A stretch of DNA of 64,000 nt from NCBI RefSeq assembly GCF_003755175.1, contig NZ_RKHX01000001.1, forward strand, positions 62,001 to 126,000, written 5' to 3'. Shown one piece after another: positions 1 to 64,000 of the stretch. Origin of the DNA: Cellulomonas sp. PhB150 (lineage in GTDB: Bacteria > Actinomycetota > Actinomycetes > Actinomycetales > Cellulomonadaceae). The notes below the pieces were generated by a model. The model was not told the DNA's origin and did no database searches. It saw only the letters and a program-made list of their open reading frames with translations. The position numbers were made by a program, and so were the translations under genes. Each line of letters starts with the position of its first letter. The stretch's first letter is position 1.

Positions 1-1421
1 GGCTGCGCCCCAAGACGTTCTACGACATCGTCATCGAGGTCGCCCTGATCCGCCCCGGCCCCATCCAGGGCGGCTCGGTCCACCCGTACATCGAGCGCGC
101 GCACGGCCGGCAGGAGGTCACCTACCTGCACCCGCTGCTGAAGAGCTCGCTGCACAAGACGCTCGGGGTGCCGCTGTTCCAGGAACAGCTCATGCAGATG
201 GCGATCGACGTGGCCGGGTTCACGGGCGCGGAGGCCGACCAGCTGCGCCGGGCGATGGGCTCCAAGCGCTCGACCGAGCGGATGTACGCGCTCAAGGACC
301 GGCTGATGGCGGGGATGGCCCGCAACGGGGTGACCCCGGAGATCGGCGAGCAGATCTTCGACAAGCTCAAGGCGTTCGCCGACTTCGGCTTCCCCGAGTC
401 GCACGCGTACTCGTTCGCCTACCTGGTCTACGCGAGCGCGTGGCTGAAGGTCTACCACCCGGCCGCCTTCTACGCGGGGCTGCTGGCGGCGCAGCCGATG
501 GGGTTCTACTCGCCGCAGAGCCTGGCCGCGGACGCGCGCCGGCACGGCCTGGAGGTGCTGCGCCCGGACGTGCAGCTCTCCGCCGTGCAGGCGCGCGTCG
601 AGCGGCTCGGCCCCACGCCGGACGGGGGAGAGCCGGTGCTGGTGCCCGCCCCCAGCGGCACCGGCCCCGCGGTCCCCGCCGGTGTCCGGACGAGCGAGGC
701 GACGAGCAGGCCGCGGGCACTGGCCGTCCGGATGGGTCTGGTGGCGGTCCGCACGATCGGCGAGGAGCTGGCGCAGCGGATCGTCGACGAGCGGACCGCA
801 CGCGGGCCGTTCGCCGACCAGCGGGACCTGGCGCGGCGGGTGCAGCTGACCACCGCTCAGCTCGAGGCTCTGGCGACGGCCGGAGCGCTGGACGGCCTGG
901 GCATCAGCCGACGCGAGGGGCTGTGGGCCGCGGGAGCGCTCGCCCAGGAGGGGCCAGACACGCTCCCGGGCGTGAGCGTCGGCGTGCAGGCGCCGATGCT
1001 GCCGGGGTTCAGCGACGTCGAGACCGCGACCGCGGACGTGTGGGCCACCGGTGTGTCGGTGGACTCCTACCCGACGCAGTTCGTGCGCGACCGGCTCGAC
1101 GAGGCGGGGGTCCTGCGCGTCGAGCAGGCATTCCGCCACGAGGAGGGGCGCCGGGTGGCGGTGGCGGGCGTCGTCACCCACCGGCAGCGCCCCGGCACGG
1201 CAGGGGGCATCACGTTCCTGTCCCTCGAGGACGAGACCGGCCTGCTCAACGTCATCTGCTCCGCAGGGCTGTGGAGCAAGTTCCGCGTGGTGGCCCGCAC
1301 GTCGAAGGCCCTCGTCGTGCGCGGCCGCCTGGAACGCGCCGACGGTGCCACCAACCTGGTGGCCGAGCACCTCTCGCCGCTGTCCCTCAAGGTGCGCAGC
1401 TCGTCGCGCGACTTCCGGTAG
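1..1421 (+). CDS. dnaE2: Error-prone DNA polymerase III alpha subunit DnaE2, 3' part
   Basis: The frame is open from the window edge (first whole codon at 3) and gives the last 472 residues. DnaE2 is the SOS-induced, error-prone C-family polymerase that works with ImuA'/ImuB in actinobacteria. The visible segment has the C-family blocks VALIRPGPIQGGSVHPYI, PLFQEQLMQMAIDVAG, RRAMGSKRS and FPESHAYSFAYLVYASAWLK, then a helix-hairpin-helix stretch (IVDERTARGPFADQRDL) and a C-terminal OB fold (about residues 375-465). RRAMGSKRS and the lack of the long C-terminal tau-binding tail favour DnaE2 over replicative DnaE1. The PHP domain and catalytic aspartates lie upstream of the window. ImuA'/ImuB are not downstream. 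The stop is TAG at 1419-1421. Confidence 0.93.
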   Translation, partial: LRPKTFYDIVIEVALIRPGPIQGGSVHPYIERAHGRQEVTYLHPLLKSSLHKTLGVPLFQEQLMQMAIDVAGFTGAEADQLRRAMGSKRSTERMYALKDRLMAGMARNGVTPEIGEQIFDKLKAFADFGFPESHAYSFAYLVYASAWLKVYHPAAFYAGLLAAQPMGFYSPQSLAADARRHGLEVLRPDVQLSAVQARVERLGPTPDGGEPVLVPAPSGTGPAVPAGVRTSEATSRPRALAVRMGLVAVRTIGEELAQRIVDERTARGPFADQRDLARRVQLTTAQLEALATAGALDGLGISRREGLWAAGALAQEGPDTLPGVSVGVQAPMLPGFSDVETATADVWATGVSVDSYPTQFVRDRLDEAGVLRVEQAFRHEEGRRVAVAGVVTHRQRPGTAGGITFLSLEDETGLLNVICSAGLWSKFRVVARTSKALVVRGRLERADGATNLVAEHLSPLSLKVRSSSRDFR

Positions 1422-1427
1422 CCGCGG

Positions 1428-2060
1428 TCAGCGCCGGGGCAGGTAGCCGCCGATCATCGCCTTGACCCACGCACGCTTCGCGGCACCCGAGCACGACGAG
1501 GTGTAGCCGGTCCACCGAGCGCCGAACGAGCGTGCGACGCAGTCGGCGACCTTCTCCTGGCTGTTCGTGCCGAAGGTCGGCGCGAGCCTGCGCCCCAGCT
1601 GCGCCCAGGTGAGGTGGTGCGTGCGCATCAGCCGACCCTGGTAGATGTGCGCGATCTCGTGCCGCACGACGTCCCGCGCGAGCGCCGGCCTGCCGGAGAG
1701 CCGGCGCGAGTTCAGCAGGACGGTCGAGGTGCTCCCGATCCGGACGCCACCCAGGTGGGAGCCCAGGTCAGGGTCGTCCCAGACGATGTGCACCCCGGCG
1801 GAACCGGGCAGCGCGTGCAGCGTGCGCAGCGCGGTGACACCGCCCTTGCCCGCAGCCCTGCGTGCCCCCTTGACCTGCGCCGCGGTGGGCTTCGCCGCCT
1901 TCGCCGTCGGCCGGACCGCGGCGTTCCGAGCTGACGTCGACGCCCCAGCGCCTGCGGCGGCGGCGGGGTCGGCCAGGCCGAGCGACACGACCAGCGCGAG
2001 GCAGACGGCGCCGAGCACGAGCGGGCGGCGGACGGGGGAGGTACGGCGGAGAGGGGCCAC
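1428..2060 (-). CDS. Secreted protein with HExxH-like zinc-peptidase motif
   Basis: The product is 210 aa from a GTG at 2060 preceded by GGAG at 6-nt spacing. A longer open frame to 2255 would run into the divergent gene at 2195 and lacks a signal sequence at its N-terminus. The chosen start gives a basic n-region, a hydrophobic segment and an Ala-rich cleavage region (about residues 1-32). An Ala/Lys-rich stretch follows, then a domain with the motif RHEIAHIYQ, which resembles the HExxH zinc site of small metallopeptidases, and a C-terminal half with two cysteines. No named family was recognised, so peptidase activity is inferred from the motif. The gene is convergent with dnaE2, 6 nt apart. 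Confidence 0.65.
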   Translation of the reverse strand: MAPLRRTSPVRRPLVLGAVCLALVVSLGLADPAAAAGAGASTSARNAAVRPTAKAAKPTAAQVKGARRAAGKGGVTALRTLHALPGSAGVHIVWDDPDLGSHLGGVRIGSTSTVLLNSRRLSGRPALARDVVRHEIAHIYQGRLMRTHHLTWAQLGRRLAPTFGTNSQEKVADCVARSFGARWTGYTSSCSGAAKRAWVKAMIGGYLPRR

Positions 2061-2182
2061 GGGAGCTCCAGACAGAGGCGGCGGACTCAGGCGCCCCTCT
2101 GATCGACCGGATCCACCGCGCGATGAGCCACCGCCGCCCCGTACCCGCCCGGACATGTCGTCGGCCGACGACCGCGCCGCTC

Positions 2183-2188
2183 TAACCT
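2183..2188 (+). promoter_or_regulatory. Leaderless -10 box (TAACCT)
   Basis: TAACCT ends 6 nt before the ATG at 2195, so transcription would begin at or next to the start codon. No Shine-Dalgarno sequence lies between. Confidence 0.5.
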
Positions 2189-2194
2189 GGGCAG

Positions 2195-3073
2195 ATGGTC
2201 GGACCCCTCGTCGCATACCTGCCCACGCCCCGGACCGAGGACGGGCAGGTCGCACCCGGTCCGCTCCAGGTGCTCGTCGACCGTGCCGTCACGGCAGGCG
2301 TCGACGGGCTCGCCGTCCTCGGGTCGGCCGGCGGGTTCGCCTACCTCGACCGTGCCCAGCGCGAGCGCGTCGTGCGAGCGGCGGCAGAAGCCGTCGACGG
2401 GCGCGTCCCGCTGCTCGCCGGGATCGGCGCGCTCACGACGGCCGCCGTCCTCGAGCACTCGTCGGACGCCTCCGCCGCCGGCGCGGACGCGCTCCTGCTC
2501 GGCACGACCGCCTACCTCCCGCTCACGCCCGACGAGGTCGTCGGCCTGTTCCGCGAGGTCGCGGGCACGGCGGAGCGGCCGGTGTGGATCTACCACAACC
2601 CCCGCACGACGGGCGTGGAGATCGACGTCCAGACGCTCGCCCGCATCGCCCACCTGCCCGGCATCGGTGGCACGAAGGACCGCGGCACCGATGCTGCTGA
2701 CGTCCGCCGTCGCTACGCCGCCCTCTCCGCCTCCGTGCCCGCGCACGTCGAGATCGGCTTCAGCGGCGACCTGCTCGGGGTCCACGGGCTGCTCGCCGGC
2801 GCGCGCACCTGGCACTGCGGGCTCGCGGGGCTCCTCCCCGAGCCGTTCGTGGCCGCGGCCGCCGCGGCGGTCGCCGGCGACTCAGCAGCGGCGACGGCGC
2901 AGCTCGAGGCGATCCGGCCGTGGCTGGAGCTGTCCCAGCAGTGGGGGATCGCCCGCCTCGCGCCGTTCGTCGGCCGCGCACGAGGCATCGACCTCGGCAC
3001 CGTGCCGCGGCCCCTGCTCGAGCCGCCGGCGTCCGTGCTCGACGAGGTGGAGCGGCTGCTCAGCGCGCCTTGA
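2195..3073 (+). CDS. Dihydrodipicolinate synthase (DapA/NanA) superfamily aldolase/lyase
   Basis: The product is a 292-aa (beta/alpha)8 protein of the class I aldolase superfamily, which forms a Schiff base between a lysine and a 2-oxo acid. The Tyr of WIYHNPRTTG and the Lys of GGTKDRG match the catalytic Tyr and Schiff-base Lys of DapA/NanA. The glycine-rich substrate loop reads GSAGGFAYLD instead of the DapA-type GTTGE. No lysine-pathway gene is nearby. A role other than true DapA, such as another 2-oxo acid aldolase or lyase, is therefore likely. The start is set by the leaderless -10 box just upstream. The 3' end overlaps the convergent permease gene by 14 bp. Confidence 0.85.
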   Translation: MVGPLVAYLPTPRTEDGQVAPGPLQVLVDRAVTAGVDGLAVLGSAGGFAYLDRAQRERVVRAAAEAVDGRVPLLAGIGALTTAAVLEHSSDASAAGADALLLGTTAYLPLTPDEVVGLFREVAGTAERPVWIYHNPRTTGVEIDVQTLARIAHLPGIGGTKDRGTDAADVRRRYAALSASVPAHVEIGFSGDLLGVHGLLAGARTWHCGLAGLLPEPFVAAAAAAVAGDSAAATAQLEAIRPWLELSQQWGIARLAPFVGRARGIDLGTVPRPLLEPPASVLDEVERLLSAP

Positions 3074-4292
3074 CCGGCTCGTCGTCGTCGATCTGGGGCT
3101 CGTCGTCGTCGGGCTCCACGTCGTCGTCCGCCTCGTCGACCGACATGGGCGGGTCGACGGTCCGCAGCCGCGAGAAGATCGCCCAGAACACGGCCACCAG
3201 CGGCACCGCGATGACGGCGCCCAGCAGACCGCCGGTCAGGGTTCCGGCAGTCACGACGAGCGCGATCACGACGGGGTGGATCGAGACCTGCTTGCCCATG
3301 ATGAACGGCTGCAGGATGTGTCCCTCGAACTGACCGATCAGCGCGATGCCGATGCCGACGAACACCGCCGACCACAGCCCGTTCGCGGCCAGCGCGACGA
3401 TCATCGCGACCACCATCGCGGTCGGTGCGCCGACCAGCGGGACGAACGCACCGATGAACACGAGCACCGCGAGGGGCGCAGCGAGCGGCACGCCCAGGAT
3501 CAGCAGGAGGATGAAGGCCAGCGCGCCGTCCGTCAGGGCGATCAGGACGGTGCCGCGCGTGTACCCGGAGAACGTGTACCAGCCGGCCCCGCCGGCGATC
3601 TGCCAGGTCTCGCGGTGACGGGCGGGCAGCTGGTTGAGGAACCAGGTCCACATCTCCTTGCCGCGCGCCAGGAAGAACACCGTGCAGAAGATCGCGAGCG
3701 CCAGGGCGGTGAAGATCTCGACGACCGAGCCGGCCCGGGACGCAGCCTGCGTGGCCAGCTCACCGGCGTGGTCCTGCAGCCACTGCTGCCCGGAGTCGAT
3801 CCACTTGACGATCTGGTCGTTGGTGATCGTGAACGGCAGCTTGCCGCTCTCGAGGAAGTCGGTGATCTGGGTGATGCCGGTGCTGAACTGCTTCGACAGG
3901 TCGTCCCACTGGTCGACGATCGAGTAGCCCACGTAGGTGAGCAGGCCGAGGAAGAACACGATCCCGGACATCAGCCCGAGCCCCGTGGCCAGCCCGCGCG
4001 GCATGGCCTTGGAGAGCCAGTCCACCAGCGGGCGCAGCACGGCGGTGAACACGCACGCGAGGAACAGCGCCACGAAGAGCAGCAGCACGTGCCAGACCGC
4101 GTAGAAGACGATGCAGATGGCGAGCACGACCAGGATCAGCCGCCACGAGACACCGGCGAGTGATCTCAGCCACCGTGGAGCGGTGTGGTCGTCGATGCCG
4201 AGGGCGTTGGGATTGCGCCGCGCGCCCGCCACCTTCCGCGCCGGTGGGGCGACGTATGCCCTGGCCGGACGGTCATTGGCGGCGTCGGTCAT
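3060..4292 (-). CDS. AI-2E family transporter (PerM/YdiK type)
   Basis: The product is a 410-aa polytopic membrane protein. The start at 4292 is preceded by GAGGAG at 5-nt spacing; an open frame to 4421 exists but would reach the edge of the tRNA gene. It has a cytoplasmic Arg/Pro-rich N-terminus, paired hydrophobic helices (about residues 50-115), a soluble central domain and a second bundle of five or six helices containing PLVGAPTAMV and GQFEGHILQPFIMGK, typical of the family. The tail is extremely Asp/Glu-rich (about the last 35 residues). Family members have been linked to autoinducer-2 export or Na+/H+ antiport, and the substrate cannot be read here. Confidence 0.9.
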   Translation of the reverse strand: MTDAANDRPARAYVAPPARKVAGARRNPNALGIDDHTAPRWLRSLAGVSWRLILVVLAICIVFYAVWHVLLLFVALFLACVFTAVLRPLVDWLSKAMPRGLATGLGLMSGIVFFLGLLTYVGYSIVDQWDDLSKQFSTGITQITDFLESGKLPFTITNDQIVKWIDSGQQWLQDHAGELATQAASRAGSVVEIFTALALAIFCTVFFLARGKEMWTWFLNQLPARHRETWQIAGGAGWYTFSGYTRGTVLIALTDGALAFILLLILGVPLAAPLAVLVFIGAFVPLVGAPTAMVVAMIVALAANGLWSAVFVGIGIALIGQFEGHILQPFIMGKQVSIHPVVIALVVTAGTLTGGLLGAVIAVPLVAVFWAIFSRLRTVDPPMSVDEADDDVEPDDDEPQIDDDEPVKAR

Positions 4293-4372
4293 CGAACTCC
4301 TCAGTCTGGTGCGCGGGTGCTCCGGCCAGTCTGCACCGGGTGACCGATGCGTGCCTGGCAGCCGCGCCGTGC

Positions 4373-4378
4373 TATCTT
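4373..4378 (+). promoter_or_regulatory. Possible -10 box of tRNA-Leu (TATCTT)
   Basis: TATCTT sits in the only A/T-rich patch upstream of the tRNA (4373-4380), 46 nt before its 5' end. No consensus -35 is visible at 17 nt. Confidence 0.3.
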
Positions 4379-4423
4379 TTCTGCCGCACCTCAGGGGGCC
4401 TTCGGGCCTCCGGTGGTCCACCT

Positions 4424-4506
4424 GTCCGGGTGGCGGAATGGCAGACGCGCTAGCTTGAGGTGCTAGTGCCCTAACGGGCGTGGGGGTTCAAGTCCCCCTC
4501 CGGACA
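4424..4506 (+). tRNA. tRNA-Leu (anticodon GAG)
   Basis: The 83-nt class II tRNA has acceptor arms GTCCGGG and TCCGGAC, an anticodon stem CTAGC/GCTAG enclosing the loop TTGAGGT (anticodon GAG), a long variable arm, and a T arm of five G-C pairs around TTCAAGT. The discriminator is A4506. CCA is not encoded. Confidence 0.96.
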
Positions 4507-4521
4507 CTCGTTGAGACAGCG

Positions 4522-4564
4522 ACGACGAAGGCCCCCGATCCCGCCGATCGGGGGCCTTCGTCGT
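4522..4564 (+). terminator. Intrinsic terminator after tRNA-Leu
   Basis: A perfect 19-bp inverted repeat (4522-4540 with 4546-4564) encloses the loop CCGCC and begins 15 nt after the tRNA 3' end. There is no long T run, as is common for actinobacterial terminators. Confidence 0.85.
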
Positions 4565-4880
4565 GCTCGCGGGGACCCTTCACGAGCCGGACGGGTTCGT
4601 GGGACCGCAGCCCGTGGCGCGCGCAACGCCGACACTCCGGAGATGAGCGCGTGACGCTTGTCAGGGCTGCGCGCGGCGGTTCCGGCGATCTTCAGCGACG
4701 CATGGCATCCGAGGCCAGTGCACGCGCCTCTCACGTCCCTGCGTGAGCTGCCGACTGGTGCAGTCTTCTGCCGTGCGGGTGAGATTGCAGTAGCGCGCTT
4801 GGCCGACTCAGTTGCGCTCGGCTACGATCCCGCTGCCGTCGACGCACCAGCAGGACGGGCCCCGTCTCCTGGAGCAGCAC
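4565..4880. other. Intergenic stretch without a gene
   Basis: I see no credible coding frame or RNA gene in these 316 bases. The only candidate signal is the weak promoter at 4799-4828. Confidence 0.5.
4799..4828 (+). promoter_or_regulatory. Candidate promoter of the secreted repeat-protein gene
   Basis: TTGGCC (4799-4804) and TACGAT (4823-4828) are 18 nt apart and would give a leader of about 45 nt before the ATG at 4881. The -35 match is partial. Confidence 0.3.
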
Positions 4881-7800
4881 ATGCGCGCGTCGCAGCGCCC
4901 TTCTCGGCCTTGTGCCGCGGCCGTTTCCCTCGTCCTCGTCGTCGGCGCGCTCACGGCCGCCACGGCCACCGCGGCGCAGAGTGCGGCAGCCGACCCCATC
5001 GACCAGGGGGACCTGTACCCGCTCGTCGTGCCCGGGACTGTCGGCGTGAGCGAGGTTGCCTACGCCGACGACTCGATGTTCGTCGACTCGGACGACCCCC
5101 GCCTGCCGGCCGGGTCGGTCTACGAGGTGCGGGACACCGCGACGGGGACGCTGCTGCGGACGATCCCGCGCGACCCTGCCGACCCGTACGAGCAAGGAGT
5201 GGCGTTCCGGCACGGCGTAGTCGTGCACTGGGACGAGACGCACGCGACCGCCGACGACCTACGCACCGGCGAGCGGCTGTGGTCACTGACCGCCCCCGGT
5301 GGCGAGACGATCCGCTTCGTGCGCGACGACGGCGTCGTCACGTCGGCCGGCGGCCAGGTGCACGTCGTCACGCCGGATGGCGCCGACATCGTCGTGACGG
5401 ACGGCACGTCGGCGCGACCCATCGAGACGGACGTACACCCCGTCGAGGTGCGCACGCCCGACGGCGACGAGCTCGTGCTCGATTCGGGCTCGGCCACCTG
5501 GACGGTCGACCCGGACACAGGTGTGGCGACCAAGGTCACCACCGTGAACCTGTTCCAGCCTGTCGTGCGCGACGGCGTCCTGTACGGGAGTGCCGCGCTG
5601 GGGCCCGCGACGTTGGCGCAGTGCCCGCTCGACGGCTCGGGCTGCACCTTCGCCTCGAGGGCCCCGGGCGACACGGACTCCTGGTTCGACGTGCTCGGCG
5701 CCGGGAAGATCGTCGAGATCCGCTCGCCCAACGGCTCGGCGCGCCAGGTTCGCCTGCTTACGCTCGCGGACGGCGCGCTGTCCCACCCGACCGACTGGGT
5801 GACGTTGGCCGGCGTGCGGATCACGCCGTCCGGCACGCTCGTCGTGTCCCGCGACGACGGCAACGGTGGAACCTACGCGACGACGACCGACCTGAGCACC
5901 GTCACCGACCTCGTCCGTGTGGCGTCGCCTACGGTGCTCGCGAGCGCGACGTGGCTCGGCAGCGACGATGTCCTCGTCGTCCAAGACGCAGGCGCCGCGC
6001 CAGGCCCGTACCTGTGGGCGCGTGGCTGGGGCGCCGGGTACGCGTTCGCGCCAAGCTGGGGTGGCCAGACCCTCGACGGGACTCTGACCGCGGTCGCGGG
6101 CCAGGTGGTCGAGACCACGGTGACGAGCTACCGCACGACGACCGCGACGTTGACCTGGCCGGGCGGCTCCCGCTCGTTCGACACCTCGTTCTGGGACCTT
6201 GGCCTGGAGGCGGACGGCCGCTATTGGGTGCGTGGCGTGCTCGGCCCGGAAGGGGGCGTCGATTTCCTCGACGTGTCCGACGCCCGCACGGGCGACCTCG
6301 TGCGTCGGATCGCCTGGGACCAGCGCGACGAGATCGTCGTGACGGACGGTGCCTGGTGGGCTGGGCCTGACGCGAGCGGCGTGCTGCGGCGCTACAGTCT
6401 GGCGACGGGCGCGCAGACCGGGACGCTGGCGTCCGGGCTGACGTGCTTGCCGAGCGTGCGCCATGAGCTCACGGTGGCCGGGCGCTGGCTGCTGGTCACG
6501 TGTGGCACCGAGAACGCGGCCGTGGTGGACACCGACGGCGTGTACCGCCCGTGGCGCCTGCCCACCAGCGTGACGAGCCTCGCCGACCTGCGGCTGGGCG
6601 ACGGCTTCGTCGTCGGCACGCGCAGCGACCATGCGGGTCACGCAGCCGTGGAGCTGACTTCCGTGGTCGACCCCGCACAGCACCGCATCTACGGCCCCGT
6701 GCGGTCGCAGGCATCGGTGCTCGGGACCCGCCGGGTCCGGTACACCGACGACCACGACCGGGCCCGCGTCGTGACCCCGACATGGCTTCCAGCTCCGGTG
6801 GCGGCGACCGATCGCACCGCCCCGACGGTCACGACACCGCGCGTACCGGCGCTGTCCGCCACGACGAGCATCACCGCAACGTGGACTGGGGTCGACCCAG
6901 TCGATCCGACCGATCGCTTCCTGCCGTCCGGCGTGGCCGCCTACGACGTCCAGCACCAGGTCGCCGCGCGCGGCGCGAGCCTGGGTGCCTGGTCGGCGCC
7001 CGTGCGCGTCGCGACCAACCGCACGACGGTGAGCGTGCCAGCCGGCGGCCGCGTGTGCGTGCGCGTCCGAGCGATCGACCGCGTCGGCACCGTCGGCGCG
7101 TGGAGCGCGGCGGGCTGCGGCGCGGTCGACGGCACCGCCCCGCGCGCGTCGATGTCCGAGCCGCTGTCAGCCCTGGCCCTGGCCCGGGACGGCCGGGCGG
7201 CCATCAGAGCGCTGTACAGCGGCACCGACGATGTCGCGGTCGCCTCCTACGACGTGCGCTACACGGCCACCCCGCCCGGGTCGGCTACGGGACCTTGGGT
7301 GTACCCGGGGTCCTGGCAGGCGACCACCGCGGCGAACCGCACGTTGAGCGTCGCGGCGGGCCGCAGAGCGTGCTTCGCCGTCCGGGCGCGTGACGCCGCC
7401 GGTAACGTGGGCGCGTGGTCTCCGAGCCGGTGCACCTATGTGGACGGCGAGGCGCCGCGCTTCACGACTGCCACCGCCTCGCCGCGGTTCGCGGCGAGCG
7501 CGACCGCGGGCACGGTGACGTTCCGCTACCGGGCCGCCGACGACGACCGGGTCTCCACCTACGACGTGCAGTACCGAACCGCATCCAAAGACAGCGCCCT
7601 CGGCGACTGGCACTGGCTGCCCGGCGGCCGGCTGACCACGGACACCACGGCGCACAGGGCGATCACGCCTGGCCACGAGCTGTGCTTCCGGGCGCGCGCC
7701 CGCGACTACGCCGGCCACACGAGCGCCTGGACCGGCTCGCACTGCGGCAACGTCGACCGCTCCGCGACATCGCTCACGCGCAGCGGGGGAGCCCGCGTCG

Positions 7801-8096
7801 CCTGGGACTCCACCGAGACCCACCGGGTCGTGCTCCTGGGCGGTACGGCCGCCAAGGCCGCCGCGCCGCACGCCGTGGCGGGCCACGCCGTCTCATTCGT
7901 GGCGCGGACCGGCCCGGGCCAGGGCACGGTCAAGGTCTACGCGGGCAAGCACGTCATCGGCTCGGTCACACTCACCTCGCGGACGAGCGGCTGGAAGCGG
8001 TTCACCGTCAGGCCGTCGCAGACGTTCAGCGGAACGGTCGCCTTCCGTACCACGGGCCGCACGGTGCAGATCCGGGGCTGGTCTGTCGCCCGCTGA
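4881..8096 (+). CDS. Large secreted protein: beta-propeller-like region plus three Cys-pair repeats
   Basis: The product is 1,071 aa. The start at 4881 has GGAG 6 nt upstream and is followed by a Sec signal peptide (about residues 1-36); an in-frame ATG at 4812 would bury it. Residues about 40-650 are rich in short strands with repeated Trp/Gly/Asp turns, like a beta-propeller. Next come three modules of about 100 residues, each with a YDV strand near its start and ending in a (C)xVRARD...GAWS...C..VD pattern; two cysteines per module could form a disulfide. The modules resemble Fn3-type domains. A final beta domain of about 110 residues ends in RGWSVAR. No catalytic motif was found; a surface or adhesive role is a guess. 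Confidence 0.7.
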   Translation: MRASQRPSRPCAAAVSLVLVVGALTAATATAAQSAAADPIDQGDLYPLVVPGTVGVSEVAYADDSMFVDSDDPRLPAGSVYEVRDTATGTLLRTIPRDPADPYEQGVAFRHGVVVHWDETHATADDLRTGERLWSLTAPGGETIRFVRDDGVVTSAGGQVHVVTPDGADIVVTDGTSARPIETDVHPVEVRTPDGDELVLDSGSATWTVDPDTGVATKVTTVNLFQPVVRDGVLYGSAALGPATLAQCPLDGSGCTFASRAPGDTDSWFDVLGAGKIVEIRSPNGSARQVRLLTLADGALSHPTDWVTLAGVRITPSGTLVVSRDDGNGGTYATTTDLSTVTDLVRVASPTVLASATWLGSDDVLVVQDAGAAPGPYLWARGWGAGYAFAPSWGGQTLDGTLTAVAGQVVETTVTSYRTTTATLTWPGGSRSFDTSFWDLGLEADGRYWVRGVLGPEGGVDFLDVSDARTGDLVRRIAWDQRDEIVVTDGAWWAGPDASGVLRRYSLATGAQTGTLASGLTCLPSVRHELTVAGRWLLVTCGTENAAVVDTDGVYRPWRLPTSVTSLADLRLGDGFVVGTRSDHAGHAAVELTSVVDPAQHRIYGPVRSQASVLGTRRVRYTDDHDRARVVTPTWLPAPVAATDRTAPTVTTPRVPALSATTSITATWTGVDPVDPTDRFLPSGVAAYDVQHQVAARGASLGAWSAPVRVATNRTTVSVPAGGRVCVRVRAIDRVGTVGAWSAAGCGAVDGTAPRASMSEPLSALALARDGRAAIRALYSGTDDVAVASYDVRYTATPPGSATGPWVYPGSWQATTAANRTLSVAAGRRACFAVRARDAAGNVGAWSPSRCTYVDGEAPRFTTATASPRFAASATAGTVTFRYRAADDDRVSTYDVQYRTASKDSALGDWHWLPGGRLTTDTTAHRAITPGHELCFRARARDYAGHTSAWTGSHCGNVDRSATSLTRSGGARVAWDSTETHRVVLLGGTAAKAAAPHAVAGHAVSFVARTGPGQGTVKVYAGKHVIGSVTLTSRTSGWKRFTVRPSQTFSGTVAFRTTGRTVQIRGWSVAR

Positions 8097-8244
8097 CGGC
8101 CCGCCGGGGGGCGGTGTCCTGACATCCGCCACCGCCAAAGGCGGCAGGATCAGCGTCCGCTGAGGTCGCGCAGACGCTGTGGACTCATCGACACAGCCAC
8201 AATGAACGCCCCGATCTGCCGATCGCGACACGGGCGCGCCCGGT

Positions 8245-8826
8245 TCAATCGAAGGTGAGCGTGCGTAGCACGTCGTATGCAGCCGAGCTGCCAAGCGCGC
8301 CAGCGGGCGCGATGGCACTCACGACCGCAACGGTGTCGCCTTCAGGGCTGTGGGTCGCGACAATCAGTCCGTCACACTCGCCGCGGACCCCGTTCGGGTC
8401 CGTGAAGTGGAACTGAATCGCCGCCGCGTCGGGGGCGCTCGTCCACGACACTGGACCACGGACGAGGTCTCGTGCGACCCCTGTCCAAGCTCGGCTCGCC
8501 CCATCGAGTGCGATTCCGACCGCGGTCGCGTTCGCTTTGGGCTGTGCACCAACGCTCATGAACACAACCGGGTTGGGGTCGTCGTCTTCGAACAAACGAA
8601 CAACGGTCGCATGGTCGTGTTCCTGGCGGTCACTGTGCCAGCCCCTGGGGAGAGCAAGGGTCACGCCCTCGACAGTGACGGGTGTGCTGTCCGCAGGTGG
8701 CGCGAGCGGTTCGACGGTCATCGCCGCATCGTCACGCGAACTGGGTGCCGGCGTGTCGTCCTGGGTGCATCCGGTCGAAGTCATCGCCAGGACCACGCCG
8801 AGCACCACCGCGATACGTCTTCGCAC
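8245..8826 (-). CDS. Putative lipoprotein
   Basis: The product is 193 aa. I place the start at the GTG at 8826, which has AGGGGA 6 nt upstream and begins the product with VRRRIAVVLG, a lipoprotein signal peptide ending in a lipobox-like STGC (about residues 16-19). An in-frame ATG at 8862 has no ribosome site. After a Pro/Asp-rich linker comes a domain beginning VTVEGVTLALPRGWH and ending ...YDVLRTLTFD. That layout is seen in small actinobacterial surface lipoproteins that resemble LpqN/PsbP-fold proteins. The specific function is unknown. Confidence 0.65.
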   Translation of the reverse strand: MRRRIAVVLGVVLAMTSTGCTQDDTPAPSSRDDAAMTVEPLAPPADSTPVTVEGVTLALPRGWHSDRQEHDHATVVRLFEDDDPNPVVFMSVGAQPKANATAVGIALDGASRAWTGVARDLVRGPVSWTSAPDAAAIQFHFTDPNGVRGECDGLIVATHSPEGDTVAVVSAIAPAGALGSSAAYDVLRTLTFD

Positions 8827-9104
8827 TTCGTTCCCCTGCCGCCGTGTGAGTTCCTCCCTCATCGGCAACCGAGCTGAGTCAGTTGAGCCCATGCTGCCGT
8901 CGCGACATTCGGCCATCTCCGGAGAGCTTGCGCGTCGCGCGGTGCGATCGCACCGAGAAGCTGCGCCCCAAGAGTCGCGGCCTACGCGCTCTGCGTGAAT
9001 CGACGGTGCGCGGAACCGCACGAAACCCGTCCCCGACGGACTGTCGAGGCGTGATCGACTACTTGCCCGTACGTCCTGCTCAAGAGCACGCCGGTGTCGC
9101 CTCG

Positions 9105-9587
9105 TCATCGACCGTGGTTCGACGACGGCCTCCAGCCGTCGTCGGCTCGGATCGCCGTCGTGATCCGTCGACTGATGTCATGGAGCTGGCGGTGCTGGGC
9201 CTGGGTCAAGGGGGCGAAGACCAGCTGGTTGACGGTGTCGACGTGGCCAGGGGCGGCTTGATCGACCTTCCGCACCCCGGCACCTGTCAACGTGGCGAGC
9301 GTGTAGCGCCCGTCGGTCGGGTCCGGCGCCCGCCGTACCCAGTCCTTCGCCTCCAGGCGCGTCACCGCGCGTGAGAGCCGGGACAGGGAGCTGTTCGAGT
9401 AGCCGGCCAAGGTGCTCATCCGCAGCGTGCGATCGTCGGCGGTGGCGAGAGCGAACATCACGCCGTACTCGAAGTGCGTCAGGTCGGCGTCGCGCTGCAG
9501 CTGCGCGTCGAGGGCGGCCGGCAGCCACTCGAGGAGCGTGGCCAGGGCCGACCATGTCTCGAGGTCGTCGTCGTTGAGGCGTGACAT
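9105..9587 (-). CDS. MarR-family transcriptional regulator
   Basis: The 160-aa winged-helix protein has an N-terminal dimerisation helix, a helix-turn-helix region (LAGYSNSSLSRLSRAVTRLEAKDWV) and a wing containing PTDGRYTLATLTGAG, matching the D-x-R-(x)-Y/L-T-x-x-G pattern of MarR proteins. MarR proteins usually repress a neighbouring gene and release DNA on binding a small phenolic or oxidant ligand. The gene is divergent from the SDR gene at 9697 with 109 bp between them, and an inverted repeat lies in that space, so autoregulation and control of the SDR are likely. The ligand is unknown. Confidence 0.9.
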   Translation of the reverse strand: MSRLNDDDLETWSALATLLEWLPAALDAQLQRDADLTHFEYGVMFALATADDRTLRMSTLAGYSNSSLSRLSRAVTRLEAKDWVRRAPDPTDGRYTLATLTGAGVRKVDQAAPGHVDTVNQLVFAPLTQAQHRQLHDISRRITTAIRADDGWRPSSNHGR

Positions 9588-9610
9588 GCCTGCAGGGTAG
9601 CGCGATTGAC

Positions 9611-9640
9611 TTGACTGGGAAAGTGATGCCGATCTACCGT
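9611..9640 (+). promoter_or_regulatory. Promoter of the SDR gene
   Basis: TTGACT (9611-9616) and TACCGT (9635-9640) are separated by 18 nt, a good vegetative promoter. A second TTGACT overlaps at 9606-9611. The expected start site (about 9647) falls inside the inverted repeat at 9642-9657. Confidence 0.6.
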
Positions 9641-9641
9641 C

Positions 9642-9657
9642 ACTTGCTCCGGCAAGT
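9642..9657. promoter_or_regulatory. Operator-like inverted repeat, probable MarR site
   Basis: ACTTGC (9642-9647) and GCAAGT (9652-9657) are perfect half-sites with a TCCG spacer. The repeat lies immediately downstream of the SDR -10 box, where a bound dimer would block initiation. Binding by the adjacent MarR protein is inferred. Confidence 0.5.
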
Positions 9658-9696
9658 CACTGATCGCCACCACGGCACCCACGGAAAGCACTCACC

Positions 9697-10488
9697 ATGG
9701 ATCTGCGCTTGAACGACAAGACCGCCTTCGTCAGCGGCTCGACACGAGGCATCGGCTTCGCCATCGCGCGTGGCCTGCTCCGCGAGGGGGCGACCGTGGT
9801 CATCAACGGACGGAGCGACGCCAGCGTCCACGACGCTCTGGGGCGGCTCCGGGCCGAGGTTCCTGACGCGAAGGTCTCCGGCCTCGCCGCCGACGTCGCC
9901 GATCCCGACCAGGTCCAGCAGCTCCTGGGATCACTGGGCGACGTGGACATCCTGGTGAACAACGTGGGCCTCTTCGGTCTCGCCCGCTTCGAGGAGATCC
10001 CCGACAGCGAGTGGCAGCGCTACTTCGACGTCAACGTCATGAGCGGCGTCCGGCTCTCGCGCCACGTGCTCGGCGGCATGCTCGCCCAGGGGTGGGGCCG
10101 GATCATCTTCGTCAGCAGCGAGTCGGGCGTGAACGTCCCGGCCGACATGGTGCACTACGGGCTGACGAAGGCGGCGATGCTGGCCCTCGGCAACGGCCTC
10201 GCCAAGCTGACGCGGGGCACCGACGTCACGGTGAACACAATTCTCGGTGGACCCACCTACTCCGACGGCGTGGCCGAGACGGTCACGCAGATCGCCCAGT
10301 CCCAGGCCATGGGGACCGAGGAGATGAAGGCCGCCATCATCGGCGCCAACCCGACCACGCTGCTGCAGAGATTCATCGAGCCGTCGGAGATCGCGAACCT
10401 CGCGCTCTACCTGGCCAGCCCGCTCTCGGCCGCCACGAACGGTGCGGCGCTCCGCGCAGACGGTGGTGTCCTGACGGCGATGGTCTAG
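9697..10488 (+). CDS. Short-chain dehydrogenase/reductase (SDR)
   Basis: The product is a 263-aa classical SDR oxidoreductase. The nucleotide site GSTRGIG is at residues 14-20, NNVG is near 88-91, a catalytic serine lies in VSSES, and YGLTK carries the catalytic Tyr/Lys pair near residues 154-158. The C-terminus (NGAALRADGG) is typical of the fabG-like subgroup. The R-S pair after the second strand (NGRSDAS) suggests NADPH preference, which is inference. The substrate is unknown. The divergent MarR gene and operator suggest induction by a toxic or signalling compound that the enzyme may process. Confidence 0.9.
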   Translation: MDLRLNDKTAFVSGSTRGIGFAIARGLLREGATVVINGRSDASVHDALGRLRAEVPDAKVSGLAADVADPDQVQQLLGSLGDVDILVNNVGLFGLARFEEIPDSEWQRYFDVNVMSGVRLSRHVLGGMLAQGWGRIIFVSSESGVNVPADMVHYGLTKAAMLALGNGLAKLTRGTDVTVNTILGGPTYSDGVAETVTQIAQSQAMGTEEMKAAIIGANPTTLLQRFIEPSEIANLALYLASPLSAATNGAALRADGGVLTAMV

Positions 10489-10718
10489 GAGGCCCTTCGC
10501 GACGCCTCCGGAGAGACGTCGGGCTGGGCGGCACAGCTCTCCATGTGGGGGGCTGCCTTCATCGGCGACCTGGTCGGGCACCTGGATTCTGCGTGACTCG
10601 GCCGCTTGGGCGATTCCTGCAGCCAGAAGATCCTGGGTGCACCGACCGATTGCCGAGCTCCCGCCCTTCGGGGTCGCTGTCGACGCTCGTCGCCAGCGTG
10701 CGCTCGAGGACGTGCGCG

Positions 10719-11336
10719 TCACCCCAGCCGGATGTACAGGTCCCGGAGGAGGGCGATCTCCGCGCCGTGGTGGACGACCTCCTGGTTCATCCACCAGACG
10801 ACGTCGAGGAACGTCTCCTCGGCGTCGGAGCCGTTCGGGTAGGTGCTGTAGCCGACCGTGTCGAGGGCGGCGTCGTCGGCGCCCTCGAGGGTCGCGCGCC
10901 ACGCCGCGACGGCCGCTGCCAGGCCCGCGACGGCCCCGGCCGCTGTGCCCTGCGGCTCGTCGGACGCCTCCGTGTGGGTGTGGGTCCCGTCGGTGTGGTC
11001 CGCGCGGCCGGCCAGGGTCTTGGCCACGTGGTTGATGCGCCAGCCGATGCTCGTGACCGGCGGCGGCCAGGGGTGCGGGCGGCCGCCGTCGTGACCCCAA
11101 TCGCCCGCTCCGACGAGCCTGGTCGCACCGAGGCCGCCAGGCCCGTCCGACTGCCGGCGAAGAGTCCAGGCACCGGGGACGGGCTCCCAGAGGAGCTCTG
11201 CGTCCGTGAGGGGCTCGACCTCGACCTGCAGGTCGTCGCCGCTGTCGACCGTGGGGCCGGTGAGTCGCTGCAGGAGGCGGGTGCTGGTGAAGTCGTACTC
11301 GGCCAGCAGGGGCGCGAGGCGCGCGGGGACGGTCAT
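10719..11336 (-). CDS. DinB-family (mycothiol-dependent-type fold) protein
   Basis: The product is 205 aa from the ATG at 11336, the first start that keeps the conserved N-terminal helix. It has the four-helix DinB/YfiT pattern: a helix with WRINHVAKTL that carries the first metal-binding His, and a C-terminal helix with NQEVVHHGAEIALLRDLY that carries two adjacent His. Proteins of this fold bind a divalent metal, and many actinobacterial members use mycothiol. It lies downstream of the ABC ATPase gene on the same strand (88-nt gap). The reaction is unknown. Confidence 0.75.
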   Translation of the reverse strand: MTVPARLAPLLAEYDFTSTRLLQRLTGPTVDSGDDLQVEVEPLTDAELLWEPVPGAWTLRRQSDGPGGLGATRLVGAGDWGHDGGRPHPWPPPVTSIGWRINHVAKTLAGRADHTDGTHTHTEASDEPQGTAAGAVAGLAAAVAAWRATLEGADDAALDTVGYSTYPNGSDAEETFLDVVWWMNQEVVHHGAEIALLRDLYIRLG

Positions 11337-11424
11337 GTCTGACCGTCCCGCGTGGCGTCGCCGAAAGCAACGGGAATCTTCGCGGCACAGCTGGTGACGC
11401 GGTTGAAGGACGCGTCCGCGAGGG

Positions 11425-12117
11425 TCAGGCGGCAGCAGGCCGCGCCACCAGCCGGCCGTCCAGCAGGTAGGCCGTGGCATCCACGGCCCCCAGCGTCGAC
11501 TCGTCGTGCGAGACCAGCAAGGTCGCGGCGTCGAACCGGCGACCGAGCGACGTGACGAGCTCGATGATCTCGACGCCCCGCTCGTGGTCGAGCGCGGAGG
11601 TGGGCTCGTCGACGAGCAGGACGTCGGGGTCCCCGACGAACGCCCGCGCGATGGCGACGCGCTGCCGCTGCCCGCCGGACAGCGTGCCCGGCCGCTTGTG
11701 CACCCACGGTCCGAGACCCACGGCGTCCAGCATCTCCAGCGACCGGTCGCGCACCGACGAGGGCCGGTGTCCCCGCAGGTGCGCCAGGAGCTCGAGCTGC
11801 TCGAGAGCGGTCAGGGACGGGATCAGCTGCGGCTGCTGGAACACGAACCCGATGCGCTCGAGGCGGACGGCCGTTGCCGCGTCGCGCGTGGTCGTCGTCG
11901 TGAAGACGGGTGGTCCGTCGCCGAAGCTCACGGTGCCCGACGTGGGCGGCGTCAGGCCGCCCGCCACCGCGAGCAGGCTCGACTTGCCCGACCCCGACGG
12001 CCCCAGCAACGCTGTCGTGGTGCCGGACGGCACGGTGAGGCTGACGTCGTCCACCGCCGTGAGCGTGGTGTCGCCGTCGGGGTAGACGAGGGTGACGTTC
12101 TCGATGCGCAGGTCCAT
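11425..12117 (-). CDS. ABC transporter ATP-binding protein (MacB/LolD type)
   Basis: The product is 230 aa from the ATG at 12117; upstream in-frame codons lie inside the permease gene. It has Walker A GPSGSGKS at residues 39-46, a Q-loop in VFQQPQLIP, signature LSGGQRQRVAIARA, Walker B VLLVDEPTSALD and the switch His in LVSHDE. The sequence matches ATPases that partner FtsX/MacB-type permeases, which drive mechanotransmission or export rather than uptake. It lies 11 nt after the permease gene, so they form one operon. The cargo is unknown. Confidence 0.92.
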   Translation of the reverse strand: MDLRIENVTLVYPDGDTTLTAVDDVSLTVPSGTTTALLGPSGSGKSSLLAVAGGLTPPTSGTVSFGDGPPVFTTTTTRDAATAVRLERIGFVFQQPQLIPSLTALEQLELLAHLRGHRPSSVRDRSLEMLDAVGLGPWVHKRPGTLSGGQRQRVAIARAFVGDPDVLLVDEPTSALDHERGVEIIELVTSLGRRFDAATLLVSHDESTLGAVDATAYLLDGRLVARPAAA

Positions 12118-12128
12118 GCGGGGCTCCC

Positions 12129-13247
12129 TCAGCGGGCCGCGAGCGCGGCGTGCGGGTCGACACGGGTGATCTGGGTGATCGCGAGCCCGGCGCCGATCAG
12201 GCCGACGACGACGAGGATGACCGCGGGCAGCAGCGTCGTGGCCCAGCCGACGGCGACGGGCACCACCGACTGCAGGAGCACGGTGGTGACCCAGGCCAGC
12301 AGCGTGCCGAGGCCGACGCCGACGACGAGGATCACCAGCGCCTGGCCCAGTGCATCGCGCATCAGGTAGCGGGTGGAGGCGCCGAGCGCCTTCATCACCG
12401 CGACGTCGCCGCTGCGGCTGATCGTCCAGACGGTGAAGAACGCGCCGACGACGAGCGCGGCGATGCCCACCAGGAACACGACCATGAGCAGCAGCGAGCC
12501 GTGCTCGGAGGAGTAGGAGCTGATGGCCGACTGGGACGCGCGCACCGTCTGCGTGACGGTGCCGATGCCGTCGTCGGCGGCCGCGAGGGCGTCGTCGTCG
12601 CTCGTCGTCAGGGCGACGACCGTCGCGACCGTCGTCGGGTCCGCGCCGGGCGCGAGGTGTGCGCCCAGCTCCTGCCAGTCGGCCAGGCTCGTCCACAGCA
12701 CGGGCGTGTGGGCGTACGCCGCGGTGACGTCGAGGACGGCGCCCACGGTGACGTCGAGCGTGCCGATCGACAGCGTGTCGCCCGCCTCGGCGCCCAGGGC
12801 GTCGGCGGCGCCCGACGAGAGGAGCGCGCTGCCGTCGGCGACGTCCGCGTCGCCCGAACCCTCGGGCAGCAGTCCTGAGCCGGGTTCGATGCCGAACGCG
12901 GTGACCGCTGCGGTCGTCGTCGTCGACGTAGCCCGTACCTGCGCGATCCCCAGCGGCTGTGCCGAGCTGACGCCGTCGACCTTGCCCCACGCCTTCCACT
13001 GGTCCTGCTCCACCTGGGAACCCGTGAACGTGGGGCCGCCGCCCGGGCCGGACGGCGGGGCGTCCGCCGCGACGGTGAACGCGAGGTGGTCGGCGGGCAG
13101 GCCCGTGACGGCCGACGTGGAGTCCTCGCCCAGGCCTCTCGTCAGGGACGCGAGGAACACGACCAGGTACGTGATGAGCACGATGACGGTCGCCATGAGC
13201 AGGAACCGCCCACGAGCGAACCGCAGGTCACGCAGCGCGACGAACAT
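12129..13247 (-). CDS. ABC transporter permease (FtsX/MacB type)
   Basis: The product is 372 aa. One transmembrane helix near residues 15-38 is followed by an extracytoplasmic domain of about 210 residues (Thr/Asp/Gly-rich, MacB periplasmic-core-like). Three further helices follow (about 258-282, 305-330 and 340-362), the first leading into the cytoplasmic loop SGDVAVMKALGAS, the family's contact with the ATPase. This four-helix layout is that of MacB/LolC/FtsX permeases. It forms an operon with the ATPase gene 11 nt downstream. Confidence 0.9.
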   Translation of the reverse strand: MFVALRDLRFARGRFLLMATVIVLITYLVVFLASLTRGLGEDSTSAVTGLPADHLAFTVAADAPPSGPGGGPTFTGSQVEQDQWKAWGKVDGVSSAQPLGIAQVRATSTTTTAAVTAFGIEPGSGLLPEGSGDADVADGSALLSSGAADALGAEAGDTLSIGTLDVTVGAVLDVTAAYAHTPVLWTSLADWQELGAHLAPGADPTTVATVVALTTSDDDALAAADDGIGTVTQTVRASQSAISSYSSEHGSLLLMVVFLVGIAALVVGAFFTVWTISRSGDVAVMKALGASTRYLMRDALGQALVILVVGVGLGTLLAWVTTVLLQSVVPVAVGWATTLLPAVILVVVGLIGAGLAITQITRVDPHAALAAR

Positions 13248-13330
13248 GAAGCCCCCGGGTGTGCGCGGTCAGGTGACACCACCTTGCACCGTCGAGGACC
13301 TCGATGCCCGCCCGGCATGCCGCGAGTCGT

Positions 13331-15436
13331 TCAGCGCACCCGCAACGTGCGGCTCGACGAGCTTGCCGGCGTCAGGCATGACGCCGAGCTGCCGGTCGGG
13401 GTGAACGTGGCCGAGACCTTGTAGGTCCCGCGCTTCAGCTTCGGCAGCACGACCGTGACGCGGTTGTTCGACTTCGGGGTCATCTTCACGACGACGGACC
13501 TCGAGCCGTAGCGCACCTTGACGGTGCCTCGCGGGCCGACCTGGCCGGTGACCTTGACGACGACCTTCGCGCGCGACGAGCTGCGGACCGATCGGTCCGC
13601 CAGCGTCGCGGTGACGGTCGGCCGAACCCGAGGGACGAGTCCCGTCGCGAGATCGAACGCTGCGGACGCGTACCCGGGGCGCGAGACGACGACGTGGGCG
13701 CGGATCCGCTTGGACGTGTCGGACAGCGAGAGCTTGTACGACGACGTGTGGTTGTCGGCTGCGGTGATGCTGCCCGAGGTCCAGGTGTACGTGAACCGGA
13801 CGCCGGGAACGTTCCACGTCCCCGGATCGATCTTCAGCGTGGAGCCGACGCGGACGGCACCACTGAACCGAGGGGCGACGAGAGCACGCGGCGCTACGCC
13901 AGGAGCGACCGCGACGGTGTCGGTCGCGACTCCGATCTCGTGCCCGGGCATGTTCCCACGCACGACGAGCTCGACCATGGAGTTGGCCTGGGCCGCGGCG
14001 AGTGTCAGAGACGGGCCGTGGCCGAGGGTCCGTCCCTCCGATGTCCAGGTGTAGCTGATCGTCGTGCCTGGCTGCGCTCCGGTCTGAACCGCCGCGAGAC
14101 GCGAACCGACCCGCGCGACACCGCTGATCCTGGCCGTCATCGTGGGCGCCGCCCCCAGGCTCACAGGTGCCCAGGTCTCCGAGCCGTAGGTGCCGTCGAG
14201 GCGGTTGGGCGCCGTCGCGGTCACCTGCACCCAGACGTACTTGCCGAGATCGTCCGGCGAGACGCGGTAGGTCGAACCCGCCGCGTTCGTCGTCACCGTG
14301 CCGTGCGCGAGGTCTTCACCCGAGTGCCAGCTGTAGGACACCGTGACGTCCTCGTCGCTCCAGGTCGGCGCCGCGAGCGTCAGCAGGTCACCGACGGCAG
14401 GGGCGCGATCGATGGTCGGCTTCGTCCCCGTCCTGTACAGCGACTGCCAGACCACGGCGTCGGCTCCGGTCGCCGGCGCAGTGACGGAGACGGCGGCCGC
14501 TGCCGGCACGACGTGGGCACCGGTCTCACCCAGGCATCCGGCGTCGTTGCCCATCCCGGCACTGACGCAGACGGTGTAGGACGCGCCGGCGCGAAGCCCG
14601 TCGATCGAGTAGGACCCGTCGCTCGCGTTGTAGGCGACCCGCCTCCGCTCGCCGTGGGTGGCGCTCGCCACGACCGTCCACCGGGTGTCGCCGCTGACCA
14701 GCGGCCGCTCGGCGTAGCGGAGCGTCCCCTCGATCTTCGCGACCTGGTCGAGCGCGACGTCGACCGTCGCCCCCGCCCGCACCGGCGCAGCGTCGGTGTC
14801 GAGGTCGGAGGTCGTCCCCTCGGACGTGACCCAGCCTCCGACGTACGCCGCGCCCGTGTACGCCATGAGCTGGAGGGGATAGGAGAGGTCAGGATCGAGG
14901 CCGCGGATCGTGAAGCTGCCGTCCAGGTCGACAGGCGCGGAGCGGGACCCGTCAGCGCCGACGTCACCCGCCTGGACGCTGAGTCGCGAGAAGTCCTCGC
15001 TCTCGCCGACGAGGTGTCCGGTGATGGTCGCGGCGGGCCGCAGGTCGAACCTGCCGAGGTCGGCGGGGGCGCGCACCGCGATGGCCTGGGCGCGCGTCGG
15101 GACCAGGGTGTCGCCCGCGACGTAGCCGCCGACGTAGTCCGAGCCGTCGACCTCGATCTCGATCACGGGGCTGCCGACCGGGCCGCTGCGTGGCCAGCTC
15201 GCGACGAACTCGGCGACGCCGTCGACGGTGCGCACGCTCGACCAGCCCCACGAGTCCCCGTTGGAGTCGACGACCCGGGTCGTGATATGCGTCGCCTCGT
15301 CGGGAATCGTGACCTGGTAGGTGATCGGATCGGTGCTCGTCTCGTCTGCGCCCGCGGGTGCGACGGCACCGGTAGCGACCAGTGCGGCTAGAGCGAGGGT
15401 GGTCGTGGCGCGGGAGATGCGGCGGATGAGGGGCAC
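13331..15436 (-). CDS. Secreted multi-domain Ig-like/carboxypeptidase-regulatory-like protein
   Basis: The product is 701 aa from the GTG at 15436 (AGGA 5 nt upstream), followed by a signal peptide ending near APAGADE (about residue 31). Residues 35-350 form beta modules with prealbumin-like strands (FTIRGLDPD, YSIDGLRAG), as in carboxypeptidase-regulatory-like domains. Residues 350-610 hold three Ig-like repeats of the VGSTLKIDPGTW...YTWTSG type, common in actinobacterial surface proteins. The C-terminus is an Ig-like domain with GPRGTVKVRYGSRSV and GTYKVSATFTPT. There is no catalytic motif and no sorting signal. It is probably an exported structural or adhesive protein. Confidence 0.75.
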   Translation of the reverse strand: MPLIRRISRATTTLALAALVATGAVAPAGADETSTDPITYQVTIPDEATHITTRVVDSNGDSWGWSSVRTVDGVAEFVASWPRSGPVGSPVIEIEVDGSDYVGGYVAGDTLVPTRAQAIAVRAPADLGRFDLRPAATITGHLVGESEDFSRLSVQAGDVGADGSRSAPVDLDGSFTIRGLDPDLSYPLQLMAYTGAAYVGGWVTSEGTTSDLDTDAAPVRAGATVDVALDQVAKIEGTLRYAERPLVSGDTRWTVVASATHGERRRVAYNASDGSYSIDGLRAGASYTVCVSAGMGNDAGCLGETGAHVVPAAAAVSVTAPATGADAVVWQSLYRTGTKPTIDRAPAVGDLLTLAAPTWSDEDVTVSYSWHSGEDLAHGTVTTNAAGSTYRVSPDDLGKYVWVQVTATAPNRLDGTYGSETWAPVSLGAAPTMTARISGVARVGSRLAAVQTGAQPGTTISYTWTSEGRTLGHGPSLTLAAAQANSMVELVVRGNMPGHEIGVATDTVAVAPGVAPRALVAPRFSGAVRVGSTLKIDPGTWNVPGVRFTYTWTSGSITAADNHTSSYKLSLSDTSKRIRAHVVVSRPGYASAAFDLATGLVPRVRPTVTATLADRSVRSSSRAKVVVKVTGQVGPRGTVKVRYGSRSVVVKMTPKSNNRVTVVLPKLKRGTYKVSATFTPTGSSASCLTPASSSSRTLRVR

Positions 15437-15507
15437 TGTCGTCCTGTCTTCGGGGTGCCTCCTGCATCGGCACGCGCACATTGTGCCTTGAACGGGCCCC
15501 CGGCCCC

Positions 15508-16905
15508 CTACGCCGACGGCGATCCCGCGGGATCGATCGCGGCCTGCAGCACCTGAACCAGCGCTGGCCGGACCACCTCGGCGGGCAGGGCCTCGAGCGT
15601 GGCCATCACGCCGGCCAGCTCGTCGGGCAGCCCTTCGGTGAGCACGCGCGCCACCAGCCCGGGGTCCGGGGCGGGCGACGGGACGCCGCGGACCTCGTCG
15701 GCCGCCTGGACGAGCACGGCCGCGAGCTCGGCGGCCACCGAGTCGGACACGGCTGTCAGGGTGAGGTGCGCCGTCCGGGGCAGGACCGTGCCGCCCGGTT
15801 GCGCCATCGCTGGCTGAGACTGCGCGAGCCAGCCGTGCCGGCGCAGCGCGTCGACGAGGCGGAACGGGTCGACGCCACCGTCGTCGGCGAGCGCGAGCAG
15901 CGGACCGGTCGGCGAGCCGACCACCCGCAGGCCGGGGATCGCGTCCGCCGCGTCCCGGACGACGTCCACCGCCGACCGCGTGCGCGCCACCAGCTCCGCG
16001 TACCCCGAGTCGCCCAGCGCCTCGCCGATCGCCCACGCCGCGGCCATCGCGCCGGCGGCGCGCGACCCCAGCACGGTCGGGTTCACCACCGGGTAGCCCG
16101 GCCACGCCGTCGTGGCGAAGTACTGCGCGGCGTGCCGCTCGCGTCCGCGGTGCAGGACCACCGACGCGCCCTTCGGGGCGTAGCCGTACTTGTGCAGGTC
16201 GGCCGAGAGCGACGTGACGCCGGGCACGGCGAAGTCCCACGCCTCGAGCTGCCCCCACCACGGCAGGACCCACCCGCCGATGCAGGCGTCCACGTGGCAC
16301 GCGACGCCGCGCGCCGCGGCACCGGCTGCCACCTCGGCGACCGGGTCGATCACGCCGAACGGGTAGCTGGGTGCCGAGACGACGACGAGCGCGGCCCGGT
16401 CGCCGAGCTCGTCGAGCGCCGTGAGCAGCGCGTCGGCCGAGGCCTGCCCGGACTCGACGGAGACCGGGACGGCCACCACGTCGAGGTCCAGGTACTGGGC
16501 CGCCTTGTGGAATGCCGGGTGGGCGGTGGTGGGCAGGACGATCGCGGCCCTCGCACGGGCGCGGGCCGGGTCGGCGGCACGCCACAGCTCGCGCGCGGCC
16601 TTCACCGCGAGGATGCACGACTCGGTGCCACCGGACGTCACGGAGCCCACCACGTCGTCGCCACCGTGGAAGAGGTCCCTGGCCCGCCCGACGAGCGAGC
16701 TCTCGAGCGCCGCCACCGAGCGGAACGTCGTCGGGTCCAGGCCGTTGACCGGCAGGAACGCGGTCGCGGCCTGCTCGGCGAGGCGGTTGAGGTCGGCGCG
16801 GCCGGAGTCGTAGACGTAGGCCAGGACGTGGCCTCCGTGCGTGGGCGGGTCGGTCGCCCGCAGCTCGGCGAGCTCGGCGAGGACGTCGTCAGGGGAGCGG
16901 GTCAT
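15508..16905 (-). CDS. PLP-dependent group II decarboxylase / sphingosine-phosphate-lyase-like enzyme
   Basis: The product is a 465-aa fold-type I PLP enzyme. SGGTES (91-96) binds the cofactor phosphate, the Asp of HVDACIGG (D206) pairs with the pyridine nitrogen, and the Lys in SADLHKYGYAPKG (K239) forms the Schiff base. The HKYGYAPKG context is typical of sphingosine-1-phosphate lyases and related bacterial decarboxylases. The substrate in this organism is unknown. The ATG overlaps the stop of the upstream transporter gene as ATGA (4 bp), implying translational coupling and a shared pathway. Confidence 0.85.
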   Translation of the reverse strand: MTRSPDDVLAELAELRATDPPTHGGHVLAYVYDSGRADLNRLAEQAATAFLPVNGLDPTTFRSVAALESSLVGRARDLFHGGDDVVGSVTSGGTESCILAVKAARELWRAADPARARARAAIVLPTTAHPAFHKAAQYLDLDVVAVPVSVESGQASADALLTALDELGDRAALVVVSAPSYPFGVIDPVAEVAAGAAARGVACHVDACIGGWVLPWWGQLEAWDFAVPGVTSLSADLHKYGYAPKGASVVLHRGRERHAAQYFATTAWPGYPVVNPTVLGSRAAGAMAAAWAIGEALGDSGYAELVARTRSAVDVVRDAADAIPGLRVVGSPTGPLLALADDGGVDPFRLVDALRRHGWLAQSQPAMAQPGGTVLPRTAHLTLTAVSDSVAAELAAVLVQAADEVRGVPSPAPDPGLVARVLTEGLPDELAGVMATLEALPAEVVRPALVQVLQAAIDPAGSPSA

Positions 16906-18272
16906 GCGGGAACCTCCGTGCGGCGGTCGACGACGTCGGCCGTGAGTCGGTAACGGGCGAGCGGGACGAGGCTGAGCGCGACGAGCACCGCGGGCAGCAG
17001 GGAGAACGCGACGACGATGCCGGTCAGGGCCGAGCCGGGCTGGGCGGCGACGTCGTCGCCCGTGCGGGACACGAAGCCGGTGACCGCCAGCAGCCCGAGC
17101 ACGAGCGTGGGCCCGAGCGCGAGACCGGCCGTCTCGCCGGCGGTCCAGACGCCGCCGAGGACGCCCGCGCGGTCGGTGCCGCGGGTGCGGGCGTCGACCG
17201 CGGCGACGTCCGGGAGCATCGCCAGGGGGTACAGCTGCATCCCGGCGTAGGCGACGCCTGCCAGCGCCACAGGCACGTAGACCCACCCGCCGGCTGCTCC
17301 GCGCAGGAAGAGCAGCGAGAGCGCGCAGGCCGCGAAGAGCGCGGACGCCCCGACGAGTGCGCGCTGCTTGCCGATGCGGCCGGCAAGCCTCGTCGCCAGG
17401 GGCATGACCAGAAGAGCCGGCGCGACCAGCGCGACGAACAGGTAGGTGACGGCTCCCTCGTCGCCGAGCGTGTAGGTCGCGACGTACTGGGCCGCGGCGA
17501 GCATCGCGCCGGTGGCCAGGGCCTGCAGGACGAACGTCGAGAGCAGTGCGCGGAACGCGGGCAGCTCGCGCAGCGCGGCGATCCCCGCGCGGAACGCGTC
17601 GCCCCGCCGCTGCGGGTCCGGTGCGACGGAGGCGCTCTCGACGACTGCGTGCCGCGGCGCGGTCCACCAGGCGGCGAGCATGCCGAGCCCGATCACCACG
17701 CCGCAGACGACCCCCATGACCGCGTACCCGGCCCGGCCCCCACCCGCGGCGTCGCGGACCAGCGGCCCGCCCGCGCCGAACGCGAGGATCGCGACGGCCA
17801 GGACCGCGATCCGGGGAGCGAGCAGGCGCGTGCGGGCGGCGTAGGTCGGCGCGATCTCGGCGGGCAGCGCGATGTACGGGACCTGGAACAGGCTGAAGGC
17901 GGTCGCCGCCGCGATGAACGTCACGACGACCCACGCCGCCGCCCACGGGCCGTCGAGCGCACCGGGCGCCGCGAAGACCGCCGCGAACAGCACCGGCAGC
18001 GTGAGCGCACCCGCCAGCAGGAACCGGCGACGTGACCCGTGCCGTGCCGCCGAGGCGTCCGACCTCGCCCCGATGAACGGGTCGATGACCACGTCCCAGA
18101 TCTTGGGGACGGTGACGACGAGCCCCGCCACGCCGGCGGCCACGCCGACCGTGTCGGTCAGGTAGTAGGCGAGCACCAGGCCGGGGAGCGTGCCGAAGCC
18201 GCCTGTCCCCACGGATCCCAGGGCGTAGCCGACGACGGTGCGTCGGGGGATCGGGGCGTCGCCGTCGTCCAT
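16902..18272 (-). CDS. GPH-type (glycoside/cation symporter) MFS transporter
   Basis: The product is about 456 aa with twelve hydrophobic segments. The motif WDVVIDPFIGARSD after helix 2 and FQVPYIALPAEIAP are hallmarks of the glycoside-pentoside-hexuronide:cation symporters (MelB-like), and RLAGRIGKQRALVGAS is the equivalent in the second half. The family co-transports sugars or related solutes with H+ or Na+. The start is uncertain: ATGs at 18284 and 18281 are near GGCAGG, while 18272 begins the conserved N-terminus. It overlaps the PLP enzyme gene by 4 bp; this pairing is discussed in the findings. Confidence 0.85.
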   Translation of the reverse strand: MDDGDAPIPRRTVVGYALGSVGTGGFGTLPGLVLAYYLTDTVGVAAGVAGLVVTVPKIWDVVIDPFIGARSDASAARHGSRRRFLLAGALTLPVLFAAVFAAPGALDGPWAAAWVVVTFIAAATAFSLFQVPYIALPAEIAPTYAARTRLLAPRIAVLAVAILAFGAGGPLVRDAAGGGRAGYAVMGVVCGVVIGLGMLAAWWTAPRHAVVESASVAPDPQRRGDAFRAGIAALRELPAFRALLSTFVLQALATGAMLAAAQYVATYTLGDEGAVTYLFVALVAPALLVMPLATRLAGRIGKQRALVGASALFAACALSLLFLRGAAGGWVYVPVALAGVAYAGMQLYPLAMLPDVAAVDARTRGTDRAGVLGGVWTAGETAGLALGPTLVLGLLAVTGFVSRTGDDVAAQPGSALTGIVVAFSLLPAVLVALSLVPLARYRLTADVVDRRTEVPA

Positions 18273-18366
18273 GGCGCGCATCATGCCTGCCGCGCGCGCC
18301 AGACCAGACCGAGGCACGCCGTCAGCTCATCCCGTGGTCGGCCAGGACGGCGGCGACACGGCGGAT

Positions 18367-18388
18367 CGAGCGAGGGATCCCTCGCTCG
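18367..18388 (-). terminator. Probable terminator after the YchJ gene
   Basis: A perfect 22-bp palindrome centred on GGATCC lies 4 nt beyond the stop codon of the YchJ gene on the minus strand. It would form a GC-rich hairpin. The central GGATCC leaves a small loop. Confidence 0.55.
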
Positions 18389-18392
18389 TCGG

Positions 18393-18788
18393 CTAGAACC
18401 CGTCGACGTACAGCCACCCGCCCTCGCGGACGAACCGGCTGCGTTCGTGCAGCCTCCCGCGCACGCCATCGGCCACGTAGTGCGCCACGAACTCGACCTC
18501 GCCCGTGTCGTCCCACGGCCCGCCGCCCACGACGTCGAGGATCACGAGCCGGCGCCAGTCCAGGTCCGGCTCGATCGTGAGCGTCCGAGGTCGGGTGGAC
18601 GGGTGCCACGTGCGCACGAGATGAGCCGTGTCGCCGACGACGAACGCGGTGTACCTGGAGCGCATCAGCGCCTCTGCCGTCGGCGCCGGGCGACGGACGT
18701 CGAGGACCGGTCGGCAGCAGACGCCGAACGGCGCGGTGCCGCACGGGCAGGGTGCGTCGTCGTCGGGCAGGTCGGGCGCGTCAGCCAC
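18393..18788 (-). CDS. YchJ-family protein with SEC-C-like zinc motif
   Basis: The product is 131 aa. The N-terminus carries CPCGTAPFGVCC (residues 14-25), the Cys-rich SEC-C-type zinc site of the YchJ/UPF0225 family. The body is an NTF2-like fold with the family motifs LMRSRYTAFVVGD and WLYVDG at the C-terminus. The molecular function of the family is not established; SEC-C motifs usually bind zinc in protein- or nucleic-acid-handling proteins. The GTG start overlaps the end of the flavoenzyme gene by 8 bp, so the two are co-translated. Confidence 0.88.
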   Translation of the reverse strand: MADAPDLPDDDAPCPCGTAPFGVCCRPVLDVRRPAPTAEALMRSRYTAFVVGDTAHLVRTWHPSTRPRTLTIEPDLDWRRLVILDVVGGGPWDDTGEVEFVAHYVADGVRGRLHERSRFVREGGWLYVDGF

Positions 18789-20043
18789 GGCGGTCGCGCA
18801 GCCCGAGCCGCTCCAGGTGCGCCCCGGTGAAGACGCCCTCGGGGTCGAGCCGCTCGAACAAGGCGCGCGCGTCGGCGAGCCGCGGCGTCACCCGTGCGAC
18901 GGCCTGCGGCGACATCCCGTGGAACTTTCCCCAGTGCGGCCGGGCGTCGAACGGCGCGAGCGCCGCCTCGAGCTCGGGCAGGAGCGCGCGGACGGCGTCG
19001 GGACGGTTCCGCCACGTGAAGTGGATCGCGAGGGCGTCCCGCTCGTAGGCGGGGCTCAGCCACAGCTCGTCGGCCGCGACCGTGCGCAGCTCGCTGATGA
19101 GCAGCACGCGCGCGATCCGCGGGGCCCGCGCGCGGACCGCTCGGAGCGCGTCGGCGGCCACCCGGCGCTCGACGAAGTACTCCGTCTGGATCTCGTCGCC
19201 GTTGCTCGGAGTCGAGTCGAGGCGGAAGTGCGGCAACCGCTGCGACCACGGCCCGGGCAGCCCACCCTGGGGCGTGAGGTTGTCCTCGCTCCCGGCGACG
19301 AGACGACCCTCGGAGCTCGGATCGGGCGCCACGCCGTACCAGCGCGCGGGCACGTCGTCCCCGCCGTCGAGCCGGGTCTTGCGCCACGTCTGGTCGAGGG
19401 TCGGCTCGTCCCACGTCGTGAAGACGCTGACGCTGTACGCGGCGCCCGTGAGGGCGTCGAGGTCGTCCAGCAGCGCCGCCCAGGGCAGGCCGTGGAAGAC
19501 GTCCTGCCGCACGTCGAACGTCGGCTGGACGTCGAGGGTCACGCGCACCACGATCCCGTAGGCACCGAGCCCGACGACGTACCCCTCGAAGTCGGCATCG
19601 CCGCGGGTGACCGTCGTCAGGCCTCCTTCGGCGTCGACGTAGGTCAGCGCGCGCACCGCGGTGGACAGGGCGCCGTTGCCCTGACCCGACCCGTGGGTCC
19701 CCGTCGCGATCGCCCCGCCGATCGAGATGTGCGGGAGCGAGCCGAGGTTGTGCAGGGCCCAGCCACGCTCCTCGAGCCAGGTCGCGAGCACGCCGTACCG
19801 TGTCCCGGCGCCGACCGTGACCGTGCGGGCGCTCTCGTCGAGCACCGGCTCCGCCGCGATGCCCGTGACCGTGACGAGCGTCCCCGTGGTGTCCGCGAGG
19901 TCGTTGAAGGAGTGCCGGGTGCCCAGCGCCCGCACCCGCCCGCCGGCCGCGACGACATCGCGGACGTCGTCGATCGTGCGCGCCTCCACCAGCCGCGGTG
20001 CGGTGAAGGTGTACGTCCCGGCCCAGGTGCTCGTGCTGCTCAC
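18781..20043 (-). CDS. Alditol-oxidase-like FAD enzyme (VAO family)
   Basis: The product is 420 aa from the GTG at 20043; extension to 20160 would cover the divergent methyltransferase start. It resembles Streptomyces AldO, which oxidises xylitol or sorbitol to aldoses with O2. Visible features are LGTRHSFN with His44, matching the residue that carries covalent FAD in AldO; the FAD-domain block SLPHISIGGAIATGTHGSG; and the C-terminal RPHWGK motif shared with sugar-lactone oxidases. AldO substrate identity is inferred from the recalled family sequence. An aldonolactone oxidase is the main alternative. Confidence 0.85.
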   Translation of the reverse strand: MSSTSTWAGTYTFTAPRLVEARTIDDVRDVVAAGGRVRALGTRHSFNDLADTTGTLVTVTGIAAEPVLDESARTVTVGAGTRYGVLATWLEERGWALHNLGSLPHISIGGAIATGTHGSGQGNGALSTAVRALTYVDAEGGLTTVTRGDADFEGYVVGLGAYGIVVRVTLDVQPTFDVRQDVFHGLPWAALLDDLDALTGAAYSVSVFTTWDEPTLDQTWRKTRLDGGDDVPARWYGVAPDPSSEGRLVAGSEDNLTPQGGLPGPWSQRLPHFRLDSTPSNGDEIQTEYFVERRVAADALRAVRARAPRIARVLLISELRTVAADELWLSPAYERDALAIHFTWRNRPDAVRALLPELEAALAPFDARPHWGKFHGMSPQAVARVTPRLADARALFERLDPEGVFTGAHLERLGLRDRRG

Positions 20044-20158
20044 GTCAGCGATCTTCGCTGCTGGTCGGCGCCCGCGCCATCGGCTGGGACGGCGTCCGCC
20101 TCGTCGGAGCCCGGAATTCCCGTGCGACGGCCCGGCCAGGGTCGGATGATCGGCTGTC

Positions 20159-20938
20159 ATGGACCACTCAGCGATCTGGGGCGCCGACGTCGCCGCGAGC
20201 TACGACACCCCGGGCACCGGCATGTTCGCGCCCGAGGTCCTCGGGCCCACCGTCGACCGCCTGGTGGCGCTCGCCGACGGGGGCCCCGCCCTCGAGCTCG
20301 CGATCGGCACGGGTCGTGTCGCCGTCCCGCTGTCCGAGGCCGGCGTGCGGGTCTCCGGGATCGAGCTCTCGGAGCCCATGCTCGAACGCCTGCGGACGAA
20401 GGCCGACGAGGCGAGGATCCCCGTGGTCGTGGGGGACATGGCCTACGTCCGGGCGCCGGGGGAGTTCGCGCTCGTCTACCTGGTCTTCAACACGATCTCC
20501 AACCTGCTGACCCAGGACGAGCAGGTCGCCTGCTTCCGCAACGCCGCCCGCCACCTCCGACACGGGGGGCGGTTCGTCATCGAGCTGTGGGTGCCGGAGC
20601 TGCGTTCGCTCCCGCCGGGCGCAGGGGCGACCGTCTGGCACGAAGAGCCCGGGTACATCGGCCTGGACACCTACGACGTGCTGAACCAGCGGGTGGTGTC
20701 CCACCACTTCCGGTTCGGCGAGGGGACCCAGGCGTCCCTGGGCCGCAGCCCGCACCGGTACGTCTGGCCCGCCGAGCTCGACCTCATGGGGCAGCTGGCC
20801 GGCTTCGAGCTCGAGGCTCGGTGGTCCGACTGGGACGGGAGCGGCTTCACCGCGGACTCACGGTCGCACGTGTCGGTCTACCGCTTGGCCGGGTCAGGGT
20901 CGGCGACGGGCACCGACGCCGGTGACGCCGGCTCCTGA
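20159..20938 (+). CDS. Class I SAM-dependent methyltransferase
   Basis: The product is 259 aa. SAM motif I is LELAIGTGR at residues 45-53, followed by the acidic ribose-binding residue in VSGIELSEPML and by VVGDMAYV. The conserved core ends in LRHGGRFVIELWVPEL. The rest is a beta-rich cap typical of small-molecule methyltransferases of the Methyltransf_25 type. The substrate is not readable. The last 61 bp overlap the convergent uracil permease gene, so the Gly/Ser/Ala-rich C-terminus of this protein lies over the permease tail. Confidence 0.82.
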   Translation: MDHSAIWGADVAASYDTPGTGMFAPEVLGPTVDRLVALADGGPALELAIGTGRVAVPLSEAGVRVSGIELSEPMLERLRTKADEARIPVVVGDMAYVRAPGEFALVYLVFNTISNLLTQDEQVACFRNAARHLRHGGRFVIELWVPELRSLPPGAGATVWHEEPGYIGLDTYDVLNQRVVSHHFRFGEGTQASLGRSPHRYVWPAELDLMGQLAGFELEARWSDWDGSGFTADSRSHVSVYRLAGSGSATGTDAGDAGS

Positions 20939-22242
20939 CCGGTCCCGCGCCACGTCTCGATCACCCGCATGAGGTGGTAGATCACCAGGGCCGCGGCCGT
21001 GCCGAGCGCGATGCCCTCGAAGACGAGGTCGCCCGGCTTCCAGGTGAAGTTCGCGATGCCGACGACGAGCGCGACGGCGGCGGTCGTGAGGTTCTTGGGG
21101 TCGGAGAAGTCGACCTTGTTCTGGACCCAGATCCGCGCGCCGAGGATGCCGATCATCCCGTACAGCACGGTGGTCGCGCCGCCCAGGACTCCTGCGGGGA
21201 TCGACGCGACGACCTCGCCGAACTTCGGCGACATCGAGAGCACCAGGGCGGTCGCGGCGGCGACCCAGTAGGCGGCCGTGGAGTAGACCTTCGTCGCCGC
21301 CATGACCCCGATGTTCTCGGCGTACGTGGTGGTGCCGGAACCGCCGCCGAGCCCGGCCAGCGTGGTGGCGAGGCCGTCGGACAGCAGGGCGCGGCCGGCG
21401 AGCGGGTCCAGGTCGCGGCCGGTCATGGCCGCCACCGACTTCAGGTGCCCGATGTTCTCCGCGATGAGAACGAGCACGACCGGGACGAAGAGGCCCAGGA
21501 GGGAGACGTCGAACGTGGGCGTGACGAAGTGCGGGAGACCGACCCAGTCGGCCTTGCGCACGCCCGCGAAGCTGACCTCGCCGCGCAGCGCGGCCACGCC
21601 GTACCCGACCAGGACGCCGACGAGGATCGACAGCCGCCCCAGGATGCCGCGGAAGAGCACGGTGCAGAGGATGATCGCGAGCAGCGTCACCAGCGCGGTG
21701 ACGGGTGCCGCGCGGAACCCGCTGGTGCAGGACTCGACGATCGCCCCGTCGACGACCGCCTGCTGGCACGTCCCCCACGCGGTGGGCGCCAGGTTGAGCC
21801 CGATCAGCGCGACGATCGTGCCGGTGACGACCGGCGGCATGAGGGTATTGATCCAGCCCGTCCCGGCGACGTGCACGACGAGGCCGACGACGGCCAGGAG
21901 CAGGCCGACCACCACGATGCCGCCGAGCGCCGCCGACTGTCCGCCGGAGGCCGTGGCCGCGGCGATCGGCGCGATGAACGCGAACGACGACCCCAGGTAG
22001 CTCGGCAGCTGGTTGCGGGTGACGAGCAGGAACAGCACGGTGCCGATGCCCGAGAAGAACAGCGTCGTGGCGGGGGAGAAGCCGGTGAGCAGCGGGACAA
22101 GGAAGGTGGCGCCGAACATCGCGACCACGTGCTGCATGCCGATGCCGATGGTGCGCGGCCAGCTCAGGCGCTCGTCGGGAGCGACGACCTCACCCGGGGG
22201 GATCGTCCGGCCGTTGCCGTGCAGCTTCCATCCGATGCTCAT
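20878..22242 (-). CDS. Uracil/xanthine permease (NCS2 family, UraA-like)
   Basis: The product is a 454-aa membrane protein with about 14 hydrophobic segments. The NCS2 signatures are present: QHVVAMFGATFLVPLLTG at the N-terminus, LIAENIGHLKSV (the Glu/Asn/His that contact the nucleobase in UraA) and GGGSGTTTYAENIGVMA. The family symports uracil or purines with H+. The length and the EN-GH block favour uracil. The C-terminal tail (about residues 430-454) is Pro/Ala/Asp-rich and overlaps the 3' end of the convergent methyltransferase gene. Confidence 0.92.
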   Translation of the reverse strand: MSIGWKLHGNGRTIPPGEVVAPDERLSWPRTIGIGMQHVVAMFGATFLVPLLTGFSPATTLFFSGIGTVLFLLVTRNQLPSYLGSSFAFIAPIAAATASGGQSAALGGIVVVGLLLAVVGLVVHVAGTGWINTLMPPVVTGTIVALIGLNLAPTAWGTCQQAVVDGAIVESCTSGFRAAPVTALVTLLAIILCTVLFRGILGRLSILVGVLVGYGVAALRGEVSFAGVRKADWVGLPHFVTPTFDVSLLGLFVPVVLVLIAENIGHLKSVAAMTGRDLDPLAGRALLSDGLATTLAGLGGGSGTTTYAENIGVMAATKVYSTAAYWVAAATALVLSMSPKFGEVVASIPAGVLGGATTVLYGMIGILGARIWVQNKVDFSDPKNLTTAAVALVVGIANFTWKPGDLVFEGIALGTAAALVIYHLMRVIETWRGTGQEPASPASVPVADPDPAKR

Positions 22243-22414
22243 GGGCTCGTCCTCGTCGTCGTGGCTGCGGGGTGACGCCGCGCGTGCAGTGCGGCGAGCC
22301 GGACGCTAGCAACGCCGCCGAGGGTTCCACCAGGGACGTCCGGCCTGGTGGACGTGCCGGTCGGGCCGTCGGGGCGCATGATCGAGGGAGCCGACCACGA
22401 CGAAGGAGAGCACC

Positions 22415-22564
22415 ATGACCGCAGAGCCCACCCCGACGCCCGCCGAGGACGACCGCCTGCACGCGGACGCCCCCGCCGAAGGGGCGGTACCGGGCAGCCC
22501 GGCCGAGTCGGCAGGCACGCGCGAGCACGCGAGCGACCCCGCCGAGGGCGCCGACGACGCCTGA
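22415..22564 (+). CDS. Small acidic hypothetical protein (49 aa)
   Basis: A short frame starts at the ATG at 22415 with a strong ribosome site (GAAGGAG, 6 nt upstream) and ends with TGA at 22562-22564. The product is Ala/Pro/Glu/Asp-rich, has no hydrophobic segment and is predicted to be disordered. It lies 79 nt upstream of jetA on the same strand. No family was recognised. The ribosome site is the main support. Confidence 0.5.
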   Translation: MTAEPTPTPAEDDRLHADAPAEGAVPGSPAESAGTREHASDPAEGADDA

Positions 22565-22629
22565 GGAGCTGCGCTCGGCCTGACCGCACGACCCGGGTGG
22601 CGCTGCACGGAAGCGCGGCCCGATCCACC

Positions 22630-22635
22630 TACGCT
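22630..22635 (+). promoter_or_regulatory. Leaderless -10 box of jetA (TACGCT)
   Basis: TACGCT ends 8 nt before the jetA ATG and there is no ribosome site in the gap. This makes the Jet operon a separate unit from the small ORF upstream. Confidence 0.45.
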
Positions 22636-22643
22636 GTGCGGCG

Positions 22644-24125
22644 ATGATCACTCGTGCCGAAGCGGCGTACGTGGGCGCCCTGCGGGCATTCCAGAACCCG
22701 ATGCTGGACCTGCTCCACAAGCGGCACGCGCCGCTCGTCGTGGCACTCCTGTCGGTCACCTTCACCGTCGACCGCCCGACCGTTCCCGTCGCCGACGCGC
22801 ACACCGAGATCAGTGACGCGCTCGAGCAGCTGCGGGCGGCGGGGTACGACGAGTCGGTGCCCACCGGGTCGGCACGCGACCTGTGCCGGCAGTGGGCCGA
22901 CGCCGGCTGGCTGGTCCGACAGGTCCTCGACGACGACGTCGAGGTCTACCGGCTCTCCGCCCACGCCGTCGGCGCGCTCGAGGTCGCCGGGCGCGCAGGT
23001 GGCGCCCGCGCCCGCATCTCGCACTCCCGGGTCCGCACGATGCTCGACGCCGTCGAGCGGCTCGCGCAGGACGCCGACCCCGACGTGCTGGTCCGCATGG
23101 CGCGGCTGGACGCGGAGATCCGCCGGCTGCAGCAGGAGCTGGCCCGCGTCCAGCGCACGGGCACGGTCGAGGAGGTCGACGACGAGCAGCTGCTCGAGGA
23201 GGCCGAGAACGTGCTCCACCTCGCGCGTGAGCTCCCGGCGGACTTCGCGCGGGTCGCCGAGTCGATCAAGGCGATGCAGCGCGACGTGGTCACCGCGCTG
23301 CGGCAGGACTCGCGCCCCACGGGCGACGTGCTGCGCGAGTACCTCGAGCGCGGCGAGCACGTGATGGAGTCGACGTCCGAGGGGCGCGCCTTCGCCGGTG
23401 CATTGCGGCTGATCGGCGACCCGCAGCGGCTCGACGAGCTCGCGACCCAGCTCGACGTCGTCCTCAGCCACCGGTTCACCCACCGGCTCCCGCCGCACCA
23501 GCGCACCGAGCTCCGCGAGATCGGCCGCCGGATCGAGCAGGGCCTCGACCTGGTGTTCGCTGCGCAGCGCGAGGCGTCCTACGTGATCACCGCGCAGGTC
23601 CGCAACCACGACCCGCTGCGCGACCGCCAGGTCGACGAGCTCCTGCGCGACGTGATGACGGGCCTGCAGACCTGGATGCCCGACTCACGCCGGGGCCAGC
23701 CCGTCGAGCCGTTGCGCCGGCTGCCCGTCGCGGAGGTCGACCACCTGCGCCAGACCGCCGGCGACCTGCGGCCCCCACGCCCACCGGCCCCGCTGACCGA
23801 CTGGGACGATTCGGCCGACGTCGACATCTCCCAGGACGAGGCGCGCGCGTGGGGCGGCCCGCACTACGCCGACCTCGCCGAGCTCCTCGCGTCGTCCGCC
23901 ACCGAGGCGGGACGCACGGACGTCGCCGCGGCCTTCAACGCCGCACCCGACGCGCTGCGCCGGCCGGTCGACCTGCTCGGGCTGCTGGAGATCGCCGACC
24001 AGCACGGCATGACCGAGACGGGCGAGCTCGCGTTCGTCGACGCGATCCGCCCGGACGGCACGCGCCGCCGGTTCGCGTTCGGCGGTGTCACCACCCAGAC
24101 GACGAAGGACCACGGCGATGACTGA
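22644..24125 (+). CDS. jetA: JetA/MksF-like subunit (DUF3375) of a Wadjet-type SMC complex
   Basis: The product is a 493-aa DUF3375 protein, the kleisin-like MukF/MksF/JetA subunit. Features are an N-terminal winged-helix region ([21 protein letters not shown]), a helical and coiled-coil middle (about residues 130-250; [17 protein letters not shown]) and a C-terminal domain. In Wadjet it links the JetC ATPase heads and recruits JetB. It is the first gene of a three-gene operon; its end overlaps jetB by 8 bp (ATGACTGA). Codon use and GC look like the neighbours, with no sign of recent transfer. Confidence 0.88.
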
Positions 24126-24786
24126 GACCACGGAAGCCCTCGAGCCCGAGACGGGGTTCATCGACCCCGTCCCGATGGAGGAGGACCCGGCCGAGCTGTT
24201 CGCCGGGGACTCCGGCACGCTCGACGCCGACGTCCGCCGCGTGCTCGTGCGCCTCCTGCAGCGCCGGTTCCTGCTCGCGGACCGCAACCGCGCGCAGTGG
24301 CGGACGCTGCTGGAGAACCAGCAGGCCATCGAGTCGCGGCTGCACGACCTGTTCGTGCACCTCGTCGTCGACCACGAGCGCGGCGTCGCGTACAAGAAGC
24401 AGGTGCGCTCGGCCGAGCTCGACGTGCCGGTGCTGCTGCGCGACGAGGCCTACTCCCGTGCGGAGACCCTCGTGCTCGTCCACCTGCGGACCGTGTACCA
24501 GCGTGAGCAGGGCGCGGGCGAGACCTCCGTGCGTGTGGACGTCGAGGACCTCGAGCGCACCGCGCTGACCTACTTCGACCCCGACGACACGAACGTCGCC
24601 ACGACCCAGCGGGAGATCCGCGCGGCCGTGACCCGGCTCGCCAAGGAGGGCCTGGTCGACGAGGAGTCCGAGGGCCGCTACCGCGTGACGCCGCTGGTCG
24701 AGATCGTGCTGAGCAACGAGCGCCTGGGCGAGCTGCGCGAGTGGCTGGGCGAGCAGGCGCGCACCGAGCAGGAGGCTTCCCGATGA
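24118..24786 (+). CDS. jetB: JetB/MksE-like subunit (DUF4194)
   Basis: The product is a 222-aa DUF4194 protein, the KITE/MksE-type winged-helix partner. An acidic N-terminus (about 1-35) precedes a domain with [37 protein letters not shown], an acidic DFD-type region (LTYFDPDD) and a C-terminal winged helix ([15 protein letters not shown]). The start at 24118 overlaps the jetA stop. A start at 24085 is in frame but deeper inside jetA. The stop overlaps the jetC start as ATGA. Tight coupling implies fixed stoichiometry of the complex. Confidence 0.88.
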
Positions 24787-27700
24787 CGATGGTCGACACC
24801 CTCTTCGGCCTGGTCCCTGCGACCTCGACCGGGCAGCAGTGGATCGCGAGCGAGCTGCAGCTCGTCAACTGGGGCGGCTACCACCAGCACCACCGGGTGC
24901 GTCTCGCGTCGACCGCGACGCTGCTCTCCGGCGGTTCGGGTTCCGGCAAGTCGACGCTGATGGACGCCTACATCGCGCTGCTCATGCCGCACACGACGCC
25001 CTTCAACGGTGCGTCGAACGGCGGCGTCGTGGGGCGGCCGCGCGGCAAGGACCAGCGCAACATCCTGTCGTACGCGCGCGGCAAGCTCGACGAGTCGCGG
25101 ACCGAGGACGGCACGCGGCAACGGGTCCTGCGCGGCGACGGCGAGGACACCTGGTCGGCCATCGCGATGACGTGGGTCGACCAGTCCGGGACCTCGTTCA
25201 CCGGGGTGCGGGCCTGGTACGTCCCGTCGGCGGCACGGACGCTGGACGACGTCGTCGCCGTCCGCGCCACCGCGGACGGCGCGTTCGACCTGCGGGAGCT
25301 CGAGTCCGCGGCGGCGCACCGGTTCGGCCGCGCTGCGGTCGCGGCGGCGGGGCTGACGCCGTTCGACACCGACCGCGACTTCACCGCGCGCCTGTACTCG
25401 ACGCTCGGCATCGGCGCGTCCGGCGACGGCAGCAAGGCCGTCGCCCTGCTCGGCCGGATCCAGGCCGGGCAGCAGATCACCACCGTGGATGCGCTCTACA
25501 AGTCGATGGTGCTCGAGGAGCCGGACACGTTCGCCACGGCCGACGCCGTGGTCGAGCAGTTCGACAAGCTCACCGGCACCCGCGAGCAGATGATCACCGC
25601 GCGGCAGCAGGTCAACGCGCTCGAACCCATCCGTGCGAGCCGGGCTGCCATCACGGAGGCGACCGACCGCCTGCGGGTCATCGACCAGATCGGCACCTTT
25701 GACGACGAGGCCTCGCCGGCCGCCCTGTGGCGCCACGAGCGCCGGCTCGGCCTCCTGCGGTCGCTCGAGGAGGACGAGCAGCGACGCCGCCAGCAGGCGC
25801 AACGGCTCACCGCGGAGACGACGGCCCGGATCGCGGCGGCGAAGTCCGACCTCGACGGGGTCAAGGAGACGTTGTGGTCGTCGGGCGGCGACCGCCTCGC
25901 GCGCGCCCAGCGCGAGGTGGCCGGCGTCCGGTCCCGGCTGGACGACGCGCGGCGAGCGCGAGCGCGGCTGGACGACGTGCTCACCGCGCTCGACGGGGCG
26001 CGGGTGACCGGAGAGGCGGACCTGACGACCCTCGTGGGGCGCGCACGGGCGGCGCTGCAGGACCAGGGCACGAAGGCGAGCGCGCGGCAGGCGCTGTTCG
26101 ACGCGATGTCCGAGAAGAAGGAGGCGGCCGCCGACCTGGCCGAGCTCGCGGCCGAGCGCGCAGCGGTCGTCCGGCGGCGCGACAACATCCCCGGCGACCT
26201 GCACGCCGCCCGGGCAGCGCTGGCCCAGGCTGCAGGGCTGACACCCGACGACCTGCCGTTCGTCGCCGAGCTGGTCGAGGTCCGCACGGAGCACGAGCCC
26301 TGGCGCGACGCGTTCAACCTGGCGCTGGGCGGCTTCGCCACGCTGATCCTCATCGACGTCGCGCACCTCGGCGCCTTCCGCAGAGCGATCGACGCTGTCC
26401 CGACCGCACGCCGGATCCGCTTCGAGGGCGTGCCGACGGGGCTGAGCGAGGACGTCGGCCTCGACGCGCGCACGCTGCCCGGCCGGCTCGACCTCCGCGG
26501 CGGGCCGTTCGCCGGCTGGCTGCGCAGCGAGCTGGCGCGGCGGTTCGCATTCGTCTGCGTCGACACCCCCGGCGAGCTCTCGCAGCACACCAAGGCGCTG
26601 AGCCGCTCGGGCCAGGTGTCCGAGGGTACGCACGGCGCGCACGGCGGTCAGGGCCGGGCCAACGTCCTGGGGTTCACCAACGCGCGCCGTCTCGCGCACG
26701 TGGACCAGCAGATCGCCCGCGCGCAGCGGCGTCAGGAGCTCGCCGAGCAGCGCGTGCTCGAGGCGGAGGCAGGTCTCGACCGGCACGACGCCGAGCGCCG
26801 CGCGTACGAGGCGCTCCTCGAGGTGACCTGGGCCGACGTGGACGTCGACGCGGTCGAGGCCGAGGTGGCCCGGTGGGAGCAGGTCATCACCGACGTCACC
26901 TCCGGCAACCCCGAGGTCACGCGACTGCAGCAGCGCTCCCGCGAGCTCGAGACCGCGATCGACCGGCTCACGCAGGACCTCGGGCGCGCGAAGGACGAGG
27001 TCGCCAGGCTGGACGCGGACTGGTCCGCGACCACCGATGACGTGGACGTGGCACAACGGGCGATCGACGAGGCGGACGTCGTCGTCGGAGCCGAGCAGCG
27101 TGCCTACCTCGAGGGGCTCCTCGGTGCGGCCGAGCCGCACGCCGGCGACGCCCCGGCGGAGGTCCTCGCCCGCGTCGACGCGGTGCTGGCCCGCGCGGGC
27201 GAGGTGCTCACGACGGACCGGCTCGCCGCGCAGCAGGTGATCGGCTCCGCGCGCGAGACGCTGCGCAGGACGTTCGAGACGTTTGTCGAGCGCTGGCCCG
27301 ACCCGAACCTCGGCACCGACCCCGACGCCTCCTACGCAGACTTCGAGCGGATCCTCACCGAGCTCGAGACCAACGGGCTGCACGAGCTCGAGGCCGAGTG
27401 GCGCAAGAGCCTGCTCCGCCTGTCGGGCAACGACCTCACCGACCTGCACAGCGCGTTGAGCCGGTCCGTGCGGGAGATCAAGGAGCGGATCGGTCCGGTC
27501 AACGAGATCCTCGGTGACCTGCCCTTCGCGGACGACGACCACCGGCTGCGGATCGACGCGCGCGACACGCAGTCCGCCGTCGTGGCGCGGTTCCGCAAGG
27601 AGCTGCGCGACCTGCGCGAGCTGCTGGCCACGGAGGCGACCGACGCCGAGCGCGAGCGCCGCTACGTCCGCATGGCCAAGGTGATCGACCGCATCCGCCG

Positions 27701-28139
27701 CACCGCGCCCGACTACGCCGACCTGGTCGACGTGCGCAGGCACGTGCGGCTCAGCGCGGAGAAGGTCGACCTCGACGGCCGGCACGTCGCGCTCTACGAC
27801 CACATCGGCGAGAAGTCCGGCGGCGAGTCCCAGGAGCTCGTCGCGTTCATCGTCGGCGCTGCCCTGCGCTACCAGCTCGGCGACGCGGGTGCCGAGCGGC
27901 CCCGTTACGCGCCGGTGTTCCTCGACGAGGCCCTGATCAAGGCCGACGCCCGGTTCACCGGGCGGGCGGTCGGTGCGTGGCGCGGGCTCGGCTTCCAGCT
28001 CGTCATCGGCGCACCGAACGACAAGTTCGGGGCGCTCGAGCCGCACGTCGACGTGAAGTACGTGGTGCTCAAGGACGCCGCCGGCCTGTCCCGGACGAAG
28101 CCCGTCGCGGGGGTCGCTGCTGCGAGCGGTCCTGCGTGA
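24783..28139 (+). CDS. jetC: JetC/MksB-like SMC-type ATPase
   Basis: The product is a 1,118-aa SMC-like ATPase. Walker [12 protein letters not shown] is near residues 48-58. Long coiled coils (about 270-510 and 660-900) flank a hinge-like globular part (about 515-640). The C-terminal head has signature [11 protein letters not shown] (near 1010) and Walker [15 protein letters not shown] (near 1042). In Wadjet/MksB complexes, heads and arms extrude DNA loops, and circular plasmids are then cut by JetD. AGGAGG stands 6 nt before the ATG. No JetD gene follows: the next gene is convergent and ends 9 nt after this stop. Confidence 0.9.
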
Positions 28140-28148
28140 CGAAGCGCC

Positions 28149-28769
28149 TCAGTCGGTGCCCGCGCCCGGCACCTTGTCGGTGACGTCCTCGTAGTCCTTG
28201 GCCGCCGGCAGGGCTGCGGGTGCGTAGATCAGCCGGACGACGCCGGTCGGGAAGACGTCGGAGCGCAGCAGGTGCAGGGGGTAGATCGGCTCGCCCTCGT
28301 CGAAGAGCCGCTCTCCCTTGCGCGCCGCGACGGGGTGCACGAGCAGACGCAGCTCGTCGATCAGCCCGGCGGCGAGCAGCTGCCGGACGATGGAGACGGA
28401 CCCGGCGACGAGGATCTTGCCGATGCCCGGCTGCTCCTTCAACGCCGTGACGGCCTCGACGAGGTCACCCTCGACCCGCTCGACGCTGCGCCAGCCGAGG
28501 TCCTGCGTGCCGCGGGTCGCGACGATCTTGCGGGTGTCGCCGAGCTGTGCCGCGAACGTGGCGTCCTCACCGCCCGCGGCCTCCCGCTCGGGCCAGGCCC
28601 CCGCGAAGCTGTCGTAGGTCACGCGCCCGAGCAGCATGACGTCGACGCCCTCGTAGTCCTCGCCGACGGCGGCGCCCATGTTCGCGTCGAAGTAGGGGAA
28701 GTGCCATGCAGGGTCGATCTCGACGACGCCGTCGAGGGAGATGAACAGACTGGAGACGATCGTCGACAT
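28149..28769 (-). CDS. Dihydrofolate reductase-like (RibD C-terminal domain) protein
   Basis: The product is 206 aa. The N-terminus SSLFISLDGVVEIDPAWH, the stretch MLLGRVTYDSFAGAWP, the segment ILVAGSVSIVRQLLAAGLIDELRLLVHPV and the final strand VVRLIYAP match the RibD_C/DHFR-like family of actinobacteria. These proteins have an NADPH-binding DHFR fold but lack a proven substrate. A strong ribosome site (GGAGGA) precedes the ATG at 28769. It is convergent with jetC and has no obvious functional link to it. Confidence 0.88.
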   Translation of the reverse strand: MSTIVSSLFISLDGVVEIDPAWHFPYFDANMGAAVGEDYEGVDVMLLGRVTYDSFAGAWPEREAAGGEDATFAAQLGDTRKIVATRGTQDLGWRSVERVEGDLVEAVTALKEQPGIGKILVAGSVSIVRQLLAAGLIDELRLLVHPVAARKGERLFDEGEPIYPLHLLRSDVFPTGVVRLIYAPAALPAAKDYEDVTDKVPGAGTD

Positions 28770-29046
28770 CGGGTCCTCCGGAGATCGGGTTCGGGTTCGC
28801 CACAGAACCTAGCCACAGGGTCGGACATTCCGCACCGCCGCGCGACACGCCGGGCACGGACCGGGCCGCAGGTCAACGCGTCGACCGCCGACACGGCGTC
28901 CGAGGTGCGACGAGCCGGTGGGGGAGCGTGCCTACGCTGCACGTCCGCAAGCCCCGCAACGGGCTGGTCCCGTCCCGTGGTCACGACCGCGCGCGGGCTG
29001 GTAGCAGGGCGACGCCGACCGTCGACGCCACCCCGAGGGACCCACC

Positions 29047-30825
29047 ATGACCCACCCGCACCGCGCGCGCTCGCGCGTCGCCCGGGTCGGTCGTCGGCTG
29101 GTGGCGGTGGTGGTCGCACTCGCGGTCGTCGGCACGGTCGCGCTCGCGACCTCGTCCGCCGGTCCCGCGCTCGCGACGCCCGCGACGATCCGGGCCGGCG
29201 CCGTCAGCCACCACTCGTTCGAGCTCGCGTGGGAGCCGGTGAGGAAGGCGACGGGGTACACGGTCGCGGTGGCCACCGATCCCGCCTTCGCGCACGTCGT
29301 CTGGCGGTGGGGTCCGACGGGAGAGACCTCGCTGGACGTGCACGGTCCGGGGATCGACGAGGACACCACCTACTACGCCCGCGTGAGCGCCGTCGCCGAC
29401 GGCAACGTCAGCCTGCCGACCGCTGCGGTGTCCGTGCACACGCCCTGGCAGGCACCCGGCAAGCCGGGGGAGCCGATCGCGACCCACGTCGACACGAGCG
29501 GGTTCACCGTCTCCTGGGCGCCGGCGGCCCGCGCCGAGCAGTACGTCGCGTTCGTCGCGACCGACCCGGACTTCACCGAGAACGTGCAGGAGCAGACGGT
29601 CACCGACACGGACCTGTCGGTCAAGGTGCGCGACGGCCGCGACTACTACGTGAAGGTGACGCCGCTGCGGAAGGGGCTCACCGCGGCCACGGTCACGACG
29701 ACGGTCAGGACGCCGCTCAAGAAGCTCGGCAAGCCCGGGCGCCTGTTCGCCGAGCCGCTGTCGTCGTCCTCCCTGCGCGTGGCGTGGCCCGCGGCCAAGA
29801 ACGCGACCGGCTACACGGTGCAGCTCCTGCGCAAGCCCGGGGCCAAGCCGTCATGGACGACGACGACCACCAAGCCGAGCGCGCTCCTCGAGGGCCTCAA
29901 GCCCGCCAGGTCCAAGCTGGGTCCGGTGTTCTACGTCAAGGTCGTCGCGAACCGGTACGGCCTGCGGCACTCGTCGTCCAAGACGGTCGCCGCGACGCTG
30001 CTGCCGGGCTCGACCAAGCGGGCGACGTCGTTCACGGCGCAGGTCTCGTCGTACAACCTGCTCAAGCCGAGCGAGACCGACGCGGAGCACCGCAGCTGGG
30101 AGAAGCGCTACGCGGCTGCGGCGACGTCGCTGCGCGGGCTCGACCTCGTCGGCCTGCAGGAGACGCCGTGGAACAAGTCCGACGGCAAGCGGCCCGTGCT
30201 GCGCGTCGCGGCCAAGGCGCACCTGGCGCTCGCTCGCCACCCCGGGTCGAAGAAGCCGTGCACCACGTCGAGCGAGCCGATCCTGTACAAGAAGTCGCGC
30301 TTCACGGTCCTGGACTGCGGTCGTCAGCAGCTCGCCGACAAGGGCCCCAAGAAGTGGGTCACCTGGGCGCTCGTGCGGGAGAAGAAGAGCGGCCGCAAGG
30401 TCTTCGTCGCCAACGCGCACCTGCTGGCGTACCTCGACGCGTCGTCGGCGGAGCCCAAGGTCCAGCGGATGCGCGTGCAGCAGGCCCAGCGCCTCACCCG
30501 CACGATCGCGAAGCACAACACGACGGGCTCGCCGGTGATCTTGGTCGGCGACCTCAACACCTATCCCAACCGGGCGGCGGTCACACCGATCGACGTGCTC
30601 GCCCGCAACGGCCTCGTGAGCGCCGAGCTCGTGGCCGCGAAGCGCATCGGCGCGGAGTTCGCCTCCTTCCACGGGTTCGCGGCAGGCAGGCTCAGCGGGC
30701 ACCACTTCGACCACGTCCTCGTCGACCGGCAGTCCGAGGTGCTGACCTACCGAGTCCGGCACACCGACACGAGCCGCGCCCCGTCGGACCACTTCCAGAT
30801 CCTGACGACCGTCGCGGTGCACTGA
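29047..30825 (+). CDS. Secreted Fn3-repeat endonuclease/exonuclease/phosphatase-family protein
   Basis: The product is 592 aa with GAGGG upstream of the start. A signal peptide (about residues 1-43) is followed by three fibronectin-III-like modules (about 45-135, 135-225 and 230-320; SWxPA and AWPAAKNATGYTV strands). An EEP-fold catalytic domain (about 330-592) then shows VGLQET (near 370), NAHLLAY, GDLNTYPN (near 500), HHFDHVLVD and SDHFQI (near 580). These supply the metal-binding Glu, the catalytic Asp/Asn pairs and the general-base His of the DNase I-like superfamily. The substrate could be DNA, phospholipid or phosphosugar. Confidence 0.88.
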   Translation: MTHPHRARSRVARVGRRLVAVVVALAVVGTVALATSSAGPALATPATIRAGAVSHHSFELAWEPVRKATGYTVAVATDPAFAHVVWRWGPTGETSLDVHGPGIDEDTTYYARVSAVADGNVSLPTAAVSVHTPWQAPGKPGEPIATHVDTSGFTVSWAPAARAEQYVAFVATDPDFTENVQEQTVTDTDLSVKVRDGRDYYVKVTPLRKGLTAATVTTTVRTPLKKLGKPGRLFAEPLSSSSLRVAWPAAKNATGYTVQLLRKPGAKPSWTTTTTKPSALLEGLKPARSKLGPVFYVKVVANRYGLRHSSSKTVAATLLPGSTKRATSFTAQVSSYNLLKPSETDAEHRSWEKRYAAAATSLRGLDLVGLQETPWNKSDGKRPVLRVAAKAHLALARHPGSKKPCTTSSEPILYKKSRFTVLDCGRQQLADKGPKKWVTWALVREKKSGRKVFVANAHLLAYLDASSAEPKVQRMRVQQAQRLTRTIAKHNTTGSPVILVGDLNTYPNRAAVTPIDVLARNGLVSAELVAAKRIGAEFASFHGFAAGRLSGHHFDHVLVDRQSEVLTYRVRHTDTSRAPSDHFQILTTVAVH

Positions 30826-30877
30826 GGCGCCACGCAACCCTCACGGGGACTTCACCACATGCCCTGACCTGCGCACC

Positions 30878-30883
30878 TACGGT
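30878..30883 (+). promoter_or_regulatory. Leaderless -10 box (TACGGT)
   Basis: TACGGT ends 6 nt before the ATG at 30890, with no ribosome site between. Confidence 0.5.
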
Positions 30884-30889
30884 CCTGGG

Positions 30890-31702
30890 ATGGCTGGACC
30901 ACGTTCTCGACGGCGCCTCGGCGCGGCGGCCCTCGTCGTGCTCGTCGCCGGTCTGGCGGCGTGGCGGGCCGGGCTCGACGCGGCCGGTGACGCGCTCTAC
31001 GCGGCGATGGCGGTGATCCTGGTCCTGGTGTGCGCGCCCCGCGCACGTGCGTGGGTGGCCGGTGCGGCGGCCCTCGGGTGGTGCGTGGTCGTCGAGCTCG
31101 CCCAGCTCACGGGCGGACCGGCAGCGGCGGTCGAGGCGGTCCCTGCGCTTCACCTGCTGCTCGGGACCACCTTCGCCGCGGGCGACCTCGTGGCGTACGT
31201 CGTCGGGGTGGGGGCCGTCGTCGGGCTTGACGCCCTGAGCGTGCGGGCCGCGGGTCGACGCGTCACGATCGAGGCGACGGAGGGAGCGGCGATGCCCAAG
31301 ACCAAGCGCAGCGGCGCGGCGAAGCAGGACGAGATCCCGGCGACGCTGCAGCGGTCCGACGCCAAGGCGCAGCGCACGTTCGCGCACGCCTACGACGCGG
31401 CGATCGAGCAGTACGACGGTGACGAGGACGCGGCCCACCGGGTGGCGTTCGCCGCGCTCAAGCACACGCACGAGAAGGTCGGCGACAGCTGGCGCCCGAA
31501 GGACGAGCCCGGACCGTCCGACCGCCGGGCCGAGGAGGGCTACGGCTCGACGGCGCCGACCGCGGGCGGGGTCGACGCGAGCGCGACGAAGGAGCACCTG
31601 GTCGGCGTGGCGCGCGAGCTCGACATCACGGGGCGCTCGCGCATGACCAAGACGCAGCTGGTCGACGCGATCGACGCGGAGAACCGACGGCGCAGCCGCT
31701 AG
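30890..31702 (+). CDS. DUF2809-like membrane domain fused to ChaB and Rho_N-type domains
   Basis: The product is 270 aa. Residues 1-130 hold four hydrophobic helices with the DUF2809 pattern (LYAAMAVILVL, VVVELAQLTGG, LLLGTTFAAGDLVAYVVG). Residues 135-215 match stand-alone ChaB proteins (PKTKRSGAAKQDEIPATLQR, RVAFAALKHTHEKVGDSW). Residues 228-265 form a Rho N-terminal/SAP-like motif (ATKEHLVGVARELDI, TKTQLVDAIDAE). An in-frame ATG at 31292 (residue 135) follows GGAGGGAG, so a separate ChaB-Rho_N protein of 136 aa is likely also made. The start at 30890 is fixed by the leaderless box. The stop overlaps the convergent polymerase IV stop by 4 bp. Confidence 0.8.
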   Translation: MAGPRSRRRLGAAALVVLVAGLAAWRAGLDAAGDALYAAMAVILVLVCAPRARAWVAGAAALGWCVVVELAQLTGGPAAAVEAVPALHLLLGTTFAAGDLVAYVVGVGAVVGLDALSVRAAGRRVTIEATEGAAMPKTKRSGAAKQDEIPATLQRSDAKAQRTFAHAYDAAIEQYDGDEDAAHRVAFAALKHTHEKVGDSWRPKDEPGPSDRRAEEGYGSTAPTAGGVDASATKEHLVGVARELDITGRSRMTKTQLVDAIDAENRRRSR

Positions 31703-33048
31703 CCGGATCCCACGACCAGCGGCGCGACCAGGAGCAGCGGCTCCGCGTCGAGGTCGACCACCTGGGACCGTGCGGGCGGCGTCTCGACGGTCTCGAACCG
31801 GACGGTCGCCTGACGGCCCCGCACGTGCACGAGCCAGCCTCGGCCGAGGTCAGGGTGCTCGACGTCGAGCCCGGGGCGGCCGTTGGACTCGTCGAGCAGC
31901 CGCGGTCCGGCCGGGACGTCGGGCGCCGGGACGCCGACGGGCGCGCCGACCTGGTCCTCGTCCCAGGCGAGCGTGAGCTGGGCGTGCGTCGACAGGTTGT
32001 GGAACGACACCCCGAGCAGGCGCACGGAGCTCGTGATGCCCGCGGCGCGCGCGGCCTGCTGCGCGGCAGCTCGGAGCTCGGCGGGCTCGGCGCTGGGTTG
32101 GGGGAGCGTCACGGAGCGCGTGACGGTGGTGAAGTCGGCGAACCGCACCTTCGCGACGACGGTGCGTGCCCCGCCGCCGTGGGCGTGCAGGCGACGCAGC
32201 GCCTCGTCGGCCACGGAGTCGATGGCCGCGGCGACCGTCTCGGTGCCGAAGATGTCCTCGGCGAACGTGCGCTCCGAGCCGACGGACTTGCGCTCGCCCG
32301 AGACGGCGACGGGCCGCTCGTCGATGCCGCGCGCCAGGCGGAACAGGTTGGTGCCCGACGACTCGCCGATCGTCATGGTCAGCACGTCGAGCGGCTGCCT
32401 GCGCAGGTCGCCGACGGTCCGCACGTCGAGCCGCTCGAGCGCCGCCATCGTGGCCGGCCCGATCCCCGGGACGGCTCGCGCGGGCAGGGGCAGCAGGAAC
32501 GCGTCCTCGTCGGCGGGCTCGACGACCAGGAGCCCGTCGGGCTTGCCGGCGTCCGAGGCGAGCTTGGCGACGAGCTTGGTCCGGCCGAGCCCGATGGAGA
32601 CCGCCAGCCCGGTCCGTTCCCGGATCCGGGCCCGGACCTCCGCCGCCGCCGTGGCGGGGTCGTCGGCGTACGGACCTGCCTCGAGGTCGACGAACGCCTC
32701 GTCGATGCTCACGGGCTCGACCAGCTCGGACAGCGTCGCCAGCTCGGCCATGATCATGCGCGAGTAGGCGCCGTACGCCTCGAACCGGGGGAACAGCACG
32801 GCAGCGGCGGGCACGAGCCGCCGCGCACGGCCCATCGCCATCGCCGAGTGCGCGCCCGCGCGCCGCGCCTCGTACGACGCGGTCGAGACCACGCCCCGCG
32901 GCCCGGTGCCGCCCACGAGCACGGGCCTGCCCCGCAGCGACGGCTTGTCCCGCTGCTCGACTGCGGCGAAGAACGAGTCGGCGTCCGCGTGCAGCACCGT
33001 CGCGCGACTGCGCAGGCGCGACGCGTCGGCCAGCCGCTCGGGATCCAC
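31699..33048 (-). CDS. dinB: DNA polymerase IV (Y family)
   Basis: The product is a 449-aa Y-family translesion polymerase. Catalytic sites are Asp22 in LHADADSFFAAVEQ and the Asp/Glu pair of EPVSIDEAFVDLE; the fingers and palm contain SYEARRAGAHSAMAM. Helix-hairpin-helix thumb motifs are VPGIGPATMAALERLDVRTVGDL, and the little finger includes GSERTFAEDIFG. The GTG start is preceded by GAGGG. The C-terminal about 100 residues go beyond the polymerase core and lack a clear QLxLF clamp motif at the very end, so clamp binding may be internal or weak. Confidence 0.93.
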   Translation of the reverse strand: MDPERLADASRLRSRATVLHADADSFFAAVEQRDKPSLRGRPVLVGGTGPRGVVSTASYEARRAGAHSAMAMGRARRLVPAAAVLFPRFEAYGAYSRMIMAELATLSELVEPVSIDEAFVDLEAGPYADDPATAAAEVRARIRERTGLAVSIGLGRTKLVAKLASDAGKPDGLLVVEPADEDAFLLPLPARAVPGIGPATMAALERLDVRTVGDLRRQPLDVLTMTIGESSGTNLFRLARGIDERPVAVSGERKSVGSERTFAEDIFGTETVAAAIDSVADEALRRLHAHGGGARTVVAKVRFADFTTVTRSVTLPQPSAEPAELRAAAQQAARAAGITSSVRLLGVSFHNLSTHAQLTLAWDEDQVGAPVGVPAPDVPAGPRLLDESNGRPGLDVEHPDLGRGWLVHVRGRQATVRFETVETPPARSQVVDLDAEPLLLVAPLVVGSG

Positions 33049-33080
33049 GCCCTCACTCTGCCTGACGACGGCGACAGGAC

Positions 33081-33698
33081 TCAGGTGGCGACCGCGGGGT
33101 GGCGGGGGTCGTCGACCCGGACGACGAGATCCGCGACGCCGGTCGGGTCGGCCCGGGCCTCGTAGAGCTCGAAGGCCTCGAGCGTCCAGGCGTCCTCGGG
33201 CGGGGTGCGTCGTGCGAGCGTCGCGGGCCGGACCGTGAGGTGCACGCTCAGGTCGAACGGCAGGCCGCGGCCGAGCAGGGTCGAGCCGTCGACGACGAGC
33301 ACGGCGCTCTCGGGCGCCTGGTGGTAGTCCGCCCGCGTCGCGCGGTCACGCACCGGGTCCCACAGGCTCGGCAGGAATCGGCCGGTGCCGGTGGTCGCGA
33401 GCGGATCCAGCACCTCGCGGCTGAGCGCACCCTCGTCGAGCCAGTCCTCGAGGTAGGCGAGGGCGTCGTGGTGGCCGTGCTCGAGGCGCAGGGATGCGGG
33501 CCGCCAGAAGCCCGACGCGGGAACACGCAGAGCGGCCCGACCGGCGGCCCGCAGCGGGTCGACCAGCGCGTCGGCGAGCAGTCCGGGCGCGGTTGCCGGT
33601 GCGCCGTCGACGACCAGCCGCACCCGCCCGGGCCGCGCGGCAGCGAGGCCGACGATGCGGGCGACGAGCGCATCGGGGGTCGTCGGCTCCACGGGCAT
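33081..33698 (-). CDS. Uridine-kinase-like protein with degenerate P-loop
   Basis: The product is 205 aa from the ATG at 33698 (GGCGGG upstream). The layout is that of actinobacterial uridine-kinase-like P-loop proteins: a first strand and loop RLVVDGAPATAPGLLADAL, then RVPASGFWRPASLRLEHG, YLEDWLDEG, a strand AVLVVDGSTLLGRG and a lid with TVRPATLARRTPPED. The Walker A loop lacks the GK[S/T] core: it aligns as A-P-G-L where the family has G-K-T-T. Phosphoryl transfer may be lost, or ATP may be bound in another way. The family assignment is good; activity is doubtful. Confidence 0.75.
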   Translation of the reverse strand: MPVEPTTPDALVARIVGLAAARPGRVRLVVDGAPATAPGLLADALVDPLRAAGRAALRVPASGFWRPASLRLEHGHHDALAYLEDWLDEGALSREVLDPLATTGTGRFLPSLWDPVRDRATRADYHQAPESAVLVVDGSTLLGRGLPFDLSVHLTVRPATLARRTPPEDAWTLEAFELYEARADPTGVADLVVRVDDPRHPAVAT

Positions 33699-33910
33699 CC
33701 CGCCAGTCTGCCGCGCCCGGAAGTCAGGACCAACGACTCGTCGTGGATGCTGACGCCTGAGATACCTGTCGAGATCAGAATGCACGACAACGAGTCCACC
33801 AGGGGGCCGAACCCGTGATCGCTCGTCGCCCTCGGCTCGCTCATCAGCCTCGCCGGCCTGGACATGGCGTCGCCCGCCGCCGTGGACGCCACGCCGAGAT
33901 CTGACTCCGC

Positions 33911-33956
33911 ACGCACGGCAGGGCCGCCCCAGGTTCGGGGCGGCCCTGCCGTGCGT
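33911..33956 (-). terminator. Terminator of the GH87-type gene
   Basis: A perfect 20-bp stem (33911-33930 with 33937-33956) with a 6-nt loop lies 6 nt past the stop codon at 33963. It is GC-rich and has no T tract. Confidence 0.8.
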
Positions 33957-33962
33957 CTCGGG

Positions 33963-36839
33963 TCAGCCCGAGTACACCTCGTACTCGGAGAGCTGACCCG
34001 CGGGCCAACCTGTGTTGCCGGTGAACGTCAGGCGGACGTAGCGCTTGGACGAGGGCGTCACCGCGATCGTCACGGTGTTCGCCGACGACGGGTTGAACAC
34101 GTACCCGGCGGACGCCTTGAGCGTGCTCCAGGTCGCGTTGTCGGTGCTGCCCAGCACGCTCACGGTCTGCGTCCGCGTGGCCCAGGCGGCCGCGGGCGGC
34201 AGCTTGAGCACGACGCGGCCCACGGTCTGCGACGAGCCGAGGTCGACCGTCAGCGTCTGGGGGAACGCGTTGTTCGGGCTCTCCCAGTAGCTGTTCACGT
34301 TGCCGTCGACCACGTTGCCCGGCCCGTAGACGTCCGCGTAGGAGCCGCTGACCTGCTTGCCCGCCGCCAGGTTCACGGTGGTCGGCGGGGTCGTCGGCGT
34401 GACGGTGGGCGTGGGCGTGGGCGTGGGGGTCGGGGTGGGCGTCGGCGTCGGGGTGGGCGTCGTGCCCGTGCCGTAGACCTCGAACGACGACAGCTGCGCA
34501 GCGGGCCACCCGGAGTTGGCGGTGACCGTGACGCGCACGTACCTGGCCGTGCCGCTGGCCGGGATGCTCACGCGGTTACCGCTCGCCGGGTCGAACGAGT
34601 ACGACCTCGACGCGGCGAGCGTGCTCCACGACGATCCGTCGGAGGAGCCGAGCACCGCGAGGGTCTGGTTGCGCTGACCCCAGGCCGACGGCAGCGCGAG
34701 CTCGACCCGTTGCAGCGCCGTGGCAGCGCACAGGTCGACGGTCACCGACTGCGGGAACGCGCTGTTGGCGCTCTCCCAGTACGTCGACGAGTTGCCGTCC
34801 ACGGCGTTGCCGGGCCCGTAGCTCTGGTTCGTGCTCGTCGCGGTCGCGGCCTTCCCGCGTGCGAGGTCACCCGTGCCGGCGTTGCACGCCGGCGGCTGGG
34901 TCGGCGTCACGGTCGGGGTGGGCGTCGGGGTGGGCGTCGGCGTCGTCGGGGGCGTCGTCACCGGCGGGCTCGTCGGGTTCGTCGTGCCACCCGAGTAGAC
35001 CGGCGTGGGCCACGGACCGCAGTAGGGCGTGGCCGGGAAGAAGCCGGAGTTGCCGCTGCCGACCAGGTTGATCCCGGTGTTGACCGAGCCCTGGCAGCTG
35101 TACAGCGGGTTGGAGTAGCCGATGTTCTTCGCGACGACGTTCTCGAAGTTGGCGACGAACGCCGCCTGCGCCTGGATCGCGAAGGTGCCGGCCCCGTCGA
35201 TGTTCACGTTCTTGAAGTTGACGGTCTTGGTCGACCCCTCGATGAACATGATCGCCGCGTAGGAGCTGTCCAGGATGTTCGCGTCGGTCACGTTGATCGT
35301 CGCGTTGATGGGCTCGTTGAGGGCCGAGAACCACAGCGCCCCGACGCCGAACTGCCAGTTGTAGTCGGAGTTGCCGGCGCGGATGAACGTGTCGCGGGCG
35401 ACCGTGATCGTGCCGCCGATCGCCGCTGCGCCCTGCACGCCCGGGTACCGGTTGGCGATGTGGATGCCGCCGCCGTTGCTGATGGTGTCCGCCACGACGT
35501 TGTCGCTCACGGTGATGTTCGTGCCGCCGTAGATCGCGATGTTGTTCGCGAGGATCGGCAGGATCACGGTGTTGAACGTGTACGAGTTGTCGTGCTCCGC
35601 GGTCTCGGCCCACTGCGCGATGCCGTCGTCACCCGTGTTGCGGATGAAGTTGTTGGTCGCGACCGAGTTCGTGACGCCCTGGTGGAAGTTGATGCCGTCG
35701 GCCGTCTGGTCGAGGATCCGGCTGTTCTTGATGGTCAGCCGGTCCATCGGGCCGTCCATCCACGCACCGACCTTGGTGTGCTGCATCCACACCGAGTCGA
35801 TCGTCGAGCTGCTCATCGCCCCGCCGAACGCGTTGACCTGGTCGTTGTCGTTGCGCTCCTTGACCTCGCCGAGCACGGCCAGGTTGCTCACCGTGACGTT
35901 GGTGCTCGGGCCGCCCTGGCCGACGTACTTGCCGTAGATGCCGACGCCCGCGCCGGTCAGCTCCGAGTACCACTGGCCTGCGCCGGTCAGCGTGACCTTG
36001 TCGACGATGATGTGGCTGGTCACCCTGAACCGGCCGGACGGCACGTACACCGTCCTGCCCTGCGCGGAGCCCGCGTTGACGGCGTTCTGGATCGCCTGGG
36101 TCGCGTCTGCCGCACCGGTCGGGTCGGCGCCGAAGTCCGTGACGACGTTGAGCGAGCCGGCCGGCTGCCCGAGGGGAGCGCCGACGAGCTCGAAGTCCGC
36201 GAGGTCCACGGTGAACGTGGGGGACTGCGCGGTCGAGGAGACCTGGAAGCGGACCTTGGTGCCCGCGGCCAGCGTCGAGCCGAACATCATCCGGGTCTCG
36301 TCGTAGAAGTGGTGGGGGAACGTGTCGCCCGGGTTGTTGTTGAACGGGTAGCCCCCGTAGTACCAGCCGTAGCGCGACGTCACCGGCAGGTCCTTGACCT
36401 TGGTGCCGTTGACGAGCACGGCGGCCGTCGCGTCGCGGCCCGTGCCCGCGGCGTTGTCGGGCAGCGAGTAGCGGAAGTCGACCGAGTTCGCGGGCTTCGT
36501 CAGCGTGAACTCGACGTACTCGCCGACCGCGTCGAGCGTGACCGCTCGTCGGCCCGACGCCTCCGACGGCAGCGTGCCGTAGAGCCGGTTCGGTCCGATG
36601 AGCGTGCCGTTGGTGACCGCGTCCTCGGCCTCCTGCTCGACGAACGGCACGGTCGCGCCGCGCCCCGGGATGCCGACAGGGGACAGGGACAGCGGAGCGG
36701 CGGCCGACGCCGTGGTGGCGCCGGTGCCGACCGCGACGAGCGCGCTCGCGACGAGGGCCGCCGCGGCGACTCCCGCGGCCACGACGCGCAGCGGTCGGGT
36801 GCCAGGGGTGGGGGGTGGGACGGGGGCGTGACGACTCAC
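33963..36839 (-). CDS. Secreted mycodextranase-like (GH87-type) beta-helix enzyme with two discoidin domains
   Basis: The product is 958 aa from the GTG at 36839 (GAGAGG upstream). After a signal peptide (about 1-46) comes a CBM6/35-like domain (about 55-190; EQEAEDAVTNGT). A parallel beta-helix follows (about 195-640; VVTDFGADPTGAADATQAIQ, TLTGAGQWYSELTG, NFIRNTGDDGIAQWAE), with Asp pairs typical of GH87 alpha-1,3-glucanases. Two F5/8-type-C (discoidin) modules sit at about 670-800 and 835-958, each after a Pro-Thr linker. Known GH87 enzymes degrade alpha-1,3-glucan of fungal walls or dental biofilms. The family number is from memory of the sequence pattern. Confidence 0.8.
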   Translation of the reverse strand: MSRHAPVPPPTPGTRPLRVVAAGVAAAALVASALVAVGTGATTASAAAPLSLSPVGIPGRGATVPFVEQEAEDAVTNGTLIGPNRLYGTLPSEASGRRAVTLDAVGEYVEFTLTKPANSVDFRYSLPDNAAGTGRDATAAVLVNGTKVKDLPVTSRYGWYYGGYPFNNNPGDTFPHHFYDETRMMFGSTLAAGTKVRFQVSSTAQSPTFTVDLADFELVGAPLGQPAGSLNVVTDFGADPTGAADATQAIQNAVNAGSAQGRTVYVPSGRFRVTSHIIVDKVTLTGAGQWYSELTGAGVGIYGKYVGQGGPSTNVTVSNLAVLGEVKERNDNDQVNAFGGAMSSSTIDSVWMQHTKVGAWMDGPMDRLTIKNSRILDQTADGINFHQGVTNSVATNNFIRNTGDDGIAQWAETAEHDNSYTFNTVILPILANNIAIYGGTNITVSDNVVADTISNGGGIHIANRYPGVQGAAAIGGTITVARDTFIRAGNSDYNWQFGVGALWFSALNEPINATINVTDANILDSSYAAIMFIEGSTKTVNFKNVNIDGAGTFAIQAQAAFVANFENVVAKNIGYSNPLYSCQGSVNTGINLVGSGNSGFFPATPYCGPWPTPVYSGGTTNPTSPPVTTPPTTPTPTPTPTPTVTPTQPPACNAGTGDLARGKAATATSTNQSYGPGNAVDGNSSTYWESANSAFPQSVTVDLCAATALQRVELALPSAWGQRNQTLAVLGSSDGSSWSTLAASRSYSFDPASGNRVSIPASGTARYVRVTVTANSGWPAAQLSSFEVYGTGTTPTPTPTPTPTPTPTPTPTVTPTTPPTTVNLAAGKQVSGSYADVYGPGNVVDGNVNSYWESPNNAFPQTLTVDLGSSQTVGRVVLKLPPAAAWATRTQTVSVLGSTDNATWSTLKASAGYVFNPSSANTVTIAVTPSSKRYVRLTFTGNTGWPAGQLSEYEVYSG
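34404..34462. repeat. Low-complexity Pro-Thr linker repeat (second)
   Basis: Hexamer repeats of GGGCGT/GGGGGT form encode the (Thr-Pro)n linker between the two discoidin modules. This tract can gain or lose units by slippage. Confidence 0.75.
34911..34952. repeat. Low-complexity Pro-Thr linker repeat (first)
   Basis: The same GT-rich hexamer pattern encodes the (Thr-Pro)n linker between the beta-helix and the first discoidin module. Confidence 0.7.
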
Positions 36840-36995
36840 GATGCGGACCTCTCTGTCCGACGTGCCGGCGGGACCGTCGTCGGTCGGCCGGCGAGTGAGG
36901 GCCGGGCGCGCGGCGCGAGCCCGGGGTGCGGTCAAACCGTACATATCCCGACAGGAGCCCGCAAGATGTCGACAATCAGGCGAAAGACGGGCCGA

Positions 36996-37790
36996 TCAGC
37001 GCGTGGTTTCTCGGACCGCACGCTCGACCACGTCGGCGAGCTCGTGGAAGTACGAGCCGCCGAACAGCAGCGCGTGCACGCCCAGCGGGTACACCTGGTG
37101 CAGCGCGACCCGGTGCCGCCATCCGCTCCGCAGCGGGGCGACCTCGTCGTACGCACCCAGGACGTCGTCGAGGTGGGCGAGCCCGAACAGCGCCAGCATC
37201 GCGAGGTCGCTCTCGCGGTGACCACCGTGCGCGGCGGGGTCGATCAGGGTCGCGCCGTCCGCCGTCCACAGCACGTTCCCGGACCAGAGGTCCCCGTGGA
37301 CGCGAGCGGGCGGCTCGTCGTCGTCCAGGTGACCAGTGCGCAGGCGCTCGCTCAGGATCGCGAGACCCGGCATGGCGATGCCCACCTCGCGCAGGTCGCA
37401 GTCCAGTGGGGCGAGCCGGCACGCCGCCAGGAACGGCCCCCACTGCGCGAAGTGCCCGGCCGGCATCGTCAGGGGCGAGTCGAGCGGCCCGAAGAACCCG
37501 TCCCCGACCCATCCGGGCGGCCCGGCGCCGAACGCGGGCGCCCCCGCAGCGTGCGTCACGGCCAGCCCGGCTCCGAAGGCACGCGCCGCCTCGCGGGTCG
37601 GGGCGACGGGCTCGAGGCGGCGCAGGTCCAGGTGGTCGTCGCCGGCACCCAGCACCTCGACCACAGGCGCGCCTCCGGCGGCGGCCAGCCAGCGCAGCCC
37701 CGCTGCCTCGCACGCGAAGAAGCCCGCGGGCGCCCCCGGACGCTGCTTGCGGTAGACCGCCACGACGACCCCCCTCGTCGCGTCGATCAT
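36996..37790 (-). CDS. Fructosamine kinase family protein
   Basis: The product is 264 aa from the ATG at 37790 (GGGAG, 5 nt spacing). It belongs to the fructosamine-3-kinase/aminoglycoside-phosphotransferase fold. The catalytic loop is RVHGDLWSGNVLW (Asp base and metal Asn), the metal-binding segment LIDPAAHGGHRESDLAML replaces the DFG region, and FGGSYFHEL is at the C-terminus. Such enzymes phosphorylate Amadori products so that they fall off proteins, or phosphorylate small glycated amines. The gene is divergent from ald with 51 nt between. Confidence 0.9.
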   Translation of the reverse strand: MIDATRGVVVAVYRKQRPGAPAGFFACEAAGLRWLAAAGGAPVVEVLGAGDDHLDLRRLEPVAPTREAARAFGAGLAVTHAAGAPAFGAGPPGWVGDGFFGPLDSPLTMPAGHFAQWGPFLAACRLAPLDCDLREVGIAMPGLAILSERLRTGHLDDDEPPARVHGDLWSGNVLWTADGATLIDPAAHGGHRESDLAMLALFGLAHLDDVLGAYDEVAPLRSGWRHRVALHQVYPLGVHALLFGGSYFHELADVVERAVRETTR

Positions 37791-37841
37791 CCCGCTCCCG
37801 TCACCCGCGCGCGAGGGGGCGGGAGCAGCGATGCTGGACCG

Positions 37842-38957
37842 ATGACGAGCATCGGCATCCCCCGTGAGACCAAGAACCGTGAGTACCGGGTGTCGTTGAC
37901 GCCGGCCGGGGCGCACCACCTGGCGCTCGCGGGGCACGACGTGCTCGTCGAGGCGGGTGCCGGCCTCGGGTCCGCGATCCGCGACGACGAGTACGAGGCG
38001 GCAGGCGCGAGGATCGTCGGCACCGCCGAGGAGGCGTGGGCCGCCGACGTCGTCTGCAAGGTGAAGGAACCCGTCGGGCCCGAGCACGGCCTGCTCCGCG
38101 CGGGCCAGGTCCTGTTCACCTATCTCCACCTGGCAGCCGACCGGTCGACGACCGACGCGCTGCTCGCCGCGGGGACCACCGGGATCGCCTACGAGACGGT
38201 CCGGGCCGCCGACGGCTCCCTGCCGCTCCTCGCCCCTATGAGCGAGGTCGCCGGGCGGCTGTCCACGCAGGTCGCGGCGTACCACCTCATGCGCAACGAG
38301 GGCGGGTCGGGGCTGCTGCTCGGAGGTGTCCCGGGTGTCGACGCGGCACGCGTCGTGGTCCTCGGCGCGGGTGTCGTCGGCCGGCACGCCGCGCAGATCG
38401 CGGTCGGCATGCGGGCCGACGTGACGATGCTCGACCTGTCGATGCCGCGGCTGCGCGAGGTCGACGCCGAGTTCGGCGGCCGCGTGCGCACGCTCGCCTC
38501 GAACGCCTGGACGCTGGCGCGCGAGGTCGCGGACGCCGACGTGGTGATCGGTGCGGTGCTGGTGCCTGGTGCCAAGGCACCCAAGCTCGTCACGGACGAG
38601 CTCGTCGCCCGGATGCGGCCCGGCTCGGTCCTCGTCGACGTCGCCGTCGACCAGGGCGGCTGCTTCGAGTCCACCCGGCCGACCACGCACGACGAACCGA
38701 CGTTCCGCGTGCACGACGCCCTGTTCTACTGCGTCGCGAACATGCCCGGCGCCGTGCCCGTGACGTCGACCCACGCCCTGACCAACGTCACGCTGCCGTA
38801 CCTGTCCGCGCTCGCGGACACCGGCTGGAAGGCGGCGCTCGCCGCCGACCCCGCCCTCGCCGGCGGGCTGACCACCCACGCGGGCGCGCTGACCAACGAG
38901 GCCGTGGCCCGCGCGCACGGCTACCCGTTCACGGACCCCGCGACCGTCCTGGCCTGA
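37842..38957 (+). CDS. ald: Alanine dehydrogenase
   Basis: The product is 371 aa. It catalyses NAD-dependent reversible oxidative deamination of L-alanine to pyruvate. Visible motifs are the N-terminal signature GIPRETKNREYRVSLTPAG, the catalytic Lys in VCKVKEP, His in YLHLAADR, the dinucleotide loop VVLGAGVVGRHAAQIA, the Asp of VDVAVDQGGC, and YCVANMPGAVPVTST. The length equals that of typical Ald. The ATG at 37842 begins the conserved domain directly. The ribosome site is weak. Confidence 0.96.
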   Translation: MTSIGIPRETKNREYRVSLTPAGAHHLALAGHDVLVEAGAGLGSAIRDDEYEAAGARIVGTAEEAWAADVVCKVKEPVGPEHGLLRAGQVLFTYLHLAADRSTTDALLAAGTTGIAYETVRAADGSLPLLAPMSEVAGRLSTQVAAYHLMRNEGGSGLLLGGVPGVDAARVVVLGAGVVGRHAAQIAVGMRADVTMLDLSMPRLREVDAEFGGRVRTLASNAWTLAREVADADVVIGAVLVPGAKAPKLVTDELVARMRPGSVLVDVAVDQGGCFESTRPTTHDEPTFRVHDALFYCVANMPGAVPVTSTHALTNVTLPYLSALADTGWKAALAADPALAGGLTTHAGALTNEAVARAHGYPFTDPATVLA

Positions 38958-39002
38958 GGTCTGCCCCGGGCAGAACTGCTCGCCTCGGGAGGCGGGCACC
39001 TC

Positions 39003-39008
39003 TACGGT
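39003..39008 (+). promoter_or_regulatory. Leaderless -10 box (TACGGT)
   Basis: TACGGT ends 7 nt before the ATG at 39016. Confidence 0.5.
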
Positions 39009-39015
39009 CGAGACC

Positions 39016-40035
39016 ATGGCGACGGCGCTCGTGATCGGTGGCAGCGGACAGATCGGCCGGGCGGCGGTCCCCGCCCTGGTCGCGGACGGCTGGGACGTGC
39101 GGGTGCTGACACGCGGGTCGCGGGCCGTCGACGCGGTGCAGGCGGCGGGCGCGGTGGCGGTGGCCGGCGACAGGCACGACGCGGACGCGCTCGCACGAGC
39201 GCTGCGCGGCGGTGTCGACGTCGTGGTCGACGTCGTGGCGTACGACGACCGGGACGCCGACGCGCTGCTGGCGCGCGCCGCCGAGATCGGCTCGGCCGTC
39301 GTGGTGTCCAGCGCGGCCGTGTACCTCGACGACCGGGGCGACGGCTTCGAGTCGGAGACGTTCGGGACCTTCCCCGTGCCGATCGGCGAGGACCAGCCCA
39401 CGGTCGGGCCGGGGCGCGACTCCTACGCGACCGGCAAGGTCGCGCTCGAGCGGGCCTGGGCTGCCTCGAGCGTCCCGACGACGATCCTGCGGCCGGGCGC
39501 CATCCATGGTCCGGGCTGCGTCCAGCCCCGCGAGTGGGTCTTCGTCAAGCGCGCGCTCGACGGCCGTGACGTGCGGGTCCTGGCCTACGACGGTGAGAGC
39601 CGGTTCCACACCACGGCCACGGCGGTGCTCGGCGAGCTCGTCCGGCTCGCGGCGGCCTCGCCCGCGCACCGGGTCCTCAACGCCGTCGACCCGGAGGCGC
39701 CGACGGTCGCCGAGATCGCGACGCTCGTCGACGGCGTGATGGGCACGACGTCGCGCATCGTGCGCCTGCCCGGCGCTCCCCGCGAGGGCGTCGGGAGCAC
39801 GCCCTGGGCGGTGCCGACCCCGCTCGTGCTCGACATGGCGCGCGCCCACGAGCAGCTGGGGTACGTCGCGCCGGGTGGCTACGGCGACACCGTCGCGGCC
39901 GCCGTGGAGTGGCTCGTGGACGTCGCGGGCGACGCGGACTGGCGCGAGGTGCTCCCCGGGTTCGCCCGCATGGAGGGCGACGGCGACTTCTTCGACTACG
40001 CCGCGGAGGACGCGCTGCTGGCGAAGGGCTCCTGA
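39016..40035 (+). CDS. NAD-dependent epimerase/dehydratase-family (extended SDR) protein
   Basis: The product is 339 aa. The Rossmann loop GGSGQIG (residues 8-14) and YATGK (the Tyr-x-x-x-Lys pair) mark an extended SDR. VVSSAAVYLDDRG and ILRPGAIHGPG are typical substrate-domain segments. The second half (FHTTATAVLGELVRLAA) matches reductases and epimerases of the NAD(P)-binding type. The substrate is not evident. The M3 peptidase gene begins 37 nt downstream on the same strand and may be co-transcribed. Confidence 0.87.
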   Translation: MATALVIGGSGQIGRAAVPALVADGWDVRVLTRGSRAVDAVQAAGAVAVAGDRHDADALARALRGGVDVVVDVVAYDDRDADALLARAAEIGSAVVVSSAAVYLDDRGDGFESETFGTFPVPIGEDQPTVGPGRDSYATGKVALERAWAASSVPTTILRPGAIHGPGCVQPREWVFVKRALDGRDVRVLAYDGESRFHTTATAVLGELVRLAAASPAHRVLNAVDPEAPTVAEIATLVDGVMGTTSRIVRLPGAPREGVGSTPWAVPTPLVLDMARAHEQLGYVAPGGYGDTVAAAVEWLVDVAGDADWREVLPGFARMEGDGDFFDYAAEDALLAKGS

Positions 40036-40072
40036 CCAGCGCAGCCCAGGCCGATGGGTGATGATGGCGCGC

Positions 40073-42139
40073 ATGACTGCAGCGCTCGACGCCGAGAACC
40101 CGTTCGCCACCCCCTCCACGTTGCCCTACGGACTGCCCGACTACCGTCGGATCCGTGAGGAGCACTACCGTCCCGCGATCCTGGCCGGGATGGCCGAGCA
40201 CCGGGCCCAGGTGGACGCCATCGCGTCCGACCCGGAGCCCGCCACGGTCGAGAACACGCTCGTCGCGCTCGAGCGCGCGGGCCGCCTGCTGCACCGGTCG
40301 CTGACCGCGTTCTTCAACCAGTCGAGCTCCGACTCCACGCCCGGCCTCGAGGCCGTCGAGCAGGAGATCGCGCCGCTGCTCGCCGCCCACATGGACGCGA
40401 TCTACCTCGACGCGCGCCTCTTCGCGCGCGTCGAGGCGCTGCACGAGGCGCACGCCGACCTCGAGCCCGACACCGCGTGGCTCCTGCACCGGACCCGCAC
40501 CGCATTCGTCCGCTCGGGCGTGGGCCTCGACGAGCCGTCGCAGGACCGCCTGCGCGCCCTGAACGCCGAGATCACCTCGCTCGAGACCACGTTCGGGCGC
40601 GACCTCCTCGCGGCCCAGAACGCCGCCGCTGTGCTCGTCACCGACGAGGACCAGCTCGACGGCTTCCCCGACGACGCCCGGGCGGCGGCCGCGCAGGCGG
40701 CGACGGACCGGGGTCACGAGGGTGCGTGGCTCGTCGAGCTCGCGCTGCCGACCCAGCAGAACGCGCTGTCCATGGCCCGCGACCGGACGCTGCGCCAGCG
40801 GGTGTTCCGGGCGTCCGCGCGCCGCGGCATCGGTGGTGAGCACGACACCCGGACCACGCTGCTGGCGCTCGCCCGCCTGCGCGCCGAGCGTGCGCAGCTG
40901 CTCGGGTTCGAGCACCACGCGGCGTTCGTCGCCTCGGACGCGACCGCGAAGTCGGCCGACGCGGTCGCCGAGATCCTCGAGCGGCTGGCACCTGCGGCCG
41001 TCGAGAACGCGCGCGTCGAGGCGCGCGACCTGGCCGAGGCCCTCGAGCGCGACGTCCCCGGCGCCGAGCTCGAGCCGTGGGACTGGGCCTACTACGCCGA
41101 GCGGGTCCGTGCCGAGCGGCGCTCGCTCGACGACTCCCTCCTGCGCCCGTACCTGGAGCTGGAGCGCGTGATGGCCGACGGCGTCTTCCGTGCCGCCAAC
41201 GAGCTGTACGGCCTGACCTTCGCCGAGCGCGCCGACCTGGTCGGCTACCACCCCGACGTGCGCGTGTTCGAGGTGTTCGACGCGGACGGCACCGGGCTCG
41301 GCCTGTTCCTCGCCGACTACTGGACGCGGGAGTCGAAGCGCGGTGGCGCGTGGATGAACAACCTCGTCGACCAGTCCACGCTGCTCGACGAGCGCCCCGT
41401 CGTCGTGAACAACCTCAACATCCCCAAGCCCCCCGCGGGCGAGCCCACGCTGCTCGCGTGGGACGAGGTGATCACGATGTTCCACGAGTTCGGGCACGCC
41501 CTGCACGGCCTGTTCTCGGACGTGCGCTACCCGTCGCAGTCCGGCACCGAGGTGCCCCGCGACTTCGTCGAGTACCCCTCCCAGGTCAACGAGATGTGGG
41601 CCTGGGACCCGAGCATCCTGGCCGCGTTCGCCGTGCACCACGAGACCGGCAACCCGATGCCCGCGGAGTGGGTCGCGACCATGCTCGAGGCGCGCCAGGA
41701 CGGCGAGGGCTTCGCGACGACCGAGTACCTCTCGGCCGCGCTGCTCGACCAGGCCTGGTACCGCCTCTCGCCGCAGGACGTCCCGACCGACCCCGAGCAC
41801 GTCGAGCCCTTCGAGGCGGCCGCGCTCGAGGCAGCCGGCGTGGCCTTCGCGCCCGTGCCCCCGCGCTACCGCTCCACGTACTTCAACCACGTGTTCGGCG
41901 GCGGCTACTCGGCCGGGTACTACTCGTACATCTGGTCCGAGGTGCTCGACGCGGACACCGTGACGTGGTTCGAGGAGAACGGCGGCCTGCGCCGCGAGAA
42001 CGGCGACGCGTTCCGCGCCAAGCTGCTCTCGCGTGGCGGGTCGGTCGACCCGATGGCGGCCTTCCGCGACCTGCGCGGGCGGGACCCGGAGATCGGCCCG
42101 CTGCTCGCCCGCCGGGGGCTCACGGCCGCCGCGGCGTGA
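40073..42139 (+). CDS. M3-family metallopeptidase (peptidyl-dipeptidase Dcp-like)
   Basis: The product is a 688-aa zinc peptidase of the thimet/Dcp group. The active site FHEFGHALHGLFS gives the HEFGH zinc pair and catalytic Glu, and EYPSQVNEMW carries the third ligand Glu. The N-terminal helical cap (residues about 1-200) and the motif FNHVFGGGYSAGYYSYIWSE at the C-terminus are typical of Dcp. Dcp removes dipeptides from the C-termini of short peptides in the cytosol, and there is no signal peptide here. An in-frame ATG at 40064 is possible. Confidence 0.94.
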   Translation: MTAALDAENPFATPSTLPYGLPDYRRIREEHYRPAILAGMAEHRAQVDAIASDPEPATVENTLVALERAGRLLHRSLTAFFNQSSSDSTPGLEAVEQEIAPLLAAHMDAIYLDARLFARVEALHEAHADLEPDTAWLLHRTRTAFVRSGVGLDEPSQDRLRALNAEITSLETTFGRDLLAAQNAAAVLVTDEDQLDGFPDDARAAAAQAATDRGHEGAWLVELALPTQQNALSMARDRTLRQRVFRASARRGIGGEHDTRTTLLALARLRAERAQLLGFEHHAAFVASDATAKSADAVAEILERLAPAAVENARVEARDLAEALERDVPGAELEPWDWAYYAERVRAERRSLDDSLLRPYLELERVMADGVFRAANELYGLTFAERADLVGYHPDVRVFEVFDADGTGLGLFLADYWTRESKRGGAWMNNLVDQSTLLDERPVVVNNLNIPKPPAGEPTLLAWDEVITMFHEFGHALHGLFSDVRYPSQSGTEVPRDFVEYPSQVNEMWAWDPSILAAFAVHHETGNPMPAEWVATMLEARQDGEGFATTEYLSAALLDQAWYRLSPQDVPTDPEHVEPFEAAALEAAGVAFAPVPPRYRSTYFNHVFGGGYSAGYYSYIWSEVLDADTVTWFEENGGLRRENGDAFRAKLLSRGGSVDPMAAFRDLRGRDPEIGPLLARRGLTAAAA

Positions 42140-42164
42140 CCGCGGCCGCCCGCGCGGCGCCGGG

Positions 42165-42170
42165 TAGCGT
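42165..42170 (+). promoter_or_regulatory. Leaderless -10 box (TAGCGT)
   Basis: TAGCGT ends 6 nt before the ATG at 42177. Confidence 0.5.
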
Positions 42171-42176
42171 GAACCC

Positions 42177-43511
42177 ATGCCTGCCGAGCCTGCTCAGACG
42201 CCTTCCGTGACCGCCGCCGACGAGGTCGTCGACATCTGCCGCGACCTCATCCGGTTCGACACCTCGAACTACGGCGACAACGAGGGACCGGGGGAGCGGG
42301 CCTCGGCCGAGCACGTCATGGGGCTCCTCACCGAGGTCGGTCTCGACCCCGAGCTGTTCGAGAGCTCGCCGGGGCGCGCCAACGTCGTCGTGCGGCTGCC
42401 CGGCGAGGACTCGTCGCGCCCGGCGCTCGTCCTGCACGGCCACCTCGACGTCGTCCCCGCGCGGGCCGACGACTGGAGCGTGGACCCGTTCGGTGCCGAG
42501 GAGCGCGACGGCCTGGTCTGGGGCCGCGGCGCGGTCGACATGAAGGACATGGACGCGATGATCTTGTCCGTCGTGCGGCAGATGGCGCGTGAGGGACGCC
42601 GCCCGGCGCGGGACGTCGTCGTCGCGATGTTCGCCGACGAGGAGGCCGGCGGCACGTGGGGGGCGCGCTGGGCGGTGGACAACCGTCCCGAGCTGTTCGA
42701 GGGCGCGAGCGAGGCCATCAGCGAGGTCGGCGGCTTCTCCGTCGAGGTCGACGGCCGGCGCGCGTACCTGCTGCAGACCGCCGAGAAGGGCCTGTCCTGG
42801 CTGCGGCTCACGGCGGGCGGCCGTGCGGGCCACGGCAGCCAGGTCAACCCCGAGAACGCGGTGACGCACCTGGCCGAGGCCGTCGCGCGCATCGGGCGGC
42901 ACCCGTGGCCGTTGCTGCTCACGCCGACCGTGCGCGCGCTGCTCGAGGGCGTCGCGGAGCTCACGGGCCTGCCGTTCGACGAGGACGACCCCGAGGGCGT
43001 CGACACCCTCGTCGCCGCGCTCGGCCCGGCGTCCCGCTTCGTCGGCGCGACCCTGCGGCACACGTCCAACCCCAGCCAGCTCAGCGCGGGGTACAAGGCG
43101 AACGTCATCCCCGGCCACGCCGAGGGCACGATCGACGGCCGGTTCCTGCCCGGCCACGAGGACGAGTTCGTCGCCGCGATCGCCGAGCTCGCCGGGCCGC
43201 ACGTGGGCATCGAGCGGATCCACCACGACGTCGCGCTCGAGGCGCCGACGACCGGCGCGCTCGTCGACGCGATGGTCGACGCCCTGCACGCCGAGGACCC
43301 GGGCGCGACGGTGCTGCCGTACACGCTGTCCGGCGGGACCGACAACAAGTCTCTGTCCCGGCTGGGCATCACGGGCTACGGCTTCGCGCCGCTGCGGCTC
43401 ACGCCCGACCTCGACTTCTCGGGCATGTTCCACGGCGTCGACGAGCGCGTGCCCACCGACGCCCTGAAGTTCGGCACACGCGTCCTGGACCGCCTGCTCG
43501 GGACCTGCTGA
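42177..43511 (+). CDS. M20-family metallopeptidase
   Basis: The product is 444 aa. It has the co-catalytic zinc site of M20/ArgE/DapE-like peptidases: HGHLDVVPA (His, Asp), GRGAVDMKDM (bridging Asp), FADEEAGG (catalytic Glu pair) and C-terminal HGVDER (His). A lid domain follows GRAGHGSQVN. Actinobacterial proteins of this size (M20A-like) are usually described as peptidases or acylases of unknown substrate, and there is no signal peptide. The DUF5703 gene stands in convergent orientation 4 nt beyond the stop. Confidence 0.92.
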   Translation: MPAEPAQTPSVTAADEVVDICRDLIRFDTSNYGDNEGPGERASAEHVMGLLTEVGLDPELFESSPGRANVVVRLPGEDSSRPALVLHGHLDVVPARADDWSVDPFGAEERDGLVWGRGAVDMKDMDAMILSVVRQMAREGRRPARDVVVAMFADEEAGGTWGARWAVDNRPELFEGASEAISEVGGFSVEVDGRRAYLLQTAEKGLSWLRLTAGGRAGHGSQVNPENAVTHLAEAVARIGRHPWPLLLTPTVRALLEGVAELTGLPFDEDDPEGVDTLVAALGPASRFVGATLRHTSNPSQLSAGYKANVIPGHAEGTIDGRFLPGHEDEFVAAIAELAGPHVGIERIHHDVALEAPTTGALVDAMVDALHAEDPGATVLPYTLSGGTDNKSLSRLGITGYGFAPLRLTPDLDFSGMFHGVDERVPTDALKFGTRVLDRLLGTC

Positions 43512-43515
43512 CGCG

Positions 43516-43761
43516 TCAGGTCGTCTCCGCGAGCGTGCTGCGCACCCGCAGGATCTTGCGGCGGAGCCAGACCTTCCGCTCACCGCCGACGTAGATCACC
43601 GAGCGGGCCAGCTCCCAGCGTCCGTACTCCGCCTGCTCGGTGAGCATCCGGCGGGCGTCGCCCCTGCTGGTCGAGCGCGGGATCGTCAGCACGCGGTACT
43701 CGTACTGCCCCCCGACCGCCACCCAGTCCTTGCGCTTCGTCCCTGTCTGACCGATTGCCAT
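43516..43761 (-). CDS. DUF5703-family protein
   Basis: The product is a basic protein of 81 aa with YEYRVLTIPRSTSRGDARRM, YGRWELARSVIYVGGERKVWL and RKILRVRST, which matches the short actinobacterial DUF5703 family. There is no catalytic or membrane motif and the function is unknown. It converges on the M20 peptidase gene (4-nt gap), an arrangement I recall as common in actinobacteria. Confidence 0.85.
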   Translation of the reverse strand: MAIGQTGTKRKDWVAVGGQYEYRVLTIPRSTSRGDARRMLTEQAEYGRWELARSVIYVGGERKVWLRRKILRVRSTLAETT

Positions 43762-43827
43762 CCGTCACCCCGTCCTGTCGCCGGCGCCGTTCGACCTATC
43801 GCGGTGCCATTGTGCCTCGCGCGGCGC

Positions 43828-43833
43828 TACCGT
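43828..43833 (+). promoter_or_regulatory. Leaderless -10 box (TACCGT)
   Basis: TACCGT ends 6 nt before the ATG at 43840 and favours that start over the upstream in-frame ATG at 43804. Confidence 0.5.
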
Positions 43834-43839
43834 CATGGC

Positions 43840-44145
43840 ATGACCGTCGACCCGCGTGCCGCGCTGGACCGCCTGATCGCTTCCCTCGAGGCCCACTACA
43901 ACGCCGTCGCCGGCAAGCAGGGCGACGACGACCCTGCGGTCGACGACGCCTACGACGTCCTCGCGGACGCGTTCGAGGTGTACGACGAGGCCCTCGGCAC
44001 GGCCCACGGCGAGGCCCTGCCGTTCTACCTCGCCGAGGAGGACGACGACGAGGACGACGACGACGAGTGGGGCGCAGACGGCGACGAGCCCTTCGAGGAC
44101 GGCGCGGACGTCGAGGACCTCGCGGGCGAGGCCCGCTCGTCCTGA
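43840..44145 (+). CDS. Small acidic hypothetical protein (101 aa)
   Basis: The first 60 residues are helical (PRAALDRLIASLEAHYNAV, DDAYDVLADAFEVYDEAL). The last 40 form an extreme acidic tail containing EEDDDEDDDDEW. No family with a known role was recognised; similar proteins are sometimes labelled primosomal without evidence. The acidic tail suggests binding to a basic partner, which is a guess. The next gene is convergent, 5 nt away. Confidence 0.75.
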   Translation: MTVDPRAALDRLIASLEAHYNAVAGKQGDDDPAVDDAYDVLADAFEVYDEALGTAHGEALPFYLAEEDDDEDDDDEWGADGDEPFEDGADVEDLAGEARSS

Positions 44146-44150
44146 GCTGA

Positions 44151-45113
44151 CTAGAAGCGCTCGGGGTACCCGAGCTCGGGCGCGCTGACCTCGTCGAGCG
44201 CCGACCGCAGCTCGCGGGGGAGCTCGAGGTCGAGCGCCGCGAGCGAGCCTCGCAGCTGGTCGGCGGTGCGCGCCCCGACGATCGCGGAGGCGATGCCCGG
44301 CCGGTCGGCGAGCCAGGCGAGCGCCACCTCGAGCGGCGCGCGGTCGAGCCCTGCCGCGGCGGTGGCGACGGCCTCGACCACCGCGGCGCCGGCGTGCGCG
44401 AGGTACGGCTCGACGAACCCGGCCAGGTGGGGCGACGCGGCGCGCGAGTCGGCGGGGATGGTCCGCCGGTACTTGCCGGTGAGCACGCCGCGACCGAGCG
44501 GCGACCATGCGAGCACGCCCGCACCCAGCGCCTGCGCGGCGGGCAGCGCCTCGCGCTCGATGCCGCGCTGCAGGAGCGAGTACTCGGCCTGCACGGCCGC
44601 GAGGCCGGGGTCGTGCTCGAGCAGGCTCGCCGCCCGGGCCACCTGCCAGCCTGCGTGGTTGGCCAGGCCGACGTAGCGGGCGCGGCCGCTGCTGACCGCC
44701 AGGCGCAGCGCGGAGGCGGTCTCCTCGAGCGGTGTGCGGGGGTCGGGCGTCTGCACGAGGAACAGGTCCACGTGGTCCGTGCCGAGCCGGCGCAGCGACG
44801 CGTCGAGCGACGCGAGCAGCGCGCCGCGCGAGCCGTCGACGACCGCACCGTCGGCGGTGCGACGCACGCCGGCCTTGGTGCACAGCACGAGCTCGTCGCG
44901 CTCGACGACGTCGCCGAGCAGCGAGCCGAGCAGCTCCTCGGCGCCACCGTCGGCGTACGACGCGGAGGTGTCGACCAGCGTGCCGCCCGCGTCCACGAAG
45001 TCGCGCAGCTGCTCGGTGGCCTCGTGCTCGTCGGTGTCCCGGCTCCAGGTCATGGTGCCCAGGCCCAGCCGCGACACGCGCAGGCCGGTGCGTCCGAGGT
45101 GGCGCTGTTCCAT
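44151..45113 (-). CDS. Aldo/keto reductase with replaced catalytic His
   Basis: The product is a 320-aa TIM-barrel AKR. The start is the ATG at 45113, 8 nt after a TAGGGT box. The catalytic Asp and Tyr are in LVDTSASYADG and the Lys in LCTKAG; the cofactor loop is IVGARTADQL. The usual tetrad His (LHxxDP) is replaced by Gln in DLFLVQTPDP. Kv-beta-type AKRs have a comparable change (Asn). The enzyme may be slow or have another role. It converges on the acidic-protein gene at 43840 and stands back to back with uppP. Confidence 0.9.
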   Translation of the reverse strand: MEQRHLGRTGLRVSRLGLGTMTWSRDTDEHEATEQLRDFVDAGGTLVDTSASYADGGAEELLGSLLGDVVERDELVLCTKAGVRRTADGAVVDGSRGALLASLDASLRRLGTDHVDLFLVQTPDPRTPLEETASALRLAVSSGRARYVGLANHAGWQVARAASLLEHDPGLAAVQAEYSLLQRGIEREALPAAQALGAGVLAWSPLGRGVLTGKYRRTIPADSRAASPHLAGFVEPYLAHAGAAVVEAVATAAAGLDRAPLEVALAWLADRPGIASAIVGARTADQLRGSLAALDLELPRELRSALDEVSAPELGYPERF

Positions 45114-45121
45114 GATCGGCA

Positions 45122-45127
45122 ACCCTA
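45122..45127 (-). promoter_or_regulatory. Leaderless -10 box (TAGGGT, minus strand)
   Basis: On the minus strand TAGGGT ends 8 nt before the ATG at 45113. Confidence 0.45.
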
Positions 45128-45171
45128 GACGGGCGACGCCCCGCCTCCCCGGACCCGGCCGCGCGTCGGAC

Positions 45172-45177
45172 TAGTGT
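45172..45177 (+). promoter_or_regulatory. Leaderless -10 box (TAGTGT)
   Basis: TAGTGT ends 8 nt before the GTG at 45186. Confidence 0.4.
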
Positions 45178-45185
45178 GGCGGCTC

Positions 45186-46076
45186 GTGACTGGCATGGGT
45201 GCAGGCGAAGCGATCCTCCTCGGACTGGTGCAGGGACTCACCGAGTTCCTCCCCGTCTCCTCGAGCGCGCACCTGCGCATCGTGGGCGACCTGATGGGGT
45301 CCGACCCGGGCGCCGCCTTCACCGCGATCACCCAGCTCGGCACCGAGACCGCGGTGCTGCTCTACTTCCGCCGCGACATCGTGCGGATCGTCGGCGCGTG
45401 GTGGCACGCGCTGCGCGGCGCGTACGGCACGGACTGGCGAGCGCGCGCGGGCATGCCGCGGGGCGAGAAGGCCGACCACGACGCGCTGATGGCGTGGTTC
45501 ATCGCGCTCGGCTCGTTGCCGATCATCGTGCTCGGGCTCGCGTTCCAGGACCAGATCGAGAGCACGTTCCGCAACCTGTGGCTCGTCGCGCTGACCCTGG
45601 CGGGGTTCGGCCTGGTGCTCGGCTGGGCGGACCGCGTCGGGGCCAAGAAGCGCGCGCTCACCGAGCTGACCGGGCGTGACGCCGTGCAGTTCGGGTTCTG
45701 GCAGGCGCTCGCGCTCGTGCCCGGGGTGTCCCGGTCCGGCGGCACGATCACCGGTGGGCTGCTCATGGGCTACACCCGGGAGGCGGCCGCGCGGTACTCG
45801 TTCCTGCTCGCCATCCCCGCGGTGTTCGGCTCGGGGCTCTTCCAGCTCGTCAAGAGCGTCGACGAGTTCGGCAAGGCGGGTACGCCCAGCCTCGGCCCCA
45901 CCCTGATCGCGACGCTCGTCGCGTTCGCGGTCGGCTACCTCGTCATCATCGTGTTCCTGAAGATCGTCTCGACCTTCAGCTACAAGCCGTTCGTCTGGTA
46001 CCGGCTCGGCCTCGCGGCGCTCGTCGTGATCCTGCTCCTGACGGGCGTGCTCGACGCGAACTCCGCGACGGCGTAG
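45186..46076 (+). CDS. uppP: Undecaprenyl-diphosphatase (UppP/BacA)
   Basis: The product is a 296-aa polytopic membrane enzyme that dephosphorylates undecaprenyl diphosphate to recycle the lipid carrier of peptidoglycan synthesis and gives bacitracin tolerance. The first signature, [18 protein letters not shown], holds the conserved Glu and Ser/His region. The second, [20 protein letters not shown], holds the catalytic Arg. About seven or eight transmembrane helices are seen. The start is either the GTG at 45186, placed by the -10 box, or the ATG at 45195. Confidence 0.96.
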
Positions 46077-46079
46077 TCC

Positions 46080-47069
<990 letters not shown>

Positions 47070-47105
47070 GGACCCCCGGGCGCCGTGCCGCCGGTCATCC
47101 GCGGT

Positions 47106-47111
47106 TAGGCT
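47106..47111 (+). promoter_or_regulatory. Leaderless -10 box of mshC (TAGGCT)
   Basis: TAGGCT ends 6 nt before the GTG at 47118. Confidence 0.55.
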
Positions 47112-47117
47112 TCCGGC

Positions 47118-48374
47118 GTGCTCACCTGGCCCCTGCCGCATGTCCCGTCGCTCCCCGGCCGGGGTGGACCTGTCCTGGTCCGGGACTCGTCGTCGGGCGA
47201 GCTCGTCGTCGCGGCGCAGGGCGACGTCGCGACCCTGTACGTCTGCGGCATCACGCCCTACGACGCCACCCACATGGGCCACGCCGCCACGTACGTCGCG
47301 TTCGACGTGCTGGGCCGCGCCTGGCGCGACGCCGGCCACGAGGTCCGGTACGCCTCCAACGTCACGGACGTCGACGACCCGCTGCTCGAGCGCGCGACCG
47401 CCACCGGCGTCGACTGGCGCGACCTCGCCGCGGACCAGACCGCGCTGTACGCGCAGGACATGACCGCGCTCGGCGTCATCCCGCCCGGCACGTGGAGCGG
47501 CGTGGTCGAGTCGATCCCCGCGGTGGTCGAGGCCGTCGAGAAGCTGCTCTCCTCCGGTGCCGCGTACCGGGTGACGACGCCCGACGAGGTGGGCGAGGAG
47601 CTCGGCGACGTCTACGCCGACCTGTCGGCCGACCCGGCGTTCGGCGCGGTCGCGGGCCTGGACCCCGCGGCGATGCTCGCCCTGTCGGCGGAGCGCGGGG
47701 GAGACCCCGACCGTCCCGGCAAGCGCGACCCGCTCGACCCGCTGCTGTGGCGGCGCGAGCGCGTCGGGGAGCCGGCGTGGGGCGGCGGCGTGCTCGGCCG
47801 CGGGCGGCCCGGCTGGCACATCGAGTGCGCGGTCATCGCGCGCGACGCGCTCGGCCTGCCGTTCGACGTCGAGGGCGGCGGCTCGGACCTGCTCTTCCCG
47901 CACCACGAGATGAGCACCTCGCACGCGCGCCTGCTCGACTCTGGGCACGGCGCGCGTGTGCACCTGCACGCCGGCATGGTCGGGCTCGAGGGCGAGAAGA
48001 TGAGCAAGTCGCAGGGCAACCTGGTGCTGGTGTCCGCGCTGTTGGCGGCCGGCGTCGACGCGATGGCCATCCGGCTCGCGATCATCGCGCACCGCTACCG
48101 CGACGACTGGGACTGGACCTCGGCCGGGCTCGAGGCGGCGCAGGCACGGCTCGAGCACTGGCGGGCGGCCGTCTCCGGCAACGGCGGCCCCGACGCGACC
48201 GCGCTGCTCGCGGGTGTGCGCGCCGCGGTCGCCGACGACCTCGACACGCCCCGGGCGCTCGCCCTGGTGGACGCGTGGGCCGACGAGAGCCTCGCGGGCA
48301 CGGCCGAGCCCGTCGAGGGCGCACCGGGCGTCGTGGCGCGCCTCATCGACGCGCTCCTCGGCATCCGGATCTGA
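47118..48374 (+). CDS. mshC: Cysteine:GlcN-Ins ligase MshC (mycothiol biosynthesis)
   Basis: The product is 418 aa. It joins cysteine to glucosaminyl-inositol with ATP in mycothiol synthesis. CGITPYDATHMGHAATYV carries the zinc Cys and HIGH-like motif, GWHIECAVIA and PHHEMSTSHA are zinc and substrate segments, and GEKMSKSQGN is the KMSKS-type motif. The length and the CGITPYDATH block separate it from cysteinyl-tRNA synthetase (CysS), which is longer with an anticodon-binding tail. It is evidence that the cell uses mycothiol. Confidence 0.95.
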   Translation: MLTWPLPHVPSLPGRGGPVLVRDSSSGELVVAAQGDVATLYVCGITPYDATHMGHAATYVAFDVLGRAWRDAGHEVRYASNVTDVDDPLLERATATGVDWRDLAADQTALYAQDMTALGVIPPGTWSGVVESIPAVVEAVEKLLSSGAAYRVTTPDEVGEELGDVYADLSADPAFGAVAGLDPAAMLALSAERGGDPDRPGKRDPLDPLLWRRERVGEPAWGGGVLGRGRPGWHIECAVIARDALGLPFDVEGGGSDLLFPHHEMSTSHARLLDSGHGARVHLHAGMVGLEGEKMSKSQGNLVLVSALLAAGVDAMAIRLAIIAHRYRDDWDWTSAGLEAAQARLEHWRAAVSGNGGPDATALLAGVRAAVADDLDTPRALALVDAWADESLAGTAEPVEGAPGVVARLIDALLGIRI

Positions 48375-48378
48375 GCCC

Positions 48379-49233
48379 TCAGCCGCCCGTTCCCGGGTCG
48401 CGCCGACGCAGGTACCGCTCGAACTCCTGCGCGATCGCCTCGCCGCTGGCCTCCGGCAGGTCCGCGGTGTCCTTGGCCTCCTCGAGCTGACGCACGTAGT
48501 CGCCGATCTCGCCGTCCTCACCCGCGAGCTCGTCGACGCCGGCCTGCCACGCGGCCGCCTCGTCGGGCAGCTCGCCGAACGGCACGGGCTCGCCGAGCAG
48601 CTCCTCGAGCCGGCGCAGCACCGCGAGGGTCGCCTTGGGCGAGGGCGGGTGGGCCACGTAGTGCGGCACCGCCGCCCACAGCGACAGGGCGTTCATCCCG
48701 CGGTTCGCGGCCTCGTGCTGCAGGACGCCGACGATGCCCGTGGGGCCCTCGTACGTGTTCGGCTCGAGGCCGAGCAGGCCGCGCAGGTCGGCGTCCTCGC
48801 TCGTCGAGGTCACCGGGATGGGCCGCGTGTGCGGGACGTCGGCGAGCAGCGCACCGATCGTGACGACCGTCCGGACGCCGAGGCTCGCCGCGATGCCGAG
48901 CACCTCGTCGCAGTAGTGCCGCCAGCGCATCGACGGCTCGATCCCGTGCACGAGCACCACCGTGCGACCGCGCGGCGTGGTCGCCACCGCGATGGCGGTC
49001 GTCGGCCACGTGATGCCGCGCGTGCCGTCCGGGCCGGGGCCGACCTGCGGTCGGTTGACCTGGAAGTCGTGGTACTCCTCGGGGTCCAGCTCGTCGACCT
49101 GGTCGGCGCCCCAGGCGTCGTGCAGGTGCTCCAGGGCGTGGGTCGCTGCGGAGCCGGCGTCGTTCCAGCCCTCGAAGGCAGCGAGCAGCACGGTCTCGTC
49201 CGCGGGCAGCTCACCGCCGGTGGTCTCGCTCAT
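48379..49233 (-). CDS. PAC2-family protein
   Basis: The product is 284 aa. It has the proteasome-assembly-chaperone-like (PAC2) fold pattern: an N-terminal strand VLLAAFEGWNDAGSAAT, the segment TVVLVHGIEPSMRWRHYCDEV, GALLADVPHTRPIPVTS, PTGIVGVLQHEAANRGM, WAAVPHYV and a helical C-terminus. Actinobacterial members are widespread and of unproven role. Because this window also encodes a 20S proteasome, an assembly-related role is tempting but not shown, and the gene is some 4 kb from arc. The start follows a TAGGCT box. Confidence 0.9.
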   Translation of the reverse strand: MSETTGGELPADETVLLAAFEGWNDAGSAATHALEHLHDAWGADQVDELDPEEYHDFQVNRPQVGPGPDGTRGITWPTTAIAVATTPRGRTVVLVHGIEPSMRWRHYCDEVLGIAASLGVRTVVTIGALLADVPHTRPIPVTSTSEDADLRGLLGLEPNTYEGPTGIVGVLQHEAANRGMNALSLWAAVPHYVAHPPSPKATLAVLRRLEELLGEPVPFGELPDEAAAWQAGVDELAGEDGEIGDYVRQLEEAKDTADLPEASGEAIAQEFERYLRRRDPGTGG

Positions 49234-49239
49234 CGGGCC

Positions 49240-49245
49240 AGCCTA
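49240..49245 (-). promoter_or_regulatory. Leaderless -10 box (TAGGCT, minus strand)
   Basis: On the minus strand TAGGCT ends 6 nt before the ATG at 49233. Confidence 0.5.
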
Positions 49246-49308
49246 GGCCGGGACGCCGACCGACGACGGTCGACGACACCCGTCGTCCTGTCCGTCCGGC
49301 CCGACTCG

Positions 49309-49314
49309 TAGGAT
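49309..49314 (+). promoter_or_regulatory. Leaderless -10 box (TAGGAT)
   Basis: TAGGAT ends 6 nt before the GTG at 49321. Confidence 0.5.
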
Positions 49315-49320
49315 GACTCG

Positions 49321-49998
49321 GTGCCTCCCACGAACCCTGCGCTCCCCGCCGCCGTCCTCTGGGACATGGACGGCACGCTGATCAACACCGAGCCCCTGTG
49401 GATCGCGGGCGAGACCGAGCTGGTCGCCGCGCACGGCGGCGTGTGGACGCACGAGGACGGGCTCGGCCTGGTCGGGAACCCCATGGCGGTCACGGCCCAG
49501 ACGCTGCACGACCGCGGCGTGGACCTGCCGCTCGACGAGATCGTGGCCTTCCTCAACAGCCGCGTGCGTGCCGGCGTCGCGGCGAGCACACCCTGGCAGC
49601 CCGGCGCTCGCGAGCTGCTCGACGCGCTCGTCGCCGCGGGGGTGCCGATGGCGCTCGTGACGTCGTCCTACCGGGAGCTGTCCGAGCCGTTCGCGGCCGT
49701 GGCCGGCTGCTTCGACGTGGTCGTCAGCGGGGACACGGTCACGCACGCGAAGCCCGACCCCGAGCCGTACCTCTCGGCGGCCGAGCAGCTCGGTGTGCCG
49801 ATCGAGCAGTGCGTCGCGGTCGAGGACTCGCGCGCGGGCATCACGTCGGCCCTGGCCTCCGGTGCGCGCACCGTCGGCGTCGAGGTCTTCCAGCCGGTCG
49901 CACCCCGGCCGGGCCTGCTGCGCGTCGCGGACCTGACCGAGCTGAGCGTCGAGCGCTTCGCCCTGATCGCCGCCGGCGCCCTGCCGACGTCCGTCTGA
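49321..49998 (+). CDS. HAD-superfamily phosphatase/phosphoglucomutase-like hydrolase
   Basis: The product is 225 aa. HAD motif I is LWDMDGTLINTEP (nucleophile Asp), motif II is LVTSSYRE (Thr/Ser), and motifs III/IV are HAKPDPEPYL (Lys) and VAVEDSRAGITSA (Asp). The cap is helical and inserted after motif I (subclass C1, like PGP or beta-phosphoglucomutase). This subgroup cleaves small phosphate esters. The substrate is unknown. Confidence 0.92.
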   Translation: MPPTNPALPAAVLWDMDGTLINTEPLWIAGETELVAAHGGVWTHEDGLGLVGNPMAVTAQTLHDRGVDLPLDEIVAFLNSRVRAGVAASTPWQPGARELLDALVAAGVPMALVTSSYRELSEPFAAVAGCFDVVVSGDTVTHAKPDPEPYLSAAEQLGVPIEQCVAVEDSRAGITSALASGARTVGVEVFQPVAPRPGLLRVADLTELSVERFALIAAGALPTSV

Positions 49999-50026
49999 CG
50001 GCCGCCCCTCCGCCTGAGGCCGCCCG

Positions 50027-50992
50027 TCAGGCGACCTGCGCCACCTGGATGCCTGTGGCGCGTTCGACGGCCCCCTCGGGGATCTCCGGCGGGGTGCCGC
50101 CGAACGCGGGGCACAGCGCCTTGAACGAGCACCAGTCGCACAGCTTGGACGTGCGCGGTCGCCACTCGCCGCTGCGGGCAGTGTCCTGGATACCGGCCCA
50201 GATCGACCGGATGCGTGCCTCGAACGTCACCATCTCGGCCTCGGTCGGCTCGTGCTGCACCACGACGCCGTCGCCGAGGTACTCGAGCTGCAGCCGGCGA
50301 GGCAGGACGCCGCGCGTGCGCCAGATGACGAACGCGTAGAACCGCATCTGGAACAGCGCGGAGCTCTCGAAGCCCGCGCGCGGCGACCGCCCCGTCTTGT
50401 AGTCGACCACCCGCACCCAGCCGTTCGGTGCCACGTCGACGCGGTCGACGATCCCGCGCAGCTGGGGGCCGTCCTCGAGCTCGGTCGAGACCGCCAGCTC
50501 ACGCTCGCGGGGCTCGAGCCGAGTCGGGTCCTCGAGCGTGAAATAGGTGCCCAGCAGGCTCTCGGCGCTCGTGAGCCACTCGGCCAGCGACTCCGCGTCC
50601 GGGAACATCTCGGTGACCTGCGGCGAGTGCTCGCGCAGCTCGTCCCACTGGGACGGGACCAGGCCGTGCGCGGCCTCGAGCGTGCGCTCCGGGGCGGGGA
50701 GGTCGAACAGCCGCTCCAGCACCGAGTGGACCAGGGTCCCGCGAGCGGCGGCGGGGCTCGGCGGCTCGGGCAGCCGGTCGATGACGCGGAAGCGGAACAT
50801 CTGCGGGCACTGCAGGAAGTCGTTCGCGCGGGACGGCGAGAGGCCCGGCTTCGACGGCGGACGGACCGGGGTCGCCTCCGCATCCACGGTCGCATCCACG
50901 GTCGCGTCCGCGATCGCGTCGTCGACGGCCTCCTCCACGACGTCGTCGACGGCGGTCTCGGCGACGGGGATCTCCTCCTGCTGCTGGCTCAC
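50027..50992 (-). CDS. RecB-like PD-(D/E)xK nuclease with 4Fe-4S cysteines
   Basis: The product is 321 aa. The start at 50992 is set by a TACTGT box 7 nt upstream; an extension to 51028 would enter the neighbouring promoter. An Ala/Val/Asp-rich N-terminal stretch (about 1-55) precedes a nuclease domain: KPGLSPSRANDFLQCPQMFR, GTLVHSVLERLF, GIVDRVDVAPNG and VVDYKTGRSP supply His, Asp and the DYK catalytic set. Cys in FLQCPQ plus CDWCSFKALC form the Cys(x)n-C-x2-C-x5-C cluster site of AddB-type nucleases. No helicase domain is present. Confidence 0.88.
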   Translation of the reverse strand: MSQQQEEIPVAETAVDDVVEEAVDDAIADATVDATVDAEATPVRPPSKPGLSPSRANDFLQCPQMFRFRVIDRLPEPPSPAAARGTLVHSVLERLFDLPAPERTLEAAHGLVPSQWDELREHSPQVTEMFPDAESLAEWLTSAESLLGTYFTLEDPTRLEPRERELAVSTELEDGPQLRGIVDRVDVAPNGWVRVVDYKTGRSPRAGFESSALFQMRFYAFVIWRTRGVLPRRLQLEYLGDGVVVQHEPTEAEMVTFEARIRSIWAGIQDTARSGEWRPRTSKLCDWCSFKALCPAFGGTPPEIPEGAVERATGIQVAQVA

Positions 50993-50999
50993 ACGACGA

Positions 51000-51005
51000 A
51001 CAGTA
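51000..51005 (-). promoter_or_regulatory. Leaderless -10 box (TACTGT, minus strand)
   Basis: TACTGT on the minus strand ends 7 nt before the GTG at 50992. It faces the divergent box at 51030-51035. Confidence 0.45.
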
Positions 51006-51029
51006 GGCGGACCCACCCACACGGCCACC

Positions 51030-51035
51030 TACGCT
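51030..51035 (+). promoter_or_regulatory. Leaderless -10 box (TACGCT)
   Basis: TACGCT ends 6 nt before the ATG at 51042. Confidence 0.55.
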
Positions 51036-51041
51036 GGGCCG

Positions 51042-52175
51042 ATGAGCACCCCCCGACCCTCGCCGCCCCGCACGAGGGGCTGGGTGGTCGGCCACGTCGT
51101 CGGCGCTCCGATCATCCTGGCGCCGAGCTGGCTGGTCGCGGCCCTCGTCCTGACGCTCGTGTTCGCCCCGAGCGTGCGCGCGCGGTCGGGCGAGTCCGGT
51201 CCCGCGGTGTACCTGGTCGCGCTGGCGTTCGTCGTCCTGCTGTTCGGGTCGGTGCTCGTGCACGAGCTCGCCCACGGCCTGGTGGCTCGCGCACGGGGCC
51301 AGCAGCCGCACGAGTTCGTCCTGACCCTGTGGGGCGGGCACACCTCGTTCGGCGGTGCGGCGCCGACCCCCGCCACCAGCGCGCTCGTCGCGGCCGTGGG
51401 ACCGCTGGCCAACCTCGTCCTCGCCGCAGGCTTCCTCGTCGCGGCGCGAGGCGTCGACGAGTGGTCGATCGGCGGCCTGCTGCTCTACTCGGGCGCCATC
51501 TCCAACGGCTTCGTCGCGGTGTTCAACCTCATCCCCGGCCTGCCCCTGGACGGCGGCCGCGTGCTCGAGGCGGCGGTGTGGGCCGTCACGAAGAACCGGC
51601 ACACGGGCACCGTCGCCGCCGGGTGGAGCGGGCGCGTGGTCGCGGTCCTGCTGTTCGCGTGGGCGCTGGTGTGGCCGCTCGTGCAGGGCGTGCAGCCGGA
51701 CCTGGTCAACGTCGTGTGGACCGTGTTCATCGCCGCGTTCCTCTGGGCCGGCGCGACCGCCTCGGTGCGCAGCGGGCGCACGCAACGCGCCGTGCACGGC
51801 CTGACGGTCCAGGCCGTCGCGAGCCCGGCCGTCGGCGTGCCCTACACGGACTCCGTCGCGCACGCGGGCGCGACGGCCGCTGCGGTCGGCGCGCACGAGG
51901 TCGTGCTGCTGTCGCCCGACGGGCGTCCCGCGGCGTACGTCGACCGAGCCGCTGCCGCGGCCGTGCCCGCCGAGGTCGCGGGCACGACGCCGGTGACGTC
52001 GGTCGCCGTCACGCTGCCGTTCGGAGCGGTCGTCGACGGCTCGCTGGCCGGCGGCCCGCTGATCGCGGCCCTGAGCGAGGCGACCCGCACGTCGCCGGTC
52101 GTCGCGGCGATGGTCGACGGACGCGTCGTCGGCCTCATCCGGGCGGCGGACGTCGTCGCCGCCATCCGCGCCTGA
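51042..52175 (+). CDS. Site-2-protease (M50) family membrane metallopeptidase with CBS-like tail
   Basis: The product is 377 aa. The intramembrane zinc motif HELAHG is at residues 74-79 (VHELAHGLVA), and the second site NLIPGLPLDGGRVLE lies near residues 161-175, with its Asp as third ligand. About six transmembrane helices cover residues 20-245. The C-terminus (about 255-377) is soluble and CBS-like (VVLLSPDGRPAAYVDR, GRVVGLIRAADVVAAI). CBS-containing S2P proteins are thought to be regulated by nucleotides. Candidate substrates, such as anti-sigma factors, are not in the window. Confidence 0.92.
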   Translation: MSTPRPSPPRTRGWVVGHVVGAPIILAPSWLVAALVLTLVFAPSVRARSGESGPAVYLVALAFVVLLFGSVLVHELAHGLVARARGQQPHEFVLTLWGGHTSFGGAAPTPATSALVAAVGPLANLVLAAGFLVAARGVDEWSIGGLLLYSGAISNGFVAVFNLIPGLPLDGGRVLEAAVWAVTKNRHTGTVAAGWSGRVVAVLLFAWALVWPLVQGVQPDLVNVVWTVFIAAFLWAGATASVRSGRTQRAVHGLTVQAVASPAVGVPYTDSVAHAGATAAAVGAHEVVLLSPDGRPAAYVDRAAAAAVPAEVAGTTPVTSVAVTLPFGAVVDGSLAGGPLIAALSEATRTSPVVAAMVDGRVVGLIRAADVVAAIRA

Positions 52176-52217
52176 CCTCACCGCGGTCCGAGGGCACCGG
52201 CCCACCTGGCCGGCGCC

Positions 52218-52223
52218 TAGACT
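52218..52223 (+). promoter_or_regulatory. Leaderless -10 box (TAGACT)
   Basis: TAGACT ends 8 nt before the GTG at 52232. Confidence 0.4.
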
Positions 52224-52231
52224 CGTCGCCC

Positions 52232-53263
52232 GTGACCCACGACGAGACGCCCACGCCCGCCGGACCCACGGGACCGACGGGGGCCACCCGACGCCGCGGG
52301 CTCCTCCGCGTGGGTGACCGCGTGCAGCTGACTGACCCCCGCGGCCGGCTGAACACCATCACGCTGGCCGAGGGCGAGTCCTTCCACACCCACCGCGGCT
52401 ACTTCCGCCACGACTACCTCATCGGGCAGCCCGAGGGCACGGTGGTGCGCAACTCCGGCGGCATCGAGTACCTGGCGCTGCGCCCGCTGCTCGCTGACTA
52501 CGTGCTGTCCATGCCGCGCGGCGCCGCGGTGGTCTACCCCAAGGACGCCGGCCAGATCGTCACGATGGCCGACATCTACCCCGGCGCGCGCGTCATCGAG
52601 GCAGGCGTCGGGTCCGGCGCGCTGACGATGTCGCTCCTGCGGGCCGTCGGCGACGGTGGGTCGGTGCACTCCATCGAGCGGCGCGAGGACTTCGCGGCGA
52701 TCGCGCGCGGCAACGTCGAGGACTTCTTCGGCGGCCCGCACCCGGCGTGGGAGCTGTCGATCGGCGACCTGGCCGACGTGCTGCCGACCGTGGCCGAGCC
52801 CGGCACGGTGGACCGCGTGGTGCTGGACATGCTCGCGCCGTGGGAGAACGTCGACGTCGTGGCCGGTGCGCTCGCGCCCGGCGGCGTGCTGGTCTGCTAC
52901 GTCGCGACCACCACCCAGCTGTCCCGGCTGGCGGAGGACGTGCGCGCAGACGGCCGCTACACCGAGCCGCAGGCGTGGGAGTCGATGGTGCGCGGCTGGC
53001 ACCTCGAGGGCCTTGCCGTGCGGCCCGAGCACCGGATGATCGGCCACACGGGCTTCCTGCTGACCACGCGCCGACTGGCCGACGGGGTCGACGCCCCGCT
53101 GCGTCGTCGTCGGCCCGCCAAGGGCGCGTACCCCGTGGCTCCCGACGGAGCGCCCGTGGACGACGCCGAGCTGTGGACGCCCGAGGCCCTCGGCGAGCGC
53201 GAGGTCTCCGACAAGAAGATCCGCAAGGTCCGGCGCGACATCGAGGCGCGCCCCGAGCTCTGA
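52232..53263 (+). CDS. trmI: tRNA (adenine58-N1)-methyltransferase TrmI
   Basis: The product is 343 aa. TrmI forms a tetramer and methylates A58 in the T loop of tRNAs. The signature region GSFHTHRGY-like (ESFHTHRGYFRHDYLIG), PLLADYVLSMPRGAAVVYPK, the SAM motif I VIEAGVGSGALTMSLL, and MLAPWENVDV are as in the family. Actinobacterial trmI is often next to the recB-like and arc/mpa genes, as seen here. The start is the GTG at 52232, set by the -10 box. The N-terminal 20 residues are Pro/Thr/Gly-rich. Confidence 0.94.
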   Translation: MTHDETPTPAGPTGPTGATRRRGLLRVGDRVQLTDPRGRLNTITLAEGESFHTHRGYFRHDYLIGQPEGTVVRNSGGIEYLALRPLLADYVLSMPRGAAVVYPKDAGQIVTMADIYPGARVIEAGVGSGALTMSLLRAVGDGGSVHSIERREDFAAIARGNVEDFFGGPHPAWELSIGDLADVLPTVAEPGTVDRVVLDMLAPWENVDVVAGALAPGGVLVCYVATTTQLSRLAEDVRADGRYTEPQAWESMVRGWHLEGLAVRPEHRMIGHTGFLLTTRRLADGVDAPLRRRRPAKGAYPVAPDGAPVDDAELWTPEALGEREVSDKKIRKVRRDIEARPEL

Positions 53264-53320
53264 CGTCACGGTCCGGACACAAACGCGTGCGGCACAGGTC
53301 CCATGTTTGACTTGCATGGT

Positions 53321-53326
53321 TAGGGT
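53321..53326 (+). promoter_or_regulatory. -10 box upstream of arc (TAGGGT)
   Basis: TAGGGT lies 31 nt before the arc ATG at 53357, whose ribosome site GGACGGAGG follows. This mRNA is therefore leadered, unlike that of dop. No -35 is clear at 17 nt. Confidence 0.35.
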
Positions 53327-53356
53327 GCAAGACCTGCAACGGGACGGAGGCCTTCC

Positions 53357-54988
53357 ATGACCGAATCCACGCCCGGCCGAGAGCTGCACCGCGAGCTCGC
53401 GGTGCTTGCTGCCAAGAACGAACGGCTCAGCGACGCGCTGCTGGCTGCGCGCGAGCAGATCGTCGAGCTCAAGCGGCAGGTCGACGACCTGGCCAAGCCC
53501 CCGGGGACCTACGCCACGTTCCTCACGTCGCGCGAGGACGGCTCGGTCGACATCGTCTCCGCGGGTCGCAAGATGCACGTCGGCGCGAGCCCGACGCTCG
53601 ACGTCGCGCGGCTCCGCCCGGGCCAGGAGGTCATGCTCAACGAGGCCCTCACGGTCGTCGAGGCCGGCGGGTACGAGAAGGTCGGCGAGATCGTCACGGT
53701 CAAGGAGATGCTCGACGAGGACCGCGCGCTCGTCGTCGGGCGCGGGGACGAGGAGCGCGTCGTGCGCTTCGCCGGTCAGGTCCACGACCGTGGCGTGCGC
53801 GTCGGCGACGCGCTGACCATCGACTCGCGCAGCGGCTTCGTGTTCGAGGTCATCCCGCGCGCCGAGGTCGAGGACCTCGTGCTCGAAGAGGTGCCGGACA
53901 TCCAGTACGAGGACATCGGTGGGCTCGGCCCGCAGATCGAGGCGATCCGCGACGCCGTCGAGCTGCCGTTCCTGCACCCGGAGCTGTTCCGCGAGCACGG
54001 GCTCAAGCCGCCGAAGGGCGTGCTGCTGTACGGCCCGCCGGGGTGCGGCAAGACGCTCATCGCCAAGGCCGTCGCGCACTCGCTCGCGGCCACCGCGGCC
54101 GCGGCCCGTGGCGACGACGCGGCCGACGTGCGCAGCTTCTTCCTCAACGTCAAGGGTCCCGAGCTGCTCAACAAGTACGTCGGCGAGACCGAGCGGCACA
54201 TCCGCCTGATCTTCGCCCGTGCCCGCGAGAAGGCGTCGCAGGGGCACCCGGTCGTCGTGTTCTTCGACGAGATGGAGTCGCTGTTCCGCACGCGCGGGAC
54301 CGGTGTCTCCAGCGACGTCGAGACGACCATCGTGCCGCAGCTGCTCGCCGAGATCGACGGCGTCGAGCGGCTCGAGAACGTCATCGTGATCGGCGCCTCG
54401 AACCGCGAGGACATGATCGACCCGGCCATCCTGCGGCCCGGCCGCCTGGACGTGAAGATCAAGATCGAGCGGCCGGACGCCGAGGGCGCGCGCGAGATCT
54501 TCGGCAAGTACCTCACGCCCGACCTGCCGATCCACGGCGACGACATCGCGGAGAACGGCGGCTCGGCGGTCGCGGCCGTCGAGGCGATGGTCACGCGGGT
54601 GGTCGAGCGGATGTACACCGAGAGCGAGGAGAACCGCTTCCTCGAGGTGACCTACGCGAGCGGCGACAAGGAGGTCCTGTACTTCAAGGACTTCAACTCG
54701 GGCGCGATGATCCAGAACGTCGTCGACCGGGCCAAGAAGTCCGCGATCAAGGACCTGCTCGCCACCGGCCAGCGCGGCATCCGCGTCGACCACCTGCTGA
54801 CGGCGTGCGTGGACGAGTTCAAGGAGAACGAGGACCTGCCCAACACCACCAACCCCGACGACTGGGCGCGCATCTCCGGCAAGAAGGGGGAGCGCATCGT
54901 GTTCATCCGCACGATCGTCCAGGGCAAGAAGGGCACGGAGGGCTCGCGCACGATCGAGAACGTGACGAGCACGGGCCAGTACCTCTAG
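53357..54988 (+). CDS. arc: Proteasome-associated AAA ATPase Arc/Mpa
   Basis: The product is 543 aa. This hexameric unfoldase recognises Pup on substrates through its coiled coils and threads them into the 20S core. An N-terminal coiled coil (about 8-48) is followed by a tandem OB domain (about 55-180), Walker A GPPGCGKT near residues 225-232, Walker [11 protein letters not shown] near 300, and GASNRED with an Arg-finger region. The C-terminus ends in GQYL, the motif that docks into the alpha ring and opens the gate. GGACGGAGG precedes the ATG. A terminator follows the gene. Confidence 0.97.
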
Positions 54989-55001
54989 GTCTGTTTGCGA
55001 C

Positions 55002-55033
55002 GAGCGGGCGTCCCGAGCACGGGACGCCCGCTC
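55002..55033 (+). terminator. Terminator between arc and dop
   Basis: A perfect 13-bp stem (55002-55014 with 55021-55033) has a 6-nt loop. With one mismatch, four more pairs extend it at the base. It lies 13 nt after the arc stop codon. Confidence 0.8.
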
Positions 55034-55053
55034 ATCGCTTCCACGGCGCGGCC

Positions 55054-55059
55054 TAGGGT
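55054..55059 (+). promoter_or_regulatory. Leaderless -10 box of dop (TAGGGT)
   Basis: TAGGGT ends 6 nt before the GTG at 55066, giving the dop-pup-prcBA block its own start. Confidence 0.55.
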
Positions 55060-55065
55060 GTGGGC

Positions 55066-56673
55066 GTGACCGTGCGCCGCGTGATGGGGATCGAGACCGA
55101 GTACGGCATCCTCCAGCCCGGGCGGCCCATGGCGAACCCGATGCTGCTGTCGAGCCACGTGGTCGCCGTGCACGCCGCTGCGCGCGAGGGTGCGCGCGCG
55201 AAGGCGCGCTGGGACTACGACGACGAGGACCCGCTGCACGACGCGCGCGGATTCCACCTGCAGCGCGCGTCGGCCCACCCGTCCCTGCTGACCGACGACC
55301 CGGCGCGCCCGGCGCCGTCCGGCGACGGCCCGCAGGAGCTCGAGCGCCCCGCCGTCGAGGAGTACGAGGACCCGGGCGCCGCGAACGTCATCCTCACGAA
55401 CGGCGCGCGGCTGTACGTCGACCACGCGCACCCCGAGTACTCCTCGCCGGAGGTCACCAACCCGCTCGACGCGGTGCGCTGGGACCGGGCGGGGGAGCAG
55501 GTCATGCTCGCGTCCGTGCGGACGCTGATGTCGAACCCCGCCCTGCCGGACGTGACGCTCTACAAGAACAACGTCGACGGCAAGGGCGCGACCTACGGGA
55601 CGCACGAGAACTACCTCGTCGACCGTGCCGTGCCGTTCGGCGACCTCGCGGCGCGGATCATCCCGTTCTTCGTCACCCGCCAGGTGTTCACGGGTGCGGG
55701 CAGGGTCGGGATCGGGCAGCGGGGCGAGCACGCCGGCTTCCAGCTCTCGCAGCGGGCCGACTACGTCGAGGCGGAGATCGGCCTCGAGACGACCCTGCGC
55801 CGGCCGCTGGTCAACACGCGCGACGAGCCGCATGCCGACCCCACACGCTGGCGCCGGCTGCACGTGATCGTCGGCGACGCCACGATGCTCGAGGTCGCCA
55901 CGTACCTGCGGCTCGGGACCGCGTCCCTCGTGCTCTGGCTCATCGAGCGCGCGGTCGCCGAGGGGGGAGCGGGCGGCGCGCTCGGCGCGATCGACCGGCT
56001 CACGCTGCGTGACCCGGTGCAGGCCACGCGGCAGGTCAGCCACGACCTCACGCTCACGACCCGGCTCGAGCTGGCCGACGGCCGGTTCATGACCGCGCTC
56101 GAGATCCAGCACGCGTACCTGGACGCGGTGCGGTCCGCGCTCACGCACGTCGGCGGCGCGCTCGACGAGCAGACGTCCGACGTGCTCGACCGCTGGGAGT
56201 CGCTGCTGGACCGGCTCGCGGTCGACCCCGCGTCGTGTGCGCGCGAGGTCGAGTGGCTGGCGAAGCTGCGCCTCCTGGAGGGCATGCGGCGGCGCGACCA
56301 CCTCGCGTGGGACCACCCGCGCCTCGCGGCCGTCGACCTGCAGTGGTCGGACCTGCGTCCCGAGCGCGGCCTCTACCACCGGCTGGTCGCCGCCGGCGCG
56401 GTCGAGCTGCTCGTCACGCCCGAGGAGGTCGCCGAGGCCGTCGTGCACCCGCCGCGCGACACGCGTGCCTACTTCCGCGGCGAGGCGGTCGCGCGGTACG
56501 GGTCCGAGATCTCGGCGGCGTCGTGGGACTCGGTGGTCTTCGACGTCCCGGGTGCCGCGACGTTGCAGCGCGTCCCCATGCGCGACCCCCTGCGCGGGAC
56601 GCACGCGCACGTCGGGGCGCTGCTGGAGGCGAGCCCGGACGCGGCGACGCTGCTCGAGGCGCTCGGCGCCTGA
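55066..56673 (+). CDS. dop: Depupylase/deamidase Dop
   Basis: The product is 535 aa. Dop deamidates the C-terminal Gln of Pup and later removes Pup from substrates. It shares the glutamine-synthetase-like ligase fold of PafA. MGIETEYGI starts the catalytic domain, and RLYVDHAHPEYSSPE carries the active-site Asp and nucleotide contacts. The insertion of about 40 residues before that motif (WDYDDEDPLHDARGF...) is the Dop loop, absent from PafA. The GTG at 55066 is chosen from the leaderless box; a GTG at 55072 and an ATG at 55084 are in frame. Confidence 0.96.
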   Translation: MTVRRVMGIETEYGILQPGRPMANPMLLSSHVVAVHAAAREGARAKARWDYDDEDPLHDARGFHLQRASAHPSLLTDDPARPAPSGDGPQELERPAVEEYEDPGAANVILTNGARLYVDHAHPEYSSPEVTNPLDAVRWDRAGEQVMLASVRTLMSNPALPDVTLYKNNVDGKGATYGTHENYLVDRAVPFGDLAARIIPFFVTRQVFTGAGRVGIGQRGEHAGFQLSQRADYVEAEIGLETTLRRPLVNTRDEPHADPTRWRRLHVIVGDATMLEVATYLRLGTASLVLWLIERAVAEGGAGGALGAIDRLTLRDPVQATRQVSHDLTLTTRLELADGRFMTALEIQHAYLDAVRSALTHVGGALDEQTSDVLDRWESLLDRLAVDPASCAREVEWLAKLRLLEGMRRRDHLAWDHPRLAAVDLQWSDLRPERGLYHRLVAAGAVELLVTPEEVAEAVVHPPRDTRAYFRGEAVARYGSEISAASWDSVVFDVPGAATLQRVPMRDPLRGTHAHVGALLEASPDAATLLEALGA

Positions 56674-56772
56674 GGACCGGCTGTCCGCCTCGCGGGCACC
56701 TGACGTGGGACTGCCACCAGATGGGCCTAGGGTGGTGACCTGCAGGTCCGTGGGCGACATCAGGAGGTCGTG

Positions 56773-56964
56773 ATGGCTGGTCAGGAACGTGTGCACTCGC
56801 GTCGGGACGACGAGGAGCCCGGGGACGACGCCGCTGCTCCGGTCGCGCCGGCGGCACAGGCTCGCGACGCCGAGGTCGACGCGCTCCTCGACGAGATCGA
56901 CGACGTGCTGGAGTCCAACGCCGAGCAGTTCGTGCGCGGCTTCGTCCAGAAGGGCGGTCAGTGA
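56773..56964 (+). CDS. pup: Prokaryotic ubiquitin-like protein Pup
   Basis: The product is 63 aa. Pup is the protein tag for the mycobacterial-type proteasome. It is disordered and acidic, with the Arc-binding helix region VDALLDEIDDVLESNAEQFV and a C-terminus FVQKGGQ. The terminal Gln means Dop must deamidate it before PafA can ligate it. AGGAGG precedes an in-frame GTG-ATG pair; the ATG at 56773 has the better 5-nt spacing. prcB starts 7 nt downstream of the stop. Confidence 0.97.
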   Translation: MAGQERVHSRRDDEEPGDDAAAPVAPAAQARDAEVDALLDEIDDVLESNAEQFVRGFVQKGGQ

Positions 56965-56970
56965 GCGCCG

Positions 56971-57810
56971 ATGACGCACGCTGATCCGACCGCTTCCGGG
57001 CGGCTCCCGCTGGCGTTCACCACGCCCGGCTCGTCGTCCTTCGTCGACTTCCTCGCCTCCCACGCGCCGTCGCTCCTGCCGGGCAACCGCCCGCTGCCGA
57101 TCGGCGACGTCGTGGCGCCCCACGGCACCACGATCGTCTCGCTCGCGTTCGACGGCGGGATCGTCATGGCGGGGGACCGCCGCGCGACCATGGGCTCGAT
57201 GATCGCGAGCCGCGAGATCGAGAAGGTCTTCCCGGCCGACGAGTACTCCGCGGTCGGGATCGCCGGCACGGCCGGGCTCGCCGTCGAGCTGGTGCGGCTG
57301 TTCCAGCTCGAGCTCGAGCACTACGAGAAGATCGAGGGCAGCCTGCTGTCGCTCGACGGCAAGGCCAACCGGCTCGCGACGATGATCCGCGGCAACCTCG
57401 GGCTCGCGATGCAGGGCCTCGCGGTCGTGCCGCTGTTCGGCGGCTTCGACCTCGACCGGCGCATCGGGCGGATCTTCTCCTACGACATCACCGGCGGACG
57501 CTACGAGGAGCACGACCACCACGCGGTCGGCTCGGGCTCGGTGTTCGCCCGGGGCTCGCTGAAGAAGCTGTGGCGCCCCGGGCTGGGCGCGGCCGACGCG
57601 GTGCGGGTGGCCGTCGAGGCACTCGTCGACGCCGCCGACGACGACTCGGCGACCGGTGGTCCCGACAGCACCCGGCGCATCTGGCCCGTCGTCGCGACGG
57701 TGACCGAGGCCGGCTACCTCCGGGTGCCCGACGACGAGCTCGCCGCAGTGGCCGCGGCCTCCGACGAGGTGCGTCGCGCGACGCACGCCGACCGCGGAGG
57801 TGCCCGATGA
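56971..57810 (+). CDS. prcB: 20S proteasome beta subunit PrcB
   Basis: The product is a 279-aa catalytic subunit. A 52-residue propeptide ends HG, and the nucleophile is Thr53 (TTIVSLAF). Counting from it, Asp17 (AGDRR) and Lys33 (IEKVF) are exactly in place, as is the GIAGTAG segment. The core is formed with PrcA. The stop overlaps the prcA start as ATGA, so the subunits are co-translated. The Asp-rich stretch near residues 215-225 ([14 protein letters not shown]) is a variable loop. Confidence 0.97.
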
Positions 57811-58505
57811 GCATGCCGTTCTACGTCTCGCCCGAGCAGCTGATGAAGGACCGGGCGGACTACGCCCGCAAGGGGATCGCCCGGGGCCGGTCGGTCGTGG
57901 TGCTGCAGTACGACGACGGCATCGCTTTCGCCACCGAGAACGCCTCCCGCGCGCTGCACAAGGTCTCGGAGATCTACGACCGGATCGCGTTCGCGGCCGT
58001 CGGCAAGTACAACGAGTTCGAGAACCTGCGGGTCGCCGGTGTCCGCTACGCCGACCTGCGGGGCTACTCCTACGACCGCGTCGACGTCACCGCCCGCGGC
58101 CTGGCCAACGCCTACGCCCAGACGCTCGGCACGGTGTTCACCACGGAGTCCAAGCCGCTCGAGGTCGAGATCGTCGTCGCCGAGGTCGGGCACGCACCCG
58201 AGGGCGACCAGATCTACCGGCTCGCGTACGACGGCTCGGTGACCGACGAGCACGGCTGGGTCGTCATGGGTGGCCAGGCGGAGCGGCTCGACGGCGTGGT
58301 GAGCGCGGGCTGGACTGCGGGGATGACCCTGCCGGCCGTGCTCGGGCTCGCGGTGCGCGCGCTTGGCAGCCCGGCCGACGACGGCGGCACGCAGCGCGAG
58401 ATCCCCGCATCCCAGCTCGAGGTCGCGGTGCTGGACCGGACCCGCCCGAGGCGCACGTTCCGCCGGCTGTCGGGCCCGCTGCTGGAGGACCTGCTGGGGG
58501 CGTGA
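57807..58505 (+). CDS. prcA: 20S proteasome alpha subunit PrcA
   Basis: The product is 232 aa. This is the outer-ring subunit that gates entry. The N-terminal gate [20 protein letters not shown], the [16 protein letters not shown] strand and the absence of a nucleophile Thr are as expected. The C-terminus ([18 protein letters not shown]) is conserved in actinobacteria. The start overlaps the prcB end by 4 bp. Confidence 0.97.
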
Positions 58506-58582
58506 CCCCGACGTCCCGGGAGGACGTCGCGACGGACGGCCGGGGGACCGGTGGGTCGACGAGGGAGAACGAGGCGAGAGAC

Positions 58583-59944
58583 ATGGACAAGCGGATCTTC
58601 GGGCTCGAGACCGAGTACGGCGTGACGTGCGCGGCCCAGGACGGCCGCGGGCTGTCGGCCGACGAGGTGGCGCGCTACCTGTTCCGCAAGGTCGTGGCCT
58701 GGGGCCGCTCGTCGAACGTGTTCCTGCGCAACGGCTCGCGGCTGTACCTCGACGTCGGCTCGCACCCCGAGTACGCGACCGCCGAGTGCGACGACGTGCG
58801 CCAGCTCATCACGCACGACCGGGCCGGCGAGCGGATCCTCGAGGGCCTCGTCGCCGACGCGCAGCAGCGCCTCGAGCACGAGGGTCTGCCCGGCAAGATC
58901 CACCTGTTCAAGAACAACACGGACTCCGCGGGCAACTCCTACGGCTGCCACGAGAACTACCTCGTGCGGCGCCAGGGCGACTTCACGCGCCTCTCGGACG
59001 TGCTCGTCCCCTTCCTCATCACGCGGCAGATCCTCACCGGCGCCGGCAAGGTCCTGACCACCCCGCGTGGCGCGGTCTACTGCCTCTCGCAGCGCGCGGA
59101 CCACATCTGGGAGGCGGTCTCGAGCGCGACGACCCGCTCGCGCCCCATCATCAACACGCGCGACGAGCCGCACGCCGACGCCGAGCACTACCGGCGCCTG
59201 CACGTCATCGTCGGCGACTCCTCGATGGCGGAGCCGACGACCATGCTCAAGGTCGGCGCGACCGACCTGCTCCTGCGCATGATCGAGGCCGGTGTCCCGA
59301 TGCGGGACATGACGCTCGAGAACCCGATCCGGGCGATCCGCGAGATCAGCCACGACATGACCGGCAAGCACCCGGTCACGATGGCCAACGGCCGCACGGC
59401 CACCGCGATCGAGCTGCAGGAGGAGTACCTCGGGCGGGTCGTCGACTTCGTCGACGCGCACGGCGGGCCGACGCCCGAGACCAAGCAGGTCCTCGACCTG
59501 TGGGAGCGCGGGCTGCTGGCCCTCTCGACCGACAACCTCTCGCTCGTCGACCGCGAGCTCGACTGGGTGATCAAGTACCGGCTCATCGAGCGGTACCGGG
59601 CCAAGCACGGCCTCGAGCTCGGGGACGTCCGGGTCCAGCGCCTCGACCTGGCCTACCACGACATCTCGCGGACCGAGGGCCTCTACAACCTGCTCGCCGC
59701 CAAGGGCCTCGTCGAGCGGCTGACCACCGACCTCGAGATCTTCGAGGCGACGGCGGTCCCGCCGCAGACGACCCGTGCCAAGCTGCGCGGCGACTTCGTG
59801 CGTGCCGCCCAGGACGCCCGGCGCGACTACACCGTCGACTGGGTGCACCTCAAGCTCAACGACCAAGCCCAGCGGACCGTGCTGTGCAAGGACCCGTTCC
59901 GCAGCGTCGACGACCGCGTGGATCGGCTCATCGAGTCGATGTGA
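58583..59944 (+). CDS. pafA: Pup ligase PafA
   Basis: The product is 453 aa. It forms an isopeptide bond between the deamidated Pup Glu and substrate lysines, using [13 protein letters not shown] at the start and [15 protein letters not shown] (active-site Asp) match Dop but without the Dop loop. [15 protein letters not shown] and the C-terminal domain are conserved. It starts 77 nt after prcA with a GAGGCGAGAG ribosome site. No PafB/PafC gene follows. Confidence 0.97.
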
Positions 59945-59974
59945 CGGCGCGTGCGCGCCAACGGCCCGACGGTC

Positions 59975-60064
59975 CGAGGCGCGCTGACAGCGGACCAGAA
60001 GGGTGGGTTCGGGGCGCAGGGTGGGTTCGAGGCGCGCTGACGGCGGCCTAGAAGGGTGGGTCGC
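59975..60064. repeat. Imperfect 37-bp direct repeat with 53-bp period
   Basis: The segments 59975-60011 and 60028-60064 are near-identical copies beginning CGAGGCGCGCTGAC. The second copy covers the stop codon and final codons of the HNH gene. A shorter GGGTGGGTTCG repeat lies between them. The arrangement looks like a local duplication of the HNH gene's 3' end. Confidence 0.7.
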
Positions 60065-61462
60065 CGTCGTAGTCGGGTGGTGGTTTGCGGTGCTTGGTGG
60101 GGTCGAACATCTTGGGGCTGATGTGGACCGGGATGGGTGAGCGGTAGTACGTGATCCCGAGCGGGCTGGTCCAGACGGTGTTCCCGGTGGCCCTGTCCCG
60201 TTTCACGTTCCAGATCTTCTTCGTCTTGGCCTGATGGTGTCTCTTGCACAACGCGTGCAGGTCGCCTCGGTGGTCTGCTGCTCGCCGGCCCGGGCAGTGT
60301 CGAACGGGATGATGTGGTCGATCTCGGTGCGCATGGCGGGTTGCCGGCAGCCGGGGTAGGTGCAGGTCACGTCTCTGGTCTGGATGGTGCGGGTGAGGTC
60401 GGCTCCGGGGCGGTAGGTGCGTGTCCCGCAGCCGAGGAATGCGTCGGTGGCGGGGTCGGTGAAGATCCGCCGCCAGGTCGCGTCCTGCGCCAGGACCCGC
60501 ACGACCGATGCGGGGATGGGTCCGTATCCGGCGAGCTCACCGGGGAGTTCGTCCAACCCGAGCAGGGTGGTGGCGGCTGCGGTGACGTGCAACGCTGCCC
60601 GCTGCCCGTGGCGTTGCGGGACCAGGTCGCCGCCGGGGGTGTGCTGGGTGTCGATGATCGACCCGAAGACGTCAGCGAACGCGTCCGCGCGGCGCTGGTG
60701 GATGGTCCGTCCGGCGCAGGTGTCGTCGGTGGTGCCGGCGAGGGCGTCGATGACGGTGAACGCGGCGACGGCGTCCTCGGCGGGCAGGAACGCGATCAAC
60801 CTCGCCATCGAGTCGTTCGCCCACGCCAGCTCGACACCGCGGTCCTCGCGGGCGGCCTTGCGTCGTTTCTCGGCGACCTGCGGGTCGATCATCAGCACGT
60901 GGCGCCGCAACCACCTCACCAGCTGGGTCGGGGTCAGCCCGCGCGCGACCTCGGTGGCCTCGGCGACGAGCCGGTCCCGGGCGTCGCCGAGGCCCAACGC
61001 GAGGGTGCCGTCGAGGATGACGTCGACCTTGCGGACATCGATGAACCCCGCGAGCAGGGCGTCGGCCAGGCAGGGGTGGGCGTGGATCCCCGCGGCGCGG
61101 CCGATCAGGACCTCGACCGACGCGGTCGTGGTGACCATCGCGCACGCCAGCTCGTCGGTGACGAAGTCACCCATCGGGGTCCGCCGGGCCATCACCTCCG
61201 AGATCGCGGCGGCCTGGTGCGCGGCGACCATCGACGCCGCCTGCTGCCAGCCAGTGACGACCTCGACGAGCTCGGCGGGTGTCAGCGCCGAGAGGTCGAG
61301 CGATTCCAAGAGGTCCGCGACCTGGGTCAAGGTGGCTGCCACGGGGAACGTCGGCACGACGTGGCCGTCGGTGACGGCGAGAGGCTCGGGCGTCACTGCG
61401 GGCAGCGACGAGCCCGCCGCCGCACTGCGGCTGGACTGCACGAACCCCCCGGGCAGTGCCAC
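60048..61462 (-). pseudogene. DUF222/HNH endonuclease gene with frameshift
   Basis: The gene starts at the GTG at 61462 with GGGAGG upstream. The first about 400 residues are DUF222 (LLESLDLSALTPAELVEVV, RGLTPTQLVRWLRRHVLM, AFLPAEDAVAAFTVIDAL) leading into the HNH motif CTYPGCRQPAMRTEIDHIIP. After EQQTTEA the frame breaks: the expected NLHALCKRHHQAKTK is found in another frame that runs to the stop at 60048. One missing base (a T on the plus strand near 60262) explains it. It is either a pseudogene or a sequencing error. These genes are multicopy in many actinobacteria. Confidence 0.9.
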
Positions 61463-61750
61463 CGCGCCTCCCTCGTCGCCCGAACCTGACTCGAACAACT
61501 GTACGAGAGACCACCGACACGACCCGAACACCCTGTGGACGACGGCCGCCGGAGGGGACCCACGTGCGCCGACGAACGACTCGACGACCCGCCGCACGCC
61601 CACCGCGACGGACCCGCGCTGCACGGACTCGACCGACACCGGACCGGATGGACCCTGGGCCACGGCCTCAGCGCGGGGTCGTACAGTGTCCGGCGGACCG
61701 GCGCCGCCACCATGGCGCGGACGGCCGCAGGACGACGAGGAAGGGACGAC

Positions 61751-62629
61751 GTGCGACGACTGCAGGGCGCCATCGCGCTCGCGCTGGCCGGCATCCTCGT
61801 CCTCGCGGGCTGCTCCGACGAGCCCGACCTGCCGCCGGACGTCACCGTCTCGGGCGAGCCCGGTGAGGCCCCGACGATCACCTACCTCACGCCGCTGTCG
61901 GTCAGCTCGACGTACCGCACGCAGATCTGGCCCGGCACGGGCGCGCGGGTGGTCGACGAGAAGCCGATCCTGGTCAACTTCTGGATCGAGGACGCCACCG
62001 ACGCCTCCCTGGTCAAGGAGAGCTACTCGACGAGCCCGGTCGCCCGCTTCCTCACCGAGGCCGACCTGGGTCGGGACCTCTACCGGACCATCGCGGGCCA
62101 GAAGGCCGGCGCGCGGATGCTGCAGGTCAGCCCGGGAACCGATCAAGGTGCCTCCTCGGACCCCACCGTCACGGTCGTCGACGTCCTGCCGGTCCGTGCC
62201 TCGGGCGTGCCTGTCCCGGCCCGCAGCGACGTGCCCAAGGTGACCCTGAAGGCGAACGGCGCTCCCAAGATCAAGGCGACCGGCGAGGACCCGCCGACGG
62301 ACCTCGTGACGAGGCCGCTGATCCGGGGGACCGGCAAGCAGGTCACCGCGACGGACACGATCACGGTGCAGTACACCGGCTTCTCGTGGAAGACCGGCGA
62401 GGCGTTCGACTCCACGTGGTCGCAGGGCGTGCCCGTCTCGTTCTCGCTGCAGGACGTGCCGACGTGGGCCGAAGGGCTCGTCGACCAGCCGGCCGGCAGC
62501 CAGGTGATGCTCGTCGTGCCTCCGACCTATGCGCTCGGTGCGACCGAGAGCAAGGCCCTCGAGGGCCAGACGGTCGTCTTCGTCATCGACATCCTCGCCA
62601 CCGGAACCCCTCAGGGAGCGGACTCGTGA
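61751..62629 (+). CDS. FKBP-type peptidyl-prolyl isomerase lipoprotein
   Basis: The product is 292 aa from the GTG at 61751 with GGAAGGGA upstream. The signal peptide ends in lipobox LVLAGC (Cys21). A spacer and an N-terminal FKBP-like half (about 35-150) are followed by a C-terminal FKBP domain (about 185-285; [42 protein letters not shown]). A membrane-anchored, extracytoplasmic folding catalyst is expected. It stands near pafA as in many actinobacteria. Its end overlaps hisF by 4 bp (GTGA). Confidence 0.92.
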
Positions 62630-63396
62630 CCCTCGCACTGCGCGTCATCCCGTGCCTCGACGTCGACGCCGGTCGTGTCGTCAAGGGCGTGAACTTCGAG
62701 AACCTGCGCGACGCGGGCGACCCGGTCGAGCTCGCCCACCGCTACGACGCGGAGGGCGCCGACGAGCTGACGTTCCTGGACGTGTCGGCGTCGTCGGGCA
62801 ACCGGGCGACCACGTACGAGGTCGTCCGCCGCACCGCCGAGGAGGTCTTCGTCCCGCTCACGGTCGGCGGGGGCGTCCGCACGGCCGACGACGTGGACCT
62901 GCTGCTGCGCGCCGGCGCCGACAAGGTCGGAGTGAACACCGCGGCGATCGCCCGGCCCGAGCTGATCGAGGAGATCGCGCAGCGGTTCGGCAGCCAGGTG
63001 CTGGTGCTGTCGGTCGACGCGCGGCGCGTGACTGGCGAGACCCGCACGGACTCGGGCTACGAGGTCACCACGCACGGGGGTCGTCAGGGCACGGGGATCG
63101 ACGCGGTCGAGTGGGCCGCGCGTGCCGCGCGGCTCGGCGCCGGCGAGATCCTGCTCAACTCCATGGACGCCGACGGCACCAAGGACGGCTTCGACCTCCA
63201 GATGCTGCGCGACGTGCGCGCCGAGGTCGCCGTCCCGCTCATCGCTAGCGGCGGAGCGGGCACGCCGGAGCACTTCGTCGAGGCAGCACGGGCCGGGGCG
63301 GACGCGGTCCTCGCGGCCAGCGTCTTCCACTTCGGCACGCTCACCGTCGGCGACGTGAAGGCCGCGCTGAGGGACGCCGGCATCACCGTCCGCTGA
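62626..63396 (+). CDS. hisF: Imidazole glycerol phosphate synthase cyclase subunit HisF
   Basis: The product is a 256-aa (beta/alpha)8 enzyme. HisF with HisH converts PRFAR plus ammonia to IGP and AICAR in histidine synthesis. Catalytic Asp residues are Asp11 in [19 protein letters not shown]-type context and the Asp of VLSVDARR. Phosphate sites are in LTVGGGV and LIASGGAG. The GTG start overlaps the FKBP stop and has GGAG upstream. No other his gene is in the window after it, though hisF ends only 600 bp from the edge. Confidence 0.96.
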
Positions 63397-63399
63397 CGC

Positions 63400-64000
63400 T
63401 CAGGCCACGGGCAGCCGTGCGCTGAGCAGGGCGACGTCCGCGGGGTCTCCCTCGAGCCGGACGTCCGCGGCAGGCCCGCGTCCGAGCGCCCACAGCACGA
63501 TCTCGGGCACCGCGCCGCGGACCACGACGGTGCCGTGCGCACCGCGCGGCTTGCGGGCCTGGTGGCGGATCCCGTCGTCACGGACGAGGACGACGCCCAC
63601 GGGCGCCCGGCGCAGCGAGAGCCCGCTGGCGCGCACCGTCTGGCGCCACAGCGCCTCGACCAGCTCCGGCTCCACCTCGGGCGGCGGGACCGGTCCGGAC
63701 CCGCGTCGGACGTCCTCCGCGTGGACGAAGAACTCGACCACGTTGGCCGCCTCGCCCGCCCACGACATCGGGTGCCAGCGCGCCGGGTCCTCGCCGACGC
63801 GTGCGACGAGGTCGCGGTAGGCGCCCTCCGTGCGGGCGGTGTCCGCGAGCGTGTCGATCGCACTGTCCGCGCGCGACGACATGCCCGGCACGACGAGCCC
63901 CGCGCCGACGACGAGCGACGACTCCCGCAGCACGACGTGCGCCGCGAGGTGCCGCGCCTCCCAGCCCTCGCACAGCGTCGGGGCGTCGGGCGGCACCTCG
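63400..64000 (-). CDS. TIGR03085-type metal-binding (DinB/maleylpyruvate isomerase fold) protein, N-terminus cut by window
   Basis: About 199 residues are visible; the start is beyond the window. PDAPTLCEGWEARHLAAHVVLRE contains the first metal His and the Trp typical of mycothiol-dependent maleylpyruvate-isomerase-type proteins. NVVEFFVHAEDVRRG gives the second His region. The C-terminal SCP2-like domain ends at LSARLPVA. It is one of two DinB-fold proteins in the window. It is convergent with hisF, 3 nt apart. Confidence 0.85.
   Translation of the reverse strand, partial: EVPPDAPTLCEGWEARHLAAHVVLRESSLVVGAGLVVPGMSSRADSAIDTLADTARTEGAYRDLVARVGEDPARWHPMSWAGEAANVVEFFVHAEDVRRGSGPVPPPEVEPELVEALWRQTVRASGLSLRRAPVGVVLVRDDGIRHQARKPRGAHGTVVVRGAVPEIVLWALGRGPAADVRLEGDPADVALLSARLPVA

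Follow-up and report, generated by a model that had tools for sequence, protein, structure and literature searches.

What does a JetABC motor do without its nuclease? The question is raised by an operon in a 64,000-nucleotide stretch of Cellulomonas sp. PhB150 DNA (the window) that encodes the three motor subunits of a type I Wadjet system and no JetD. In the Wadjet model, a JetABC dimer extrudes an entire plasmid, and JetD then cuts it (PMC12647877); with JetD gone, the cutting step of this model is missing. Judged by its sequence, the operon is homologous to Wadjet, yet it falls outside the Wadjet definition for want of JetD. The reading that we favor, with modest confidence and in part by analogy, is that this JetABC is a type I Wadjet motor, derived by deletion of jetD, that works without a nuclease as a chromosome-organizing accessory condensin.

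The operon comprises three genes on the forward strand: jetA (22644..24125), encoding a 493-aa MksF-like kleisin (DUF3375; Pfam PF11855, 411.9 bits; PADLOC JetA1, 710 bits); jetB (24118..24786), encoding a 222-aa MksE-like KITE subunit (DUF4194; Pfam PF13835, 149 bits, and MksE, 32 bits; PADLOC JetB1, 367 bits); and jetC (24783..28139), encoding an 1118-aa MksB-like SMC ATPase (Pfam SbcC_Walker_B and AAA_29; PADLOC JetC1, 1640 bits). All three reading frames are open. Coordinates, Pfam and PADLOC agree on the head-to-tail arrangement of the original prediction, with overlaps of 8 bp between jetA and jetB and 4 bp between jetB and jetC. JetA1, JetB1 and JetC1 are the best PADLOC models, far ahead of any other, and the operon proteins also give weak Pfam matches to the MukB N-terminal domain and MksE. 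The solved structures related to JetA (chains 8dk1, 8q72 and 8as8) and to JetC (chains 8dk2 and 8as8) all come from Wadjet structures. JetC contains a Walker A motif (GGSGSGKST), an SGGES signature and a Walker B motif, each of which is kept in all 115 orthologous operons of the family. In its DUF3375, DUF4194 and SMC ATPase proteins, the operon thus has the motor components of a type I Wadjet; as a kleisin, a KITE subunit and an SMC protein with intact ATPase motifs and no nuclease gene, it also has the composition of a three-gene MksBEF.

The JetD nuclease (DUF3322 plus the JetD_C/DUF2220 TOPRIM domain) is absent from both the operon and the genome. As had been noted, jetC is followed by 9 nt and then by a convergent DHFR-like gene, here matched to RibD_C (28149..28769, minus strand; Pfam PF01872, 58 bits). 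These 9 nt (28140..28148) occupy the site at which C. gelida, C. phragmiteti and other relatives carry jetD, and tblastn with 13 JetD proteins over the downstream region returned no jetD remnant in the window. The search for DUF3322/DUF2220 proteins was extended to the whole genome containing the window (3.8 Mb, 99.97% complete), in which the JetD_C profile (PF09983) has zero matches, DUF3322 has zero matches at E<=10, and C. gelida JetD has zero tblastn matches at E<=10. The PF09983 search works, since among 82 Cellulomonas genomes it finds JetD in 11, and the reference JetD proteins of C. gelida and URHD0024 contain both JetD domains. As the genome holds a single JetC, there is no second Wadjet set that could lend its nuclease. 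A split system, in which a nuclease of the JetD family is encoded elsewhere, as the original prediction had allowed for, is rejected by these three empty searches.

Analysis of relatives indicates where the missing gene would have been. The closest named locus is that of C. rhizosphaerae (JetC 92% identical), and the nearest named loci are all from Cellulomonas. Among 73 good genomes of this genus, 55 have a JetC match and 11 have a JetD of any sort; the operon, missing from about a quarter of these genomes, is therefore dispensable. JetD lies directly behind the orthologous jetC in four of the 11 (C. gelida, C. phragmiteti, sp. URHD0024 and G031), and in most of the others it belongs with a second, distant Jet set. 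The family comparison covers 115 operons (114 fetched orthologues and that of the window, with species names of relatives' operons as inferred assignments) and reaches down to about 45% JetC identity. JetA, JetB and JetC are open in 115 of 115, the sole truncation being that of the L143 JetA where its contig stops. jetD accompanies 12 of these operons, adjacent in 11 and, in the fragmented assembly G192, apparently on another contig. Two further operons without JetD, L111 and L144 (sp. URHE0023, MAG N5CT), retain a jetD remnant behind jetC (E 1.5e-20 and 6e-19), and the reversed-sequence control was empty. In G009 (C15:52791-53216), a partial JetD_C interrupted by a stop codon lies on a different contig from the orthologous jetABC. 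Because close relatives keep jetD or its remnant right behind jetC, the suggestion that this might be a distinct three-gene system does not hold as regards origin.

The genes that remain are under purifying selection. Across 13 close pairs of JetD-less operons, dN/dS is 0.027-0.25 for JetA, 0.049-0.44 for JetB and 0.041-0.191 for JetC, the same range as in pairs with a JetD-bearing member; between the window and C. rhizosphaerae it is 0.147 for jetA, 0.123 for jetB and 0.109 for jetC. JetABC columns that never vary in operons with JetD show no relaxation in operons lacking it, and the sequences thus give no sign of altered function. The idea of a lost JetD-binding surface in JetABC found no support, the column comparison being uninformative on this point. 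The motor is kept, is probably active and by sequence appears unchanged, consistent with the earlier expectation of an active complex, which the universal ATPase motifs and the purifying selection both favor. Its preservation across many losses of the cutter suggests that the motor is useful in its own right.

What it might do can be outlined from the biology of JetABC, MukBEF and MksBEF. JetC would dimerize and, together with the JetA kleisin and the JetB KITE subunits, bind DNA and extrude loops using ATP. With JetD missing at the end of extrusion, the DNA would be compacted or organized reversibly rather than cut, and cleavage of plasmid DNA by this JetABC is unlikely. The DNA organized would most likely be the host chromosome, with JetABC supplementing Smc-ScpAB as an accessory condensin, in the manner of the three-gene MksBEF of Pseudomonas aeruginosa; the Smc-ScpAB kleisin ScpA is encoded in this genome too. 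The most uncertain part of this proposal is which DNA the complex acts on, the chromosome or plasmids.

Comparison with known systems places the operon between a defense system and a condensin. It shares with type I Wadjet (JetABCD; MksBEFG of Corynebacterium glutamicum; EptABCD of Mycobacterium smegmatis) the JetA, JetB and JetC families, their order, the overlapping organization and the best PADLOC models, and its family orthologues include complete JetABCD operons; it differs in that the plasmid-cutting JetD is absent. P. aeruginosa MksBEF likewise combines a kleisin, a KITE subunit and an SMC protein, without a nuclease and beside Smc-ScpAB. That complex organizes the chromosome, and for the Cellulomonas operon such a role is proposed by analogy. 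The two are probably separate lineages, the Cellulomonas operon being nested among actinobacterial operons that keep jetD: it fits the JetA1/B1/C1 profiles and groups with actinobacterial JetABCD in the JetABC tree. Enterobacterial MukBEF is also a three-subunit SMC/kleisin/KITE motor, to which the weak MukB N-terminal and MksE matches point; however, it is distant in sequence and replaces Smc-ScpAB, whereas this genome also has ScpA. A review has proposed that both MukBEF and MksBEF derive from Wadjet through loss of JetD (PMC10586767).

The main rival to the chromosome-organizer reading retains the plasmid as the target. Here, JetABC would fully extrude small circular DNA and then compact or silence it, much as Smc5/6 silences extrachromosomal circular DNA (PMC10586767). 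As JetABC is indistinguishable in sequence from that of JetD-bearing relatives, its plasmid-sensing ability has probably been retained, and selection acts on all of its subunits. The C. glutamicum system bears on both readings. Its four-gene MksBEFG has no effect on chromosome folding (PMC7083940), and deletion of mksG alone mimics deletion of mksB for plasmid copy number (PMC10123090). A chromosomal role is thus not the default for actinobacterial Mks; equally, since loss of the nuclease equals loss of the motor, the nuclease-less motor restricted no plasmids there. On balance, plasmid restriction without a nuclease is rather unlikely.

The history of jetD can be read from the JetABC tree (128 operons, 1821 columns). 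The orthologous operons form one clade with support of 1.0, within which the JetD-bearing operons are scattered. Seven sister pairs with support of >=0.995 differ in JetD, including: C. gelida (present) and C. persica (absent); URHD0024 (present) and URHE0023 (remnant); and G031 (present) and C. uda (absent). Under a losses-only (Dollo) count, 31 losses are required, or 26 once weak branches are collapsed. JetD and JetABC distances are correlated (Mantel r 0.67, p 0.001), and the deep backbones of the JetD and JetABC trees, from separate IQ-TREE runs, agree with high support. The trees and the location of jetD at the same site in orthologues both indicate common ancestry with complete JetABCD operons. 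Taken together, the scattered JetD operons, the seven sister pairs and the common backbone make it well supported, on phylogenetic grounds, that a complete type I Wadjet was present in the family ancestor and that jetD was lost repeatedly, no fewer than 26 times on the assumption that it was never regained. The original prediction had also raised a recently lost component: the loss stands, and the recency is in part contradicted, since the losses are many and the jetD-less form is dominant in the family.

A rather unlikely alternative is that JetD is a module both gained and lost, JetABC having a job of its own and becoming a plasmid weapon when JetD is sometimes acquired by transfer. Fitch parsimony, which allows gains, needs 12 changes as against the 26-31 losses of loss-only counting. 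Inside Cellulomonas, the JetD and JetABC topologies are in weak or mild conflict, and JetD branches are ~3x longer than JetABC branches of the same genomes (L107, L125, L142, L147, L157, L164 and L194). In contrast, the deep backbones agree with high support, the site of jetD is constant, and the remnants show that losses occur. Occasional regain or exchange of JetD may nevertheless have accompanied loss, and such a history would be compatible with the main functional reading of JetABC. By the same branch lengths, the nuclease JetD evolves faster than JetABC.

The region downstream of jetC suggests how the gene was lost in the window lineage. In C. gelida, the gene order is jetABC, jetD, then the neighborhood clusters 9 and 20. 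In C. persica, cluster 9 lies directly behind jetC; in L110, clusters 9 and 20 precede the RibD_C gene; and in the window and in C. rhizosphaerae, the RibD_C gene lies directly behind jetC. The RibD_C family therefore sits further downstream in relatives (L110 and L112), past the genes that trail jetD in C. gelida. This fits a block deletion that removed jetD together with its followers, the exact steps being a reconstruction. No conserved gene has taken its place: the top downstream cluster stands behind 14 of 97 JetD-less operons, and the genes downstream of distant JetD-less operons vary likewise. A replacement effector behind jetC is rejected on account of this variability.

Could the motor instead recruit an unrelated nuclease from elsewhere in the genome and so stay a cutting defense? 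The genome searches covered nucleases of the JetD family only, which leaves room for another TOPRIM or an unrelated nuclease as partner. Nonetheless, JetD_C, DUF3322 and close homologues of JetD are all missing from the genome, the jetD position holds no conserved gene in either the family or the distant JetD-less operons, and the single JetC set leaves no other that could lend a nuclease, making this account improbable. That the operon is a decaying remnant, its nuclease gone and the rest on its way out, is very improbable. JetABC is missing altogether from some Cellulomonas genomes, but jetA, jetB and jetC are open even in orthologues with a JetC identity of about 45%, and the clades without JetD include deep ones (L186-L216). 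The dN/dS of mostly 0.03-0.25 in JetD-less pairs reflects purifying selection, by which decay is rejected; neither values near 1 nor frequent frameshifts, as expected of decay, were seen in JetD-less lineages.

The part of the literature surveyed does not describe repeated loss of jetD in this family. We tentatively propose, as a possibility somewhat short of an even chance, that in Actinomycetes a plasmid-cutting defense has lost its weapon on many independent occasions, and that each loss left behind a JetABC motor near the terminus that is under selection and serves as a second condensin. If true, an immune machine would have been turned into a chromosome organizer again and again, with the change still under way between sister species. 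As the losses are many and independent, and some fall between close sisters such as C. gelida, which has jetD, and C. persica, which lacks it, the role of the motor alone is testable in natural pairs. A practical caution also follows: detection of JetA, JetB and JetC is not equivalent to detection of a plasmid-cutting Wadjet, as most such operons in the family are nuclease-free.

Beyond the family, a JetD_C match lies within 2.5 kb of JetC in 53 of 107 JetC places in the order, with marked differences between its families: 2 of 24 in f11; 8 of 22 in f6; and 17 of 18 in f7. JetABC thus often occurs without JetD, to an extent that depends on the lineage; any divergent JetD undetected by the JetD_C model would lower the JetD-less counts. 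The f11 and f6 places represent separate, distant JetC lineages (~30% identity) that are mostly JetD-less.

The operon keeps stable chromosomal sites, in line with the favored reading. In 34 operons outside Cellulomonas, jetABC lies directly downstream of one common gene, probably leuS, which suggests a fixed ancestral jetABC locus. This gene reads like the 3' part of leuS, its name being a reading of the sequence, and it is found with JetD-bearing and JetD-less operons alike. A mobile origin is rejected, the plasmid records holding distant JetC only (<60% identity, 15 records). In 17 of 18 near-complete Cellulomonas genomes, jetC lies at 0.42-0.47 of the chromosome from dnaA, near the terminus, and in other genera at 0.33-0.45; the near-terminus location may be an inherited position only. 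Finally, C. iranensis (L021, 14922-15029) and G045 (C268:11362-11502) each have, besides the intact operon, another short piece of the 3' end of jetC, lying close to that operon or away from it and perhaps left by duplication.
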